A DNA stretch of 47,564 bases from Prevotella sp. Lineage in GTDB: Bacteria > Bacteroidota > Bacteroidia > Bacteroidales > Bacteroidaceae. How positions within the stretch are numbered: position 1 is the first letter of the stretch; each line of letters opens with the position of its first letter. The notes below the pieces were generated by a model. The model ran no database searches. It was given only the letters and a program-made list of their open reading frames with translations, and was not told the origin of the DNA. A program made the translations under genes and the position numbers. Below, piece by piece: positions 1 to 47,564 of the stretch. The stretch is taken from NCBI GenBank assembly GCA_017557185.1, contig JAFZAP010000008.1:1-47564 (forward strand), read 5' to 3'.

Positions 1-513
1 ACCACCCAATTCTGTATAAACCTCGCGACGAATGCCCATATTATAGGAGCGGGGGAAGAACTTGTCGAGTTTCGCCTTTCCGCCGCGGATGCCACCCGTT
101 GTGAAGAACGAAGTCATTGAGTAGCTGATGGCCTTCTGCACAGGTGTGAACGACTCGTTGGCTGCATCGGGGCCACCCCAGGCATCACAAGGATGGCTGG
201 CGAGTTCAGTCGTAACCGCCTTAAGATAGCCGTCAGGCAGGACTACATCGCTGTCGAGCACGATGAGCCATTCGCCCGAAGCTCGTGCGGCGCCGTAGTT
301 GCGGCTCTGGCCAGGTCCGCTATTGCGTTTCAGGAAATACTTCAAATCGAGCCGCTCTTTATATTTTCGACACACTTCATCGCAAGGGACACTCGAGCCA
401 TCCTCGACGATGATGACTTCAAAATCCTTCTCCTCTTGTCTACAGAGACTTTCGAGCAGTTCGTCCACTTCGTCAGGACGGTTATAGACGGGAACAATAA
501 TTGAGTATTTCAT
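1..513 (-). CDS. Glycosyltransferase family 2 (partial, C-terminus beyond the left edge)
   Basis: A family 2 glycosyltransferase that would transfer a sugar from a nucleotide-sugar donor, probably in cell-surface polysaccharide synthesis. The translation starts MKYSIIVPVYNRPDEVDEL, the typical GT-A opening. It continues with an EDGSS segment near residue 38 and a DSD metal-binding motif (LIVLDSDVV) near residue 87. The 171 codons visible run off the window without a stop, so the length and any membrane segment at the C-terminus are unknown. It lies on the same strand as efp, downstream of it, but an inverted repeat at 557-603 separates them. Acceptor and donor cannot be read from this fragment. 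Confidence 0.9.
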   Translation of the reverse strand, partial: MKYSIIVPVYNRPDEVDELLESLCRQEEKDFEVIIVEDGSSVPCDEVCRKYKERLDLKYFLKRNSGPGQSRNYGAARASGEWLIVLDSDVVLPDGYLKAVTTELASHPCDAWGGPDAANESFTPVQKAISYSMTSFFTTGGIRGGKAKLDKFFPRSYNMGIRREVYTELGG

Positions 514-556
514 GATAATGGGTTGTTGAGTAACGGAAATAGGAAAACGAGCAACG

Positions 557-603
557 AAAAATGAGTAATGAGTAATGGCGATCACTACTCACTACTCATT
601 TTT
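557..603 (-). terminator. Inverted repeat downstream of efp, likely terminator, built from heptamer repeats
   Basis: Arms 557-574 and 586-603 are complementary over 18 bases with one mismatch and are bordered by A and T runs, as in a bidirectional rho-independent terminator. Each arm is made of 7-base repeats (ATGAGTA twice; CACTACT twice), linking it to the heptamer-repeat family seen elsewhere in the window. Confidence 0.6.
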
Positions 604-625
604 CACTTCTCAGCAAAGAAGCATC

Positions 626-1192
626 TTACTCCTTCACGCGCTGCAGGTAGCTGCCGTCGCGAGTGTCGACCAGCACGAGTTCGCCCTCGTCGATGAACAG
701 GGGAACGCGAATCTCAACACCTGTCTCCAGCGTAGCGGGCTTCAGGGTGTTGGTAGCGGTGTCGCCCTTGATACCAGGCTCGGAGTGTGTGACGCGAAGA
801 GTAGTCTTCACGGGCATCTCCGCGTAGAGGATCGTGTTGGTGTCGGCATCGCTCACCACTTCCACCACGTCGCCTTCCTTCATGTATTCCACGCCAGTGA
901 TGAGATCCTTGGCGATGGGAATCTGGTCGTAGGTCTCCTGGTTCATGAAGATGTAATCCTGGCCCTCCAGATAGAGGTACTGATAGGCACGGCGCTCAAC
1001 GCGAACGTCCTCGAGCGACTCACCGATGTTGAAGCGCTTCTCCAGCACGCGACCGCTGACAACATCCTTCAGCGTGGTGCGCATGATCGTATTTCCCTTA
1101 CCCGGCTTCACGTGCAGGAAGTCGATGCAGAAATACAGCTTGCCGTCCATGCGGATGCAAGTTCCTTTTTTGATGTCTTGTGATTTAATCAT
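626..1192 (-). CDS. efp: Elongation factor P
   Basis: Elongation factor P, which binds between the P and E sites of the ribosome and relieves stalling at polyproline stretches. The protein has 188 residues, the usual length. The N-terminal KOW-like domain carries HVKPGKGNT, with Lys32 at the loop tip that contacts the P-site tRNA and is the usual modification site. Two OB-fold domains follow (GESLEDVRVERRAYQYLY; C-terminal VPLFIDEGE). An in-frame ATG at 1243 would add 17 residues, but MIKSQDIKKGT is the conserved N-terminus, so the start is at 1192. A TATCTTTG -7 element on the minus strand lies at 1252-1259. Confidence 0.97.
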   Translation of the reverse strand: MIKSQDIKKGTCIRMDGKLYFCIDFLHVKPGKGNTIMRTTLKDVVSGRVLEKRFNIGESLEDVRVERRAYQYLYLEGQDYIFMNQETYDQIPIAKDLITGVEYMKEGDVVEVVSDADTNTILYAEMPVKTTLRVTHSEPGIKGDTATNTLKPATLETGVEIRVPLFIDEGELVLVDTRDGSYLQRVKE

Positions 1193-1251
1193 TGCTTGAC
1201 TTATCTTTAAAATTATCGTATAAAAGTCGGATATGTAGCCCAAAAGCGCTG

Positions 1252-1259
1252 CAAAGATA
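1252..1259 (-). promoter_or_regulatory. Bacteroidetes-type -7 element for efp
   Basis: The minus strand reads TATCTTTG, matching TAnnTTTG, 60 bases before the efp ATG. I see no convincing TTTG -33 box at 19-21 bases upstream, so this is a partial promoter match. It lies back to back with the rpmH promoter. Confidence 0.5.
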
Positions 1260-1310
1260 CAAATAAATTATAAAAAATCGCAGTTTTTGTGATGAAAATT
1301 CACGTAATTC

Positions 1311-1341
1311 TTTGTTATTTCGAAAATTATGCGTACTTTTG
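1311..1341 (+). promoter_or_regulatory. rpmH promoter (TTTG-N19-TACTTTTG)
   Basis: TTTG at 1311-1314 and TACTTTTG at 1334-1341 are separated by 19 bases. This is the -33/-7 arrangement used by the Bacteroidetes primary sigma factor. It gives a leader of about 45 bases before rpmH. Confidence 0.75.
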
Positions 1342-1389
1342 CACCCCCAAAGTGTGGAATTCAACAAAAAATAAAACAACAATAGAACA

Positions 1390-1545
1390 ATGAAAAGAAC
1401 ATTTCAGCCCCACAACCGTCGCCGCGTGAACAAGCATGGTTTCCGCGAGCGCATGGCAACGAAGAATGGTCGTCGCGTGCTGGCTTCTCGCCGCGCCAAA
1501 GGCCGCAAGAAGTTGACAGTATCTGATGAGAATCACGGCAAATAA
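1390..1545 (+). CDS. rpmH: 50S ribosomal protein L34
   Basis: Ribosomal protein L34, a small, highly basic component of the large subunit. The 51-residue translation starts [18 protein letters not shown] and contains the family signature [21 protein letters not shown]. It has its own promoter at 1311-1341 and a strong terminator at 1567-1610, so it appears monocistronic here. In many bacteria rpmH adjoins rnpA and dnaA, but here the neighbours are efp and a PASTA protein. Confidence 0.97.
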
Positions 1546-1566
1546 TCTGCTGTGAGCAATGACGAC

Positions 1567-1610
1567 AAAAAGGCAGCACGGGTAGCGATACCTCTGCTGC
1601 CTTTTGTTTT
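1567..1610 (+). terminator. Rho-independent terminator after rpmH
   Basis: The arms AAAAGGCAGCA and TGCTGCCTTTT enclose a loop of about 16 bases and are followed by a T-rich tail, 22 bases after the rpmH stop. Confidence 0.85.
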
Positions 1611-1640
1611 GGCACAAAATAGCAAAAAATGTGCAAGATT

Positions 1641-1672
1641 TTTGGTGTTGTTCTTTTTTTTGAATATCTTTG
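1641..1672 (+). promoter_or_regulatory. Promoter of the PASTA-rluD-ddl unit (TTTG-N20-TATCTTTG)
   Basis: TTTG at 1641-1644 and TATCTTTG at 1665-1672 with a 20-base spacer, 22 bases before the ATG at 1695. Confidence 0.75.
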
Positions 1673-1694
1673 CACCTAAATTAATAAGGTATCA

Positions 1695-2408
1695 ATGAAG
1701 ACATCAGAGTTTTTCGGAAAATTCAAGAGTGGCTACTTGTGGGGCAACCTGCTGGCGATGGCCGTAGTGGTAGTGCTGCTCATCGTCGGTGTGAAGTATG
1801 CTCTCGACGTGTATACCCATCATGGCGAAAGCCTGACGGTGCCGAGTGTGAAGCACAAGAAATACAAGGATGCCGAGCGCATTCTCGACGACCTGGGGCT
1901 CGTCGTTGTGGTTTCCGACACGGGCTACGTGAAGACATTGCCGCCCGACGTCATCCTCGAACAGTCTATCGAGGCAGGCGAGAAAGTGAAGTCGGGACGC
2001 ATCATCTATCTGACGGTGAATGCGCTGAAGACCCCCACCATCACTTTACCCGACATCATCGACAACAGTTCGCTGCGCGAGGCGATGGCGAAGCTCACGG
2101 CGATGGGCTTCAAGCTCGCTATGCCGCAGTTTGTGCCTGGCGAGAAAGACTGGGTCTATGGTGTGCTAGTAGGCGGCAAGAGCGTTGTGACGGGCGCGAA
2201 GATCTCGGTTGAAGACTCGCTCGTCATCCAGGTAGGCAATGGTATGCGCGATGCCAGCGATTCTGTGAACTACATCGATCCCATCTATCCCGAGGAGGAA
2301 GATGCCATCGATGAGTTTGAAATCATGGACGATGTCACTCCTGCCGACAAGCCTGAGGCTACGGCAACCGAGAAGAAGACTACTACAACCACTACGACGA
2401 CTGAGTAA
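1695..2408 (+). CDS. PASTA domain-containing membrane protein
   Basis: A 237-residue protein with a short cytoplasmic start, one transmembrane segment (about residues 18-38, LLAMAVVVVLLIVGVKYAL) and at least two PASTA repeats (about 47-110, VPSVKHKKYKDAERILDDL; about 115-180, LPDIIDNSSLREAMAKL). PASTA domains bind peptidoglycan fragments or beta-lactams, but no kinase or transpeptidase domain is present here. The C-terminal 40 residues are acidic and end in a run of threonines, probably a disordered tail. rluD begins 4 bases after the stop and ddl follows, so the cell-wall link fits the operon. The exact role is unknown. Confidence 0.88.
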   Translation: MKTSEFFGKFKSGYLWGNLLAMAVVVVLLIVGVKYALDVYTHHGESLTVPSVKHKKYKDAERILDDLGLVVVVSDTGYVKTLPPDVILEQSIEAGEKVKSGRIIYLTVNALKTPTITLPDIIDNSSLREAMAKLTAMGFKLAMPQFVPGEKDWVYGVLVGGKSVVTGAKISVEDSLVIQVGNGMRDASDSVNYIDPIYPEEEDAIDEFEIMDDVTPADKPEATATEKKTTTTTTTTE

Positions 2409-2412
2409 TTGC

Positions 2413-3510
2413 ATGAATGACGAACTGATTGATGAGGCTGGTCTGGTCGATGGTGAGCTGGAAAGCGATGTCGACGAGATTGACGGTCCTGAGCTCTACG
2501 AGCACTTTCGTTTTGTCGTAGATCCCGGACAGGCTGTTCTGCGTGTCGACAAGTACATGCAGGAGAAGATGCAGCACTCGTCGCGCAACCGCATTCAGAA
2601 AGCGGCCGACGCTGGTTTCGTGCATGTGAACGACCGGCCTGTGAAGAGTAATTACAAGGTGCGGCCAGGCGATGTGGTGACGCTGATGCTCGACCGTCCG
2701 CGCCACGATAGCACCATCGAACCTGAGGATATTCCGCTTGATATCGTCTATGAGGACAATGACCTGATGGTTGTCAACAAACCGGCTGGAATGGTGGTGC
2801 ATCCCGGTGCCGGCAACTTTCACGGCACACTCATCAATGCTGTGGCCTGGCATCTGAAGGGCGACTCGCGATTCAACGCCAACGACCCGGAGGTAGGACT
2901 CGTCCACCGCATCGACAAGGATACCAGCGGTCTGCTTGTTGTGGCAAAGACTCCCGAGGCTAAGTCGAAGCTGGGCGTTCAGTTCTTCAACCACGACACC
3001 CATCGCTCCTATCTGGCACTCGTCTGGTGCAACTTCACCGAAGAGGAGGGCCGCATCGAAGGCAACATAGGCCGCGACCCGAGGGATCGACTGCGCATGA
3101 TGGTGTTTCCCCCCGACTCGGAAATCGGCAAGCCCGCCGTTACCCACTGGCGTGTTGTCGAGCGGTTCGGCTACACGACGCTCGTTGAATGCCGGCTGGA
3201 GACAGGCCGCACCCACCAGATTCGTGCCCACATGCGATCCATCGGCCATCCGCTGTTCTGCGACGAGCGATATGGCGGCACCGAGATTCTGCGTGGTCAG
3301 CGCAGCAGCACCTATAAGGCTTTCATCCAGAATTGTTTCCAACTCTGTCCGCGACAGGTGCTCCACGCCCAGACGCTGGGCTTCCGGCATCCCACCACGG
3401 GTGAGCAGATGGATTTCACTTCGCCGCTACCCGACGACATGCAACAGCTTCTAGCGAAGTGGCGTACTTACATCCACGGAACAACCGCCGACTTAACACT
3501 TGAAAATTGA
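2413..3510 (+). CDS. rluD: RluD-family 23S rRNA pseudouridine synthase
   Basis: Isomerises uridines to pseudouridine in rRNA. An S4 RNA-binding domain lies at about residues 40-95 (LRVDKYMQEKMQHSSRNRI). The RsuA/RluA catalytic domain follows, with the signature HRIDKDTSGLLVVAK, in which Asp168 is the expected catalytic residue. GRTHQIRAHM occurs near residue 266. At 365 residues it is slightly longer than E. coli RluD because of an acidic N-terminal extension. I chose ATG 2413 (MNDELIDEAGL), four bases after the preceding stop. The open frame reaches 2302, but that part overlaps the PASTA gene in another frame. The stop codon lies within a heptamer-repeat stretch (3500-3527). RluD rather than RluC is suggested by similarity only. 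Confidence 0.9.
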   Translation: MNDELIDEAGLVDGELESDVDEIDGPELYEHFRFVVDPGQAVLRVDKYMQEKMQHSSRNRIQKAADAGFVHVNDRPVKSNYKVRPGDVVTLMLDRPRHDSTIEPEDIPLDIVYEDNDLMVVNKPAGMVVHPGAGNFHGTLINAVAWHLKGDSRFNANDPEVGLVHRIDKDTSGLLVVAKTPEAKSKLGVQFFNHDTHRSYLALVWCNFTEEEGRIEGNIGRDPRDRLRMMVFPPDSEIGKPAVTHWRVVERFGYTTLVECRLETGRTHQIRAHMRSIGHPLFCDERYGGTEILRGQRSSTYKAFIQNCFQLCPRQVLHAQTLGFRHPTTGEQMDFTSPLPDDMQQLLAKWRTYIHGTTADLTLEN

Positions 3511-3527
3511 TAACTGAAATAGATAAT
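3500..3527 (+). repeat. Degenerate heptamer repeat at the rluD/ddl border
   Basis: Four 7-base units, TTGAAAA, TTGATAA, CTGAAAT and AGATAAT, span the rluD stop (TGA at 3508) and end just before the ddl ATG. Confidence 0.5.
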
Positions 3528-3528
3528 T

Positions 3529-4530
3529 ATGAACACAATGAAAAGAACAATAGCCATCGTTTGTGGTGGTGATTCTTCAGAACACGATGTCTCTTTGCGC
3601 TCGGCACAAGGACTCTACTCCTTCTTCGACCACGACCGCTACGATGTCTATATCGTCGATGTCAAGGATACCGACTGGCATGTTGATTTGCCCGACGGTA
3701 CCACACAGAGGATTGACAAGAACGAATTCTCATTCAAACTCGATGGAAAGACCGTGTGGTTCGACTATGCCTATATCACCATTCACGGCACACCTGGCGA
3801 AAATGGCATCATGCAGGGATATTTCGACCTGCTCCACGTGCCTTATTCCACCAGTTCCGTACTCGTCGAGGCGCTGACTTTCGACAAGTTTGCGCTGAAC
3901 AACTACATGCGCGCCTTCGGTGTGACGGTGGCCGACAGCATCTTGTTGCATCGTGGTGAGGAAGACAAATACACGGAGGAGGAGATTGAACAGCGACTGG
4001 GTATGCCCTGCTTCGTGAAGCCTACTGCCGATGGAAGCAGTTTTGGCGTGTCGAAAGTGAAGAATGCCGATCAGCTGGCACCGGCTCTGCGCAATGCCTT
4101 TATGGAGTGCGAACAGGTGATGATTGAGCAGTTCCTCGACGGAACCGAGGTCACCGTAGGCTGTTACAAGACAAAGGAGAAATCCGTGGTGTTCCCCGTC
4201 ACCGAGGTAGTCACGTCAAACGAGTTCTTCGACTACGACGCGAAGTACAACGGCCAGGTACAGGAAATCACGCCTGCCCGTATCTCACCTGAGCTCACCG
4301 CAGCCCTGCAGGCCGAGACGTCGCGCATCTACGACATCCTGCATTGCAACGGAATCATCCGCATCGACTACATCGTGACAAAGAACCCCGATGGCTCAGA
4401 CCGTATCAACATGCTCGAAGTCAATACCACACCTGGCATGACCCCCACCAGTTTCATTCCTCAGCAGGTTCGCGCCGCCGGCCTTGACATCAAGGACGTG
4501 CTGACGGAGATAGTAGAAAATCAGTTCTGA
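3529..4530 (+). CDS. ddl: D-alanine--D-alanine ligase
   Basis: Joins two D-alanines using ATP to make the dipeptide that ends the peptidoglycan stem. The 333-residue protein has the family's usual length and ATP-grasp layout. The N-terminal motif is IVCGGDSSEHDVSL. The middle domain carries FVKPTADGSSFGVSKV, with the ATP-binding Lys and Ser loop. The C-terminal metal and substrate site is LEVNTTPGMTPTSF. ATG 3529 is used; ATG 3538 (MKRTIAIV) is an alternative that would lose three residues. The gene lies 18 bases after rluD and is probably co-transcribed from 1641-1672. The stop is followed at once by a heptamer array. Confidence 0.95.
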   Translation: MNTMKRTIAIVCGGDSSEHDVSLRSAQGLYSFFDHDRYDVYIVDVKDTDWHVDLPDGTTQRIDKNEFSFKLDGKTVWFDYAYITIHGTPGENGIMQGYFDLLHVPYSTSSVLVEALTFDKFALNNYMRAFGVTVADSILLHRGEEDKYTEEEIEQRLGMPCFVKPTADGSSFGVSKVKNADQLAPALRNAFMECEQVMIEQFLDGTEVTVGCYKTKEKSVVFPVTEVVTSNEFFDYDAKYNGQVQEITPARISPELTAALQAETSRIYDILHCNGIIRIDYIVTKNPDGSDRINMLEVNTTPGMTPTSFIPQQVRAAGLDIKDVLTEIVENQF

Positions 4531-4535
4531 TTTTC

Positions 4536-4563
4536 TAGGTAATAGGTGATAGGTTATAGGTTT
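4536..4563 (+). repeat. Heptamer repeat array (TAGGTnA)
   Basis: Four consecutive 7-base units, TAGGTAA, TAGGTGA, TAGGTTA and TAGGTTT, start 5 bases after the ddl stop. Units of complementary type (CCTATTA) lie on the far side of the next gene. Confidence 0.75.
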
Positions 4564-4611
4564 GATTACTTTGGCTAGTTGATTATGGTTCTACCGAGGA
4601 CAAAAAGCATA

Positions 4612-4977
4612 ATGGAAGTAAAGTCTGAGGCTTTTTCTGAAAGAATAATCAAACTACATGATTATCTTCTTAACGAGAAGCATGAGAAAGTCATCTCAGA
4701 TCAAATCTACCGAAGTGGTACAAGTATTGGAGCCAACATTGCGGAAAGCCGTTTTGCACAAAGCGATCCAGACTTTATAAGCAAGTTGAGCATAGCTCTG
4801 AAAGAGGCTAATGAAACATGCTATTGGTTGAATTGTCTTGGCAAGAGAAACATCATTGACCAACAAGGTCACCAATCCATGCTTAATGATGCTATCGAAT
4901 TAGTTAAAATCCTTACGTCAGCTATCAAAACAAAGAAGAAAAATATGGCAAAGGAAGACGACAACAGCGAAAGGTAA
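4612..4977 (+). CDS. Four-helix bundle protein (23S rRNA intervening-sequence protein family)
   Basis: A small helical protein of the family first noted in 23S rRNA intervening sequences and related to the accessory proteins of diversity-generating retroelements. Diagnostic stretches are SEAFSERIIKLHDYLL, YRSGTSIGANIAES and FISKLSIALKEANETCYWL. From ATG 4612 it has 121 residues, the usual length. An ATG at 4585 would add nine residues, and a GAGGA 11 bases upstream favours 4612. No reverse transcriptase or rRNA gene is nearby, so it is an orphan copy; its biochemical function is unknown. It is flanked by period-7 repeats in opposite orientation (4536-4563 and 4998-5060), and its composition is more AT-rich than its neighbours, which fits insertion between ddl and the acyltransferase. 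Confidence 0.88.
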   Translation: MEVKSEAFSERIIKLHDYLLNEKHEKVISDQIYRSGTSIGANIAESRFAQSDPDFISKLSIALKEANETCYWLNCLGKRNIIDQQGHQSMLNDAIELVKILTSAIKTKKKNMAKEDDNSER

Positions 4978-4997
4978 TCATAGGGAAAGGTAGTCAC

Positions 4998-5060
4998 ACC
5001 TATTACCTGTTACCAATCAGCGAAGTGTAATCACACCTGTTACCTATTACCTATTACCTA
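4998..5060 (+). repeat. Heptamer repeat array (CCTATTA), two blocks
   Basis: One block reads CCTATTA, CCTGTTA, CCAATCA and another CCTGTTA, CCTATTA, CCTATTA, CCTA, each led by a TCACA word. The two blocks look like imperfect direct copies of one another. The units are the reverse complement type of the array at 4536-4563. Confidence 0.75.
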
Positions 5061-5067
5061 ATTTTTT

Positions 5068-6285
5068 ATGGAAAAAATTTTTGACGATATTCGACCTTAT
5101 GAGGCAGAGGAGATGCAGCAGGCATTTCGCGAGTTGCTCGATGACCGCCAGTTCAATCTTGTACTGAAAGGTTTCGCGCCTTGGCTGCCGAAGACCTTGC
5201 GCAAGGGTGCGCTGCGACTGGCCTTCACGGGTGTGAAGACGCCCCTGCAGTTTCAGAAGCGCTTCATGAAACCTGTCGTGAACCACATCATCCGCCGGCA
5301 TACCGATGGCTGCACCTTCGATGATACGGAACTGAAGGGTTTCGATTCTAACACCCTTCAGGCGAAGCGACAGCAGGCGTCGAGCGACGATTCCTCGCCT
5401 CGGTTCACCTTCGTCAGCAATCATCGCGACATCGTACTCGACTCGGCATTCCTCTCGATGTTGCTCCTCAAGTCTGGCTATCCCACTACTGTCGAGATAG
5501 GCATTGGCGACAACCTGCTCATCTATCCTTGGATCAAGCGGCTGGTACGAATGAACAAGGCGTTCACCGTGCGCCGTTCGCTCACACCAAGGGCTATGCT
5601 CGAGTCCAGCCAACTCATGAGCAGCTACATCCACTATGCCGTGAATACCAAGCGCGAGAACATCTGGATTGCTCAGCGCGAAGGCCGTGCCAAGGACAGC
5701 GACGACCGCACGCAAGATGCCGTGCTGAAGATGCTGGCAATGGGAGGTGAAGGAGTTCCTGCCGACAGGCTACGCGACTTGAACATAGTGCCGCTCACCA
5801 TCAGCTACGAATACGACCCTTGCGACTACTTGAAGGCACAGGAGTTCCAACAGAAGCGCGACAACCCTGCCTTCAAGAAGAGCCGCCAGGACGACCTCGA
5901 CAATATGAAAACGGGCATCTTCGGCTACAAGGGTCGCGTGACGTATCGCTGTGCGGCACCTATCAACACATGGATCGACGAGCTCGCCTCGCTGCCTAAG
6001 ACCGAGTTCTACACCGCTCTCAGCCAGCGCATCGACACCGAGCTTCACCGCAACTACGAGCTCTATCCCTGCAATTACATTGCACTCGATTTGCTGAATG
6101 GCAACCGTGAGCAAGATGAACACTACACAGAAGCCGACGTGGCCCACTTCGAACAGTATCTCGTCGGACAACTTGCAAAGGTCAACATCCCCGATAAGGA
6201 CGAGCCGTTCCTCCGCGAGCGCATCCTCACCATGTATGCCAATCCGCTGCGCAACTATTTAAATAGTAATAAGGTAACAGCGTAA
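5068..6285 (+). CDS. 1-acyl-sn-glycerol-3-phosphate acyltransferase-like protein
   Basis: A member of the glycerolipid acyltransferase (PlsC) superfamily, expected to transfer an acyl chain to a glycerophosphate or related lipid at the membrane. The catalytic NHxxxxD motif is FVSNHRDIVLDSAFL near residue 112. A second conserved block is IWIAQREGRAKDSDDRT near residue 200, corresponding to the family's glycerol-phosphate binding region. At 405 residues it is much longer than a classical PlsC (about 240), with extra N-terminal and C-terminal regions that I do not recognise. I see no clear transmembrane helix. The acyl acceptor cannot be determined from sequence alone; haemolysin-type ornithine-lipid acyltransferases are an alternative. 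Confidence 0.82.
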   Translation: MEKIFDDIRPYEAEEMQQAFRELLDDRQFNLVLKGFAPWLPKTLRKGALRLAFTGVKTPLQFQKRFMKPVVNHIIRRHTDGCTFDDTELKGFDSNTLQAKRQQASSDDSSPRFTFVSNHRDIVLDSAFLSMLLLKSGYPTTVEIGIGDNLLIYPWIKRLVRMNKAFTVRRSLTPRAMLESSQLMSSYIHYAVNTKRENIWIAQREGRAKDSDDRTQDAVLKMLAMGGEGVPADRLRDLNIVPLTISYEYDPCDYLKAQEFQQKRDNPAFKKSRQDDLDNMKTGIFGYKGRVTYRCAAPINTWIDELASLPKTEFYTALSQRIDTELHRNYELYPCNYIALDLLNGNREQDEHYTEADVAHFEQYLVGQLAKVNIPDKDEPFLRERILTMYANPLRNYLNSNKVTA

Positions 6286-6295
6286 CAAAGTAATT

Positions 6296-7012
6296 ATGGA
6301 AAGGAAAGTCTTTATAAAGGGAAGTTGTTTTGTCACTCTGCTGCTTTGCAGTCTTATTACTCTGTCTTGCACAAGTGAGGCCTACGATACTGGCGACGGC
6401 GACTACAGCTACCTTCGTGCCGACTTTGTGGAAATCCATACCTTTGAAGCACGAAAGATCGACTATGCCATCAGCGACGAAGGCAAGCGAATCACGCCTG
6501 ATCGGCCTTTCTCCGTGAAGTGGGCAGAGAAGGGCGACACCCTCTATCGCGCCCTGTTCTACTACAACCAAGAGCCCGATGCTGCCGCCGAGCCGCTGAG
6601 CCTGCAACCCGTCTATGTGTTGTGGCCAAAGGATTCCGTTGATGTCAAGGCGCAGAAATACGACCCCGTCTCCTTCGAGAGTGCGTGGGTTAGCACCTGC
6701 CAGCGTACCGATCTCACGATCAAAGCCGACCAATCGTCACCCGTCACCCATTATCTCAACTTCGTGTTCCTCGTGAAGACCGGCCAGCCCGACGATGAGA
6801 AAGCCCGCCAGAGCATTGGTGTCATCAGCGAAAAGAGCGACGACGGCTCCCTGCAACTCACCCTTCTCCACGACCAGGGTGATGTTCCCCAATACTATAG
6901 CAGCCGTATCTACGCCAGCATCCCGCTCACTGCCAGCCAGTTGCAGCAGACCGTCACCCTCCACATCAACACATACAACGGTCTCTTTACGCGCACCTTT
7001 ATGGCTCCATAG
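6296..7012 (+). CDS. NigD-like lipoprotein
   Basis: A 238-residue predicted lipoprotein. The signal sequence ends in ITLSC, with Cys25 as the lipidation site. The rest is beta-rich (YLRADFVEIHTFEARKIDYAI; YLNFVFLVKTG) and resembles the NigD-like family common in Bacteroidales, which was first named beside bacteriocin genes but mostly has no proven role. The family call rests on general layout rather than a diagnostic motif. It starts 10 bases after the acyltransferase stop and is probably co-transcribed. A good terminator follows at 7059-7098. Confidence 0.65.
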   Translation: MERKVFIKGSCFVTLLLCSLITLSCTSEAYDTGDGDYSYLRADFVEIHTFEARKIDYAISDEGKRITPDRPFSVKWAEKGDTLYRALFYYNQEPDAAAEPLSLQPVYVLWPKDSVDVKAQKYDPVSFESAWVSTCQRTDLTIKADQSSPVTHYLNFVFLVKTGQPDDEKARQSIGVISEKSDDGSLQLTLLHDQGDVPQYYSSRIYASIPLTASQLQQTVTLHINTYNGLFTRTFMAP

Positions 7013-7058
7013 AGCAACTTCTCGCTAGATTCCCTTCCTAAAAACGACTAATACATCA

Positions 7059-7098
7059 GAGGGTTCCACTTTTTCATAAAGGTGGAGCCCTCCTTTTT
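7059..7098 (+). terminator. Rho-independent terminator after the NigD-like gene
   Basis: GAGGGTTCCACTTT pairs with AAAGGTGGAGCCCTC (with G-T pairs) and is followed by CCTTTTT. Confidence 0.8.
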
Positions 7099-7472
7099 AA
7101 TGCCCTGAATATTGCTTTTATGAGCCCAAAACATTGCTTTAATATGTCTGGAGCAATGCCCTAATATAACGATAGAATTGCCCTAGTTTTGCAAATCAAC
7201 TTATTTTAATCTGTAAATTAACTTAATTTGATGAGTAAATTAACTTAATTTGCTAAGTAAAATAACTTAATTTACTGAATAAATTAACTTAATTTACCGC
7301 ACAAATTAACTTAATTTACTTTACTACCTCATTGCTCTAGTATTATAAGACCATTGAGATAGACAAATAAAAGGATTGCTCTTGACACACGAAAAGGCTG
7401 CTTCACGACCTTCTAAACACCGTGAATCAATCAGTTGTCTTTTATTTAAGCACAAATCACACGATACAAATG
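7099..7472. other. Intergenic region between convergent genes, no gene seen
   Basis: This 370-base AT-rich stretch holds the 22-bp palindrome array (7191-7322). Upstream of it are several scattered ATTGC/GCAAT words (near 7110, 7130, 7152 and 7177), with CATTGCT again just after the array near 7330. A short open frame at 7376 has no recognisable product. I see no tRNA or convincing small-RNA promoter. Confidence 0.6.
7191..7322 (+). repeat. Array 1: six 22-bp units carrying a 19-bp palindrome
   Basis: Six contiguous units of exactly 22 bases start at 7191, 7213, 7235, 7257, 7279 and 7301. The consensus is GTAAATTAACTTAATTTAC, a palindrome around a central C, plus three variable bases. The outer unit at 7191 is the most degenerate. 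The same unit, with the same period and orientation, forms a second array at 26727-26836. Spacers of about 3 bases rule out CRISPR. Confidence 0.95.
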
Positions 7473-7513
7473 AAAAACCCTCTCATTCCAAACGAGGAAC
7501 GAGAGGGTTTTTA
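7473..7513 (-). terminator. Terminator of tdh
   Basis: CCCTCTC and GAGAGGG, with an inner TTCC/GGAA pairing and A and T runs outside, form a strong hairpin. It lies 17 bases beyond the tdh stop and could work in both directions. Confidence 0.85.
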
Positions 7514-7529
7514 TTTGGGGTTGCTGTTA

Positions 7530-8483
7530 TTACAGTAGTCGCTTCGAGAGTTGCTCGAGCATGTCCTTGGTCATAGCGGTGATGTCGTACTTCGGCTGCC
7601 AGTCCCACTCGCTGCGGGCGGCAGAGTCGTCGAGGCGGTCGGGCCATGAGTCGGCGATGGCCTGCTTTAGCGGGTCTACATCGTACTCCATCTCGAACTC
7701 TGGCTTGAACTTCTTGATTTCAGCAAAGATGTTCTCAGGTGCAAAACTCATCGATGCGACATTGAAGCCGTTGTGATGGATGAGGCGCGTGGGGTCGGCT
7801 TCCATGAGCGAGATGGCTGCATGGAGGGCGTCAGGCATATACATCATGTCCATGAATGTTCCTTCTTTGATGGGACAAACGAACTTCTCGCCACGCACAG
7901 CAGAGTAGAAGATATCAACGGCATAGTCAGTAGTGCCGCCGCCCGGAGGTGTCATATAGGAGATGATGCCAGGGAAGCGCACTGAGCGCGTGTCGACACC
8001 GTATTTATGATGATAGTAGTCGGAGAGCAGTTCGGTAGTGACCTTCGACACGCCGTAGATAGTGCGGGGCCGTTGAATGGTGTCCTGTGGTGTCATCATG
8101 CGCGGAGTCTCAGGACCGAAGGAGCCGATGGAACTTGGCGTGAACACGGCACACTGGTGCTCACGAGCCACTTCAAGGATGTTCAGCAGGCCGTCGATGC
8201 CGATTCGCCAGGCGAGTAGGGGCTTGCGCTCTGCCACTACTGAGAGCAGGGCGGCTAGGTTGTAGATGCCGTCGATGTCGTAGTTCTTCACGATGTCGGC
8301 AATCTGCTGGCCGTTGGTGACGTCGGCAATGGCCGATGGTCCTCCATCGCGGAGTTCACCCGTGGGTTCGGCACCTGGAATGTAACCTGCCACAACGTGG
8401 TCGCCACCGTATCGTTTGCGCAACTCGCGTGTGAGTTCGCTACCAATCTGACCTGTCGACCCAATCACTAAGATATTCTTCAT
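7530..8483 (-). CDS. tdh: L-threonine 3-dehydrogenase (short-chain dehydrogenase type)
   Basis: Oxidises L-threonine to 2-amino-3-ketobutyrate with NAD+. The 317-residue protein is an extended SDR: Rossmann motif GSTGQIGSEL near residue 9 and YGVSK catalytic Tyr/Lys near residue 142. This is the UDP-galactose-epimerase-like form of threonine dehydrogenase, not the zinc enzyme. The assignment to threonine is strongly supported by the divergent kbl, which makes the next enzyme. MKNILVIGSTGQ at 8483 is the preferred start; upstream in-frame ATGs at 8489 and 8504 are possible. Longer translations run into a heptamer repeat (8534-8565). Confidence 0.9.
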   Translation of the reverse strand: MKNILVIGSTGQIGSELTRELRKRYGGDHVVAGYIPGAEPTGELRDGGPSAIADVTNGQQIADIVKNYDIDGIYNLAALLSVVAERKPLLAWRIGIDGLLNILEVAREHQCAVFTPSSIGSFGPETPRMMTPQDTIQRPRTIYGVSKVTTELLSDYYHHKYGVDTRSVRFPGIISYMTPPGGGTTDYAVDIFYSAVRGEKFVCPIKEGTFMDMMYMPDALHAAISLMEADPTRLIHHNGFNVASMSFAPENIFAEIKKFKPEFEMEYDVDPLKQAIADSWPDRLDDSAARSEWDWQPKYDITAMTKDMLEQLSKRLL

Positions 8484-8521
8484 AATCATTAAGGTATTTG
8501 ACATTATCTTGTTTTCGCTCG

Positions 8522-8529
8522 CAAAATTA
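8522..8529 (-). promoter_or_regulatory. -7 element of the tdh promoter
   Basis: The minus strand reads TAATTTTG, matching TAnnTTTG. The region where a -33 box would lie falls in the heptamer repeat, which offers TTTC rather than TTTG. Confidence 0.5.
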
Positions 8530-8533
8530 CGAA

Positions 8534-8565
8534 AAAGATGAAAGATGAAAGATGAAAGATGAAAG
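8534..8565 (+). repeat. Heptamer repeat array (AAAGATG x4)
   Basis: Four perfect copies of AAAGATG plus a partial fifth lie just upstream of the tdh -7 element. Confidence 0.85.
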
Positions 8566-8690
8566 TTTTTTTGCATCCGTTCGCTCGGCTCTGCCGCTTT
8601 TGCAGTTTTTTAACGGAAAAAGAACTTCTTTAACGTCTCGGAAGGCTATTTATTGAAATATATTTTGTTATTTTGCAGGACAATAATTCT

Positions 8691-8710
8691 AACTTTAAAC
8701 TTTAAACTAT
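8691..8710 (+). repeat. Short heptamer repeat (AACTTTA)
   Basis: AACTTTA, AACTTTA and AACTAT lie in the tdh-kbl intergenic region, in the leader of kbl. Confidence 0.6.
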
Positions 8711-8773
8711 CCGCTTGACCCGTAGGGGCGCTTTCGTAGCATAGCGGAGAAAGAACTATCAAACTTTCATATC

Positions 8774-9961
8774 ATGTACGGAAAGATAAAGGAACATCTC
8801 AGCCAGACGCTGGCCGAGATTCGCGAGGCAGGACTCTACAAGGAAGAGCGCCTCATCGAGAGCCCGCAGCGTGCAGCCATCGAGGTTGCGGGGAAAGAAG
8901 TGTTGAACTTTTGTGCCAACAACTACCTCGGCCTGAGCGATAACAAGCGCATCATCGAGGCTTCGAAGAAGATGATGGACGAGCGCGGCTTCGGTATGTC
9001 GTCGGTGCGCTTCATCTGTGGTACGCAGGACATTCACAAAGAGCTGGAGAAGGCTATCTCGGAATACTTCAAGACCGAAGACACCATTCTCTATGCAGCC
9101 TGCTTCGATGCCAACGGCGGTGTGTTCGAACCGCTGCTCACCGACGAGGATGCTATCATCAGCGATGCCTTGAACCACGCATCTATCATCGACGGCGTTC
9201 GTCTCTGCAAGGCGAAACGCTATCGCTACGCCAATGCCGACATGCAGGATCTGGAGCGTTGTCTGCAGGAAGCTCAGGAGCAGCGTTTCCGCATCATCGT
9301 CACCGACGGTGTGTTCTCGATGGACGGCAATGTTGCCCCGATGGATAAGATCTGCGACCTGGCAGAGAAGTACGATGCGCTGGTGATGGTCGACGAGAGC
9401 CACTCGGCAGGTGTGGTCGGCAAGACTGGTCACGGCGTGAGCGAATTCTTCAACACCTACGGTCGTGTGGACATCTACACGGGTACACTCGGAAAAGCCT
9501 TTGGCGGTGCCCTCGGCGGATTCACCACTGGTCGGAAGGAGATTATCGACATGTTGCGCCAGCGTTCGCGTCCGTATCTGTTCTCGAACTCACTGGCTCC
9601 CTGCATCATCGGTGCAAGCCTTGAGGTGTTCAAGATTCTCAAGGAGAGCGACGAACTGCACGACCGCCTCGTAGAAAACGTGGAGTACTTCCGCGACAAG
9701 ATGATGGCTGCCGGCTTCGACATCAAGCCTACGCAGAGTGCTATCTGCGCCGTGATGCTCTATGATGCCAAGCTCTCGCAGGTGTATGCCGCCAAGCTGC
9801 AGGAAGAGGGCATCTATGTCACAGGCTTCTACTATCCCGTTGTACCGAAGGGACAGGCCCGCATCCGCGTGCAGATTTCTGCCGGACACAACCGCGAACA
9901 ACTCGACAAGTGCATCGCTGCCTTTATCAAGGTCGGCAAGGAACTTGGTGTGCTGAAATAA
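8774..9961 (+). CDS. kbl: Glycine C-acetyltransferase (2-amino-3-ketobutyrate CoA ligase)
   Basis: A PLP enzyme that cleaves 2-amino-3-ketobutyrate with CoA to glycine and acetyl-CoA, completing threonine breakdown begun by Tdh. The 395-residue protein belongs to the alpha-oxoamine synthase family. VMVDESHSAGVVG near residue 205 carries the Asp/His that hold the cofactor, and TGTLGKAFGGALGG has Lys241 as the Schiff-base lysine. The length agrees with the E. coli enzyme (about 398). It is divergent from tdh. A degenerate -7 (TTATTTTG, 8668-8675) is the best promoter candidate. A terminator follows at 9991-10028. Confidence 0.96.
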   Translation: MYGKIKEHLSQTLAEIREAGLYKEERLIESPQRAAIEVAGKEVLNFCANNYLGLSDNKRIIEASKKMMDERGFGMSSVRFICGTQDIHKELEKAISEYFKTEDTILYAACFDANGGVFEPLLTDEDAIISDALNHASIIDGVRLCKAKRYRYANADMQDLERCLQEAQEQRFRIIVTDGVFSMDGNVAPMDKICDLAEKYDALVMVDESHSAGVVGKTGHGVSEFFNTYGRVDIYTGTLGKAFGGALGGFTTGRKEIIDMLRQRSRPYLFSNSLAPCIIGASLEVFKILKESDELHDRLVENVEYFRDKMMAAGFDIKPTQSAICAVMLYDAKLSQVYAAKLQEEGIYVTGFYYPVVPKGQARIRVQISAGHNREQLDKCIAAFIKVGKELGVLK

Positions 9962-9968
9962 TTAAGGC

Positions 9969-10026
9969 TCTTTGCGGAAACACCAATCAAAACCGCTCAT
10001 CCTCATTGGGGTGAGCGGTTGTTTTT
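9969..10026 (+). repeat. 58-bp direct repeat, left copy
   Basis: Identical over 58 bases to 15630-15687. It covers the kbl terminator plus about 22 bases before it. The two copies bracket the surface-protein gene at 10225-15576. Confidence 0.93.
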
Positions 10027-10028
10027 TT
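9991..10028 (+). terminator. Rho-independent terminator after kbl
   Basis: AACCGCTCA and TGAGCGGTT enclose an 11-base loop and are followed by GTTTTTTT. Confidence 0.9.
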
Positions 10029-10059
10029 ACGCGTTATCTTTATGTTTTTCCTAAAAGTC

Positions 10060-10090
10060 TTTGTAGTTTCAGAATTATTTTTTATATTTG
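10060..10090 (+). promoter_or_regulatory. Promoter of the BspA-like gene (TTTG-N19-TATATTTG)
   Basis: TTTG at 10060-10063 and TATATTTG at 10083-10090 are spaced by 19 bases. Transcription would start near 10096, giving a long leader of about 130 bases before the ATG. I cannot assign that leader to a known riboswitch. Confidence 0.7.
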
Positions 10091-10224
10091 CAGCATCGAT
10101 TATTTGTCCCGCGAGGGGAGGTGGTCAGACTTATATATAATAAAAGGTGTTGGATAGGCTGACGAACAGACTCTTTCATCTTTTTGCTAACTAAGAATCA
10201 ATAATCTATTAATATAATTAAACG

Positions 10225-13200
10225 ATGAACAAATTCAGACTCTTCGCGTTTTTTATAGTATCGGTTCTGTCGTCGGTGACAGCATATGCCTACGATGTTG
10301 AGATCAATGGCATTTATTATAACATCAATCAGTCGGCAAAGACAGCCGAAATCACATCCGGTGACAACCCTTACCCGTATTCCGATTTGACGATTCCGGA
10401 ATCAATCGTTTATAACGGAGTGAGATATGCTGTCACTAGTGTTGGAGAGTGGGCTTTCAACGGTTGTGAAAACCTTTCGACTCTCACTATTCCTGCCACT
10501 CTGACTTCCATGGGTCATGGCGCATTTTATTATTGCAATCTTTTAAGAGACATTTATATATGTAGTGCTAAACCTAATTGTCATATCGAAAATGACACTT
10601 TTGACTATTATACAGAGACGGAAGCCACTTTCTATGTTCCAACGGGAACTACATATTACCACATGGCGCAAGCGTCCGAATATGGTTGGCCATCTCTTAC
10701 TCCTTTTGGTATTGGGCTAAGTGAACTTGGGTATGACGAAAGAATTAATTTGAAAGAATTCGATTACGACTACGAAGGAGTAAACGTAAATTTGAAATGT
10801 TTGGATGACGAGGGTAACGATATTACACAAAGTGTAAAGATTGGTTGGTATCCCAGTGAAGAATGGTATGAATTAGTACAGCAAGAACTTTTAGAATTCT
10901 ATTTTTATAGGTATTATATTGAGCAAAATCCGGAACTATTAGATGATGAAAAAGTGAAAGCACTATATGAGTTCCTGATAAATTTCGATCCCGACATCTT
11001 TTATATGAAAGTGGGTAGCTCATTAGGTAAGACGCCCATAAATACAGAATTGTGCTATGCTATTGAGCTTACAGAGGAAATGGGGCGTCTTTATCATGAA
11101 CCTCCAGTTCAAAAGGCAATGGTCGAAAAAAGCGACGTAACCTTTGTCTGTCAGCTTCAGAAGATTCAAAAAGTTAATCTGTCGGGCCGTGTCGTTGCCA
11201 GTGATATTGACGAGAAAACGGCAACGGTTCATGTCAAGCAGATGCTTAACAAGAAGTATGAAGAAACATTCACCACCCAAACCAATAGTAAGGGAGAGTT
11301 CTCGCTGGAAGTCTATGATGATGACACGGAAATCATAGTGAGTTGCGATGGCTACATGGATGTCACAATACATCGGAGCGGATTCAACGGCAACGGTAAT
11401 CTCGGGCAGATAACGTTGACACCAATAACGGGATTCGTCATTCCTGTGAACATCGAATGCACTCCTGTAGCAGACGATGAAGAAGTGACGGACGATCTTC
11501 TTCCAGGTGGCCTATATGATTTGGAGCTGACTTTGAGAAATGAGACGACAAGTGATGAAATTACTGATTACTCTGTGCAGTATAACGGCTCATTGATCAT
11601 CAAATCAGGTGTCAGCGCATGGGACGATATCTGCGTTACCGCCAAGAGTAAGAAGCATGTCCTGGCCGATGCCCATACTACTTTCTACCTCGACGAGGAA
11701 GGCACTAACACCATCGACCTGAACTTCGTCGAATTGGGCGGACTCTCCGCCACTTTCTCCGAGAGCGCAAATAACAATAATGCCGGCTATCTCTACAATA
11801 GCGAAGGGCAACTTGTGACAAGAGGTGTGTATAGTGGTGAGACATTACGTCTGAAACACATCAACGCAGGCACCTACACCCTTATTTCTATAGGACAGTC
11901 CTCGCTGCTTTCCAACATCACTTATTTAACAAGATTATCACAGCTCAATTTGGTGGAAGGCAAGGACTATCTCTCTTCTCAGGTAGAAATAAAAGACGGT
12001 GAGACAACAGTCGTTTCTGCAGGCGCAATACCGAAACTGAACCAATCCCTGTTCCTTTTCGAAGGAAGCTTGGCGACCGACAAGTCTTCTGTGATAGTAG
12101 GTGACTTTGTTGCGTTCTCGGCAAAAGTCAATATAGATGAAGATCTATACGAAAAGATAAATGACGTGCATCTGACCATCGACCTGCCAGAAGGGTGTAA
12201 GTTCGTTGAGAACTCCGTTTTGGTAAATCGCAGTACACATCCATACACACTAAACGGCAACACGCTCAACATTAATCTGTCTAAGAAACAAGCCCAAGGA
12301 GAAATCAGATGGTGTCTCTCTCCTGTGAAGTCAGGAAATTATCGCGTAGTTGCCTATGCCTCTTTTGATAAGGAGATTACAACCCCGCGTTCCATAGGTG
12401 TGGCACATTTCGAAGGAGAGGAACTCTCATTCAACCTGCCTTTCACGACTTCGAAAACAAATATCCAAATAACGGGATTAACGATCCCTAATAGCGAAGT
12501 CAAAATCTATGATGGAACTGTAAAGATAGGCGAAACAACCTCTAAGGGCGATGGCACTTGGGCTGCACAATGCGAACTCTATAATGCCTACAACCTCTCT
12601 GATCATGATATCATTGTGAAGGCAAAAACGCCAGAAGGGAAGATTCTCACCAGTAATGTGAAGAACATTGTTTACAACGAGAAGTTATTACTCCCAAGCA
12701 AAATCTCCATGACATTCTATAACGATTGGCATAAGGACAACATTACCGTCGACTTCGACTTAATCAACGGCACGACATCACAGAAACACTATGATTTCTT
12801 CCATGAAACCGACTTTACTTTCCTAGCATATTTCAACGGCAATGATACCACTTTCATTCAGGATGTGAATTTTAAAGTGAAGGCAACCGACGGAACAATA
12901 CGCACGCTTCCCGCCGTGTTCGACGGCAGGCGGCAGGCCTGGGTGGCAACATCCAGATACGACAGCAACAAACTGCCAGAGAACGTCACCGTCGACTTCG
13001 ACTACATTCTTGAGGAAACTGACGAAAGCCGCCAGGAAGGGCTTCGCGACCAGGCTGCAAGCATGGCTGCCTTTGCAGGCCACGTCTACAATTTTATCGA
13101 GGACAATTTGGAGATGAGGGTTGTCGACCAGGACGAGACGTCGGCTACCGTTAACTACTGGTTCCCAGGACTAACTACCAACTGCCGCTACCACGTTGAG

Positions 13201-15576
13201 AGCATGGCTTTCTCGGAAGCCGAGAAGATGATGCGGAATTACCAGTTCATCTATTCCACTGCCGACGATGGCGTTATAGGTACCTATACGGAGCTAACCG
13301 ACAATTCCATCATGGTGGTCCTCGTCGACTTGGACGAGAAAGCGGCATTTAGAATCACCATTTCAGACTCAAACCAATACTCGAAGAGGAAAAGTTGGGG
13401 AAAGACACCCAAGAAATCCTTCTTCAAGGACGTTGGCAGTTCCCTTGCCGACAATCTACTTGACATTCTTGGCATAGCAGAATATGTCAATGTGAAGAAA
13501 GATTTCGATAGAATGCTAAAGCGGTTAGACAACTTCAAAGACAAATATGCCCAAAAACGCCAGGACACCTTTAATAAATTGGTTGCCAAATGTCCCGACG
13601 GAACCGAACGCCTAACGAAACAGTTGAGAGGAAACTTCTCGACCGAAATGCAGACGAAGATATGGCCTGAAGAAAATGAGTTAGCAAAAAAATACGATGA
13701 CTACTTAAAAGAATATAAGCAGAAACTAGCGTGGAGCGTATCCACGTTTGCCGCCACCTTTGCACTTGGCAAATTCATGAAAACAGCGCGTTTTGTCAAC
13801 TCGAAACTGAATCAGGCATTCCAAAAAACACTCGTCAGGGGAACGTCTCTCGAGACATCGGCCGAGACCCTTTCCGGACTAATTGGTACGGCTTCGGGCT
13901 CAGCCATCGATAAGCTCGACAAAATATTCGCTTATAAAGACTTCAATGCTATCAAGGATAAGGCCCGTTCGTGGAGTTCCAAGCAAAACGCACAGATTCT
14001 CAAGCTGTATGCTGATCTGAACCAACGCATCGAAAAGGCCTACAAATCGTGTGTCAAGAAGGAAGAGAGCACCCCCGAGAATCGGAACGATACCGACGGC
14101 AAGCAGGAAACGTTCGTTGAAAATGTAGACAACAATACCGTAACCTTCACCACACAGCCTGTTCAGCCCATTCTCGACCCCTCGGGATACGTTTATGAAG
14201 CTGTGCTGAGCAACCGCCTGCCGGGCGTGACAACAACCGTCTATCAAAAACAGTTGGGCAATGCCGTGAAATGGAATGCGGAAGATTATTCCCAAGAGAA
14301 TCCTCTTGTGACAGATGAGGCAGGATTTTACCGATGGGACGTTCCTATGGGCGAATGGCAGGTGAAATACGAGAAAGAAGGGTATGAGACATGTTATTCT
14401 GATTGGCTGCCAGTACCTCCTCCCCAGTTGGATGTGAATGTTGGAATGAAACAAACCATACCGCCTGCAGTGAAGAAAATGCGGGGTGCAGAGAGCGGTA
14501 TTACCATCGAGATGAGCAAATATATGCTGCCAGAGAGCTTGAATGAGAACACCATCATTGTTAGTAAAGACAGAATGTCGCAAAACGGTCGTGTGGAATT
14601 GCTTAATTCGGAACAGTCGCCGACAGGTGATGCTTCTTATGTGTCGAAAGTGAAGTTTGTTCCCGAAGAGAGATTCCATGCCGGTGATGAAGTGTATGTA
14701 ACAGTAAAGAAAGATGTTGAGAGTTATTGTTCCGTAAAGATGGGGGCAGACCATACAGAGATAGTCGTGATTGAACCTGAGATAACAGCTATTGTAATTG
14801 ACAGCGTATTGACGATTCCTTATGATAGCACGAGAACTGTGCAAGCGTTGGTGATGCCAAAAGAAGTATCGGCAGGAAAGATACTGAAAGCCCATCTTTC
14901 GTCAAACCTGATAGCCTCTATCAATGAGGAAGTGATTACCATAGATGAAAATGGATTGGCTACATTTGAGCTGGGTGGTGAATTGCCAGGCTCAGCACTG
15001 TTGACCTTGACATTAGACAACATGGATATCTCTGCCCAGTCGAAAGTGAAAGTGGATATGGAGTATGAGACGGTGAGCACTCCGACAGCCTCAATCCGCA
15101 ATGGTTCAGAGGTTGAGATTGGAACTCTCTTGTCATTGAGTTGTGCGACCCCAGGAGCCACTATTTATTATACGCTTGACGGGAGTTGCCCGTGTAACGA
15201 AGAAACTCGTATCCTTTACACAGAGCCGTTTGTTTTACCAAAAGGTGTTGTAATGGTGAAAGTTATTGCGGTCGAGGATTATCTATACGATAGTGATGTG
15301 GTGACATTTATCTATGAGGTAAAGGAACCTTCTGGAATAAAAGCACGTTCAGAATCAGAGCACTCATTCAATGTCTCTTACGCAAACGGAATGATTGTGA
15401 TAGAGAATGTTGAAGGAGGCAGTTGCATGATATATGATATGGCAGGTCGTGAGTTATCTGGAAGAACGCGTCTGTTAGAGCATGATACCGTGCCTGTAAG
15501 TAAGGCTGATGCTTATGTTATATGCGTAAGGTTTGCGGATGGTTCTACTACCGTCCGTAAGATAGTCCGCCATTGA
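10225..15576 (+). CDS. Large BspA-like secreted surface protein with multiple adhesin-type domains
   Basis: A 1783-residue secreted protein of unknown function. A signal peptide ends near residue 22 (AYAYDVEI). Residues 25-165 form a short BspA-type leucine-rich region (SVGEWAFNGCENLSTLTIP). About 312-395 looks like a carboxypeptidase-regulatory beta-sandwich (VNLSGRVVASD). Several Ig-like beta segments follow. About 1065-1280 is helical and charged. About 1615-1700 matches a chitobiase C-terminal-type domain (ATPGATIYYTLDGSCP). The last 70 residues (MIVIENVEGGSCMIYDMAGREL) resemble a type IX secretion sorting domain. The gene is more AT-rich than its neighbours and lies between two identical 58-bp repeats, suggesting acquisition. 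An adhesin or surface-structure role is inference. Confidence 0.8.
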   Translation: MNKFRLFAFFIVSVLSSVTAYAYDVEINGIYYNINQSAKTAEITSGDNPYPYSDLTIPESIVYNGVRYAVTSVGEWAFNGCENLSTLTIPATLTSMGHGAFYYCNLLRDIYICSAKPNCHIENDTFDYYTETEATFYVPTGTTYYHMAQASEYGWPSLTPFGIGLSELGYDERINLKEFDYDYEGVNVNLKCLDDEGNDITQSVKIGWYPSEEWYELVQQELLEFYFYRYYIEQNPELLDDEKVKALYEFLINFDPDIFYMKVGSSLGKTPINTELCYAIELTEEMGRLYHEPPVQKAMVEKSDVTFVCQLQKIQKVNLSGRVVASDIDEKTATVHVKQMLNKKYEETFTTQTNSKGEFSLEVYDDDTEIIVSCDGYMDVTIHRSGFNGNGNLGQITLTPITGFVIPVNIECTPVADDEEVTDDLLPGGLYDLELTLRNETTSDEITDYSVQYNGSLIIKSGVSAWDDICVTAKSKKHVLADAHTTFYLDEEGTNTIDLNFVELGGLSATFSESANNNNAGYLYNSEGQLVTRGVYSGETLRLKHINAGTYTLISIGQSSLLSNITYLTRLSQLNLVEGKDYLSSQVEIKDGETTVVSAGAIPKLNQSLFLFEGSLATDKSSVIVGDFVAFSAKVNIDEDLYEKINDVHLTIDLPEGCKFVENSVLVNRSTHPYTLNGNTLNINLSKKQAQGEIRWCLSPVKSGNYRVVAYASFDKEITTPRSIGVAHFEGEELSFNLPFTTSKTNIQITGLTIPNSEVKIYDGTVKIGETTSKGDGTWAAQCELYNAYNLSDHDIIVKAKTPEGKILTSNVKNIVYNEKLLLPSKISMTFYNDWHKDNITVDFDLINGTTSQKHYDFFHETDFTFLAYFNGNDTTFIQDVNFKVKATDGTIRTLPAVFDGRRQAWVATSRYDSNKLPENVTVDFDYILEETDESRQEGLRDQAASMAAFAGHVYNFIEDNLEMRVVDQDETSATVNYWFPGLTTNCRYHVESMAFSEAEKMMRNYQFIYSTADDGVIGTYTELTDNSIMVVLVDLDEKAAFRITISDSNQYSKRKSWGKTPKKSFFKDVGSSLADNLLDILGIAEYVNVKKDFDRMLKRLDNFKDKYAQKRQDTFNKLVAKCPDGTERLTKQLRGNFSTEMQTKIWPEENELAKKYDDYLKEYKQKLAWSVSTFAATFALGKFMKTARFVNSKLNQAFQKTLVRGTSLETSAETLSGLIGTASGSAIDKLDKIFAYKDFNAIKDKARSWSSKQNAQILKLYADLNQRIEKAYKSCVKKEESTPENRNDTDGKQETFVENVDNNTVTFTTQPVQPILDPSGYVYEAVLSNRLPGVTTTVYQKQLGNAVKWNAEDYSQENPLVTDEAGFYRWDVPMGEWQVKYEKEGYETCYSDWLPVPPPQLDVNVGMKQTIPPAVKKMRGAESGITIEMSKYMLPESLNENTIIVSKDRMSQNGRVELLNSEQSPTGDASYVSKVKFVPEERFHAGDEVYVTVKKDVESYCSVKMGADHTEIVVIEPEITAIVIDSVLTIPYDSTRTVQALVMPKEVSAGKILKAHLSSNLIASINEEVITIDENGLATFELGGELPGSALLTLTLDNMDISAQSKVKVDMEYETVSTPTASIRNGSEVEIGTLLSLSCATPGATIYYTLDGSCPCNEETRILYTEPFVLPKGVVMVKVIAVEDYLYDSDVVTFIYEVKEPSGIKARSESEHSFNVSYANGMIVIENVEGGSCMIYDMAGRELSGRTRLLEHDTVPVSKADAYVICVRFADGSTTVRKIVRH

Positions 15577-15629
15577 TGAATGACTTGACGAAAAAGGGGA
15601 AAAAGGAGCTGTTGTCTTAGGCAGAAAGT

Positions 15630-15687
15630 TCTTTGCGGAAACACCAATCAAAACCGCTCATCCTCATTGGGGTGAGCGGTTGTTTTT
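15630..15687 (+). repeat. 58-bp direct repeat, right copy
   Basis: Identical to 9969-10026, including the terminator hairpin. The distance between copies is 5661 bases and contains only the surface-protein gene and its leader. Confidence 0.93.
15652..15687 (+). terminator. Rho-independent terminator after the BspA-like gene
   Basis: The same hairpin as after kbl (AACCGCTCA/TGAGCGGTT) followed by GTTTTT. An A run precedes the hairpin, so it may also end minus-strand transcripts from the threonine aldolase gene. Confidence 0.85.
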
Positions 15688-15711
15688 ATATGTACTGATG
15701 ATTTGTTGTTA

Positions 15712-16746
15712 CTATGAGAGAATGCGACGTAGTTGCTCGATATCTTGTTCGGTGGTAGCCCACGAGGTGACGAAGCGGCAGATCATGAGGGATGAATCCT
15801 CAGGAGCGGGTCCCCAAAGAGTGAAGTCGACCTTCTGCTTTAATTCGTGAGCACGAGCGGTGGGAAGCAGGACGAACTGCTGGTTGGTGGGAGAATCCAT
15901 ATAGAATGGAATGCCTGCGTCCTGCAGTACGCGCTTCAGTTTCTCTGCCATGATGATAGCGTGGCGAGCAATAGTAAAATACAAATTCTCGGTGAATAGT
16001 GCATCGAACTGCACACCGACCACGCGACCCTTTGCCAACAGGGCGCCGTGACGTTTCACGTTGCTGAAGAAGTGCTTCGGCGCATTGCCACGAGGGAAGA
16101 CAACAGCTTCGCCACAAAGGGCGCCAACCTTCGTGCCGCCAATGTAGAAAGCATCGCAATGGCGGGCGAGCCAAGACAGAGAAACGTCGCTATCGGGCGA
16201 CATCAGTCCATAGCCCAGACGTGCGCCATCAACGAACAACTGCAAGTCGTAGCGGCGGCAGATGGTCTGTATCTGGCTGATCTCCTCGGCGGTGTAGAGC
16301 GTACCCATCTCAGTGGGATAGGTGATATAGACCATTCCGGGCTGTGCCACGTGGTCGCGACTCTCATCGTTTTCATAGACCTGCAGAAACGCCTGCAGCG
16401 TGTCGGGTATCAGCTTTCCATTGGTGGAAGGAAGACCGATGACACGATGGCCACTGGCCTCGACGGCTCCTGCCTCATGCACGTTGATGTGGCCCGTGTC
16501 GGCGCTGATCACCGCCTCGCAGGTGGTGAGGATCGAGTCGATGACGGTGGCGTTGGCCTGAGTGCCGCCCGAGAGGAAGTAGATATCGGCATCGGGACAG
16601 CCACATGCCACGCGGATTTTGCGGCGCGCACTATCGCTCCACTGGTCGAAGCCATAGGTAAGGCTCGTCAGCTGATTGGTATCAATGAGGTGCTGCAGCA
16701 CTTTCGGATGTGCACCGTTGTTATAATCGCATTCGAAGGAAATCAT
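15712..16746 (-). CDS. ltaE: Low-specificity L-threonine aldolase
   Basis: A fold-type I PLP enzyme that splits L-threonine or allo-threonine into glycine and acetaldehyde. The 344-residue protein has FLSGGTQANATVI (cofactor phosphate binding, near residue 57), LFVDGARLGYGL (cofactor Asp, near 171) and FYIGGTKVGALCGEA (Schiff-base Lys, near 202). These fit the beta-eliminating lyase/threonine aldolase family. It gives a second route from threonine to glycine beside Tdh-Kbl. It lies 43 bases after argF' on the same strand, separated by a heptamer array, and may be the last gene of the long minus-strand block. The terminator lies at 15652-15687. Confidence 0.88.
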   Translation of the reverse strand: MISFECDYNNGAHPKVLQHLIDTNQLTSLTYGFDQWSDSARRKIRVACGCPDADIYFLSGGTQANATVIDSILTTCEAVISADTGHINVHEAGAVEASGHRVIGLPSTNGKLIPDTLQAFLQVYENDESRDHVAQPGMVYITYPTEMGTLYTAEEISQIQTICRRYDLQLFVDGARLGYGLMSPDSDVSLSWLARHCDAFYIGGTKVGALCGEAVVFPRGNAPKHFFSNVKRHGALLAKGRVVGVQFDALFTENLYFTIARHAIIMAEKLKRVLQDAGIPFYMDSPTNQQFVLLPTARAHELKQKVDFTLWGPAPEDSSLMICRFVTSWATTEQDIEQLRRILS

Positions 16747-16753
16747 TCCTGTT

Positions 16754-16788
16754 AGTTGATAGTTGATAATTGATAGTTGACAGTTCTG
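16754..16788 (+). repeat. Heptamer repeat array (AGTTGAT)
   Basis: Period-7 units AGTTGAT, AGTTGAT, AATTGAT, AGTTGAC and AGTTCTG fill most of the gap between argF' and ltaE. Confidence 0.75.
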
Positions 16789-16789
16789 T

Positions 16790-17752
16790 TTAGAGCGATT
16801 CGAGTACGCGTTTCAAGACTACCTGCGCAGAGATTTCGCGATTGGCAGCTTCGGGAATGACGAGGGAGTTTGGTCCTTCGATGACATCGTCGGTGACGAT
16901 GAGACCGCGGCGCACGGGCAGGCAGTGTAGGAATTTTCCGTTGTTGGTCCACGACATATGTTCGGCATCGACGGTCCAGCTCATATCGCGTGAGATGATC
17001 TTACCATAGTTGGCAGGATTGGTCACACCTGGACAACTCCAGTTCTTTGCATAGATGAAGTCGGCACCTTCGAAAGCTTTCTTCTGGTCGTATTCCACAC
17101 GGGCATCACCCACGAACAGCGGGTCGAGCTCATAGCCTTCGGGGTGGGTGATAACGAGGTCTACATCGGCAGCACGCATCCACTCGGCAAACGAGTTGGG
17201 AACGGCCTGCGGCAAGGCGCGGCAGTGAGGCGCCCACGTGAGCACAACCTTTGGACGGGCGACAGTCTTGTGTTCCTCGATGGTGATAAGGTCGGCAAAG
17301 GCCTGCAGCGGATGCACGGTTGCCGTCTCCATTGCCACGATAGGCTTCCCGCTATACTTCACAAACTGCTGCATGACGGTTTCCGCATAGTCGTAGTCGC
17401 GGTCGGTGAGGCCGGCAAACGAACGGATGGCGATGATGTCGCAATAGCATGCCATAACGGGAATTGCTTCCAAGAGGTGTTCGCTTTTGTCGCCATCCAT
17501 GATGACACCGCGCTCGGTCTCCAGCTTCCAAGCACCTTGGTTCACATCGAGCACGATGACATTCATGCCGAGGTTCATGGCTGCTTTCTGGGTAGAGAGA
17601 CGTGTGCGGAGAGAATTGTTGAAGAATATGAGCAATGCCGTTTTGTTACGGCCAAGATGCTGCCATTGGAAACGGTCGCGCTTCACTTCCTGCGCTTCCT
17701 GAAGGGCGAGATGGAGGTCGCCGATGTCCTGAACGTGTTGGAAAATTCTCAT
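16790..17752 (-). CDS. argF': N-succinylornithine carbamoyltransferase (ArgF')
   Basis: Transfers a carbamoyl group to N-acylated ornithine in the Bacteroidetes version of arginine synthesis. The 320-residue protein closely follows the Bacteroides fragilis enzyme as I recall it. The carbamoyl-phosphate loop NNSLRTRLSTQKAAMNLG lies near residue 45, then LETERGVIMDGDK, FADLITIEE and HCLPVRRGLIVTDDVIE. In this family residue 90 sets acyl choice: Pro in the succinyl enzyme, and Glu at the matching place (92) in the acetyl enzyme of Xanthomonas. Here it is Ser90 (codon at 17483-17485). Published swaps at this site, as I remember them, gave succinyl activity with small residues, so succinylornithine remains the best guess. 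It is placed 36 bases after proA. Confidence 0.9.
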   Translation of the reverse strand: MRIFQHVQDIGDLHLALQEAQEVKRDRFQWQHLGRNKTALLIFFNNSLRTRLSTQKAAMNLGMNVIVLDVNQGAWKLETERGVIMDGDKSEHLLEAIPVMACYCDIIAIRSFAGLTDRDYDYAETVMQQFVKYSGKPIVAMETATVHPLQAFADLITIEEHKTVARPKVVLTWAPHCRALPQAVPNSFAEWMRAADVDLVITHPEGYELDPLFVGDARVEYDQKKAFEGADFIYAKNWSCPGVTNPANYGKIISRDMSWTVDAEHMSWTNNGKFLHCLPVRRGLIVTDDVIEGPNSLVIPEAANREISAQVVLKRVLESL

Positions 17753-17788
17753 CTTTTCGAAATGTATAGTTAATTGTATTCGTATTTG

Positions 17789-19021
17789 TTACGCCCTCGT
17801 CTGGCCTTCTCCTTTGATGATCCATTTGTAAGTGGTAATCTCCTCGAGTGCCATAGGGCCGCGGGCATGCAGTTTCTGTGTAGAGATGCCGATTTCAGCA
17901 CCAAGTCCGAATTGTGCGCCATCTGTAAAGCTGGTGGGTGCGTTCCAATAAACGCAGGCGGCATCAACTTCGTTGAGGAAGCGCTGTGCGGCCTCAGGGT
18001 CTTCGGTGACGATGCTTTCGCTGTGTCCGGATCCGTAGTGTTCGATGTGTGTAAGAGCTTCGTCCAAAGAGTCAACTACCTTCAACGCCATTCGCAGCGA
18101 GAGGAACTCCGTGCCAAACGACTCTTCATCAGCCTTCTTGATTTGAGAGGGAGAGATTTCGTGGAGCACCTCGTATGCTTCCTCATCGGCTTCAATAAGA
18201 ACGTTCTTATCAATCAGCGGCTGGCAAAGGACAGGTAGGTCGCTGAGGCGGTCGCGATGAATGATGAGGCAGTCGAGTGCGTTGCAGACGCTGACACGAC
18301 GTGTCTTGGCATTCACGACAATGGCGATAGCCTTCTCGATGTCGGCTGCACGGTCGACGTAGCAATGAACGACACCAGCTCCCGTTTCGATGACAGGCAT
18401 CTTGGCATTATCACGGACGTAGTTGATGAGTCGGCTGCTACCACGCGGAATGATAAGATCCACGATGCCACGGGCTTGTAGCAGTCGGTCGGTATCTTCA
18501 TGGCTCGTGAGTAAGATGGCACATTCGGCAGGCAATCCGTGTCGTTGCAGGACTTCATGGATGAGTGCCACGATGGCTGTGCAACTCTCTTTGGCATCGC
18601 TGCCGCCCTTGAGAACACAGGCGCTACCCGCTTTCAGGCAAAGAGCAAAGCAATCAAAACACACATTCGGCCGTGCTTCAAAAATGATACCGATGACACC
18701 GAAGGGAACGCTCACGCGACTTAACTCGAGACCGTTTGGCAGAACAGAGTGCTTCAGCGTGCGGCCGAGTGGGGAAGGGAGCATGGAAACATTCCGCAAG
18801 TCCTTTGCAATATCGTGCAGACGTGCCTCTGTGAGTTGCAGACGGTCATAGCGGGGGTCGCCCTTGTCCATCTTCTTGAGGTCGAGGACGTTGGCGGCCA
18901 GCAATCTTGACGTCTGTGCTTCAGTTGCATCGGCCAGATCGCGAAGGATGGCACTGCGTTGTTCGTCTGTCAGTTTCGCAATAAGCTTGCTGGCACTCTT
19001 GGATGTGGATAGGTCTTTCAA
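17789..19021 (-). CDS. proA: Glutamate-5-semialdehyde dehydrogenase (gamma-glutamyl phosphate reductase)
   Basis: Reduces gamma-glutamyl phosphate with NADPH to glutamate semialdehyde, the second step of proline synthesis. The 410-residue protein matches the family length. The cofactor-binding region includes [15 protein letters not shown] (near residue 110) and [24 protein letters not shown] near residue 242 contains the catalytic cysteine of the aldehyde-dehydrogenase fold (the VCNA Cys). It starts 8 bases after proB on the same strand, so the two enzymes of the unstable intermediate are co-expressed. Confidence 0.96.
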
Positions 19022-19029
19022 TGCTGTTG

Positions 19030-19806
19030 CTATGAAGGGTTGATTTCAAATGCAGTATGTGGTGTCTCGTGCGGTTTCGTCATGAGGTCGACAAGAATAC
19101 CCTCACGTTCACCATTGGCGATGATGACATGAACACCTGCAGCCTGCAAGCGGACGGCAGTGGTGTACTTTGAGTGCATTCCTCCTCGTCCGAAAGCGCT
19201 CTTCTCGATCTGGATGCAGGACGACAGATCTTCACCCGGTGCCACCTTCCGAATCAGCTGAGAATGTTCATCATCGGGGTTACCAGTGTATATGCCGTCG
19301 ATGTTCGATAGTAGGATAAGCGTATCGGCATGCATCATCTCGGCAATGAGTCCGCTTAGCTCGTCGTTGTCGGTGAACATCAGCTCGGTGACACAGACGG
19401 TGTCGTTTTCATTCACGATGGGCAGGACACCGTTCTCCAACATGACAGTCATACAGGCCCGCTGATTCTCGAACTGCTCGCCGGGCAGGAAGTTCTCCTT
19501 CATCGTGAGCACCTGTCCCACATGGATGTGGAATTCGCGGAAGAGGTCGTAGTAGAGTCCGATGAGCTTCACTTGTCCGAGAGCCGAGAACAGCTGGCGC
19601 TGTTCCACTGAGTCGAGTGAATGATCGACCTTCAGTTCACGTCGCCCACAAGCTACTGCACCACTCGACACAAGAATCACCTCATGTCCTTGTTGGCGAA
19701 GCCAAGCCAGTTGGTCGACAAGTGCCGATACCCGTGTGACATCCAGCTTGCCATCAGGGCGTGTAAGGACATTGGAGCCAACCTTGACGACGATTCTCTT
19801 TTTCAT
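19030..19806 (-). CDS. proB: Glutamate 5-kinase, short form
   Basis: Phosphorylates glutamate at the gamma carboxyl, the committed and normally feedback-controlled step of proline synthesis. The 258-residue protein is only the amino-acid-kinase domain: VVKVGSNVL and [13 protein letters not shown] near the N-terminus, [20 protein letters not shown] for glutamate and nucleotide binding, and [13 protein letters not shown] near the C-terminus. The C-terminal PUA domain found in the E. coli enzyme (367 residues) is absent. The start at ATG 19806 ([12 protein letters not shown]) is preferred; a GTG at 19812 directly abuts the proC stop. Proline inhibition is expected from the family but not shown here. 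Confidence 0.95.
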
Positions 19807-19812
19807 CAGCAC

Positions 19813-20613
19813 TTATTTTGACTGGGGAATGGAAGCCATGAGGCCTTCGATGATTGATGTGGTGAAGCCGTTGCGCTCCATAGCATTGAGACCACGAATG
19901 GTCAGTCCGGCAGGTGTCGTGACACGGTCGATTTCCGACTCAGGGTGTGAGCCTTCGATGCAGAGCAGGCTGGCGGCACCTTTCATGGTCTGTGCCACGA
20001 TGCGCTGGGCGTCGCTCGGTGAGAAGCCGAGGAGCACACCGCCTTGGGTGTTTGCACGGATATAGCGTAGGGCATAGGCAATACCACAGGAAGCAAGGAC
20101 AAGTCCGGCATTCATCAAACGCTCCTCGACGAGCATCGCATCGCCCAGTTCCTGGAAGATGCTTAACAGCTGCTGGTCCTGTTCCGGTGTGGCGCCAACT
20201 GATGAAAGGAAGGTCATGCTCTCGCGAGTGGCGATAGCCGTGTTGGGGATGAGGTAATAGAGCACAGGCATTTCACCGTTGCGCTCAAACAGTTGCTTGA
20301 GTTCGGCGAGGCCAACACCGCCTACCATCGAGCAGACAATCTGCTTGCGATAGTCGAGCAGTTCCTTCAGCTGGTCGACGAGTGGTGCCAGCTTCCAAGG
20401 TTTCACGGCAATGACGACCACGTCGGCATCTTTCGTGCAGACACGGTTGTCAGTCGTAGTGCGTACACCAGGAGCGTTCGCCTTGATGCGCTCCAGTTTC
20501 TCGGGATGTGTATTGCTGATGCAGATGTCCTCAGCGCGTACGGCGGAACTCTGTGCAAGTCCGAAAGCCAGTGCGCTGCCGATGTTTCCTGCTCCAATGA
20601 TTGCTATCTTCAT
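19813..20613 (-). CDS. proC: Pyrroline-5-carboxylate reductase
   Basis: Reduces pyrroline-5-carboxylate to proline with NAD(P)H. The 266-residue protein has the Rossmann start IAIIGAGNIGSALAFGL, the core VVIAVKPWKLAPLV near residue 70, and the C-terminal signature region VTTPAGLTIRGLNAMERNGF (substrate site). The ATG overlaps the stop of the acyl-CoA synthetase gene by four bases (ATGA), which implies translational coupling. With proB and proA directly downstream, this completes the proline pathway in one block. Confidence 0.96.
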   Translation of the reverse strand: MKIAIIGAGNIGSALAFGLAQSSAVRAEDICISNTHPEKLERIKANAPGVRTTTDNRVCTKDADVVVIAVKPWKLAPLVDQLKELLDYRKQIVCSMVGGVGLAELKQLFERNGEMPVLYYLIPNTAIATRESMTFLSSVGATPEQDQQLLSIFQELGDAMLVEERLMNAGLVLASCGIAYALRYIRANTQGGVLLGFSPSDAQRIVAQTMKGAASLLCIEGSHPESEIDRVTTPAGLTIRGLNAMERNGFTTSIIEGLMASIPQSK

Positions 20614-22298
20614 TTCTGGTTGTCTTTTTCTCTGATTTCTACTCTGCGAATCTTACCGCTGATGGTTTTCGGCAGTTCATCGACGAATTCGATGATGCGA
20701 GGATACTTATAGGGTGCCGTTACGCGCTTCACGTGCTGTTGCAGTTCTTTTACAAGGTCGTCGCCGGCTTTGTCCTTCCACTCTTTGCCGAGAACGACAG
20801 TGGCCTTTACCACCATGCCGCGAATGTCGTCGGGAACACCGGTGATGGCACATTCCACAACTGCGGGATGAGTCATCAAGGCACTCTCCACTTCGAATGG
20901 GCCGATGCGATAGCCGCTTGACTTGATGACGTCGTCGATACGGCCTTCAAACCAATAGTAGCCGTCCTCGTCGCGCCAAGCTACGTCGCCCGTGTGGTAA
21001 TAGCCGTCGTGCCACGTCTTGCGCTGTTGTTCTTCGTCACGGTAGTAGCCCTTGAAGAGTCCGAGTGGTTTCTGCTTGTCGGTCTTGATGACGATTTCGC
21101 CCTTTTCACCTTCCTCGCAGAAAGTGCCGTCAGGCTTCATCAGGGCAATGTCGTATTGTGCGTTGGGCATACCCATCGAACCTGGCTTGGGTTTCATCCA
21201 CGGCATCGTGCCGAGAGTCATGGTGGTTTCGGTCTGGCCGAATCCTTCCATCAGCTTGATACCTGTCTGCTCGTAGAACTTATCGAACACGGCAGGGTTC
21301 AGGGCCTCGCCAGCTGTTGTGCAGTATTGCAGTGATGAGAGATCGTAGTGCGACAGGTCTTCGCGAATCATGAAGCGATAGATGGTGGGTGGAGCACAGA
21401 ATGAGGTGATGCGGTATTTCTCTATCTGTCGCAGCAGGGCGTCAGCGTTGAATTTCTCATGATCGAACACAAACACGCAGGCACCTGCAATCCATTGTCC
21501 ATAGATCTTTCCCCATACGGCCTTACCCCATCCTGTGTCGGCAACGGTCAGGTGAATACTGTTCTCCTTCAGGTTATGCCAGAACACACCCGTTGTGAGA
21601 TGCCCCAGAGGATAGAGAAAGTCGTGGGCCACCATCTTCGGTTCTCCGCTTGTGCCGCTGGTGAAGTACATCAGCATCGTGTCGTCGTTGCTGTTCGTAT
21701 GTTCAGGTCTGACGAAGGCGGGTGCGTTGATGATTTCCTTATACCAGTCGTGGAATCCCTTCGGCAACGCAGTCTTTTCGTCGTCGCACCACGCAGGCAG
21801 GTGTGTTACTGCGATGACAGCCTCTACCGTAGGGCTCTCAGGCAGAGCTGCTGCTATCTGGCTCATCACATAGGAATCGTCGGCGCAGATGATGGCTTTT
21901 ACCGATGCCCGGGTGTTACGATAGACAATGTCTTTCTTTGTCAGCATGTGGGTGGCGGGAATCGCCACTGCTCCCAGCTTGTGAAGTGCGAGCATGGAGA
22001 TCCACCATTCCAACCGGCGCTTCAGGATGAGCATCACCATGTCGCCGTGTGCGATGCCGAGTTGCTGCAGGTAGGCTGCTGCCTGGTCGCTGCGTTGCTT
22101 CAGGTCGGCAAACGTCAGCCGCAGTTCCTCGCCCTCGTCGTTGGTCCAAAGCAAAGCCAGCTTGTCGGGTTCTTCTTCCGCCCATGCATCCACTACGTCG
22201 TAAGCAAAATTGAAATTCTCAGGAACGATGAATTCCAGATTCTCCTGATAATCGTCCACCGACGTGAACGTTGTTTTCCTTAAAAATCTTTCTACCAT
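20610..22298 (-). CDS. AMP-forming acyl-CoA synthetase (acetyl-CoA synthetase-like)
   Basis: An ANL-superfamily adenylating enzyme that activates a carboxylic acid with ATP and joins it to CoA. The 562-residue protein has all core motifs: YFTSGTSGEPKMV (phosphate loop, near residue 213), GFGQTET, YHTGDVAWRDEDGYYW, GRIDDVIKSSGYRIGP (hinge) and TISGKIRR near the end with the adenylation-step lysine. The sequence is closer to medium-chain or acetyl-type synthetases than to long-chain ones; the substrate is not readable. It follows the XRE-cupin regulator gene by 27 bases and overlaps proC by four. The setting inside amino-acid synthesis genes is unexplained. Confidence 0.9.
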   Translation of the reverse strand: MVERFLRKTTFTSVDDYQENLEFIVPENFNFAYDVVDAWAEEEPDKLALLWTNDEGEELRLTFADLKQRSDQAAAYLQQLGIAHGDMVMLILKRRLEWWISMLALHKLGAVAIPATHMLTKKDIVYRNTRASVKAIICADDSYVMSQIAAALPESPTVEAVIAVTHLPAWCDDEKTALPKGFHDWYKEIINAPAFVRPEHTNSNDDTMLMYFTSGTSGEPKMVAHDFLYPLGHLTTGVFWHNLKENSIHLTVADTGWGKAVWGKIYGQWIAGACVFVFDHEKFNADALLRQIEKYRITSFCAPPTIYRFMIREDLSHYDLSSLQYCTTAGEALNPAVFDKFYEQTGIKLMEGFGQTETTMTLGTMPWMKPKPGSMGMPNAQYDIALMKPDGTFCEEGEKGEIVIKTDKQKPLGLFKGYYRDEEQQRKTWHDGYYHTGDVAWRDEDGYYWFEGRIDDVIKSSGYRIGPFEVESALMTHPAVVECAITGVPDDIRGMVVKATVVLGKEWKDKAGDDLVKELQQHVKRVTAPYKYPRIIEFVDELPKTISGKIRRVEIREKDNQK

Positions 22299-22325
22299 AT
22301 AATGCTTGTGTCAGCTTGGGATGTC

Positions 22326-22880
22326 TTATGAGAAAATGATGGCGAGGAAGCGCACACGCTTGTCGTTGAGTGTCCGCATGCCATGTGGCTGTGTGGCGTC
22401 GAAATAGATGCTGTCGCCTTCCTCGAGCGTGAGCACCTTTGTGCCGATGGTGAGTTCCATGGAACCTTCGAGCAACATGTTAAACTCCTGGCCAGAGTGC
22501 GAGTTCATCTCCTTCGGTGTACCAGCGGGCTTCGGCTCAACGGTCACAATGAACGGATCGGCATGACGGCCGCGGAATCCGCTAGCCAGACTTTCATACT
22601 GATAGGCCTTGCGTCGTTCCACACGCTGTCCCTGTCCCTTGCGGGTGAGGAAGTAGGTGTTCATTTTCGGCTCTTCTCCGAACATCAACACATCGAGTGA
22701 GATATTGTACTCTTTGGCAATCTTCTGCAGGTTGGCCACTGAGAGCTCGGCCTCGCCGCGCTCCATTTCTTCATAATGCTCCACAGAGATTCCACATAGC
22801 TTGGCAACCTCCTCGGTGCTGATATCAAGAACGTCGCGCAGTCCGCGCAGTCGCTCTCCAATTTGTTTGAGTTCGTCCAT
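22326..22880 (-). CDS. XRE-family transcriptional regulator with cupin sensor domain
   Basis: A 184-residue DNA-binding regulator. Residues 6-62 form an XRE helix-turn-helix (ISTEEVAKLCGISVEHYEEMERG). Residues 110-184 form a cupin barrel (HSGQEFNMLLEGSMELTIG, then LTLEEGDSIYFDATQPH) that probably senses a small ligand or metal. This architecture often controls the gene beside it, so the acyl-CoA synthetase directly downstream is the likeliest target. It has its own promoter (TAACTTTG at 22912-22919, minus strand) at the end of argD, so this gene and those after it can be transcribed separately from the arginine genes. The ligand is unknown. Confidence 0.9.
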   Translation of the reverse strand: MDELKQIGERLRGLRDVLDISTEEVAKLCGISVEHYEEMERGEAELSVANLQKIAKEYNISLDVLMFGEEPKMNTYFLTRKGQGQRVERRKAYQYESLASGFRGRHADPFIVTVEPKPAGTPKEMNSHSGQEFNMLLEGSMELTIGTKVLTLEEGDSIYFDATQPHGMRTLNDKRVRFLAIIFS

Positions 22881-22911
22881 AAGTGTTATGGTTTATTGCG
22901 TTATCCGACTG

Positions 22912-22943
22912 CAAAGTTACATATTATTATCCTAAGCGCCAAG
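22912..22943 (-). promoter_or_regulatory. Internal promoter before the XRE-cupin gene
   Basis: The minus strand has TAACTTTG at 22912-22919, with CTTGG at 22939-22943 as a weak -33. The -33 lies inside the 3' end of argD. The element is 32 bases upstream of the ATG. Confidence 0.65.
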
Positions 22944-24074
22944 TGTTCGACGGAATTTTTCTATGAACACGTCGGCATCGGCCTTCGTCAGGCAGAGTGG
23001 CGGCAGCAGGCGCAGTGTGTTGGTTCCTGCACAGCCGGTGAACACGTGTTCATCGTAGATGAGTCGATTGCGGATGTCTTTGTAGGGTTCGCTCAGGTCG
23101 ATGCCGATCATCAGACCGCGACCACGCACGTCGGTAATCAGATTTGGGCGTTCGGCCTGCAGCGCCTTGAGTTGCGAAATCAGGTAGGTACCCACTTCGT
23201 CGGCATTCTGCACAAGTTGCTCCTCCTCCATCACATCGAGCACCGACAGCGCTGCTGCACATGCCAGATGGTTGCCGCCGAAGGTTGTACCCAACTGTCC
23301 ATATTGGGCTTTGAATTCCGGCGAGATGAGTACGGCACCCATGGGGAAGCCGTTGGCAATACCTTTGGCCATTGTGATGATGTCGGGACGGATGCCCAGC
23401 CACTGGTGGGCGAAGAACTTTCCTGAACGTCCGAAGCCACACTGTATCTCATCACAGATCAGTACTACGCCGAAACGCTTGCAGGCATATGACAACTCCT
23501 GAGCGAACAGCGGATTTACCATTTGTATGCCGCCGACACCCTGTATGCACTCCAGAATGACGGCTGTGATGCCGCCTTTCACCATCTCGCGCACCCAAGC
23601 CTCGATGTCGTTGAGCGGAAGGAACTTCGCATGATGGTTGTCGTTGATAGGAGCCACAATCTTCGGATTGTTACTCATCTCCACAGCGAGCGAAGTGCGG
23701 CCGTGAAACGCTTTGTGAGCAGTAAGAACGCGGACATAGCCCGTCTTGAACGAAGCCAGCTTCAAGGCGTTCTCGTTGGCCTCGGCACCGCTGTTCACCA
23801 GGAACAGCTGGTAGTCTTCGTAGCCCGAAATCTTGCCAAGTCGTTCGGCCAGTTGCTTTTGCAGCGGGTTGATGACGGAGTTGCTGTAGAATCCCAGCTT
23901 GCCAACTTGGCGTGTGATGGCTTCCACATAGTGCGGATGCGAGTGGCCGATGCTGATGACGGCATGTCCGCCATAGAGATCGAGATATTCCTGCCCCTTG
24001 TCGTCCCACACGTGGCAGCCTTTTCCTTCGACAATATTGATGTCGAAAAGAGGATAAACGTCGTATAAGTTCAT
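22932..24074 (-). CDS. argD: Acetyl/succinylornithine aminotransferase
   Basis: A class III PLP aminotransferase that makes N-acylornithine from N-acylglutamate semialdehyde. The 380-residue protein has FLVNSGAEANENALKLA (cofactor phosphate loop, near residue 92), LICDEIQCGFGRSGKFFA (cofactor Asp, near 205) and ITMAKGIANGFPMGA with the Schiff-base lysine near 236. The end of the protein (VFTGCAGTNTLRLLPPLCL) is typical of ArgD. It lies 34 bases after argC. Because ArgF' looks succinyl-specific, the natural substrate is probably the succinyl form. Confidence 0.94.
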   Translation of the reverse strand: MNLYDVYPLFDINIVEGKGCHVWDDKGQEYLDLYGGHAVISIGHSHPHYVEAITRQVGKLGFYSNSVINPLQKQLAERLGKISGYEDYQLFLVNSGAEANENALKLASFKTGYVRVLTAHKAFHGRTSLAVEMSNNPKIVAPINDNHHAKFLPLNDIEAWVREMVKGGITAVILECIQGVGGIQMVNPLFAQELSYACKRFGVVLICDEIQCGFGRSGKFFAHQWLGIRPDIITMAKGIANGFPMGAVLISPEFKAQYGQLGTTFGGNHLACAAALSVLDVMEEEQLVQNADEVGTYLISQLKALQAERPNLITDVRGRGLMIGIDLSEPYKDIRNRLIYDEHVFTGCAGTNTLRLLPPLCLTKADADVFIEKFRRTLGA

Positions 24075-24108
24075 ATTGAGATGTTTAGAAGTTGTGATGT
24101 GAAGAAGT

Positions 24109-25113
24109 TTAGAATGCGCTGGCCTTCAGGCGCAGGCCTGTTGTCTCGTCGAGTCCGAACATCAGGTTCATGTTCTCGACGGCCTGTCCCACAGCGCCTT
24201 TCAGCAGATTGTCGATGCATGAGGTGATGAGGAGTTTGTCGCCGAAGACGTCGGCATGCACGATGCATTTGTTCGTGTTCACCACCTGCTTCAGGTCGAT
24301 GGAACGCGAGCTGTAGTGAGTGAACGGCTCGTCGGCGTAGAACTGCTCATAGGCAGCAACAACATTTTCGGGCGAGGACTGCTCAGGCAGACGCACGACG
24401 ACAGTAGCGAAGATGCCGCGTGCGAAGTCGCCGCGATAAGGGATAAAGTCGATGCTCGGGCCGTCGGCTTGTCCGATTGGAGGCAGGGTGGGGTAGCCTT
24501 GCTGCTGCAACTGGTTGAGCGACTGGCAGATTTCCGGCACGTGCTGATGCTGGAAAGGCTTGTAGATGCTCATGTTGCCCATTCGCCACGAGAAATGGGT
24601 GGTGGCCTGCGGGCGCTGTCCGGCACCCGTCGAGCCGGTGATGGCATTCACGCTGACATCGCTGACGAGCACTCCTTGTTGGGCGGCAGGCAGCAGAGCC
24701 AGCTGGATGCATGTGGCGAAGCAGCCCGGATTGGCCACGTGGCGGGCCTTTCGGATAGCCTCGCGGTTGAGCTCGGGCAGTCCGTAGACATAGTCGTGGT
24801 CGCCCTTCAGCCGGAAGTCCTGTGCCAGATCGATGATCTTAACGTGCTCGGGAATGGTGTGTTCTTGCAGGAACTGCTCACTCTTCCCGTGCCCGAAGCA
24901 GAAAAACACAACATCCACGTCGTCGAAAGGCATCGACGACGTGAATGTCATATCACACTCGCCAAACAGTCCCGTATGTACGTCGCTCACGGGGTTGCCG
25001 GCATTACTCTCGCTGTTGATGAATTTAATCTCGGCCTCGGGGTGGTTCAGCAGCAGGCGGATGAGTTCGCCGGCTGTGTAGCCAGCCCCTCCGAGGATTC
25101 CAATTTTAATCAT
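24109..25113 (-). CDS. argC: N-acyl-gamma-glutamyl-phosphate reductase
   Basis: Reduces N-acyl-gamma-glutamyl phosphate to the semialdehyde with NADPH. The 334-residue protein starts IKIGILGGAGYTAGELIRLL, the type 1 ArgC Rossmann motif. The catalytic cysteine lies in ANPGCFATCIQLALLP near residue 148. The C-terminal half has FIPYRGDFARGIFAT and FVNTNKC-like segments common to the family. It sits between the small PspC gene and argD. No argB (acylglutamate kinase) gene for the preceding step is present in the window. Confidence 0.95.
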   Translation of the reverse strand: MIKIGILGGAGYTAGELIRLLLNHPEAEIKFINSESNAGNPVSDVHTGLFGECDMTFTSSMPFDDVDVVFFCFGHGKSEQFLQEHTIPEHVKIIDLAQDFRLKGDHDYVYGLPELNREAIRKARHVANPGCFATCIQLALLPAAQQGVLVSDVSVNAITGSTGAGQRPQATTHFSWRMGNMSIYKPFQHQHVPEICQSLNQLQQQGYPTLPPIGQADGPSIDFIPYRGDFARGIFATVVVRLPEQSSPENVVAAYEQFYADEPFTHYSSRSIDLKQVVNTNKCIVHADVFGDKLLITSCIDNLLKGAVGQAVENMNLMFGLDETTGLRLKASAF

Positions 25114-25129
25114 TCAGTGTTTGTTGCAC

Positions 25130-25321
25130 TTACGCCCTCGGCATGATGAGCCACAACACAATGTAGATCAACAAGCCTGGGAAGCCGGCGCTGAAGATGG
25201 TCAGCAGCAGATAGATGATTCTGACCAGTGAAGGGTCCCAATCGAAGTAGTCTGCAATACCGCCGCAAATGCCGGCAATCCAACGGTCGTTCGACCGTAA
25301 AAGTTTCTTTCCTGTAGCCAT
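25130..25321 (-). CDS. PspC domain-containing small membrane protein
   Basis: A 63-residue protein that is essentially one PspC domain: KKLLRSNDRWIAGICGGIADYF, then a hydrophobic segment (IIYLLLTIFSAGFPGLLIYIVLWLIMP) forming one long or two short membrane helices. PspC-type proteins take part in envelope stress signalling in proteobacteria; the role of these minimal Bacteroidetes versions is unproven. ATG 25321 is chosen because the in-frame extension to 25375 (MAVASSNSQ) is not conserved-looking. It starts 81 bases after argG and ends 16 bases before argC. Confidence 0.85.
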   Translation of the reverse strand: MATGKKLLRSNDRWIAGICGGIADYFDWDPSLVRIIYLLLTIFSAGFPGLLIYIVLWLIMPRA

Positions 25322-25402
25322 AATCTTATCTCCTTTTGTTGGTTGTTTCTGACTGTTAGACGAAGCAACCGCCAAGAAGGTTGCATGAGAGGTCGATTTT
25401 TT

Positions 25403-26608
25403 TTATCGTTTTTCGTCGGGGTGTATACCATAATATACGCGTAGCGGTGTCGAAAGCACCTTGATGAAGCCTTTCGCCTCGTCGGCCGTCCAGCCGTGCT
25501 GCATCTCGCCGTACTCGCCAAGTTTCGACTTCTGCAGGTCGAAAGCAGAGTCGACGCCCACCGTTTCGAATCCGTACGGGCGCAGGCGAAGGATGGCTGT
25601 TCCGCTCACGTTGCGCTGGCTCGAGGTCAGCATAGCCTCGATGTCGGGCATCACGGGCTCCAGATACTGGCTTTCATGCAGGAACATGCCGTACCAGTTG
25701 GCAACCTGGTCCTTCCAATACTGCTGCCACTTCGAGAGTGTCGACTTCTCCAGTAGGCGATGGGCTTCGATGATGAGCTTCGGAGCAGCGGCCTCGAAGC
25801 CCACGCGTCCCTTGATGCCGATGATTGTGTCGCCGACGTTGCAGTCGCGGCCGATGGCATAGCTGGCACCGATTTCCTCAATCTTCTGGATGGCCTTCAC
25901 TTTGTCAGTGAACGCTTCGCCGTTGACTGCCGCAATCTCGCCTTTGTCGAAGGTAATCTTCAGCAATGCCTCGGGCTCGTCGGCGGTGACATGCTTCAGG
26001 TAAGCCTCCTCGGGCAAGCCCTGCGAGGGGTCGAGAAGTTCGCCGCCACAGATGCTGGTTCCCCAGATTCCCACGTTGTACGAGTACTTCAGCTTGGCAA
26101 AGTCGGCGGTGAATCCGTGTGCGTTCAGATAGTCCACTTCCTCCTGTCGCGACAACTTCTCGTCGCGAGTGAGGGTGATAATCTCCACACCCGGAGCCAT
26201 CACGAGGAACGTCATGTCGAAGCGGATCTGGTCGTTGCCCGCACCCGTTGAGCCGTGGGCGATGGCGTCGGCACCGATCTCGTTGGCGTAGCGCGCGATG
26301 GCCAAAGCCTGGAAGATGCGCTCGCTCGAAACGGAAATGGGATAGCAGTTGTTGCGCATGACGTTGCCGAAGATCATGTAGCGCAGCGACTTCTCGTAGT
26401 ATTCCTGCGTGACGTCGAGCGTTACATACTGAACGGCCCCCAGCTTGTAGGCATTCTCCTCGTTCTTCTTCAGCTGTTCGTCGCTGAAACCGCCCGTGTT
26501 GGCGCAGGCGGCATACACCTCGTAGCCTTCCTGCGACAGTCGCATCACCGTATAGGAGGTGTCGAGTCCGCCGCTGAAGGCCACTACCACTTTTTTCTTT
26601 TTATCCAT
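25403..26608 (-). CDS. argG: Argininosuccinate synthase
   Basis: Condenses citrulline and aspartate with ATP to argininosuccinate. The 401-residue protein begins MDKKKKVVVAFSGGLDTSY, with the N-type ATP pyrophosphatase P-loop, and has AHGSTGAGNDQIRFDM near residue 110, a family signature for citrulline and aspartate binding. An open frame extends 28 codons upstream, but those residues are not family-like, so the start is placed at ATG 26608. Upstream lies the second 22-bp palindrome array. In this pathway variant citrulline is produced after removal of the succinyl group by an enzyme not encoded here. Confidence 0.95.
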   Translation of the reverse strand: MDKKKKVVVAFSGGLDTSYTVMRLSQEGYEVYAACANTGGFSDEQLKKNEENAYKLGAVQYVTLDVTQEYYEKSLRYMIFGNVMRNNCYPISVSSERIFQALAIARYANEIGADAIAHGSTGAGNDQIRFDMTFLVMAPGVEIITLTRDEKLSRQEEVDYLNAHGFTADFAKLKYSYNVGIWGTSICGGELLDPSQGLPEEAYLKHVTADEPEALLKITFDKGEIAAVNGEAFTDKVKAIQKIEEIGASYAIGRDCNVGDTIIGIKGRVGFEAAAPKLIIEAHRLLEKSTLSKWQQYWKDQVANWYGMFLHESQYLEPVMPDIEAMLTSSQRNVSGTAILRLRPYGFETVGVDSAFDLQKSKLGEYGEMQHGWTADEAKGFIKVLSTPLRVYYGIHPDEKR

Positions 26609-26938
26609 ATTTGTCATTTTCTTTGTTGTTTTCGTAAACGTTTTTGCGTGCTCTGTTCCGGCTATCGACATGCTCCAATTCGGCAGGAGCAATCGTCGCG
26701 TGTTTCTGTTGCATTGACCTAGTGAAGTAAATTAACTTAATTTGTTCGGTAAATTAACTTAATTTACTTTGCAATTTAACTTAATTTACTCAGTAAAATA
26801 ACTTAATTTACTTCGCAAATTAACTTAATTTGCAAAACCAAAGCAATGTTCCTTTTGCACTATGTGGTTGCTCTTGTCACTTCAAGTCAATGCTCCACAG
26901 GGATAAAACATATGCTCTGGCCTCGTCAACCCATTGTC
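26609..26938. other. Non-coding gap between the GNAT gene and argG
   Basis: This 330-base gap inside an otherwise compact operon contains the palindrome array at 26727-26836. TTGCATTGA just left of the array and AAGCAATGT just right of it form a short inverted pair. I see no TAnnTTTG promoter with a proper -33 for argG here. Confidence 0.6.
26727..26836 (+). repeat. Array 2: five 22-bp units carrying a 19-bp palindrome
   Basis: Five contiguous 22-base units start at 26727, 26749, 26771, 26793 and 26815. Four begin GTAAA or GCAAA and the third begins GCAAT; all share AACTTAATTT. The last unit reads GCAAATTAACTTAATTTGC, so both arms have changed together compared with the consensus GTAAATTAACTTAATTTAC and the palindrome is kept. 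Period, orientation and sequence equal those of array 1 at 7191-7322. Confidence 0.95.
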
Positions 26939-27535
26939 CTAGCGCTTCGCGTCGATGTTTTTGATGCGTTGCAGCACGTCGTCGGGAATCTTGGCGGGCA
27001 AGTGTTCCTCGGGGTCGTAGAGCATAGCGGTGCAAATGCAGTAGCGTCGGCCGGTTCGCTGCAGCACGTCGAAGTTGATGCAACCCTCGCAGCCGCGCCA
27101 GAAAGCTTCGTCGTCGGTGAGGTCGGCGAAGGTGACGGGCTGGTAGCCAAGCCTTGTATTCATGGCCATAACGGCTGCTCCGCTGGTGAGCGAGAATATC
27201 TTGGCATGTGGCCACCGCGTGCGGGCCAGCGTGAAGGTGAGGTCCTTGATGCGACGGGCCACGCCCTGTCCGCGGAAGTCGGGATGCACGATGAGTCCCG
27301 ACGTGGTGACATACTGCTTGTTGCCCCAGGTCTCGATGTAGCTGAACCCTGCGAATCGGTCGCCGCTGAGCGCGATGACAGCTTTCGCCTCGCGCATCTT
27401 CGTAGCGATATACTCATGGCTGCGCTTGGCGATACCGGTGCCGCGCACCTTGGCAGCTTCTTCGATAGTAGTGAGGATGGTATCGATGTATTTCTCGTGA
27501 GAGGCATCGGCCACCATGACATTGATTTCTTCCAT
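26939..27535 (-). CDS. GNAT acyltransferase, candidate N-acylglutamate synthase
   Basis: A 198-residue GNAT-fold enzyme. The acyl-CoA binding motif is IVHPDFRGQGVARRIKDL near residue 88, followed by SLTSGAAVMAMNTRLGY. The place between argR and argG points to the first step of arginine synthesis, acylation of glutamate. I recall a homologue in Bacteroides thetaiotaomicron being assigned as the N-succinylglutamate synthase from mutant fitness data; that match is from memory and needs checking. It lacks the amino-acid-kinase domain of classical ArgA. An unusual cysteine-bearing C-terminal part (EAFWRGCEGCINFDVL) follows the GNAT core. Confidence 0.78.
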   Translation of the reverse strand: MEEINVMVADASHEKYIDTILTTIEEAAKVRGTGIAKRSHEYIATKMREAKAVIALSGDRFAGFSYIETWGNKQYVTTSGLIVHPDFRGQGVARRIKDLTFTLARTRWPHAKIFSLTSGAAVMAMNTRLGYQPVTFADLTDDEAFWRGCEGCINFDVLQRTGRRYCICTAMLYDPEEHLPAKIPDDVLQRIKNIDAKR

Positions 27536-27627
27536 GATGCTTGTTTTCCTGAAATCTTTTTACCGTTAAAAAACTATACCTCCTTTTGTGTTAGCAAATG
27601 GTTGGTATGTGTTGCTCCCTACTGTTC

Positions 27628-28107
27628 TCAGTCCTTGAGGGTAGGGATGATGGCGCTCAGGCTCTCGATGACGCTCTCGCGGCGGCTGCCCTCCTTGAGG
27701 ATGAGCAGGATGGTGTCATCACCGGCAACGGTACCCAGCAGGTCGGGCATATCGGTGTTGTCGATGTTGTAGGCGATAAGGCTGGCGTAGCCGGGACGGG
27801 TTTTGATGACGCCGAGGTTTCCCGAGAAGTTGATGGACAGATAGCCCGGTGATTCCAGCATCTCGCGAGCCGTCTGTGTGCTACGCACTCGCTTGTACAT
27901 GGTCTCGTTGGGCAGCACGTAGACGTATTTGCCGTTCATCGACGCTGCCTTTGCCACTTTCAACTGCTTGAGGTCACGGCTAAGAGTGGCCTGCGTGAGT
28001 TGGAAACCTTCCTGTTTCAGTTCCTGCAGGAGCTCTTCCTGACTGCCCAGTTCCTTGCTCGAGATGAGCATCTTCAGTGTTTCAATTCTGTTGTTCTTGA
28101 CTTTCAT
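27628..28107 (-). CDS. argR: Arginine repressor
   Basis: ArgR family regulator: a winged-helix N-terminal domain (about residues 1-70, with QEELLQELKQEGFQLTQATLSRDL) that binds operators, and a C-terminal arginine-binding oligomerisation domain (about 85-159, GTVAGDDTILLILKEG). The 159-residue length is usual. The start is at ATG 28107 (MKVKNNRIETL); an upstream in-frame extension to 28161 covers the promoter. It is first in the long minus-strand arginine block and so is probably autoregulated. I could not identify a convincing ARG box by eye. Confidence 0.95.
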   Translation of the reverse strand: MKVKNNRIETLKMLISSKELGSQEELLQELKQEGFQLTQATLSRDLKQLKVAKAASMNGKYVYVLPNETMYKRVRSTQTAREMLESPGYLSINFSGNLGVIKTRPGYASLIAYNIDNTDMPDLLGTVAGDDTILLILKEGSRRESVIESLSAIIPTLKD

Positions 28108-28134
28108 AAATGTATAAATATGCTTTAGCGGGTG

Positions 28135-28166
28135 CAAATATAGTATAAAAAATGCAAACACGCAAA
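28135..28166 (-). promoter_or_regulatory. Promoter of the argR block (TTTG-N20-TATATTTG)
   Basis: On the minus strand, TATATTTG at 28135-28142 and TTTG at 28163-28166 are spaced by 20 bases. It would drive argR and the arginine genes after it. Confidence 0.75.
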
Positions 28167-28211
28167 TTTTTCTGCATAAAAATTCTCGGAAAAAAGAAAA
28201 TTTACATATTA

Positions 28212-28243
28212 TTTGCCGATTAGTAGTTTTTTTGCTAACTTTG
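28212..28243 (+). promoter_or_regulatory. Promoter of the GH28-SusC-SusD unit (TTTG-N20-TAACTTTG)
   Basis: TTTG at 28212-28215 and TAACTTTG at 28236-28243 with a 20-base spacer, about 42 bases before the GTG start. It is divergent from the argR promoter. Confidence 0.75.
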
Positions 28244-28284
28244 CAGGCGTTTAAGTTACGCGCGTATATATTAAATGTAAAACC

Positions 28285-29667
28285 GTGAAGAGATTCATTT
28301 CTTTGTGTTTGATGGTGTCAGTTGTTATGTGCCTGTGGTCGCAACAGGTATATGACGTGACGTCCTATGGAGCCAAAGGCGATGGTATGACGGATGATGC
28401 ACCGGCCATTCAGAAAGCAATCGATGCTTGTTCTGAACAGGGTGGAGGCAGAGTCTTGTTCCCGCGCAATCATACTTTCCTGTCAGGACCGGTGAGGTTG
28501 AAGTCGAATGTCGACCTGCATCTCGAGTCGACGGCCGTGCTTCTGGCCAATCCCGATGAGAGCATCTACCACCTGAGTACCTTCGGCGAGAACCGAGGCG
28601 AGGGAATGATGTGGCTATGGGCGCAGGATGCCGAGAATATCACCATCAGCGGTCGCGGAACCATTCACGGCAACGGCATTCGCTTCATGGGTGCCGAGCT
28701 CGGCGACAGCTACGAATTGAAGCCTTTGAAAGACCCGTCGTTCGATCCCCGTCCGCATGTGCTCACGCTGACCAATGTCAAGAATATTGTGATTCGCGAC
28801 GTGACGATTACAGAAGGAGCCTATTGGACCGTGCATCTCGTGGGTTGCGACGGTGCCGTGATTGATGGCATCCAGTTGCTCAACAACCTGAAGATTCGAA
28901 ACGGTGACGGTATCGACCTTGACCATTCGCGCAACGTGCGCATCTCGAACTGCTATATCACCTCTGGCGACGACTGCATCTGCTTGAAGAACCGCCGCGA
29001 AAGCGAGCAATACGGCCCGTGTCACGACATCGTGGTGACCAACTGCACGATGGCTTCGCGCTCATGTGCCATCAAGATCGGCAGCGAGAATATGGACTCC
29101 ATCTACAACGTCCTGTTCGATAATTGCATCATCACCCGCTCCAATCGCGGTGTGGGCATCCAGAACCGCGATGAGGGAACCGTCACCGATGTGACGTTCT
29201 CCAACATCCAGTTGGACTGTCGCCAGTGGTCAGATGTGTGGTGGGGTAAGGCTGAACCTATCTATGTGACCAGCTATCCGCGTGCTAACGGCAACCACAA
29301 GGATGCCAACTGGCGATTCCCGAAAGGCCAGATCGAGGGTCGTTGCGGCGAAGTGTCGCGCATACGTTTCTTCAATATCACCGCTACATCGGAGAACGGC
29401 TGCTTCATCGGCGGCGACACCCCTGATAAGGTGAACAACATCTACCTGAACAACGTCATCCTGACTATGCGCAAAGTGACCGACTACGAAGGCGGCCAGT
29501 ACGACAAGCGTCCCTGTCGCGACGAAGGTTTCGTCAAGGGAAAAGTGCACGGTGTCTATGTGGAGCAGGCCCGCGATGTGCATGTCGAAGGATTGCATGT
29601 TGACTGGGGGCGCAACGGGTTCCCCAATCAAGGAGAAGACATATTTTTTTATCAACCTAATCAATAA
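28285..29667 (+). CDS. Glycoside hydrolase family 28-like protein (polygalacturonase fold)
   Basis: A 460-residue secreted right-handed beta-helix enzyme. After a signal peptide (ends near WSQQ) comes the typical DVTSYGAKGDGMTDDAPAIQKAID opening of pectin-active GH28 proteins. NGDGIDLD (Asp208) and SGDDCICLK (Asp229, Asp230) correspond to the three catalytic aspartates. However, the usual GHG is replaced by SRSCAIKIGSE and the usual RIK by RGVGIQN, so classical polygalacturonase activity is doubtful. The start is a GTG at 28285, which gives a positively charged signal-peptide start (KRF); ATG 28309 would lose it. It lies 5 bases before susC and is co-transcribed with it. Confidence 0.87.
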   Translation: MKRFISLCLMVSVVMCLWSQQVYDVTSYGAKGDGMTDDAPAIQKAIDACSEQGGGRVLFPRNHTFLSGPVRLKSNVDLHLESTAVLLANPDESIYHLSTFGENRGEGMMWLWAQDAENITISGRGTIHGNGIRFMGAELGDSYELKPLKDPSFDPRPHVLTLTNVKNIVIRDVTITEGAYWTVHLVGCDGAVIDGIQLLNNLKIRNGDGIDLDHSRNVRISNCYITSGDDCICLKNRRESEQYGPCHDIVVTNCTMASRSCAIKIGSENMDSIYNVLFDNCIITRSNRGVGIQNRDEGTVTDVTFSNIQLDCRQWSDVWWGKAEPIYVTSYPRANGNHKDANWRFPKGQIEGRCGEVSRIRFFNITATSENGCFIGGDTPDKVNNIYLNNVILTMRKVTDYEGGQYDKRPCRDEGFVKGKVHGVYVEQARDVHVEGLHVDWGRNGFPNQGEDIFFYQPNQ

Positions 29668-29672
29668 CAATT

Positions 29673-32600
29673 ATGCTAAAAGTACGATTCTTTAATTCAC
29701 GGAAAGCCAGGAAGACAGTTCTCTCTTTGGCTCTCTTAGTGTGCAGTACAGCAGCAATGGCGCAAAACCATGTAACGGGTGTCATCCGCGATGCGCAGGG
29801 TGAACCGCTTATCGGTGTGAGTGTTGTTGAGGCTGGAACTCAGAATGGCGCGGTCACCGACATCAATGGCCGCTACTCACTCAACGTAAAGCCTGGTGCT
29901 AAGCTGAATGTGTCCTATGTGGGCTTCGAGCCGCAGACCATCAATGCCGGCGAAAGCATCACGCTACAGGAAGACAATCAGTTGCTGAACGAAGTCGTGG
30001 TCGTAGGTTACGGTACGATGCAGCGCAAGGATGTGACCTCTTCCATCACAACGGTACAGGCCAAGGATTTGAACCAGGGTGTGTTCACCGATCCCGCTCA
30101 GATGTTGCAGGGAAAGGTTCCCGGACTGGTGGTTTCTTCTACCGCCGACCCGAATGGATCTCCTACCATCACTCTTCGTGGCGCTTCTACTCTTCGTACC
30201 GGCGCTATGTCACCTTACTATGTGGTGGATGGTATTCCTGGTGTTGACATCTCAATTGTTGCTCCCGACGATATCGAAAGTATTGACGTGCTGCGAGACG
30301 CTACCGCTACAGCTATCTATGGTTCGAAGGCCGCCAATGGTGTGATCATCATCACCACCAAGAAAGGCTCTGAAGAAAGAACCAATGTTGCTTATAACGG
30401 TTATGTGGCTTTCGACAATATCCTCAAGACCTATGACGTGTGTACAGCCGATGAACTTCGCGAGTATGCAAAGAGTAATGGTATTTCCTTGAAGGATGGT
30501 GGTGCAAACGTCGACTGGCAGGAAGAAGTGCTTCGCACGGGTATCAGCCACAACCACAACGTGAGCATTACTGGCGGAAATGAAAGAACCAACTATATGA
30601 TTAGCGGCAACCTCATGAAGCGCCAGGGTGTTATCAAGATGACGGGTATGGATCGTTTCAATGTACGTTCGCTCGTTTCAACCAAAGTGCTGAAGGATCA
30701 CCTCACCTTGTCGATGGGCGTGAACTCGATGTATGGCAAGCACTTCGGCGTTCCCACAGGCAGTGAGGGAGCATCTGTGCTCGATGCCATGAACTACTAT
30801 TCTCCGACAAATGCTATCAAGAATGCTGATGGCACGTGGACGATGGGTGCCGGTTCGAAGAACTACAATCCTCTCGCCCTGATGGAAGAGAACCTCTCCG
30901 AGACAATTTGGAAGCGCAACCAGTTCATTGGCAAGACCGCTCTTGAGCTTTGGAAGGGATTCTTCTGGAATGTGAACTATTCATGGAGCAACTACCAGAG
31001 CACCTATAGCGCCTACAACACCCGCTATTCTCAGCTCGAGGGTATCGGCAACAAGAATGGCCAGGCTACCCGCAGCACCTACTTCGGCCGCGAGCAGACT
31101 TTTGAGACCTATCTGAACTACGCCTTGAAGTTCGGCAAGAGCAAATGGGATCTGATGGCTGGTTACTCTTGGGAAGAGAAGAAGAACAACGACGGCTTTG
31201 GTCTCAGCGTTGAAGGTTACTACAACGACGACCTGACGTGGTACAACATGTCGTATGCACAAACCATCCTCGGTGTTCAGAACTCCGTACAGAGTGGTTA
31301 TCGCGAGAACATCCGCAACATTTCGTTCTATGGACGTGTCAACTACTCTTTCGCAAGCCGCTACATGCTTCAGGCTACCGTCCGTCGCGATGGTTCGTCT
31401 GTATTCGGAAAGAACAACCGCTGGGGTACATTCCCGTCAGTATCGGCAGCATGGAATATCACCGAAGAGCCATTCATGCAGAACCAGAGTGTTTTCGACA
31501 ATTTGAAACTCCGTGCCGGTTACGGTATCTCTGGTAACGCCATGGGATTCGATGTCTATTCGTCATTCAACACCTATGGTGCAACAGGTACGTTTATCTA
31601 CGACGGCAAGCTCTATCGCACCTATGCCGCTACAAAGAATGCTAATCCTGATCTTAAGTGGGAGTCGACAGGCATGTTGAACATCGGTCTCGACTTTGCA
31701 TTCATCGGCGGACGTGTAAACGGTACCATCGAGGTTTATAACAAGAAGACCAAGGACCTCATCTGGAGCTATCCTGTTCCTACAACACAGTATGTCTACG
31801 GTTGGATGGACGCCAATGTCGGTGAGATGACCAACAGAGGTATTGAGTTCACGTTGAATGCTGTTCCCGTTCGCACCAAGAACTTCACATGGAACACCAC
31901 CCTCAACCTGTCGCACAACAAGAACACCGTCGACAAGATGCAGAACGACGTTTTCCACACCACTAACCTCACACAGGGTGACCCGATGGTCGCTGGTGTC
32001 TCTGCAAACGGTTGGACCCAGAGAATTATGGAAGGTGAGCCTATCGGTACATTCTACACCTACCAGTATGCAGGTACTGTGAACGGACGTTCTGAGTACT
32101 ACGTGCTCGATGAGAATGGTAATCGTACTGGCGAGACCACCAATAACCCGGGTCTGAAGGATCGCTCGATTACAGGTTGCGCACAGCCGAAGCTCAATGC
32201 TGGTTGGAACAACAATATTTCTTACAAGAACTGGAACCTGAATGCATTCATCACCGGCGTATTCGGAAATGATGTTTACAACGGCCCGCGTGCTCACTAC
32301 ACAAGTGCACAGATGTTCTCAGATGGTAAAAACGTGTTGAAGGAATTCCTCACATTCCCCGCTGGCGACGCTTCCGGTTCGCTTCCTTCAGATCGTTTCA
32401 TCGAGAAGGGAACCTACGTCCGCCTGCAGTCTATCACGCTGAGCTACACATTCCGCAACTGCTTCAACGACTGGATTCAGGATCTCACCATCTATGGTAC
32501 AGGCAACAACCTGCTTACCTTCACCGATTATAAGGGCCTCGATCCGGAAGTCAACCTTGGTGGTATTGACCCAGGTATCGACTATCGTTGGACCCGTTAT

Positions 32601-33038
32601 CCCCACTCTCGTACCCTCATGGTCGGTGTGAAGATCAACTTCGGTGGCGGCAAGAAGAAAAAGGCTGCTGCTACGACACAGTATGTTGACAGAGAAGTCA
32701 TCAAGGAAGTTCCTGTAGTGAAGGAAGTCGTGAAGGAAGTTCCCGGCAAGAACACGGAGACTCTCGTACAGAACACATATGTTGTGACATTCCCGGTTAA
32801 CTCTTCTGAAATCAACAACGTGAGCGAACTCGCCGGCATCCCGAAGGGTGCAAACGTGGAGATTGTAGCTTACGCTTCACCGGAAGGAACCACCGATGCC
32901 AACCAAAAGCTTTCACAGGAGCGTGCTGATGCTGTTGCCAAGTATCTTCAGGACAAGGGCGTGAATGTAACACGCATTGTGGCTAAGGGTGCTGATACAA
33001 ATCATGCTAACCGTATTGCTATCGTGACAGTAAAGTAA
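29673..33038 (+). CDS. susC-like: SusC/RagA-family TonB-dependent transporter with C-terminal OmpA-like domain
   Basis: An outer-membrane glycan importer of 1121 residues. Signal peptide 1-31; carboxypeptidase-regulatory-like domain about 33-110 (GVIRDAQGEPLIGVSV); TonB plug about 112-235 (EVVVVGYGTMQRKDVTSS; YVVDGIPGVDISIV); barrel to about residue 990 (RTLMVGVKINF). Ordinary SusC proteins stop there. This one continues through GGGKKKKAA and a charged VKEV repeat linker to an OmpA-type domain at about 1035-1121 (TDANQKLSQERADAVAKYL, GVNVTRIVAKG). It keeps the Asp and Arg that bind diaminopimelate in OmpA. The frame is continuous with no stop. The susD gene follows 22 bases later. Tethering of the transporter to peptidoglycan is inference. 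Confidence 0.93.
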   Translation: MLKVRFFNSRKARKTVLSLALLVCSTAAMAQNHVTGVIRDAQGEPLIGVSVVEAGTQNGAVTDINGRYSLNVKPGAKLNVSYVGFEPQTINAGESITLQEDNQLLNEVVVVGYGTMQRKDVTSSITTVQAKDLNQGVFTDPAQMLQGKVPGLVVSSTADPNGSPTITLRGASTLRTGAMSPYYVVDGIPGVDISIVAPDDIESIDVLRDATATAIYGSKAANGVIIITTKKGSEERTNVAYNGYVAFDNILKTYDVCTADELREYAKSNGISLKDGGANVDWQEEVLRTGISHNHNVSITGGNERTNYMISGNLMKRQGVIKMTGMDRFNVRSLVSTKVLKDHLTLSMGVNSMYGKHFGVPTGSEGASVLDAMNYYSPTNAIKNADGTWTMGAGSKNYNPLALMEENLSETIWKRNQFIGKTALELWKGFFWNVNYSWSNYQSTYSAYNTRYSQLEGIGNKNGQATRSTYFGREQTFETYLNYALKFGKSKWDLMAGYSWEEKKNNDGFGLSVEGYYNDDLTWYNMSYAQTILGVQNSVQSGYRENIRNISFYGRVNYSFASRYMLQATVRRDGSSVFGKNNRWGTFPSVSAAWNITEEPFMQNQSVFDNLKLRAGYGISGNAMGFDVYSSFNTYGATGTFIYDGKLYRTYAATKNANPDLKWESTGMLNIGLDFAFIGGRVNGTIEVYNKKTKDLIWSYPVPTTQYVYGWMDANVGEMTNRGIEFTLNAVPVRTKNFTWNTTLNLSHNKNTVDKMQNDVFHTTNLTQGDPMVAGVSANGWTQRIMEGEPIGTFYTYQYAGTVNGRSEYYVLDENGNRTGETTNNPGLKDRSITGCAQPKLNAGWNNNISYKNWNLNAFITGVFGNDVYNGPRAHYTSAQMFSDGKNVLKEFLTFPAGDASGSLPSDRFIEKGTYVRLQSITLSYTFRNCFNDWIQDLTIYGTGNNLLTFTDYKGLDPEVNLGGIDPGIDYRWTRYPHSRTLMVGVKINFGGGKKKKAAATTQYVDREVIKEVPVVKEVVKEVPGKNTETLVQNTYVVTFPVNSSEINNVSELAGIPKGANVEIVAYASPEGTTDANQKLSQERADAVAKYLQDKGVNVTRIVAKGADTNHANRIAIVTVK

Positions 33039-33060
33039 AATTTAATCAGATATCAAGAAT

Positions 33061-34683
33061 ATGAAACTATATAAATTAATTCTCACCGCTGGCTTATTTG
33101 CAGTAGCATTAGTCAGTTGTACTGATTTGGATGTCACTCCGAGTTCTCAGTATACAGAAGATCCAAGCAAGAACTCTGGTGTTGACCCAATGATTGTGGT
33201 AGAGGCAAAGATGGCTGACGTCTACTTCCATCTGGCTGGTACATTCGGCCGCCGTTATATGGAAGCACAGTGTCTTGCTTCAGACGAGTTCACAGCCCTT
33301 GCTTTCGACGGAGGCTATTATGATGACGGAACTTATGCCCACCAGGCTCTTCACAACAGCTTTGCAACCGATGCCTCACTCGACTGGTATTCAGATCTCA
33401 CATCTGGTATTACAAAGGCAAACACGATTCTTGAGGAACTCGGTAGTGGTGCTTCTCTTCAGATGACGGCACCCGCTCGTGCTATGCGTGCTTACTTCAC
33501 ATGGATTCTCATGGACAGCTTTGGCGACACACCTATCCTCGAGAAGGTTCCTGCTGAGGGCGAAGTTATTTCTCGTTCTTCGCGCAAGGAAGTTGCAGAG
33601 TGGATAGAGAAGGAACTCACCGAGATTATTCCTGCGCTCACAGAGGATGTCACAGAGAACACCTATGGCAAGCCGACCAAGTGGATGGCAAAGGCTCTTC
33701 TTGCCAAGCTCTACATCAACTGGGCTGTCTACACAGCAGAGTCGGTTGATCAGTATGATGCAGCAAATACCCCCAATCAGAAGCTTGACGACTGTATCGC
33801 TGTTTGCGATGACATCATTAACAGCGGCAAGTTCAATCTCGGCTCTGTCGACTATCTGCATAAGTTCTCTTACGACAACAGCTGGAAGGTTGAGGACTTC
33901 ATCTACGCTATGCCTTACGATGCTATCAATCGTACTGGCTTCCAGTATGCTCGTCCCCGTTCCTTCAAGCAGCTGAAGAACATGCTGCCCAATTATTATG
34001 GCTCAACTGATAAGTTCACACAGTCGTTTGGTGGCAATATGGTTGTAACGCCTGAGTTTGCCAAGTTGTTCAGCCTTGAGGGCGATATCCGTAATCTCTG
34101 CATTCTTCGTGGCGATGTTTACAATCGTGACCCGAAGACCTTGAAGCCTACTAATGAACCATTTATGTATAATGGCAAGCAAGTACACTTCACAGATAAT
34201 ATTACCCTCATTAAGCAGGATAATACGATAGATGTAGGTAATGACGACAATGCTATCCAGCAGGGTTGCCACTCCATCAAGTGGTTCATCGTTCCTGAGG
34301 ACTACAACAACGGACGCAACCAGTCCAACGACCTGCCGCTCTTCCGCTTTGCCGACATCCTGATGATGAAGGCCGAGGCTCTCGCACGTCTTGGTCAGAG
34401 TGGTGCCAAGGATCTCTTCAATCAGATCCGTGCTTACGCGGGCGCTCCTCAGATTTCTGCCGAGCCTTCACTCGAGGAAATCTATCAAGAGCGTGGCCGT
34501 GAGTTCTTCGATGAGAACTGGCGTCGCAACGACATGATCCGCTTCGGTCACTTCGAGGATGAGTTCTTCCCGCACTACAAGAACTTCCCCGATGCCAACT
34601 TCGACAAGCGTCATCGTATCTTCCCTGTTGAGCAAGAGATGCTTGACCTGAATCCTGGTTGGACGCAGAATGCAGGTTATTAA
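33061..34683 (+). CDS. susD-like: SusD/RagB-family outer-membrane lipoprotein
   Basis: The surface lid that binds glycan and closes over its SusC partner. The 540-residue protein has a lipoprotein signal (ALVSC, Cys20) followed by TDLDVTP, which has the acidic character of a surface-export signal. The helical TPR core includes RAMRAYFTWILMDSFGDTPI and the family's PTKWMAKALLAKLYINWAVY. The C-terminal part has DLPLFRFADILMMKAEALAR and ERGREFFDENWRRNDMIRFG, both SusD hallmarks. A terminator lies 25 bases downstream. Confidence 0.96.
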   Translation: MKLYKLILTAGLFAVALVSCTDLDVTPSSQYTEDPSKNSGVDPMIVVEAKMADVYFHLAGTFGRRYMEAQCLASDEFTALAFDGGYYDDGTYAHQALHNSFATDASLDWYSDLTSGITKANTILEELGSGASLQMTAPARAMRAYFTWILMDSFGDTPILEKVPAEGEVISRSSRKEVAEWIEKELTEIIPALTEDVTENTYGKPTKWMAKALLAKLYINWAVYTAESVDQYDAANTPNQKLDDCIAVCDDIINSGKFNLGSVDYLHKFSYDNSWKVEDFIYAMPYDAINRTGFQYARPRSFKQLKNMLPNYYGSTDKFTQSFGGNMVVTPEFAKLFSLEGDIRNLCILRGDVYNRDPKTLKPTNEPFMYNGKQVHFTDNITLIKQDNTIDVGNDDNAIQQGCHSIKWFIVPEDYNNGRNQSNDLPLFRFADILMMKAEALARLGQSGAKDLFNQIRAYAGAPQISAEPSLEEIYQERGREFFDENWRRNDMIRFGHFEDEFFPHYKNFPDANFDKRHRIFPVEQEMLDLNPGWTQNAGY

Positions 34684-34708
34684 CCTACCGGGCTTTTGCC
34701 TGAATCGA

Positions 34709-34749
34709 TAAAAAATGGGAGCGGATGTTTGTCCGTTCCCATTTTTTTT
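34709..34749 (+). terminator. Terminator after susD, overlapping the next promoter
   Basis: AATGGGAGCGGA and TCCGTTCCCATT form a near-perfect stem with a 6-base loop (TGTTTG), followed by eight T. The TTTG in the loop is also the -33 box of the next promoter. Confidence 0.9.
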
Positions 34750-34758
34750 GTATCTTTG
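34728..34758 (+). promoter_or_regulatory. Promoter of the GH92-phosphatase operon (TTTG-N19-TATCTTTG)
   Basis: TTTG at 34728-34731, in the loop of the susD terminator, and TATCTTTG at 34751-34758 with a 19-base spacer, 25 bases before the GH92 ATG. Confidence 0.75.
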
Positions 34759-34783
34759 CACATAACTATTATTACTTGGTAGA

Positions 34784-37489
34784 ATGAGAAAAATCTTGCT
34801 GGCATTTCTCTGCCTGTTGTCAACGGTTGCTGTGGCACAGGTGTGGCAGTATGTCGACCCGCGTATAGGCAGCGTCGGGGTAGGCCGTACATTCCCCGGG
34901 CCTTGTATGCCGTTCGGAATGGTGAAGCCGGGACCAGACTGCGGTGTTTTGCCGAATGCCGGCTGGGCACCGATGCCCGCTCCAGTGCTGGGATTCTCAC
35001 AGACTCATGTCAGCGGAACGGGAGGTGGGCAGAAGTACGGCAACATTCTCCTCCAGCCATTCATCGACTCACCCTCTGCTTTCGACACGAGTCTTGGCTG
35101 GCCAGCCATTCCCCAGAGCCGCATCAGCGAAAAGGTCGCTCTTGGCTACTATGCCACGACCTACGAGAATGGCATCCGCACGGAAATCACCACAGGAGAG
35201 CGTTGTGCTTTCTATAGGTTTCACTATCCTACAAAAGGCAGCCTTTTTGTTGATGTGACGCATTTCCTTGGAAAAGATACCGTTCCTGATTTGCGGGAGC
35301 GCCAGCAGTATGTGGGGAGTGGTTTCCAGATTGTCAACAACTGCGAGGTGCAGGGATTCAGTAGCATTCGCGGAGGATGGAACAACGGCGATGCCTACAC
35401 CGTCTATTTCTCCTTGCTTGCCGACCAGCCGTTTGTCGCAGAGGGTAGCTGCCTGCATTTCGAAGACACAATTGTTAATGTGAAGGTGGGAATTTCGTAT
35501 GTCAGCGAAGAGCAGGCGCATCGGAATATTCTTGCCAACGATTTTGACTCCCAGTTATCTCATCTGCGCAACACGTGGGAGCAGCAGCTCTCCAAGATTC
35601 AGATTACGGGCACCGACGAACAGCGCCGCATGTTCTATACAGCCCTTTATCATACTATGCTCATGCCAGTCGACAAGACTGGCGAATATCCCTCTGGCAT
35701 CTCCCTATCTGGGGAAATCGAGGGAACAGAAGCCTCCCCCAGTTGGGGGAGGTTGGAGGGGGCTCCCTATTACGACGACTACTACGCCATCTGGGACACC
35801 TACCGCACTTCGTCGCCCCTGCTCACCCTGCTCTGTCCCGACCGCCAGACTGCCATCATCAACTCCTTATTATTTATATACGCCCGCGAGGGATACATGC
35901 CTGATGCCCGTAGCGGCGACAGCAACGGGCGCACACAGGGTGGCTCTAATGCCGAAGTGGTCATCGCCGATGCCTTTGCCAAAGGGTTGTCGGGCATCGA
36001 CTACTCCATTGCCCTTGAAGCCATGCTCAAGGATGCGACCGCTGACCCAGGTGCCGACCACGAGAAACACGGTCGCGGAGGACTGACGGAGTACAACCAG
36101 TTGGGCTATATCCCTTATGGCATCGACCGCGCGGGCAATCGCACCGTTGAATATGCCTTCTGCGACTGGTGCATCGCGCAGGTGGCGAAAGGTCTTGGCC
36201 GCCACGACCTCTATCAGGAATATATGGCGAAGTCGCGCAACTGGCAAAACCTCTGGCGCAGCGACTACGAGTGGGACGGCATGCAAGGATTCATTCTGCC
36301 GAAGGATGCCCAAGGGCGATGGCTCGACTCCGTGTCTTGGGGCCGTTCGAAGGTCTTTCATCCCACTATTCCCTACACGCCCGTGACGAAGGTTGCCCCG
36401 TGGTATCTGCCGTGGTGGTCTACATTCTTCTACGAGGCCACCAGCGAAGAGTATTCGTTGAGTATTCCGCACGATGTGCCAGGTCTTATCCGTGCGTGTG
36501 GCGGCAAGAAGCAGTTCCGCCGTCGCCTCGACCTTTTCTTCGAGAAGGGCTACTACAACGTACAAAACGAGCCTTCGTTCCTCACACCCTGCCTCTATCA
36601 CTGGATAGGACGGCCCGACCTCAGCACTCAGCGCATCCACCAGATCATTCGCAACAACTATACCGACCAGCCCGATGGACTGCCGGGCAACGACGATTCG
36701 GGTGCGATGTCCTCGTGGCTGGCATTCCACATAATGGGTCTTTATCCCAATGCCGGCCACGACTATTACTTGCTCAACCTGCCGGTGGTTCCCGAGTATT
36801 CCTTCCAGTTGGCAAATGGACGGGTGTTGCATGTAGTGAAGCGGGGCGAGGGCGATGGTTTCAAATCGGTTTCGTTTAATGGTAAGCGGTTGAAGGATGC
36901 CCGCATCACGCACGCGCAGTTAATGGAGGGCGGTGAACTTGTTTTCGAGACGAAGAAGGACAAAACGAAGACACTGCGTTTTATGGTGCCGGTGGTCATC
37001 AGGTGTGGTGAACAAAGGTCGTTTGCCAACTATACCCTCCTCTTCACCCTCAACCGCCAATTCCGCACGTGGCCCGTCTCTTTGGCTTGGGACGCCGATA
37101 CTCTGTTGCTAAAATGTAAGGAGACACTCTATTGCATTCCGCGCAGCGAGGTGGAACACGCGAAGAACTTCTGTTGGCTCTCGCCACAGGTCGATGGCAC
37201 CGTTCATCACAACGCAACGGGCACCTTTGCCTTCATCTCCTTCGATGCCTTGCGCACCTTGCAGCAAACGGGCTCGTTCGTCTACGACGACATCACGTGG
37301 CGACTCATCGCCAAAGATGAAACCACTCTGCGTGTTCGTGCCGACATCGACGACACAGAAATGCTAATAGCTGTTCCCCCTCCCTATGGGGGAGGGCAGG
37401 GGAGGGGCTCCTCCTCTTTACCCCTCGTCCTCGAGATGCGCAACAACCCTCTGGGCATCGACTGGATCTATCAAACTGCTAATCCCTAA
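34784..37489 (+). CDS. Glycoside hydrolase family 92 alpha-mannosidase
   Basis: A calcium-dependent exo-alpha-mannosidase family member, 901 residues, with signal peptide (AVA-Q near residue 18). The N-terminal beta domain starts VWQYVDPRIGSVGVGRTFPG and GMVKPGPDCG. The catalytic (alpha/alpha)6 domain has YYAIWDTYRTSSPLLTLL, QNEPSFLTPCLY with Glu596 in the position of the general acid, and GNDDSGAMSSW with Asp637/Asp638 in the position of the base. Two GC-rich palindromic elements lie in frame inside the gene, at about residues 316-328 (SPSWGRLEGAP) and 864-877 (PPPYGGGQGRGS). The region after about residue 790 is an extra C-terminal domain that I do not recognise. It is first gene of its operon; the next gene starts 6 bases later. 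Confidence 0.92.
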   Translation: MRKILLAFLCLLSTVAVAQVWQYVDPRIGSVGVGRTFPGPCMPFGMVKPGPDCGVLPNAGWAPMPAPVLGFSQTHVSGTGGGQKYGNILLQPFIDSPSAFDTSLGWPAIPQSRISEKVALGYYATTYENGIRTEITTGERCAFYRFHYPTKGSLFVDVTHFLGKDTVPDLRERQQYVGSGFQIVNNCEVQGFSSIRGGWNNGDAYTVYFSLLADQPFVAEGSCLHFEDTIVNVKVGISYVSEEQAHRNILANDFDSQLSHLRNTWEQQLSKIQITGTDEQRRMFYTALYHTMLMPVDKTGEYPSGISLSGEIEGTEASPSWGRLEGAPYYDDYYAIWDTYRTSSPLLTLLCPDRQTAIINSLLFIYAREGYMPDARSGDSNGRTQGGSNAEVVIADAFAKGLSGIDYSIALEAMLKDATADPGADHEKHGRGGLTEYNQLGYIPYGIDRAGNRTVEYAFCDWCIAQVAKGLGRHDLYQEYMAKSRNWQNLWRSDYEWDGMQGFILPKDAQGRWLDSVSWGRSKVFHPTIPYTPVTKVAPWYLPWWSTFFYEATSEEYSLSIPHDVPGLIRACGGKKQFRRRLDLFFEKGYYNVQNEPSFLTPCLYHWIGRPDLSTQRIHQIIRNNYTDQPDGLPGNDDSGAMSSWLAFHIMGLYPNAGHDYYLLNLPVVPEYSFQLANGRVLHVVKRGEGDGFKSVSFNGKRLKDARITHAQLMEGGELVFETKKDKTKTLRFMVPVVIRCGEQRSFANYTLLFTLNRQFRTWPVSLAWDADTLLLKCKETLYCIPRSEVEHAKNFCWLSPQVDGTVHHNATGTFAFISFDALRTLQQTGSFVYDDITWRLIAKDETTLRVRADIDDTEMLIAVPPPYGGGQGRGSSSLPLVLEMRNNPLGIDWIYQTANP
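35730..35767 (+). repeat. GC-rich palindromic element inside the first GH92 gene (copy a)
   Basis: AGCC-CTCCCCC-AGTT-GGGGGAG-GTTGGAGGGGGCT: an inner stem of seven bases and outer AGCC/GGCT ends, read in frame as protein. It is related to copies at 37375, 40163 and 41776. Confidence 0.75.
37375..37414 (+). repeat. GC-rich palindromic element near the 3' end of the first GH92 gene (copy b)
   Basis: CCCCCTCCCTATGGGGGAGGG followed by CAGGGGAGGGGCTCC, in frame, coding for a Pro/Gly-rich stretch unlike the rest of the protein. Confidence 0.75.
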
Positions 37490-37495
37490 TCGACA

Positions 37496-38404
37496 ATGAA
37501 GAAAATCCTTATTCTCGCACTCGGGCTCTGCGTCTTTATGATGGCTGAAGCCAAACAGAAAGCTCCTAAGGCAAAGGCACAGCACGTCCTCGTCATCGGC
37601 ATTGACGGCTGGGGCGGCTACAGCCTTGCCAAAGCTCACGACATCCCCAACATCCGTATGCTCATTCAACAGGGATGCTACACGGCGAAGAAACGCTCGG
37701 TGCTGCCCTCCAGTTCTGGTGTCAACTGGGCATCGATGTTCAACGGCTCGTGTCCCGAACTTCATGGCTATACCACCTGGAACTCCCACACGCCTGAGAT
37801 TCCCTCCGTCGAACTCAACGAGCACGGCAAGTTTCCCACCATCTTCTCCATCCTCCGCAAGGCTCGTCCCGATGTTGTCACGGGATGCATTGCTGAGTGG
37901 GACGGTATCAAGCATGTAGTCGATTCTCTGGCTATCGACAACTACGACCTCGCCCCCGACTACGAGCACCACCCGTCGCTGCTTTGTGAGATGGCCGAGC
38001 GCTTCATCATCGAGCGCAAGCCCACACTCTTCGCGGTGTGCTGGGACCAGCTCGACCACACGGGCCATTCCGTCGGTCACGATACGCCGGAGTACTACCA
38101 GACACTTGCCGAACTCGATGTCTATGTGGGTCGTCTCATCCAGGCTTTGAAGACCGCTGGCATCTACGACCAGACCATCATCATCGTCACCGCCGATCAT
38201 GGAGGTAAGGAGAAAGGACACGGTGGCAAGACATTACTCGAGATGGAGCATCCGTTCATCATTTGCGGACGCGGCATCCGTTCGGGCCTCGTCATTGAGG
38301 AACCCATGATGCAATACGATACCGCAGCCACCATCGCCCACATCTTCGGCCTCGCCACTCCCCGCTCGTGGGTGGGCCGCCCTGTCCTTTCCGTATTCAA
38401 ATAA
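37496..38404 (+). CDS. Alkaline-phosphatase-superfamily phosphodiesterase/phosphatase
   Basis: A 302-residue secreted enzyme of the nucleotide pyrophosphatase/phosphodiesterase group in the alkaline phosphatase superfamily. Signal peptide ends near AEAK. VLVIGIDGWGGYSL has the first metal Asp near residue 40. LPSSSGVNWASMFNG near 78 provides the probable nucleophile Ser/Thr position. WDQLDHTGHSVGH near 188 and IIVTADHGGKEKGHGG near 232 supply the remaining metal-binding Asp and His. A conserved His near HPFIICG completes the set. It lies between two GH92 genes in one operon, so the substrate is probably a phosphate group or phosphodiester on a mannose-containing glycan; this is inference. Confidence 0.86.
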   Translation: MKKILILALGLCVFMMAEAKQKAPKAKAQHVLVIGIDGWGGYSLAKAHDIPNIRMLIQQGCYTAKKRSVLPSSSGVNWASMFNGSCPELHGYTTWNSHTPEIPSVELNEHGKFPTIFSILRKARPDVVTGCIAEWDGIKHVVDSLAIDNYDLAPDYEHHPSLLCEMAERFIIERKPTLFAVCWDQLDHTGHSVGHDTPEYYQTLAELDVYVGRLIQALKTAGIYDQTIIIVTADHGGKEKGHGGKTLLEMEHPFIICGRGIRSGLVIEEPMMQYDTAATIAHIFGLATPRSWVGRPVLSVFK

Positions 38405-38441
38405 ATAGGAACAATCTCAACGCCGTAGTCGTACCTCGCCT

Positions 38442-41400
38442 ATGCATAAAAAAATAGTCCTTCTCTTCGCATTCTTGTTCATCGCTGCGCTGACATTTGC
38501 ACAGAAGTCGAATGAGCAGCTCGGGGGTGTCTACTATGCCTATCCTGTCACTCAGTCAGAGGCCCTGCCGGCTCCCGCTGGCTACGAACCGTTCTACATC
38601 TCCCACTACGGGCGACACGGCTCGCGCTGGCTGCCCAACGACGAGCGCTACGAATGGGTGCTTGCCTGCTTTGCAGACACCAAGAACCTCACACCACTAG
38701 GCAAGAGTGTACGTCGGCGAATGCAGAAGGTATGGAAGAACGCACGCGGCAACGGCGGACTGCTCACTCCGCTGGGAGCCCGACAGCATGAGGGCATTGC
38801 TGAGCGTATGGTGAGCCGGTTCCCTGAGGTTTTTGCTGGCGACGATGCCCGCCTGTGGGCCCGCTCGAGCACCGTCGACCGCTGTCGCAAGAGCATGCTC
38901 GCCTTCACCGGTCGTCTGCGTGAGCTGTGTCCGTCGGCATCCCTCGATGTAGCCACCAACGAGGCCGATATGGCGTGGCTCGTCGACAATACCCCAGAGG
39001 TGAAAGCGCTGGAGCGGCGTACACGCGTACAGCCCCAGCTTTCCCCCGACCGTTTCATGCATTCCTTGTTCAAAGACCCGTCGAAGGTATTTGCTGCCGA
39101 GACCTCGTCGGCACAGCAGCTGAAACTCCTCTCCGAACTCTTCACCATCGCCACCGATATGCAGGACGTCGAACTCAACGTCAACCTCTTCGATGTCTTT
39201 ACGCGCGAGGAGATGCAGGCCGTCTACGATGCCAATAACCTCCGCATGACCATTTGCAACGGCCGACAGCCGCAGAGCGAGGGAATTCCTGCCCGTGCCG
39301 CCATCACCCTATGGCAGAACATCGTTGCCGATGCCGATGCGATGATTGCTTCTGGCGGTCACGGCGCCGCCCTCCGCTTCGGTCACGACACCAATCTCTA
39401 TCGCCTCCTCTCCCTGCTCGAGTTGTTGCCGTTGCAGTCCGGCGTGTCCGACCGTATGGACGAAATACTGCCTATGGCAGCCAATTTACAGATGGTGTTC
39501 TATCGTAATGAGGAGAACGATGTCGTTGTGCAACTGCTTCATAACGAGCGACCAATTTGTTTTTGTAAATGGCTGGAACTGAAAGCAAAGGTTTCCCGTC
39601 ACATGCATCGCTTGGATCACCTGCGGCAGTTGTGCACGCTGAACACGATGGTGGGAACCGATCAAGCCAACACCCAGACAGCGGGACTCTTTGGCAAGGG
39701 CTCTGAGGAACACGGCCAGACGCTGCCTGCCGTCCTCGCCCCCAACGGCCAGAACTTCTGGACACCGCAGACCCGTGACACCGAACAGAAGTGCATCGCA
39801 CCTTACTATTATGCCGACTCCCTGTTTCAGGGCATCCGTAACAGCCATTGGATTGTGGGAGGTTGCACGCAGGACTACGGTTCGTTCACCGTCGCTGCCA
39901 TTAGCGGCAACCTGCGCACGCGTCCTGTCGATCGTGCTACCCGCTTCTCGCATCAACAGGAAATCTCCCACCCCCACTATTATGCCGTTCGCCTGCCTGA
40001 CGAGCACCTGTTCATTGAGCTCACAGGAGCCAGCCACACCGCCATGATGCGCATCACGCCCGAGCAAGACCAACCCGTACATATCATCGTCAACCATAAC
40101 AGCGACGAGGTCGAAGGCCAAGTGTTTTCTGCCACCTTCCCTCTAGATGCAAACTGCGGTGAGGCTCCCTCCCTGCGGGGGAGGGTTGGGGTGGGGCTCA
40201 ACCCCGTCCACCGCATCTATCAGGGATGGGGCGAGCCGGCAGGCTTCAGCGGACATTTCCTGCTGCAATGCGACGAAGAGCCTATGGCTTCAGGCAGCGA
40301 CAGCACCTGTGTCTGGATGACCGTTCAAGGAAAAGCCTATCAGCCCATCCTGCTGACGATGGCCTCGTCGTTCACCGACCGTAAAGGTTGTGAGCGCAAT
40401 CTCGCTGCTGAGGCTGCGGGCAAGACCTTCGAGCAGATGCAGGCGGAGCTCGCTGAGAAGTGGATCGACCGTCTACACACCATTGATATCGACGACCCCG
40501 ACACCGCCCGCGTCAACCAGTTCTATGGCGCCCTCTATCGCGCCTCCTTCCTCCCCCGGGAGTTCAGCGATGTCGATGGTCGCTTCCCACGCTTTGCCAA
40601 TTCCGCCGATAACTCTCCCCTCTCCTCTCTCCCCTCTCCCCCAAAATATTACACCGACTTCTCCCTCTGGGACACCTACCGCGCCGTCCATCCGCTCTAC
40701 AACATCATTGCGCCCTCCCTCTCGGCACAGATGGTGCAGTCATTGGTCACGATGGCCGAGCAAGGTGGTTGGATGCCCATCTTCCCCTGTTGGAACAGCT
40801 ACACCGCCGCGATGATTGGCGACCACGCATCCTCCGTCATCGCCGATGCCTATGTGAAAGGAATCGCAGAGGTTGATTACGTCACTGCCTATCGCTACCT
40901 GCGCCAGAACGCCTTCAATTCCCCCACACCCGAACAATACAAGAACGGTATGGGTCGCCGTGCGCTGCAGTCCTACCTGCAGTACGGCTACATCCCCTTG
41001 GAGGACAAGGTGCCTGATGCCTTCCACACCGAGGAACAGACCTCGCGCACGCTGGAGTATGCCTACGACGATTTCTGCGTGGCACAGCTCGCCCGCGACT
41101 TCGGCACGGAGGCCGACTATCGCGAACTCATGCGCCGTTCCGGCAACTGGCGTAACGTCATCAATCCCCGAACGGGCTGGGCAGATGGCCGCCACGAAAG
41201 TGGCAAATGGGAAGGGGAGGGCGACCTCACCCACCGTCAACCCTTCATCACCGAGGGTGCCACCTGCCATTACTCGTGGTATGTGCCCCACGACGTAGCA
41301 GCGCTGATTGAGGTGATGGGCGGTCCCAAGCGCTTCGAGGAGAAACTCGACTCGATGTTCGAACAGGGACTCTACTGGCACGGCAACGAACCCTGCCACC

Positions 41401-41738
41401 AGATTGCCTATCTGTATAACTACATCGGGCGCAACGACAAGACTCGACGTGTGGTGCGCCACATCCTCGACACCGAGTACAACGACACTCCGGGCGGACT
41501 CTCGGGTAACGACGATGCCGGTCAGATGTCGGCCTGGTACATCTTCTCCTCCCTTGGCTTCTATCCCGTCTGTCCCGGCACCCCCTACTACCAGCTCGCC
41601 GCCCCCACCTTCCGTCGCGCCACCATCAACCTCGAGAATGGACGGCAGTTTCAAATTATAAAAAGACCCACCTCCTCACCCCTGCCCCTCATTCTCTCCC
41701 ACTCTCAAATCCTCCAGGGTGGCACAATTAGTTTTTAA
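38442..41738 (+). CDS. Bifunctional histidine phosphatase-GH92 alpha-mannosidase fusion
   Basis: A 1098-residue secreted protein with two catalytic domains. After a signal peptide (ALTFAQ) comes a histidine acid phosphatase domain, about residues 30-420. It has RHGSR at 58-62 (phosphate-accepting His59) and LRFGHDTNL with His315-Asp316, the second half of the active site. From about 425 (TLPAVLAPNGQNFWTP) a complete GH92 enzyme follows, with DFSLWDTYRAVHPL, HGNEPCHQIAYLYNY (Glu983, acid) and GNDDAGQMSAWY (Asp1024/1025, base). A palindromic element is read in frame at residues 574-586, and a Ser/Pro-rich insert lies at about 723-735. The pairing suggests removal of phosphate and mannose from one substrate. 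Confidence 0.92.
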   Translation: MHKKIVLLFAFLFIAALTFAQKSNEQLGGVYYAYPVTQSEALPAPAGYEPFYISHYGRHGSRWLPNDERYEWVLACFADTKNLTPLGKSVRRRMQKVWKNARGNGGLLTPLGARQHEGIAERMVSRFPEVFAGDDARLWARSSTVDRCRKSMLAFTGRLRELCPSASLDVATNEADMAWLVDNTPEVKALERRTRVQPQLSPDRFMHSLFKDPSKVFAAETSSAQQLKLLSELFTIATDMQDVELNVNLFDVFTREEMQAVYDANNLRMTICNGRQPQSEGIPARAAITLWQNIVADADAMIASGGHGAALRFGHDTNLYRLLSLLELLPLQSGVSDRMDEILPMAANLQMVFYRNEENDVVVQLLHNERPICFCKWLELKAKVSRHMHRLDHLRQLCTLNTMVGTDQANTQTAGLFGKGSEEHGQTLPAVLAPNGQNFWTPQTRDTEQKCIAPYYYADSLFQGIRNSHWIVGGCTQDYGSFTVAAISGNLRTRPVDRATRFSHQQEISHPHYYAVRLPDEHLFIELTGASHTAMMRITPEQDQPVHIIVNHNSDEVEGQVFSATFPLDANCGEAPSLRGRVGVGLNPVHRIYQGWGEPAGFSGHFLLQCDEEPMASGSDSTCVWMTVQGKAYQPILLTMASSFTDRKGCERNLAAEAAGKTFEQMQAELAEKWIDRLHTIDIDDPDTARVNQFYGALYRASFLPREFSDVDGRFPRFANSADNSPLSSLPSPPKYYTDFSLWDTYRAVHPLYNIIAPSLSAQMVQSLVTMAEQGGWMPIFPCWNSYTAAMIGDHASSVIADAYVKGIAEVDYVTAYRYLRQNAFNSPTPEQYKNGMGRRALQSYLQYGYIPLEDKVPDAFHTEEQTSRTLEYAYDDFCVAQLARDFGTEADYRELMRRSGNWRNVINPRTGWADGRHESGKWEGEGDLTHRQPFITEGATCHYSWYVPHDVAALIEVMGGPKRFEEKLDSMFEQGLYWHGNEPCHQIAYLYNYIGRNDKTRRVVRHILDTEYNDTPGGLSGNDDAGQMSAWYIFSSLGFYPVCPGTPYYQLAAPTFRRATINLENGRQFQIIKRPTSSPLPLILSHSQILQGGTISF
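40163..40199 (+). repeat. GC-rich palindromic element inside the phosphatase-GH92 gene (copy c)
   Basis: GGCTCCCTCCCTGCGGGGGAGGG then TTGGGGTGGGGCTC, in frame, just before the conserved VHRIYQGWG segment of GH92. Almost identical to the intergenic copy at 41776-41812. Confidence 0.8.
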
Positions 41739-41775
41739 CAAATGAATAATTAACAAACAAAACATTGCCCGCATG

Positions 41776-41812
41776 CTTCTCCCTCCCTACGGGGGAGGGT
41801 TGGGGTGGGGCT
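41776..41812 (+). repeat. GC-rich palindromic element, intergenic (copy d)
   Basis: CTCCCTCCCTACGGGGGAGGG followed by TTGGGGTGGGGCTT, between the fusion gene and the thioesterase gene. Its end supplies an in-frame GTG (41805) ahead of the real ATG of the next gene. Confidence 0.8.
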
Positions 41813-41822
41813 TATACTCATT

Positions 41823-42200
41823 ATGAACACCGGACTCACCCACACCAGCGTCCTCACAGTCAGCGACGCACACACCGCCCAAGCGATGGGCTCGGGCGAT
41901 ATGCCCGTATTGGCCACACCCGTAATGATTGCCCTCATGGAGAATGCCGCGATGCTTGCCGTCGACCAGGAACTTCCTGAGGAGAAGACCACCGTCGGCT
42001 CATACATCGCAGTCTCTCACCTGAAGCCGTCGCCGCTCGGCGCGGAAGTCTTCGCCACAGCCGAACTCACCGAGGTCGACGGCCGCCGCCTCACCTTCCA
42101 TGTTGTCGCGATGCAGCTTTCGCCGGAGTCGGAGGAAGAGATCCTCATCGGCGAAGGCACCCACGTCAGATACATAGTCGACCGCGCCCGTTTTTACTAA
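41823..42200 (+). CDS. Hotdog-fold thioesterase family protein
   Basis: A 125-residue protein resembling fluoroacetyl-CoA-type thioesterases: VLTVSDAHTAQAMGSGDMPVLATPVMIALMENAAM, with the conserved ATP and Glu/Asn of the helix, then VGSYIAVSHLKPSPLGAEV. It would hydrolyse a small acyl-CoA or act as a detoxifying enzyme; the substrate is unknown. ATG 41823 (MNTGLTHTS) is chosen over GTG 41805 because the latter lies in the palindromic element. A role in the glycan operon is not evident. A possible terminator-like region follows near 42206-42270. Confidence 0.85.
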   Translation: MNTGLTHTSVLTVSDAHTAQAMGSGDMPVLATPVMIALMENAAMLAVDQELPEEKTTVGSYIAVSHLKPSPLGAEVFATAELTEVDGRRLTFHVVAMQLSPESEEEILIGEGTHVRYIVDRARFY

Positions 42201-42205
42201 GCGGC

Positions 42206-42270
42206 CCCACAAAGGAGAGCGAATCCCCATTCGCGACGGAGGCTGGGCTGGGGCTCCTTATTATTTTTTT
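42206..42270 (+). repeat. Palindrome-rich stretch after the thioesterase gene, possible terminator
   Basis: GCCCCA near 42206 and TGGGGC near 42249 form outer arms, with GCGAAT/ATTCGC as an inner hairpin near 42220-42235 and a T-rich tail to 42270. The layout resembles the GC-rich element family but the sequence is more divergent. Confidence 0.4.
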
Positions 42271-42279
42271 GGCACAGAG

Positions 42280-42310
42280 TTTGTTTTTTCCCAAAAAAGA
42301 ATTAACTTTG
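42280..42310 (+). promoter_or_regulatory. Promoter of the Bax-inhibitor-1 gene (TTTG-N19-TAACTTTG)
   Basis: TTTG at 42280-42283 and TAACTTTG at 42303-42310 with a 19-base spacer, 40 bases before the ATG. Confidence 0.75.
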
Positions 42311-42350
42311 CAAAATGAATAACGTCTAAACTATTGTTATCAATAAGAAA

Positions 42351-43100
42351 ATGGAAATGAGAGATTTTGAAGAAAGAAGATTGGACAGATGGGGCAACAC
42401 CCCTGGTTCATACGCCGACGACCGCGAGTTGGCATTGTCGGCAGCCTTTCCCGCACTGATGCGGAAAGTATATCTGTGGATGACGTTGGCGCTGGCCATC
42501 ACCGCCATCACCGCCTACGGCGTGGCTACGTCGCCCGCTCTGCTGAGTCTTATCTACTCGAGCAAGTGGACGTTCTTCGGCCTGATCATCGCCGAGCTGG
42601 CATTGGTGATCTACGTCTCGGCACGCATCAACAGCCTGTCACTGACGACGGCCACGATGTTGTTCATCCTATATTCGGTCATCAACGGTGCGACGCTGGC
42701 CATGATCTTCGCCGTCTATTCCATGAGCGTCATCGGGCAGACCTTCCTCGTCACCGCCGGCACGTTCGGCGTGATGGCCGTCTACGGCTACTTCACGAAG
42801 AAAGACCTCACGTCGTGGGGCCGTCTGCTGTTCATGGCGCTTATTGGTCTGATCATCGCAGGCATCGTGAACATGTTCCTGCACAACAGCACGATGGACC
42901 TCATCGTGAGCGGAATCGGCGTGCTGGTATTCGTGGGACTCACCGCCTACGACTCGCAGAAGATCAAGATGATGTTGCTTGCGCAGGAAGACATGGGCGA
43001 GACCGCACAGAAGGTCGCGCTGATGGGAGCGTTGAGCCTGTATCTCGACTTCATTAACCTCTTCCTCTATCTGTTGAGGTTCATGGGGAGGAATCGGTAA
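42351..43100 (+). CDS. Bax inhibitor-1/YccA family membrane protein
   Basis: A 249-residue inner-membrane protein with about seven hydrophobic helices. The first is VYLWMTLALAITAITAYGVA near residue 42, and the last lies near LMGALSLYLDFINLFLYLL. The C-terminal signature YDSQKIKMM (Asp and Lys in the pore region) and LYLDFINLFLYLLR are characteristic. Bacterial members may act as pH-sensitive calcium leak channels or modulators of membrane proteases; no specific role can be read here. It has its own promoter at 42280-42310. Confidence 0.94.
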   Translation: MEMRDFEERRLDRWGNTPGSYADDRELALSAAFPALMRKVYLWMTLALAITAITAYGVATSPALLSLIYSSKWTFFGLIIAELALVIYVSARINSLSLTTATMLFILYSVINGATLAMIFAVYSMSVIGQTFLVTAGTFGVMAVYGYFTKKDLTSWGRLLFMALIGLIIAGIVNMFLHNSTMDLIVSGIGVLVFVGLTAYDSQKIKMMLLAQEDMGETAQKVALMGALSLYLDFINLFLYLLRFMGRNR

Positions 43101-43107
43101 AGCCTCA

Positions 43108-43162
43108 CCTCCTCCCTAGGGAGGAGGCACCCAGCCGTAGGGGCAGACCCCCGTGTCTGCCC
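43108..43162 (+). repeat. Two adjacent palindromes in the intergenic region
   Basis: CCTCCTCCCTAGGGAGGAGG (43108-43127) is a perfect 20-bp palindrome. It is followed by a hairpin GGGCAGAC-CCCCGT-GTCTGCCC (43141-43162). Either could act as a terminator stem, but no T run follows. The words GTAGGGGC next to the second hairpin recur near 8721. Confidence 0.7.
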
Positions 43163-43206
43163 GAATAACGGACAACTAGCGACCCAAGCAGACAAGGGTA
43201 ATCATA

Positions 43207-43245
43207 ACTATTCACTATTCACTCGAAACTATCAACTATCAACTG
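43207..43245 (+). repeat. Heptamer repeat array (ACTATTC/ACTATCA)
   Basis: Units ACTATTC, ACTATTC, ACTCGAA, ACTATCA, ACTATCA and ACTG keep a strict 7-base period before the DUF4923 gene. Confidence 0.75.
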
Positions 43246-43263
43246 TTTTTAAACCTTCAGACA

Positions 43264-43905
43264 ATGAAAAAAGCAAAGAACATTCTGGCAGGACTCGTAT
43301 GCGTGGTTCTGACAAGTTGCGCTGCACTGGGCACCTCAGGCACAGGCAGCGGAGTGGGTGACATCCTGGGCACCGTGCTCGGAGCAATGACTAACGGACA
43401 GACCATCGGCAACGTGCTGTCGAGCGTCATCGGACTCGACAAGCCCACACAGGCCGAACTCGTCGGCACGTGGCAGTATCGTCAGCCGGGCGTGGCCTTC
43501 ACCTCCGAGAACCTGCTGGCAAAGGCCGGCGGCGAGGTGGCTGCCACAACGGCGAAGGAGAAGCTCGCCGCCTACTACAGCGGCATCGGCATCAACAGCT
43601 CCAACACCTACTTCCAGTTCACGCAGGACGGTCAGTTTGCCGCAAAGGTCGATGGCACGCCGCTCAGCGGAACCTACACCTACGACCCCGAGAAGTGTCT
43701 CATCACGATGAAGACCCTGCTCTTCTCGCTGCCCGCCTACGCCAAGAAGACCAGCGGCGGCATGAGCATCCTCTTCGAGTCGAAGAAACTGCTCACCGTG
43801 CTGCAGGCCGTCTCTGCCATCAGCGGCAACCAGACACTCTCCACCATCGGCGACCTCTCGAAGAACTACGACGGCATCCGTCTGGGCTTCGACATGAGTC
43901 GTTAA
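43264..43905 (+). CDS. DUF4923 family lipoprotein
   Basis: A 213-residue predicted lipoprotein (LTSC, Cys19) with a glycine- and serine-rich linker. It carries a beta-rich domain found in Bacteroidales: LVGTWQYRQPGVAFTSENLLAKAGG near residue 68, YFQFTQDGQFAAKVDGTPLSG and MSILFESKKLLTVLQAVSA. The domain is lipocalin-like in appearance and has no established function. It is followed 6 bases later by the GH106 gene. Confidence 0.85.
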   Translation: MKKAKNILAGLVCVVLTSCAALGTSGTGSGVGDILGTVLGAMTNGQTIGNVLSSVIGLDKPTQAELVGTWQYRQPGVAFTSENLLAKAGGEVAATTAKEKLAAYYSGIGINSSNTYFQFTQDGQFAAKVDGTPLSGTYTYDPEKCLITMKTLLFSLPAYAKKTSGGMSILFESKKLLTVLQAVSAISGNQTLSTIGDLSKNYDGIRLGFDMSR

Positions 43906-43911
43906 CACCCC

Positions 43912-46900
43912 ATGCGCAACACCCTCCTCGCACTCCTGCTGTGCTCGGCATCGGTAGTAGCGGCGCAAGACCTGCAAAGCGGATTCCTCACACCACCTCA
44001 GGAGTCGCGACCCCGCGTGTGGTGGCATTGGATGAACGGCAACATCACCCTCGACGGCATCCGAAAGGACATCGAGTGGATGCACCGGGCAGGCATCGGC
44101 GGCTTCCATAGCTTCGATGCCGGCATGGGCATGAAGCCCGTCGTGGAACAGCGGCTCGACTATATGTCGGAGCCCTGGAAGAAAGCCTTCCGACTAGCAG
44201 TGGGAATGGCCGACTCGCTGGGCATGGAGGTGGCGGTGGCGAGTTGTCCGGGATGGAGCAACACCGGCGGCCCGTGGGTAACCCCCGAGCAGGCCATGAA
44301 GAAGCTGGTGTGGACCGACACCATCGTGAAGGGTGGCCGCAGGCAGAACCTCTCTTTGCTCAAGTCGCAACACGACCGCTGGTATGCCGATATCGCCGTC
44401 CTCGCCGTGCGCATTCCCGACACCGAGAAGACCCTGCAGGAGATGAACGGACTCATCACCGTCAGCCGACCTGCCGGCGAGGAGAAAGGGCCCTGCACCA
44501 TCCTCTGCACATTCCAGCAGCCGCAGACCATCAAGGCGCTGAGCATCAGCGACGGCCGCTATCGCAGCATTTGGGCAGCCCTGCCCGCACCCGTCGACAA
44601 ATTCCTCGAGGCCAGCGACGACGGCCTGACATTCCGCCGCATCTGCGACATCCCGCACGGCAGCATTTCGTGGCAGACCATCAACATCCCGCCTACCACA
44701 GCGCGCTACTTCCGCGTCGTCGTTCCCGAGGCTCCGCGCACTCCCGAACTGAAGCTTTTCGGCACCGCCCGCATCGACCACATCGAGGAAAAGGCAGGCT
44801 TTGCCTCGCCGCCCGATATGAACGACCACCCCACACAGGCCACAGCCGACGATGCTGTTGCCCTGACCGATGTCGTCGACGTCAGCAGCTACGTCGATGC
44901 CGAAGGCTGCCTGTCGTGGAAAGCCCCCAAAGGACGGTGGCGCCTGCTGCGCTTCGGCTACACCCTCACAGGCAAGGAGAACCACCCTGCCTCGCCCGAG
45001 GCCACAGGACTGGAGGTGACGAAGCTCGACAGCGAAGCCTTCAGCCAGTTCCTCAACTACTACCTCGACCTCTACCGCGATGCCACCGGAGGACTCATGG
45101 GGCAGCGCGGCCTCCACTATCTGCTTATCGACAGCTACGAAGCAGGTTGGGAGACGTGGTCGCCCCGTCTGGCCGACGAGTTCCGGCAGCGGCGCGGCTA
45201 TAGTCTGCTCCCGTGGATGCCCGTGCTCACAGGGCAGATCGTCGAGAGTGCCGAGCGCAGCGAGGAGTTCCTCTTCGACTGGCGCACCACCATCGGCGAA
45301 CTCATCGGCGAGAGCATGTATGCGACGGCGGCACGCATCGCCCACGAGCGCGGCATGGAAGCCTACTTCGAGGCCCACGAGAACGGGCGCCTCTATCTCG
45401 TCGACGGAATGACGGCGAAGAGTCATGCCGACATCCCGATGGCTGCTATGTGGACGGTCATTCCCGGCAAGCAGGCGTTGAACTCCAGCGAGTCGATGGC
45501 GCAGAGCGACATCCGCGAGTCGGCATCGGTGGCCCACCTCTACGGCAAGCCCATCGTGGCTGCCGAGTCGATGACCGTCAACGGCCACGTGGGCGGAGCC
45601 TATTGCTTCCATCCCGGCAACCTCAAGCACACTGCCGACCTCGAGATGGCGAGTGGCGTCAACCGCTTCGTCATCCACGAGAGCGCCCATCAGCCCGTCG
45701 ACGACAAGCGGCCGGGACTCGGACTCGGACAGTATGGCCAGTGGTTCAACCGACATGAGACGTGGGCCGAGCAGGCACGCGCCTGGACCGACTACCTCGC
45801 CCGCAGCTGCTACATGCTGCAGCAGGGCAGCAATATTGCCGACATCCTCTACTACTACGGCGAGGACGATGTGGTGACCGACCTCTTCGCCCACCAGCAC
45901 CCCGCCATTCCCTTCGGCTACAACTACGATTATCTCAACAAGGACGCCCTCCTTGGCATCCTGAGCTACGACGGACGGCAGTTCGTCACGCCCGCAGGCA
46001 GCAGCTATCGCCTGCTCGTCATCGACAGCCATTGCCGCCACATGGCTCCGGCAGTCGTCGAGAAACTCGATGCCCTGCGTCGGCAGGGAGCACCCGTCGT
46101 CGACCTACGCCGGCAACCCGTCGACGATGCCCTGCGCCTGCTCACCCCCGATGTCAGCGCCAGCGACGATGCCGACCTCCACTATGTGCACCGCCGAACG
46201 GTCGATGCCGACATCTTCTGGATCAGCAACAACCGGCACGAGGCACGCACCATCGATGTCACCTTCCGCGTCAGCGGACTGCTGCCCACCCTCTGGCATC
46301 CCGACACAGGGCAAATGGAGGCCGTCGGCTACACCATCCACGACGGCGTGACCACCGTCAGCCTTGACCTCACTCCCGACGATGCCGTGTTCGTCGTGTT
46401 CCAGGGACCCGCCGCCGAGCAGCAGCTCGTGTTGCCGCAGCGGCAGCAGAAGCATCTGCTCACCGTCGACAGCCCGTGGACAGTGGAGTTCCTCGAACCG
46501 CAAGGCTCCAACATCGGTCCCGGCAAGCCCGTTGAGTTCCCGCAGCTGCAGTCCTACACCGAGAGCGCCGACCCCGCCATCCGCTATTATTCCGGCACCG
46601 CCGTCTATCGCAACACCTTCGACATGCCCCGTCGCCTCGAGAAGTCCGGCCGCTACATCCTCCACCTCGGACAGGTAGCCTCCTTGGCAGAAGTCGTGGT
46701 CAACGGACAGCCGCTCGGCACCTTGTGGAAGGAACCCTTCTGCGTCGATGTCACCCCGGCGTTGCAGGCAGGAACGAACCAGTTGGAGGTGCGTGTCGTC
46801 AACACCTGGGCTAACCGCATCATCGGCGACCAGCAACCCGACTGCCCCACGAAGTACACCTACACCCCCGCCAACTTCTATCGTGCCGACTCCCCCCTGC

Positions 46901-46947
46901 TCCCCGCCGGACTCCTCGGACCGGTAGAGTTGATAGTTGATAATTAA
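43912..46947 (+). CDS. Glycoside hydrolase family 106-type alpha-L-rhamnosidase
   Basis: A 1011-residue secreted enzyme. Signal peptide ends near VVAAQ. The N-terminal catalytic barrel begins RPRVWWHWMNGNITLDGIRKDIEWM and GIGGFHSFDAGMG, followed by VAVASCPGWSNTGGPWV, all hallmarks of the GH106 group that cleaves terminal alpha-L-rhamnose from pectins such as rhamnogalacturonan. The middle has FDWRTTIGELIGESMYATAA and EAYFEAHENGR. A C-terminal jelly-roll domain (YRNTFDMPRRLEKSGRYIL, VVVNGQPLGTLWKEPF) ends the protein. Its composition is very GC-rich. The last five residues (LIVDN) and the stop are encoded by a heptamer-repeat array. I did not map the catalytic pair exactly. Confidence 0.87.
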   Translation: MRNTLLALLLCSASVVAAQDLQSGFLTPPQESRPRVWWHWMNGNITLDGIRKDIEWMHRAGIGGFHSFDAGMGMKPVVEQRLDYMSEPWKKAFRLAVGMADSLGMEVAVASCPGWSNTGGPWVTPEQAMKKLVWTDTIVKGGRRQNLSLLKSQHDRWYADIAVLAVRIPDTEKTLQEMNGLITVSRPAGEEKGPCTILCTFQQPQTIKALSISDGRYRSIWAALPAPVDKFLEASDDGLTFRRICDIPHGSISWQTINIPPTTARYFRVVVPEAPRTPELKLFGTARIDHIEEKAGFASPPDMNDHPTQATADDAVALTDVVDVSSYVDAEGCLSWKAPKGRWRLLRFGYTLTGKENHPASPEATGLEVTKLDSEAFSQFLNYYLDLYRDATGGLMGQRGLHYLLIDSYEAGWETWSPRLADEFRQRRGYSLLPWMPVLTGQIVESAERSEEFLFDWRTTIGELIGESMYATAARIAHERGMEAYFEAHENGRLYLVDGMTAKSHADIPMAAMWTVIPGKQALNSSESMAQSDIRESASVAHLYGKPIVAAESMTVNGHVGGAYCFHPGNLKHTADLEMASGVNRFVIHESAHQPVDDKRPGLGLGQYGQWFNRHETWAEQARAWTDYLARSCYMLQQGSNIADILYYYGEDDVVTDLFAHQHPAIPFGYNYDYLNKDALLGILSYDGRQFVTPAGSSYRLLVIDSHCRHMAPAVVEKLDALRRQGAPVVDLRRQPVDDALRLLTPDVSASDDADLHYVHRRTVDADIFWISNNRHEARTIDVTFRVSGLLPTLWHPDTGQMEAVGYTIHDGVTTVSLDLTPDDAVFVVFQGPAAEQQLVLPQRQQKHLLTVDSPWTVEFLEPQGSNIGPGKPVEFPQLQSYTESADPAIRYYSGTAVYRNTFDMPRRLEKSGRYILHLGQVASLAEVVVNGQPLGTLWKEPFCVDVTPALQAGTNQLEVRVVNTWANRIIGDQQPDCPTKYTYTPANFYRADSPLLPAGLLGPVELIVDN

Positions 46948-46966
46948 TAATTGATAATTGATAATT
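46929..46966 (+). repeat. Heptamer repeat array (GTTGATA/ATTGATA) overlapping the GH106 stop
   Basis: GTTGATA x2, ATTAATA, ATTGATA x2 and ATTG in strict 7-base period; the first units lie inside the coding region and the third supplies the TAA stop. Confidence 0.85.
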
Positions 46967-46997
46967 GGGGCTTGCGTACGTTTTGCGTACCCTTTCG

Positions 46998-47029
46998 TTT
47001 GGTTATCTCGGAAAAAAGTGTTTCCTTTG
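46998..47029 (+). promoter_or_regulatory. Promoter of the last gene (TTTG-N20-TTCCTTTG)
   Basis: TTTG at 46998-47001 and TTCCTTTG at 47022-47029 (one mismatch to TAnnTTTG), 20-base spacer. The -7 element ends only four bases before the ATG, so the transcript would be leaderless or nearly so. Confidence 0.55.
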
Positions 47030-47033
47030 CACC

Positions 47034-47564
47034 ATGAAGCAAAGAAACGGTTTTGTGATGCTCCTCCTGTGCCTACACTTGTCCATGCAGGCACAGGAGG
47101 CGATGTTTATTCATAGCGGACAGCAATGTGTGGCACTCGACATTCAGAACATCGGTGAGGTCACCGTCAATCAGGACTCATTGGTAGCCGACGTCAGCAA
47201 TTACTATTATTCAACCCCTGCCGACAGCGTCACATTCGGTGACTTCGTCAGCGGCGATTCCAACGCCCTTCTGCAAGAAGCGAAGCCTATGCGCATAGGG
47301 TGGTGGGGAGGTCTCAGCGACAGCCAGCAGGCATGCTACTACCATCCCAACGCCGACGACGTGCCCGATATACAACTCTTTGTCGACGACAACCGCTGCT
47401 CGATGGCTGTGTGTATCATTCCCGAGGCTTATGCCAACGACACGCTCAGCACGTCAATCGCAGGTCAGGCTCCACGCAAAGTGGGTTCGAAGTGGCGCTA
47501 TGTGAAAGGAACGCTGACGGGCCGTCACAAGTTCCACCTCGCCTGCTACGACAACCAGCCCTTC
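47034..47564 (+). CDS. Secreted protein of unknown function (partial, 3' end beyond the window)
   Basis: The open frame starts MKQRNGFVMLLLCLHLSMQAQ, a signal peptide with cleavage near QAQ-E, and continues for 177 codons to the window edge. The visible part (AMFIHSGQQCVALDIQNIGEVTVNQDSLV; IGWWGGLSDSQQACYYHPNADDV) is beta-rich, and I do not recognise a family. A WWGGLSDSQQ phrase and later RCSMAVCIIPEAY suggest a domain that may repeat or bind a ligand, but this is only an impression. It is orphaned from the GH106 gene by a heptamer array and its own promoter. Confidence 0.75.
   Translation, partial: MKQRNGFVMLLLCLHLSMQAQEAMFIHSGQQCVALDIQNIGEVTVNQDSLVADVSNYYYSTPADSVTFGDFVSGDSNALLQEAKPMRIGWWGGLSDSQQACYYHPNADDVPDIQLFVDDNRCSMAVCIIPEAYANDTLSTSIAGQAPRKVGSKWRYVKGTLTGRHKFHLACYDNQPF

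What the first reader, a model, noticed from the sequence alone, without database searches (positions are those of the whole stretch)
7191..7322. Array 1 of an unnamed 22-bp palindromic repeat, six units, between convergent genes
Six units of exactly 22 bases share the 19-base palindrome GTAAATTAACTTAATTTAC plus three variable bases. Twenty-two bases is close to two helical turns, so protein bound to each unit would sit on one face of the DNA. The spacers are too short for CRISPR. The array is outside any operon here, while its twin is inside one, so a gene-specific regulator is not the simplest explanation. Candidates are a nucleoid or segregation-protein site, iteron-like sites, or a structured RNA.
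Basis: partly seen in the sequence, partly recalled or inferred. Interest (0 to 1): 0.78.

Follow-up and report, generated by a model that had tools for sequence, protein, structure and literature searches.

The report
Regularly spaced palindrome arrays in Prevotella
The short mirror-image DNA repeats noticed here are one of many such arrays spread along a gut-type bacterium's chromosome, built on a fixed 22-letter spacing with letters that differ between species, which suggests an unknown protein-binding scaffold of the chromosome.

Summary
Array 1 (7191-7322) has six 22-bp units, its twin (26727-26836) five. They are not isolated: 36 array occurrences of this A type were found in the genome, none overlapping a called gene. 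Cores are flanked on both sides by about four units of a second palindrome (B, ~CTAGAGCAWTGCTCTAG) in the same register: a ~14-unit, ~308-bp element with two-fold symmetry and a sharp edge. B-only arrays also exist. On five stretches, arrays lie every ~23 kb (CV 0.34; P=0.00002 against uniform placement, 0.0003 against random intergenic gaps); closer pairs occur elsewhere. Between species B units keep register (58 of 64) at only ~67% identity, so spacing looks selected. Tests for RNA wobble, target-site duplication and phage or plasmid copies were negative. Related genomes carry 21-24-bp palindrome arrays of quite different sequence. Best reading: sites for fast-evolving dimeric proteins that organise the chromosome; the protein is unidentified. 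Nearest published elements: PINSR and BrickBuilt.

The parts
7103..7190 (.). Left flank of array 1: four B-type units (starts 7103, 7125, 7147, 7169) in the 22-bp register
   Evidence: Units listed; match to the palindromic B consensus 9, 11, 13, 12 of 16 from outside inwards, background 4.0; consensus
7191..7322 (.). Array 1 core: six A-type units of 22 bp, ~GTAAATTAACTTAATTTAC plus 3 variable bases
7323..7410 (.). Right flank of array 1: four B-type units (starts 7323, 7345, 7367, 7389), mirror image of the left flank at consensus level
   Evidence: B scores 13, 10, 11, 8 of 16; mirror consensus
7059..7092 (+). Terminator-like hairpin after the NigD-like gene, before the array
   Evidence: consensus scan only
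7473..7512 (-). Terminator-like hairpin after the epimerase gene, before the array
   Evidence: consensus scan only
6428..7012 (+). NigD-like gene, convergent neighbour (longest open frame 6296-7012)
   Evidence: PF17415 3.3e-12
7530..8489 (-). NAD-dependent epimerase gene, convergent neighbour (longest open frame 7530-8576)
   Evidence: PF01370 2.4e-22
26639..26726 (.). Left flank of array 2: B-type units
   Evidence: B scores 7, 10, 10, 11 of 16 from outside inwards
26727..26836 (.). Array 2 core: five A-type units
26837..26924 (.). Right flank of array 2: B-type units
   Evidence: B scores 10, 10, 9, 9 of 16
25403..26617 (-). argG, left neighbour of array 2
   Evidence: PF00764 1.3e-34
26939..27535 (-). 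GNAT acetyltransferase gene, right neighbour of array 2 (argR follows at 27628-28107)
   Evidence: PF00583 1.5e-05; argR PF02863 1.1e-22

Best explanation
The array is one node of a chromosome-wide set of DNA sites. A node is a two-fold symmetric lattice of palindromic units 22 bp apart: typically 5-6 A units in the middle and about 4 B units on each side, or B units only. I infer that each palindrome binds a protein dimer, that neighbouring dimers touch through the fixed 22-bp pitch, and that the particle serves chromosome organisation (domain anchoring, segregation or division-site control) rather than control of particular genes. Protein and sites would change together as species diverge. 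Shown: lattice, symmetry, conserved register, intergenic placement, even spacing on the stretches mapped, species-specific sequence. Inferred: dimer binding, cooperative particle, organising role. Unknown: the protein.
For: Exact 22-bp multiples in freely found hits. Two unrelated palindromes share one register and the right flank mirrors the left unit by unit, with information falling from 11.6-18.3 bits per unit at units 1-4 to about 5 at unit 5. In 8 orthologous array pairs B units 1-4 keep zero offset in 58 of 64 comparisons although 63-71% identical; unit 5 in 8 of 16, units 6-12 in 9 of 105 outside the one flank that is coding (7 of 7 there). None of 36 arrays overlaps a called gene. Even spacing: 15 intervals, mean 23.4 kb, CV 0.34, P=0.00002 (uniform) and 0.00028 (random intergenic gaps); no second A or B array in 33 G000 loci (285 kb) and 20 G324 loci (239 kb) centred on an array. 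No match in viral contigs, plasmids, phages. Deviations inside A units mirror about the array centre, as expected of DNA with a dyad.
Against: No binding protein was identified and no neighbour gene recurs. Positions turn over: at least 2 of 20 G324 arrays are absent from collinear G000 sites, and only one neighbour gene was shared with arrays of G006 (L172/L228). Close pairs exist: C1:15594 and C1:21288, 5.7 kb apart, at 2 mismatches (not in the interval lists), and in G006 locus L234 a second, different 22-bp array lies 2.5 kb from the first. C42 and C7 were chosen for full mapping after one search had shown arrays on them. In G024 the palindromes sit inside longer dispersed elements, as in a mobile repeat, and their overall CV is not significant (P=0.057). 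Avoidance of divergent promoters holds in G000 and G324 but not in G006 (9 of 19 divergent).
Confidence: 0.42

Rival explanations
1. A dispersing, non-coding selfish repeat (BrickBuilt- or PINSR-like) whose copying avoids, or is purged from, the neighbourhood of an existing copy, for example by transposition immunity or loss through recombination. Even spacing is then a by-product.
For: Presence and absence at collinear sites; near-identical arrays at contig ends; longer dispersed elements with conserved flanks in G024; published intergenic repeats in the same order. Mu immunity reaches 5-25 kb (PMC7350765, passages).
Against: No target-site duplication at a fixed place in 28 arrays examined; no copy in mobile-element collections; sharp loss of register only outside unit 4-5 while inside it is kept under 30-37% divergence, which a neutral repeat would not show; 8 of 20 G324 arrays are at orthologous places.
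Confidence: 0.28
2. A transcription boundary: bound lattices act as roadblocks or insulators between transcription units.
For: Intergenic in 36 of 36; convergent 8, divergent 2 of 27 with both neighbours.
Against: In G006, 9 of 19 lie between divergent genes. Array 1 already has a terminator-like hairpin on each side. Boundaries need no even spacing.
Confidence: 0.12
3. Operator arrays of one global transcription regulator.
For: Dimer-type palindromes, many sites; array 2 is near argR.
Against: More genes have the array behind them (39) than in front (22) in G000; neighbours are varied; spacing is even.
Confidence: 0.09
4. A structured non-coding RNA (unit hairpins or one long hairpin).
For: Predicted folding beats shuffles (z -7.65 for the core, -6.28 for the element), as any palindrome array must.
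Against: No wobble bias on the sense strand of tandem arrays (G.T 41, A.C 53); mirrored deviations (left G.T 63/A.C 25, right G.T 15/A.C 85); left and right B units of one array are no more alike than those of different arrays. No Rfam match.
Confidence: 0.03

Closest known systems
[quoted passage not shown] abstract, section 3.4 and passages read)
   Same: Intergenic, non-coding, no terminal inverted repeats, 177-184 copies per genome, about three quarters of the places shared by two strains, mostly absent from strain-specific conjugative and mobilisable transposons, species-group specific, function unknown.
   Different: Described as a 188-bp repeat with no unit structure, symmetry or spacing given; its consensus is in a figure that I could not read, so a 22-bp lattice in it is untested. 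Reported only in a P. intermedia clade.
BrickBuilt of Porphyromonas gingivalis (PMC4596501; abstract, sections on identification and secondary structure, and passages read)
   Same: Dispersed intergenic tandem repeats (19 copies in ATCC 33277), unit number varies, places conserved among strains.
   Different: 23-nt units, leader and tail with inverted ends like IS5-family elements; here 22 bp, in G000 no leader or tail and no duplication signal. G024 elements look closer to BrickBuilt.
REP/BIME palindromes with RAYT transposases (recalled; PMC2817692 seen only as a listing)
   Same: Many intergenic palindromes, species-specific.
   Different: No exact 22-bp lattice or two-unit symmetry known to me.
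Chromosome-dispersed palindromes of segregation or division proteins: archaeal SegB (PMC12284271, passages); Noc and SlmA (recalled)
   Same: Tens of palindromic sites scattered over the chromosome.
   Different: Single short sites, for SegB mostly inside genes (83.7%) and with a motif conserved across genera; here tandem lattices, intergenic, fast-changing.

Membership tests
BrickBuilt MITE | 23-nt tandem repeat | tested here: not met
   22 bp in all arrays of the own genome
BrickBuilt MITE | leader and tail with terminal inverted repeats like an IS | tested here: not met
   In G000 only B units, then unrelated sequence; no duplication signal. Identity of BrickBuilt ends with G000 ends was not compared directly
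BrickBuilt MITE | intergenic dispersed copies | tested here: met
   36 of 36
PINSR | match to the 188-bp consensus | not testable with these tools
   Consensus only in a figure
PINSR | intergenic and without terminal inverted repeats or coding capacity | tested here: inconclusive
   Intergenic, no long gene over arrays; but the element as a whole has inverted symmetry
CRISPR array | unique spacers of about 20-50 bp | tested here: not met
   3-bp linkers
REP/RAYT | associated RAYT transposase | not tested
   no genome-wide search made
Nucleoid-occlusion or segregation sites (Noc, SlmA, SegB type) | cognate DNA-binding protein | not tested
   no candidate found; only neighbours of arrays were looked at
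Nucleoid-occlusion or segregation sites (Noc, SlmA, SegB type) | dispersed over the chromosome with a bias relative to origin or terminus | tested here: inconclusive
   Dispersed; origin and terminus not placed: dnaA found in G024 but GC skew of the sampled stretches was irregular
Rfam RNA family | score above gathering cut-off | tested here: not met
   0 matches in the window

The most novel reading that the evidence does not exclude
Prevotella chromosomes carry a built-in ruler: roughly every 23 kb an intergenic, two-fold symmetric lattice of 22-bp palindromes assembles a nucleoprotein node from fast-evolving paralogous dimers, one for A units and one for B units. Sites and proteins change together so quickly that each species has its own code on the same lattice. 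A second form of the idea: the nodes mimic transposase sites and shield the chromosome from Mu- or Tn7-like insertion by target immunity.
Probability: 0.27. Interest if true: 0.9.

Novelty: new variant of a known kind. Interest (0 to 1): 0.7.

Why it matters
How Bacteroidota organise and segregate their chromosomes seems little studied: one library search for nucleoid occlusion with Bacteroidetes returned a single paper (listing only). A dispersed, evenly spaced, phase-locked site system would give a handle on it, and would be a rare case of a genome-wide DNA code that is rewritten between species while its geometry stays. If it is instead a selfish repeat, it shows a repeat family under strong constraint on spacing, which also needs explaining. 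In practice, contigs of this draft begin or end inside such arrays, so short-read assemblies break there.

Tried and rejected
CRISPR (linkers too short). Rfam (none in the window). Phage, plasmid or viral carriage: exact two-unit pattern in viral contigs, blastn of the element at E 0.01 with low-complexity filter in plasmids and phages (none). A recurrent neighbour gene as source of the binding protein: apart from orthologous pairs, only a few chance pairs of common families, among them a BlaI-like gene (recalled by eye, no family search run) beside two G000 arrays. Target-site duplication (28 of 36 arrays used, none). Long-hairpin compensation (30-31 arrays, none). A gapped alignment of orthologous arrays was too gap-prone and was replaced by the ungapped register test; its anchor is chosen among multiples of 22, which favours register slightly. 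The check that all spacings are 22 is true by construction; the free evidence is. The 15-mer alone in genome contigs is uninformative: 114 stretches, capped, mostly single matches.

Spacing, results for and against: G324 A arrays, none of 14 intervals below 20 kb, P=0.007; G000 A arrays on 4 contigs, none below 19.5 kb, P=0.013; G024, 42 sites, none below 17 kb, P=0.00025, but CV P=0.057. Dropped before counting: one weak A hit at C7:19711; six stretches with no or one array (C112, C113, C114, C115, C116, part of C16), which give no intervals; B places listed only at 2 mismatches (on C1, C2, C5, C7, C11, C19), among them C1:15594 and 21288, 5.7 kb apart. One weak B array (C42:36414) was tested in and out. 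The list is capped at 100 rows and many places count on both strands, so 191 and 208 are not array numbers. Four contig ends (C18, C33, C38, C51) carry the same array sequence and may be two arrays, so 36 may be 34. The 33 G000 and 20 G324 loci with a single array contrast with G006, where 1 of 20 loci has a second array.

Paper searches showed no description of evenly spaced 22-bp palindrome arrays in their listings; most subscription journals are not in that library.

Full report
What was checked. The array at 7191-7322 is six 22-bp units and its twin at 26727-26836 is five. In the window the 19-mer at up to three mismatches gives 20 matches (10 sites on both strands) against none in 100 shuffles. 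Array 1 lies between convergent NigD-like and epimerase genes, each followed by a terminator-like hairpin. Array 2 lies between a GNAT gene and argG, near argR.

The genome. The 15-bp core at up to one mismatch occurs 155 times forward and 150 reverse (mostly the same places on both strands), with 0 and 0 for the reversed control. I fetched 39 stretches and with the window found 36 array occurrences that hold at least one exact core. Four contig ends share one sequence and may be two arrays. In one search hits were found freely and lie at multiples of 22. None of the 36 overlaps a called gene; of 27 with both neighbours in view, 8 are convergent, 17 tandem and 2 divergent. Strong units per array: six in 25, five in 8, and four, seven and two in one each.

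Architecture. Flanks continue in the same register with a second palindrome. Information per unit is 16.0, 14.6, 15.5 and 11.6 bits for left units 1-4 and 18.3, 17.2, 16.4 and 14.1 for right units 1-4, then 5.2 and 5.0 at unit 5 (33-34 arrays). The right flank, reverse-complemented, repeats the left flank unit by unit, including asymmetric bases. The typical element is thus about 14 units, 308 bp, with two-fold symmetry. Three of 28 arrays examined have 7-8 B units on one side.

B-only arrays. The B pair pattern at up to three mismatches occurs 191 times forward and 208 reverse, control 0 and 0; places are often counted on both strands and some are flanks of A arrays. Arrays of B units without an A core were seen on C42, C7, C110, C111, C113 and C115.

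Spacing. C42 (214 kb), C7 (130 kb), the window, 40 kb of C110 and 20 kb of C111 hold 20 arrays with 15 intervals: mean 23.4 kb, sd 8.0, shortest 11.4 kb, CV 0.34. P for so low a CV is 0.00002 under uniform placement and 0.00028 when arrays are dealt at random to intergenic gaps of at least 250 bp. C42 and C7 were picked after one search showed arrays there. Among 36 A and 39 B places listed with at most one mismatch, the 31 same-contig intervals have a median of 23.8 kb and a minimum of 10.8 kb; at two mismatches one search lists one pair 5.7 kb apart on C1, which I could not inspect. No second A or B array lies in 33 array-centred loci of the own genome (285 kb) or 20 of G324 (239 kb). In G324 C22:160-260 kb five arrays are 12-37 kb apart, one of them weak. 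In G006 one of 20 loci (L234) has two arrays of different type 2.5 kb apart. So spacing is even on the stretches mapped, but exclusion is not absolute.

Selection on the pitch. G324 is of the same genus; its contig C22 has the length of ONCG01000001.1 (RUG178, an uncultured Prevotellaceae). Of its 20 fetched arrays, 8 have an orthologous array in the G000 sequence I held. In these, 58 of 64 B-unit comparisons keep zero offset at mean identities of 0.71, 0.66, 0.68 and 0.63; unit 5 keeps it in 8 of 16 (identity 0.40), units 6-12 in 9 of 105, and 7 of 7 in one flank that is coding. Substitutions are common but shifts are rare inside the element only. Two of the 20 are absent from G000 although both neighbours are collinear: 651 against 83 bp and 856 against 124 bp between aligned blocks. 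One falls at a G000 contig end; the other nine are undetermined.

DNA rather than RNA. Within A units, deviations are mostly G.T on the left half and A.C on the right (63/25 and 15/85), a mirror that one transcript would not favour. On the sense strand of tandem arrays G.T and A.C are 41 and 53. Left and right B units of one array are no more alike than those of different arrays (all). Folding is strong, as for any palindrome array.

Other species. In 398 genomes of the genus a two-unit pattern gave 181, 189 and 134 hits per strand in G000, G324 and G006 and at most 14 elsewhere; 47 of 398 have any hit, and many single hits look like chance. Low-count genomes show other palindromes at the same pitch: G260 AAAATAAATTATTTT, G371 and G134 AAAATAGGCTATTTT, G329 AATTTAGTCTAAATT, G362 AAATCACCGTGATTT, G245 AAATTCAGTTAATTT. 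G134, G260 and G006 show A cores with other B flanks. A sequence-blind scan of 100 kb each of four genomes found 22-bp palindrome arrays in three (G024, G061, G075) and none in G184; simulated sequence of the same order-2 composition reached at most 27.0 against 33.0, 33.5 and 38.5. G075 also has one 24-bp array. In other genera G405 has 21-bp arrays and G399 weaker 22-bp ones; G413 and the 18 kb of G410 gave nothing convincing. In 114 loci of many phyla (863 kb, all chosen for one core match) the period-22 scores of 38 or more were five Prevotella-type loci; other high scores were simple repeats at other periods. The A pattern was absent from 55 genomes of 15 other genera apart from an unrelated dispersed repeat in g10 and one chance-level hit in g6. 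G024 differs: its palindromes lie in longer dispersed elements.

Reading. A pitch kept under divergence, palindromy through the centre, two unit types in one register, mirror symmetry, intergenic placement and even spacing fit a protein-bound DNA node better than a decaying repeat, an RNA or an operator. That the role is chromosome organisation is an inference from spacing. Turnover of positions, close pairs, the promoter-facing arrays of G006 and the missing protein are the main weaknesses, and a mobile repeat with mutual exclusion remains a serious rival. PINSR (PMC4755523) is the likeliest published member of the same class, without the architecture described here; this could not be tested.

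Noticed in passing
window 8534-8565, 16753-16785, 40613-40641, 46930-46967: Four 7-bp tandem repeats (AAAGATG, TAGTTGA, CTCTCCC, TTGATAA; 4-5 copies each); two lie in gaps beside genes, one inside and one at the end of a called gene.
   Followed up: partly
G000 contigs C16, C18, C33, C38, C51, C69 (loci L151, L152, L157, L158, L162, L168): Contigs begin or end inside or at arrays; C18, C33, C38 and C51 share one array sequence, so the assembly breaks there.
   Followed up: partly
L264-L283 (G024): Dispersed elements with a conserved leader beside CGTTTCTATATAGAAACG palindromes and 22-bp tail units, about 42 places on a 3.52-Mb chromosome: BrickBuilt-like.
   Followed up: partly
L146:439, L149:582, L151:5578 (G000): Further 22-bp array families: GTACCGCTATGTGGTAGTGGCT, and GCATAGAGTTTTGAGGCATAAC at two places.
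   Followed up: no
L259-L263 (G075), positions 476472, 482772, 486143: Three different palindrome arrays (22, 24 and 22 bp) within 10 kb of one genome, besides a GCAATCTTCGCAAGATTGC family at six places in 100 kb.
   Followed up: no
L297, L298, L300 (G405, another genus): Repeat arrays with a 21-bp rather than 22-bp period, two of them palindromic.
   Followed up: no
G406, G432, G443 (genus g10), G355, G262 and others: A dispersed repeat TAATTAAAATAATTTTATCCACAAATT of another kind.
   Followed up: no
L213:6240-6420 (G324): GC-rich palindromes GTAGGGACGCGGCGTGCCGCGT repeated beside an A array.
   Followed up: no
L234:8527 (G006): A second 22-bp array (CAAAAGCATAGGTTTTG) 2.5 kb from an A-type array.
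   Followed up: partly
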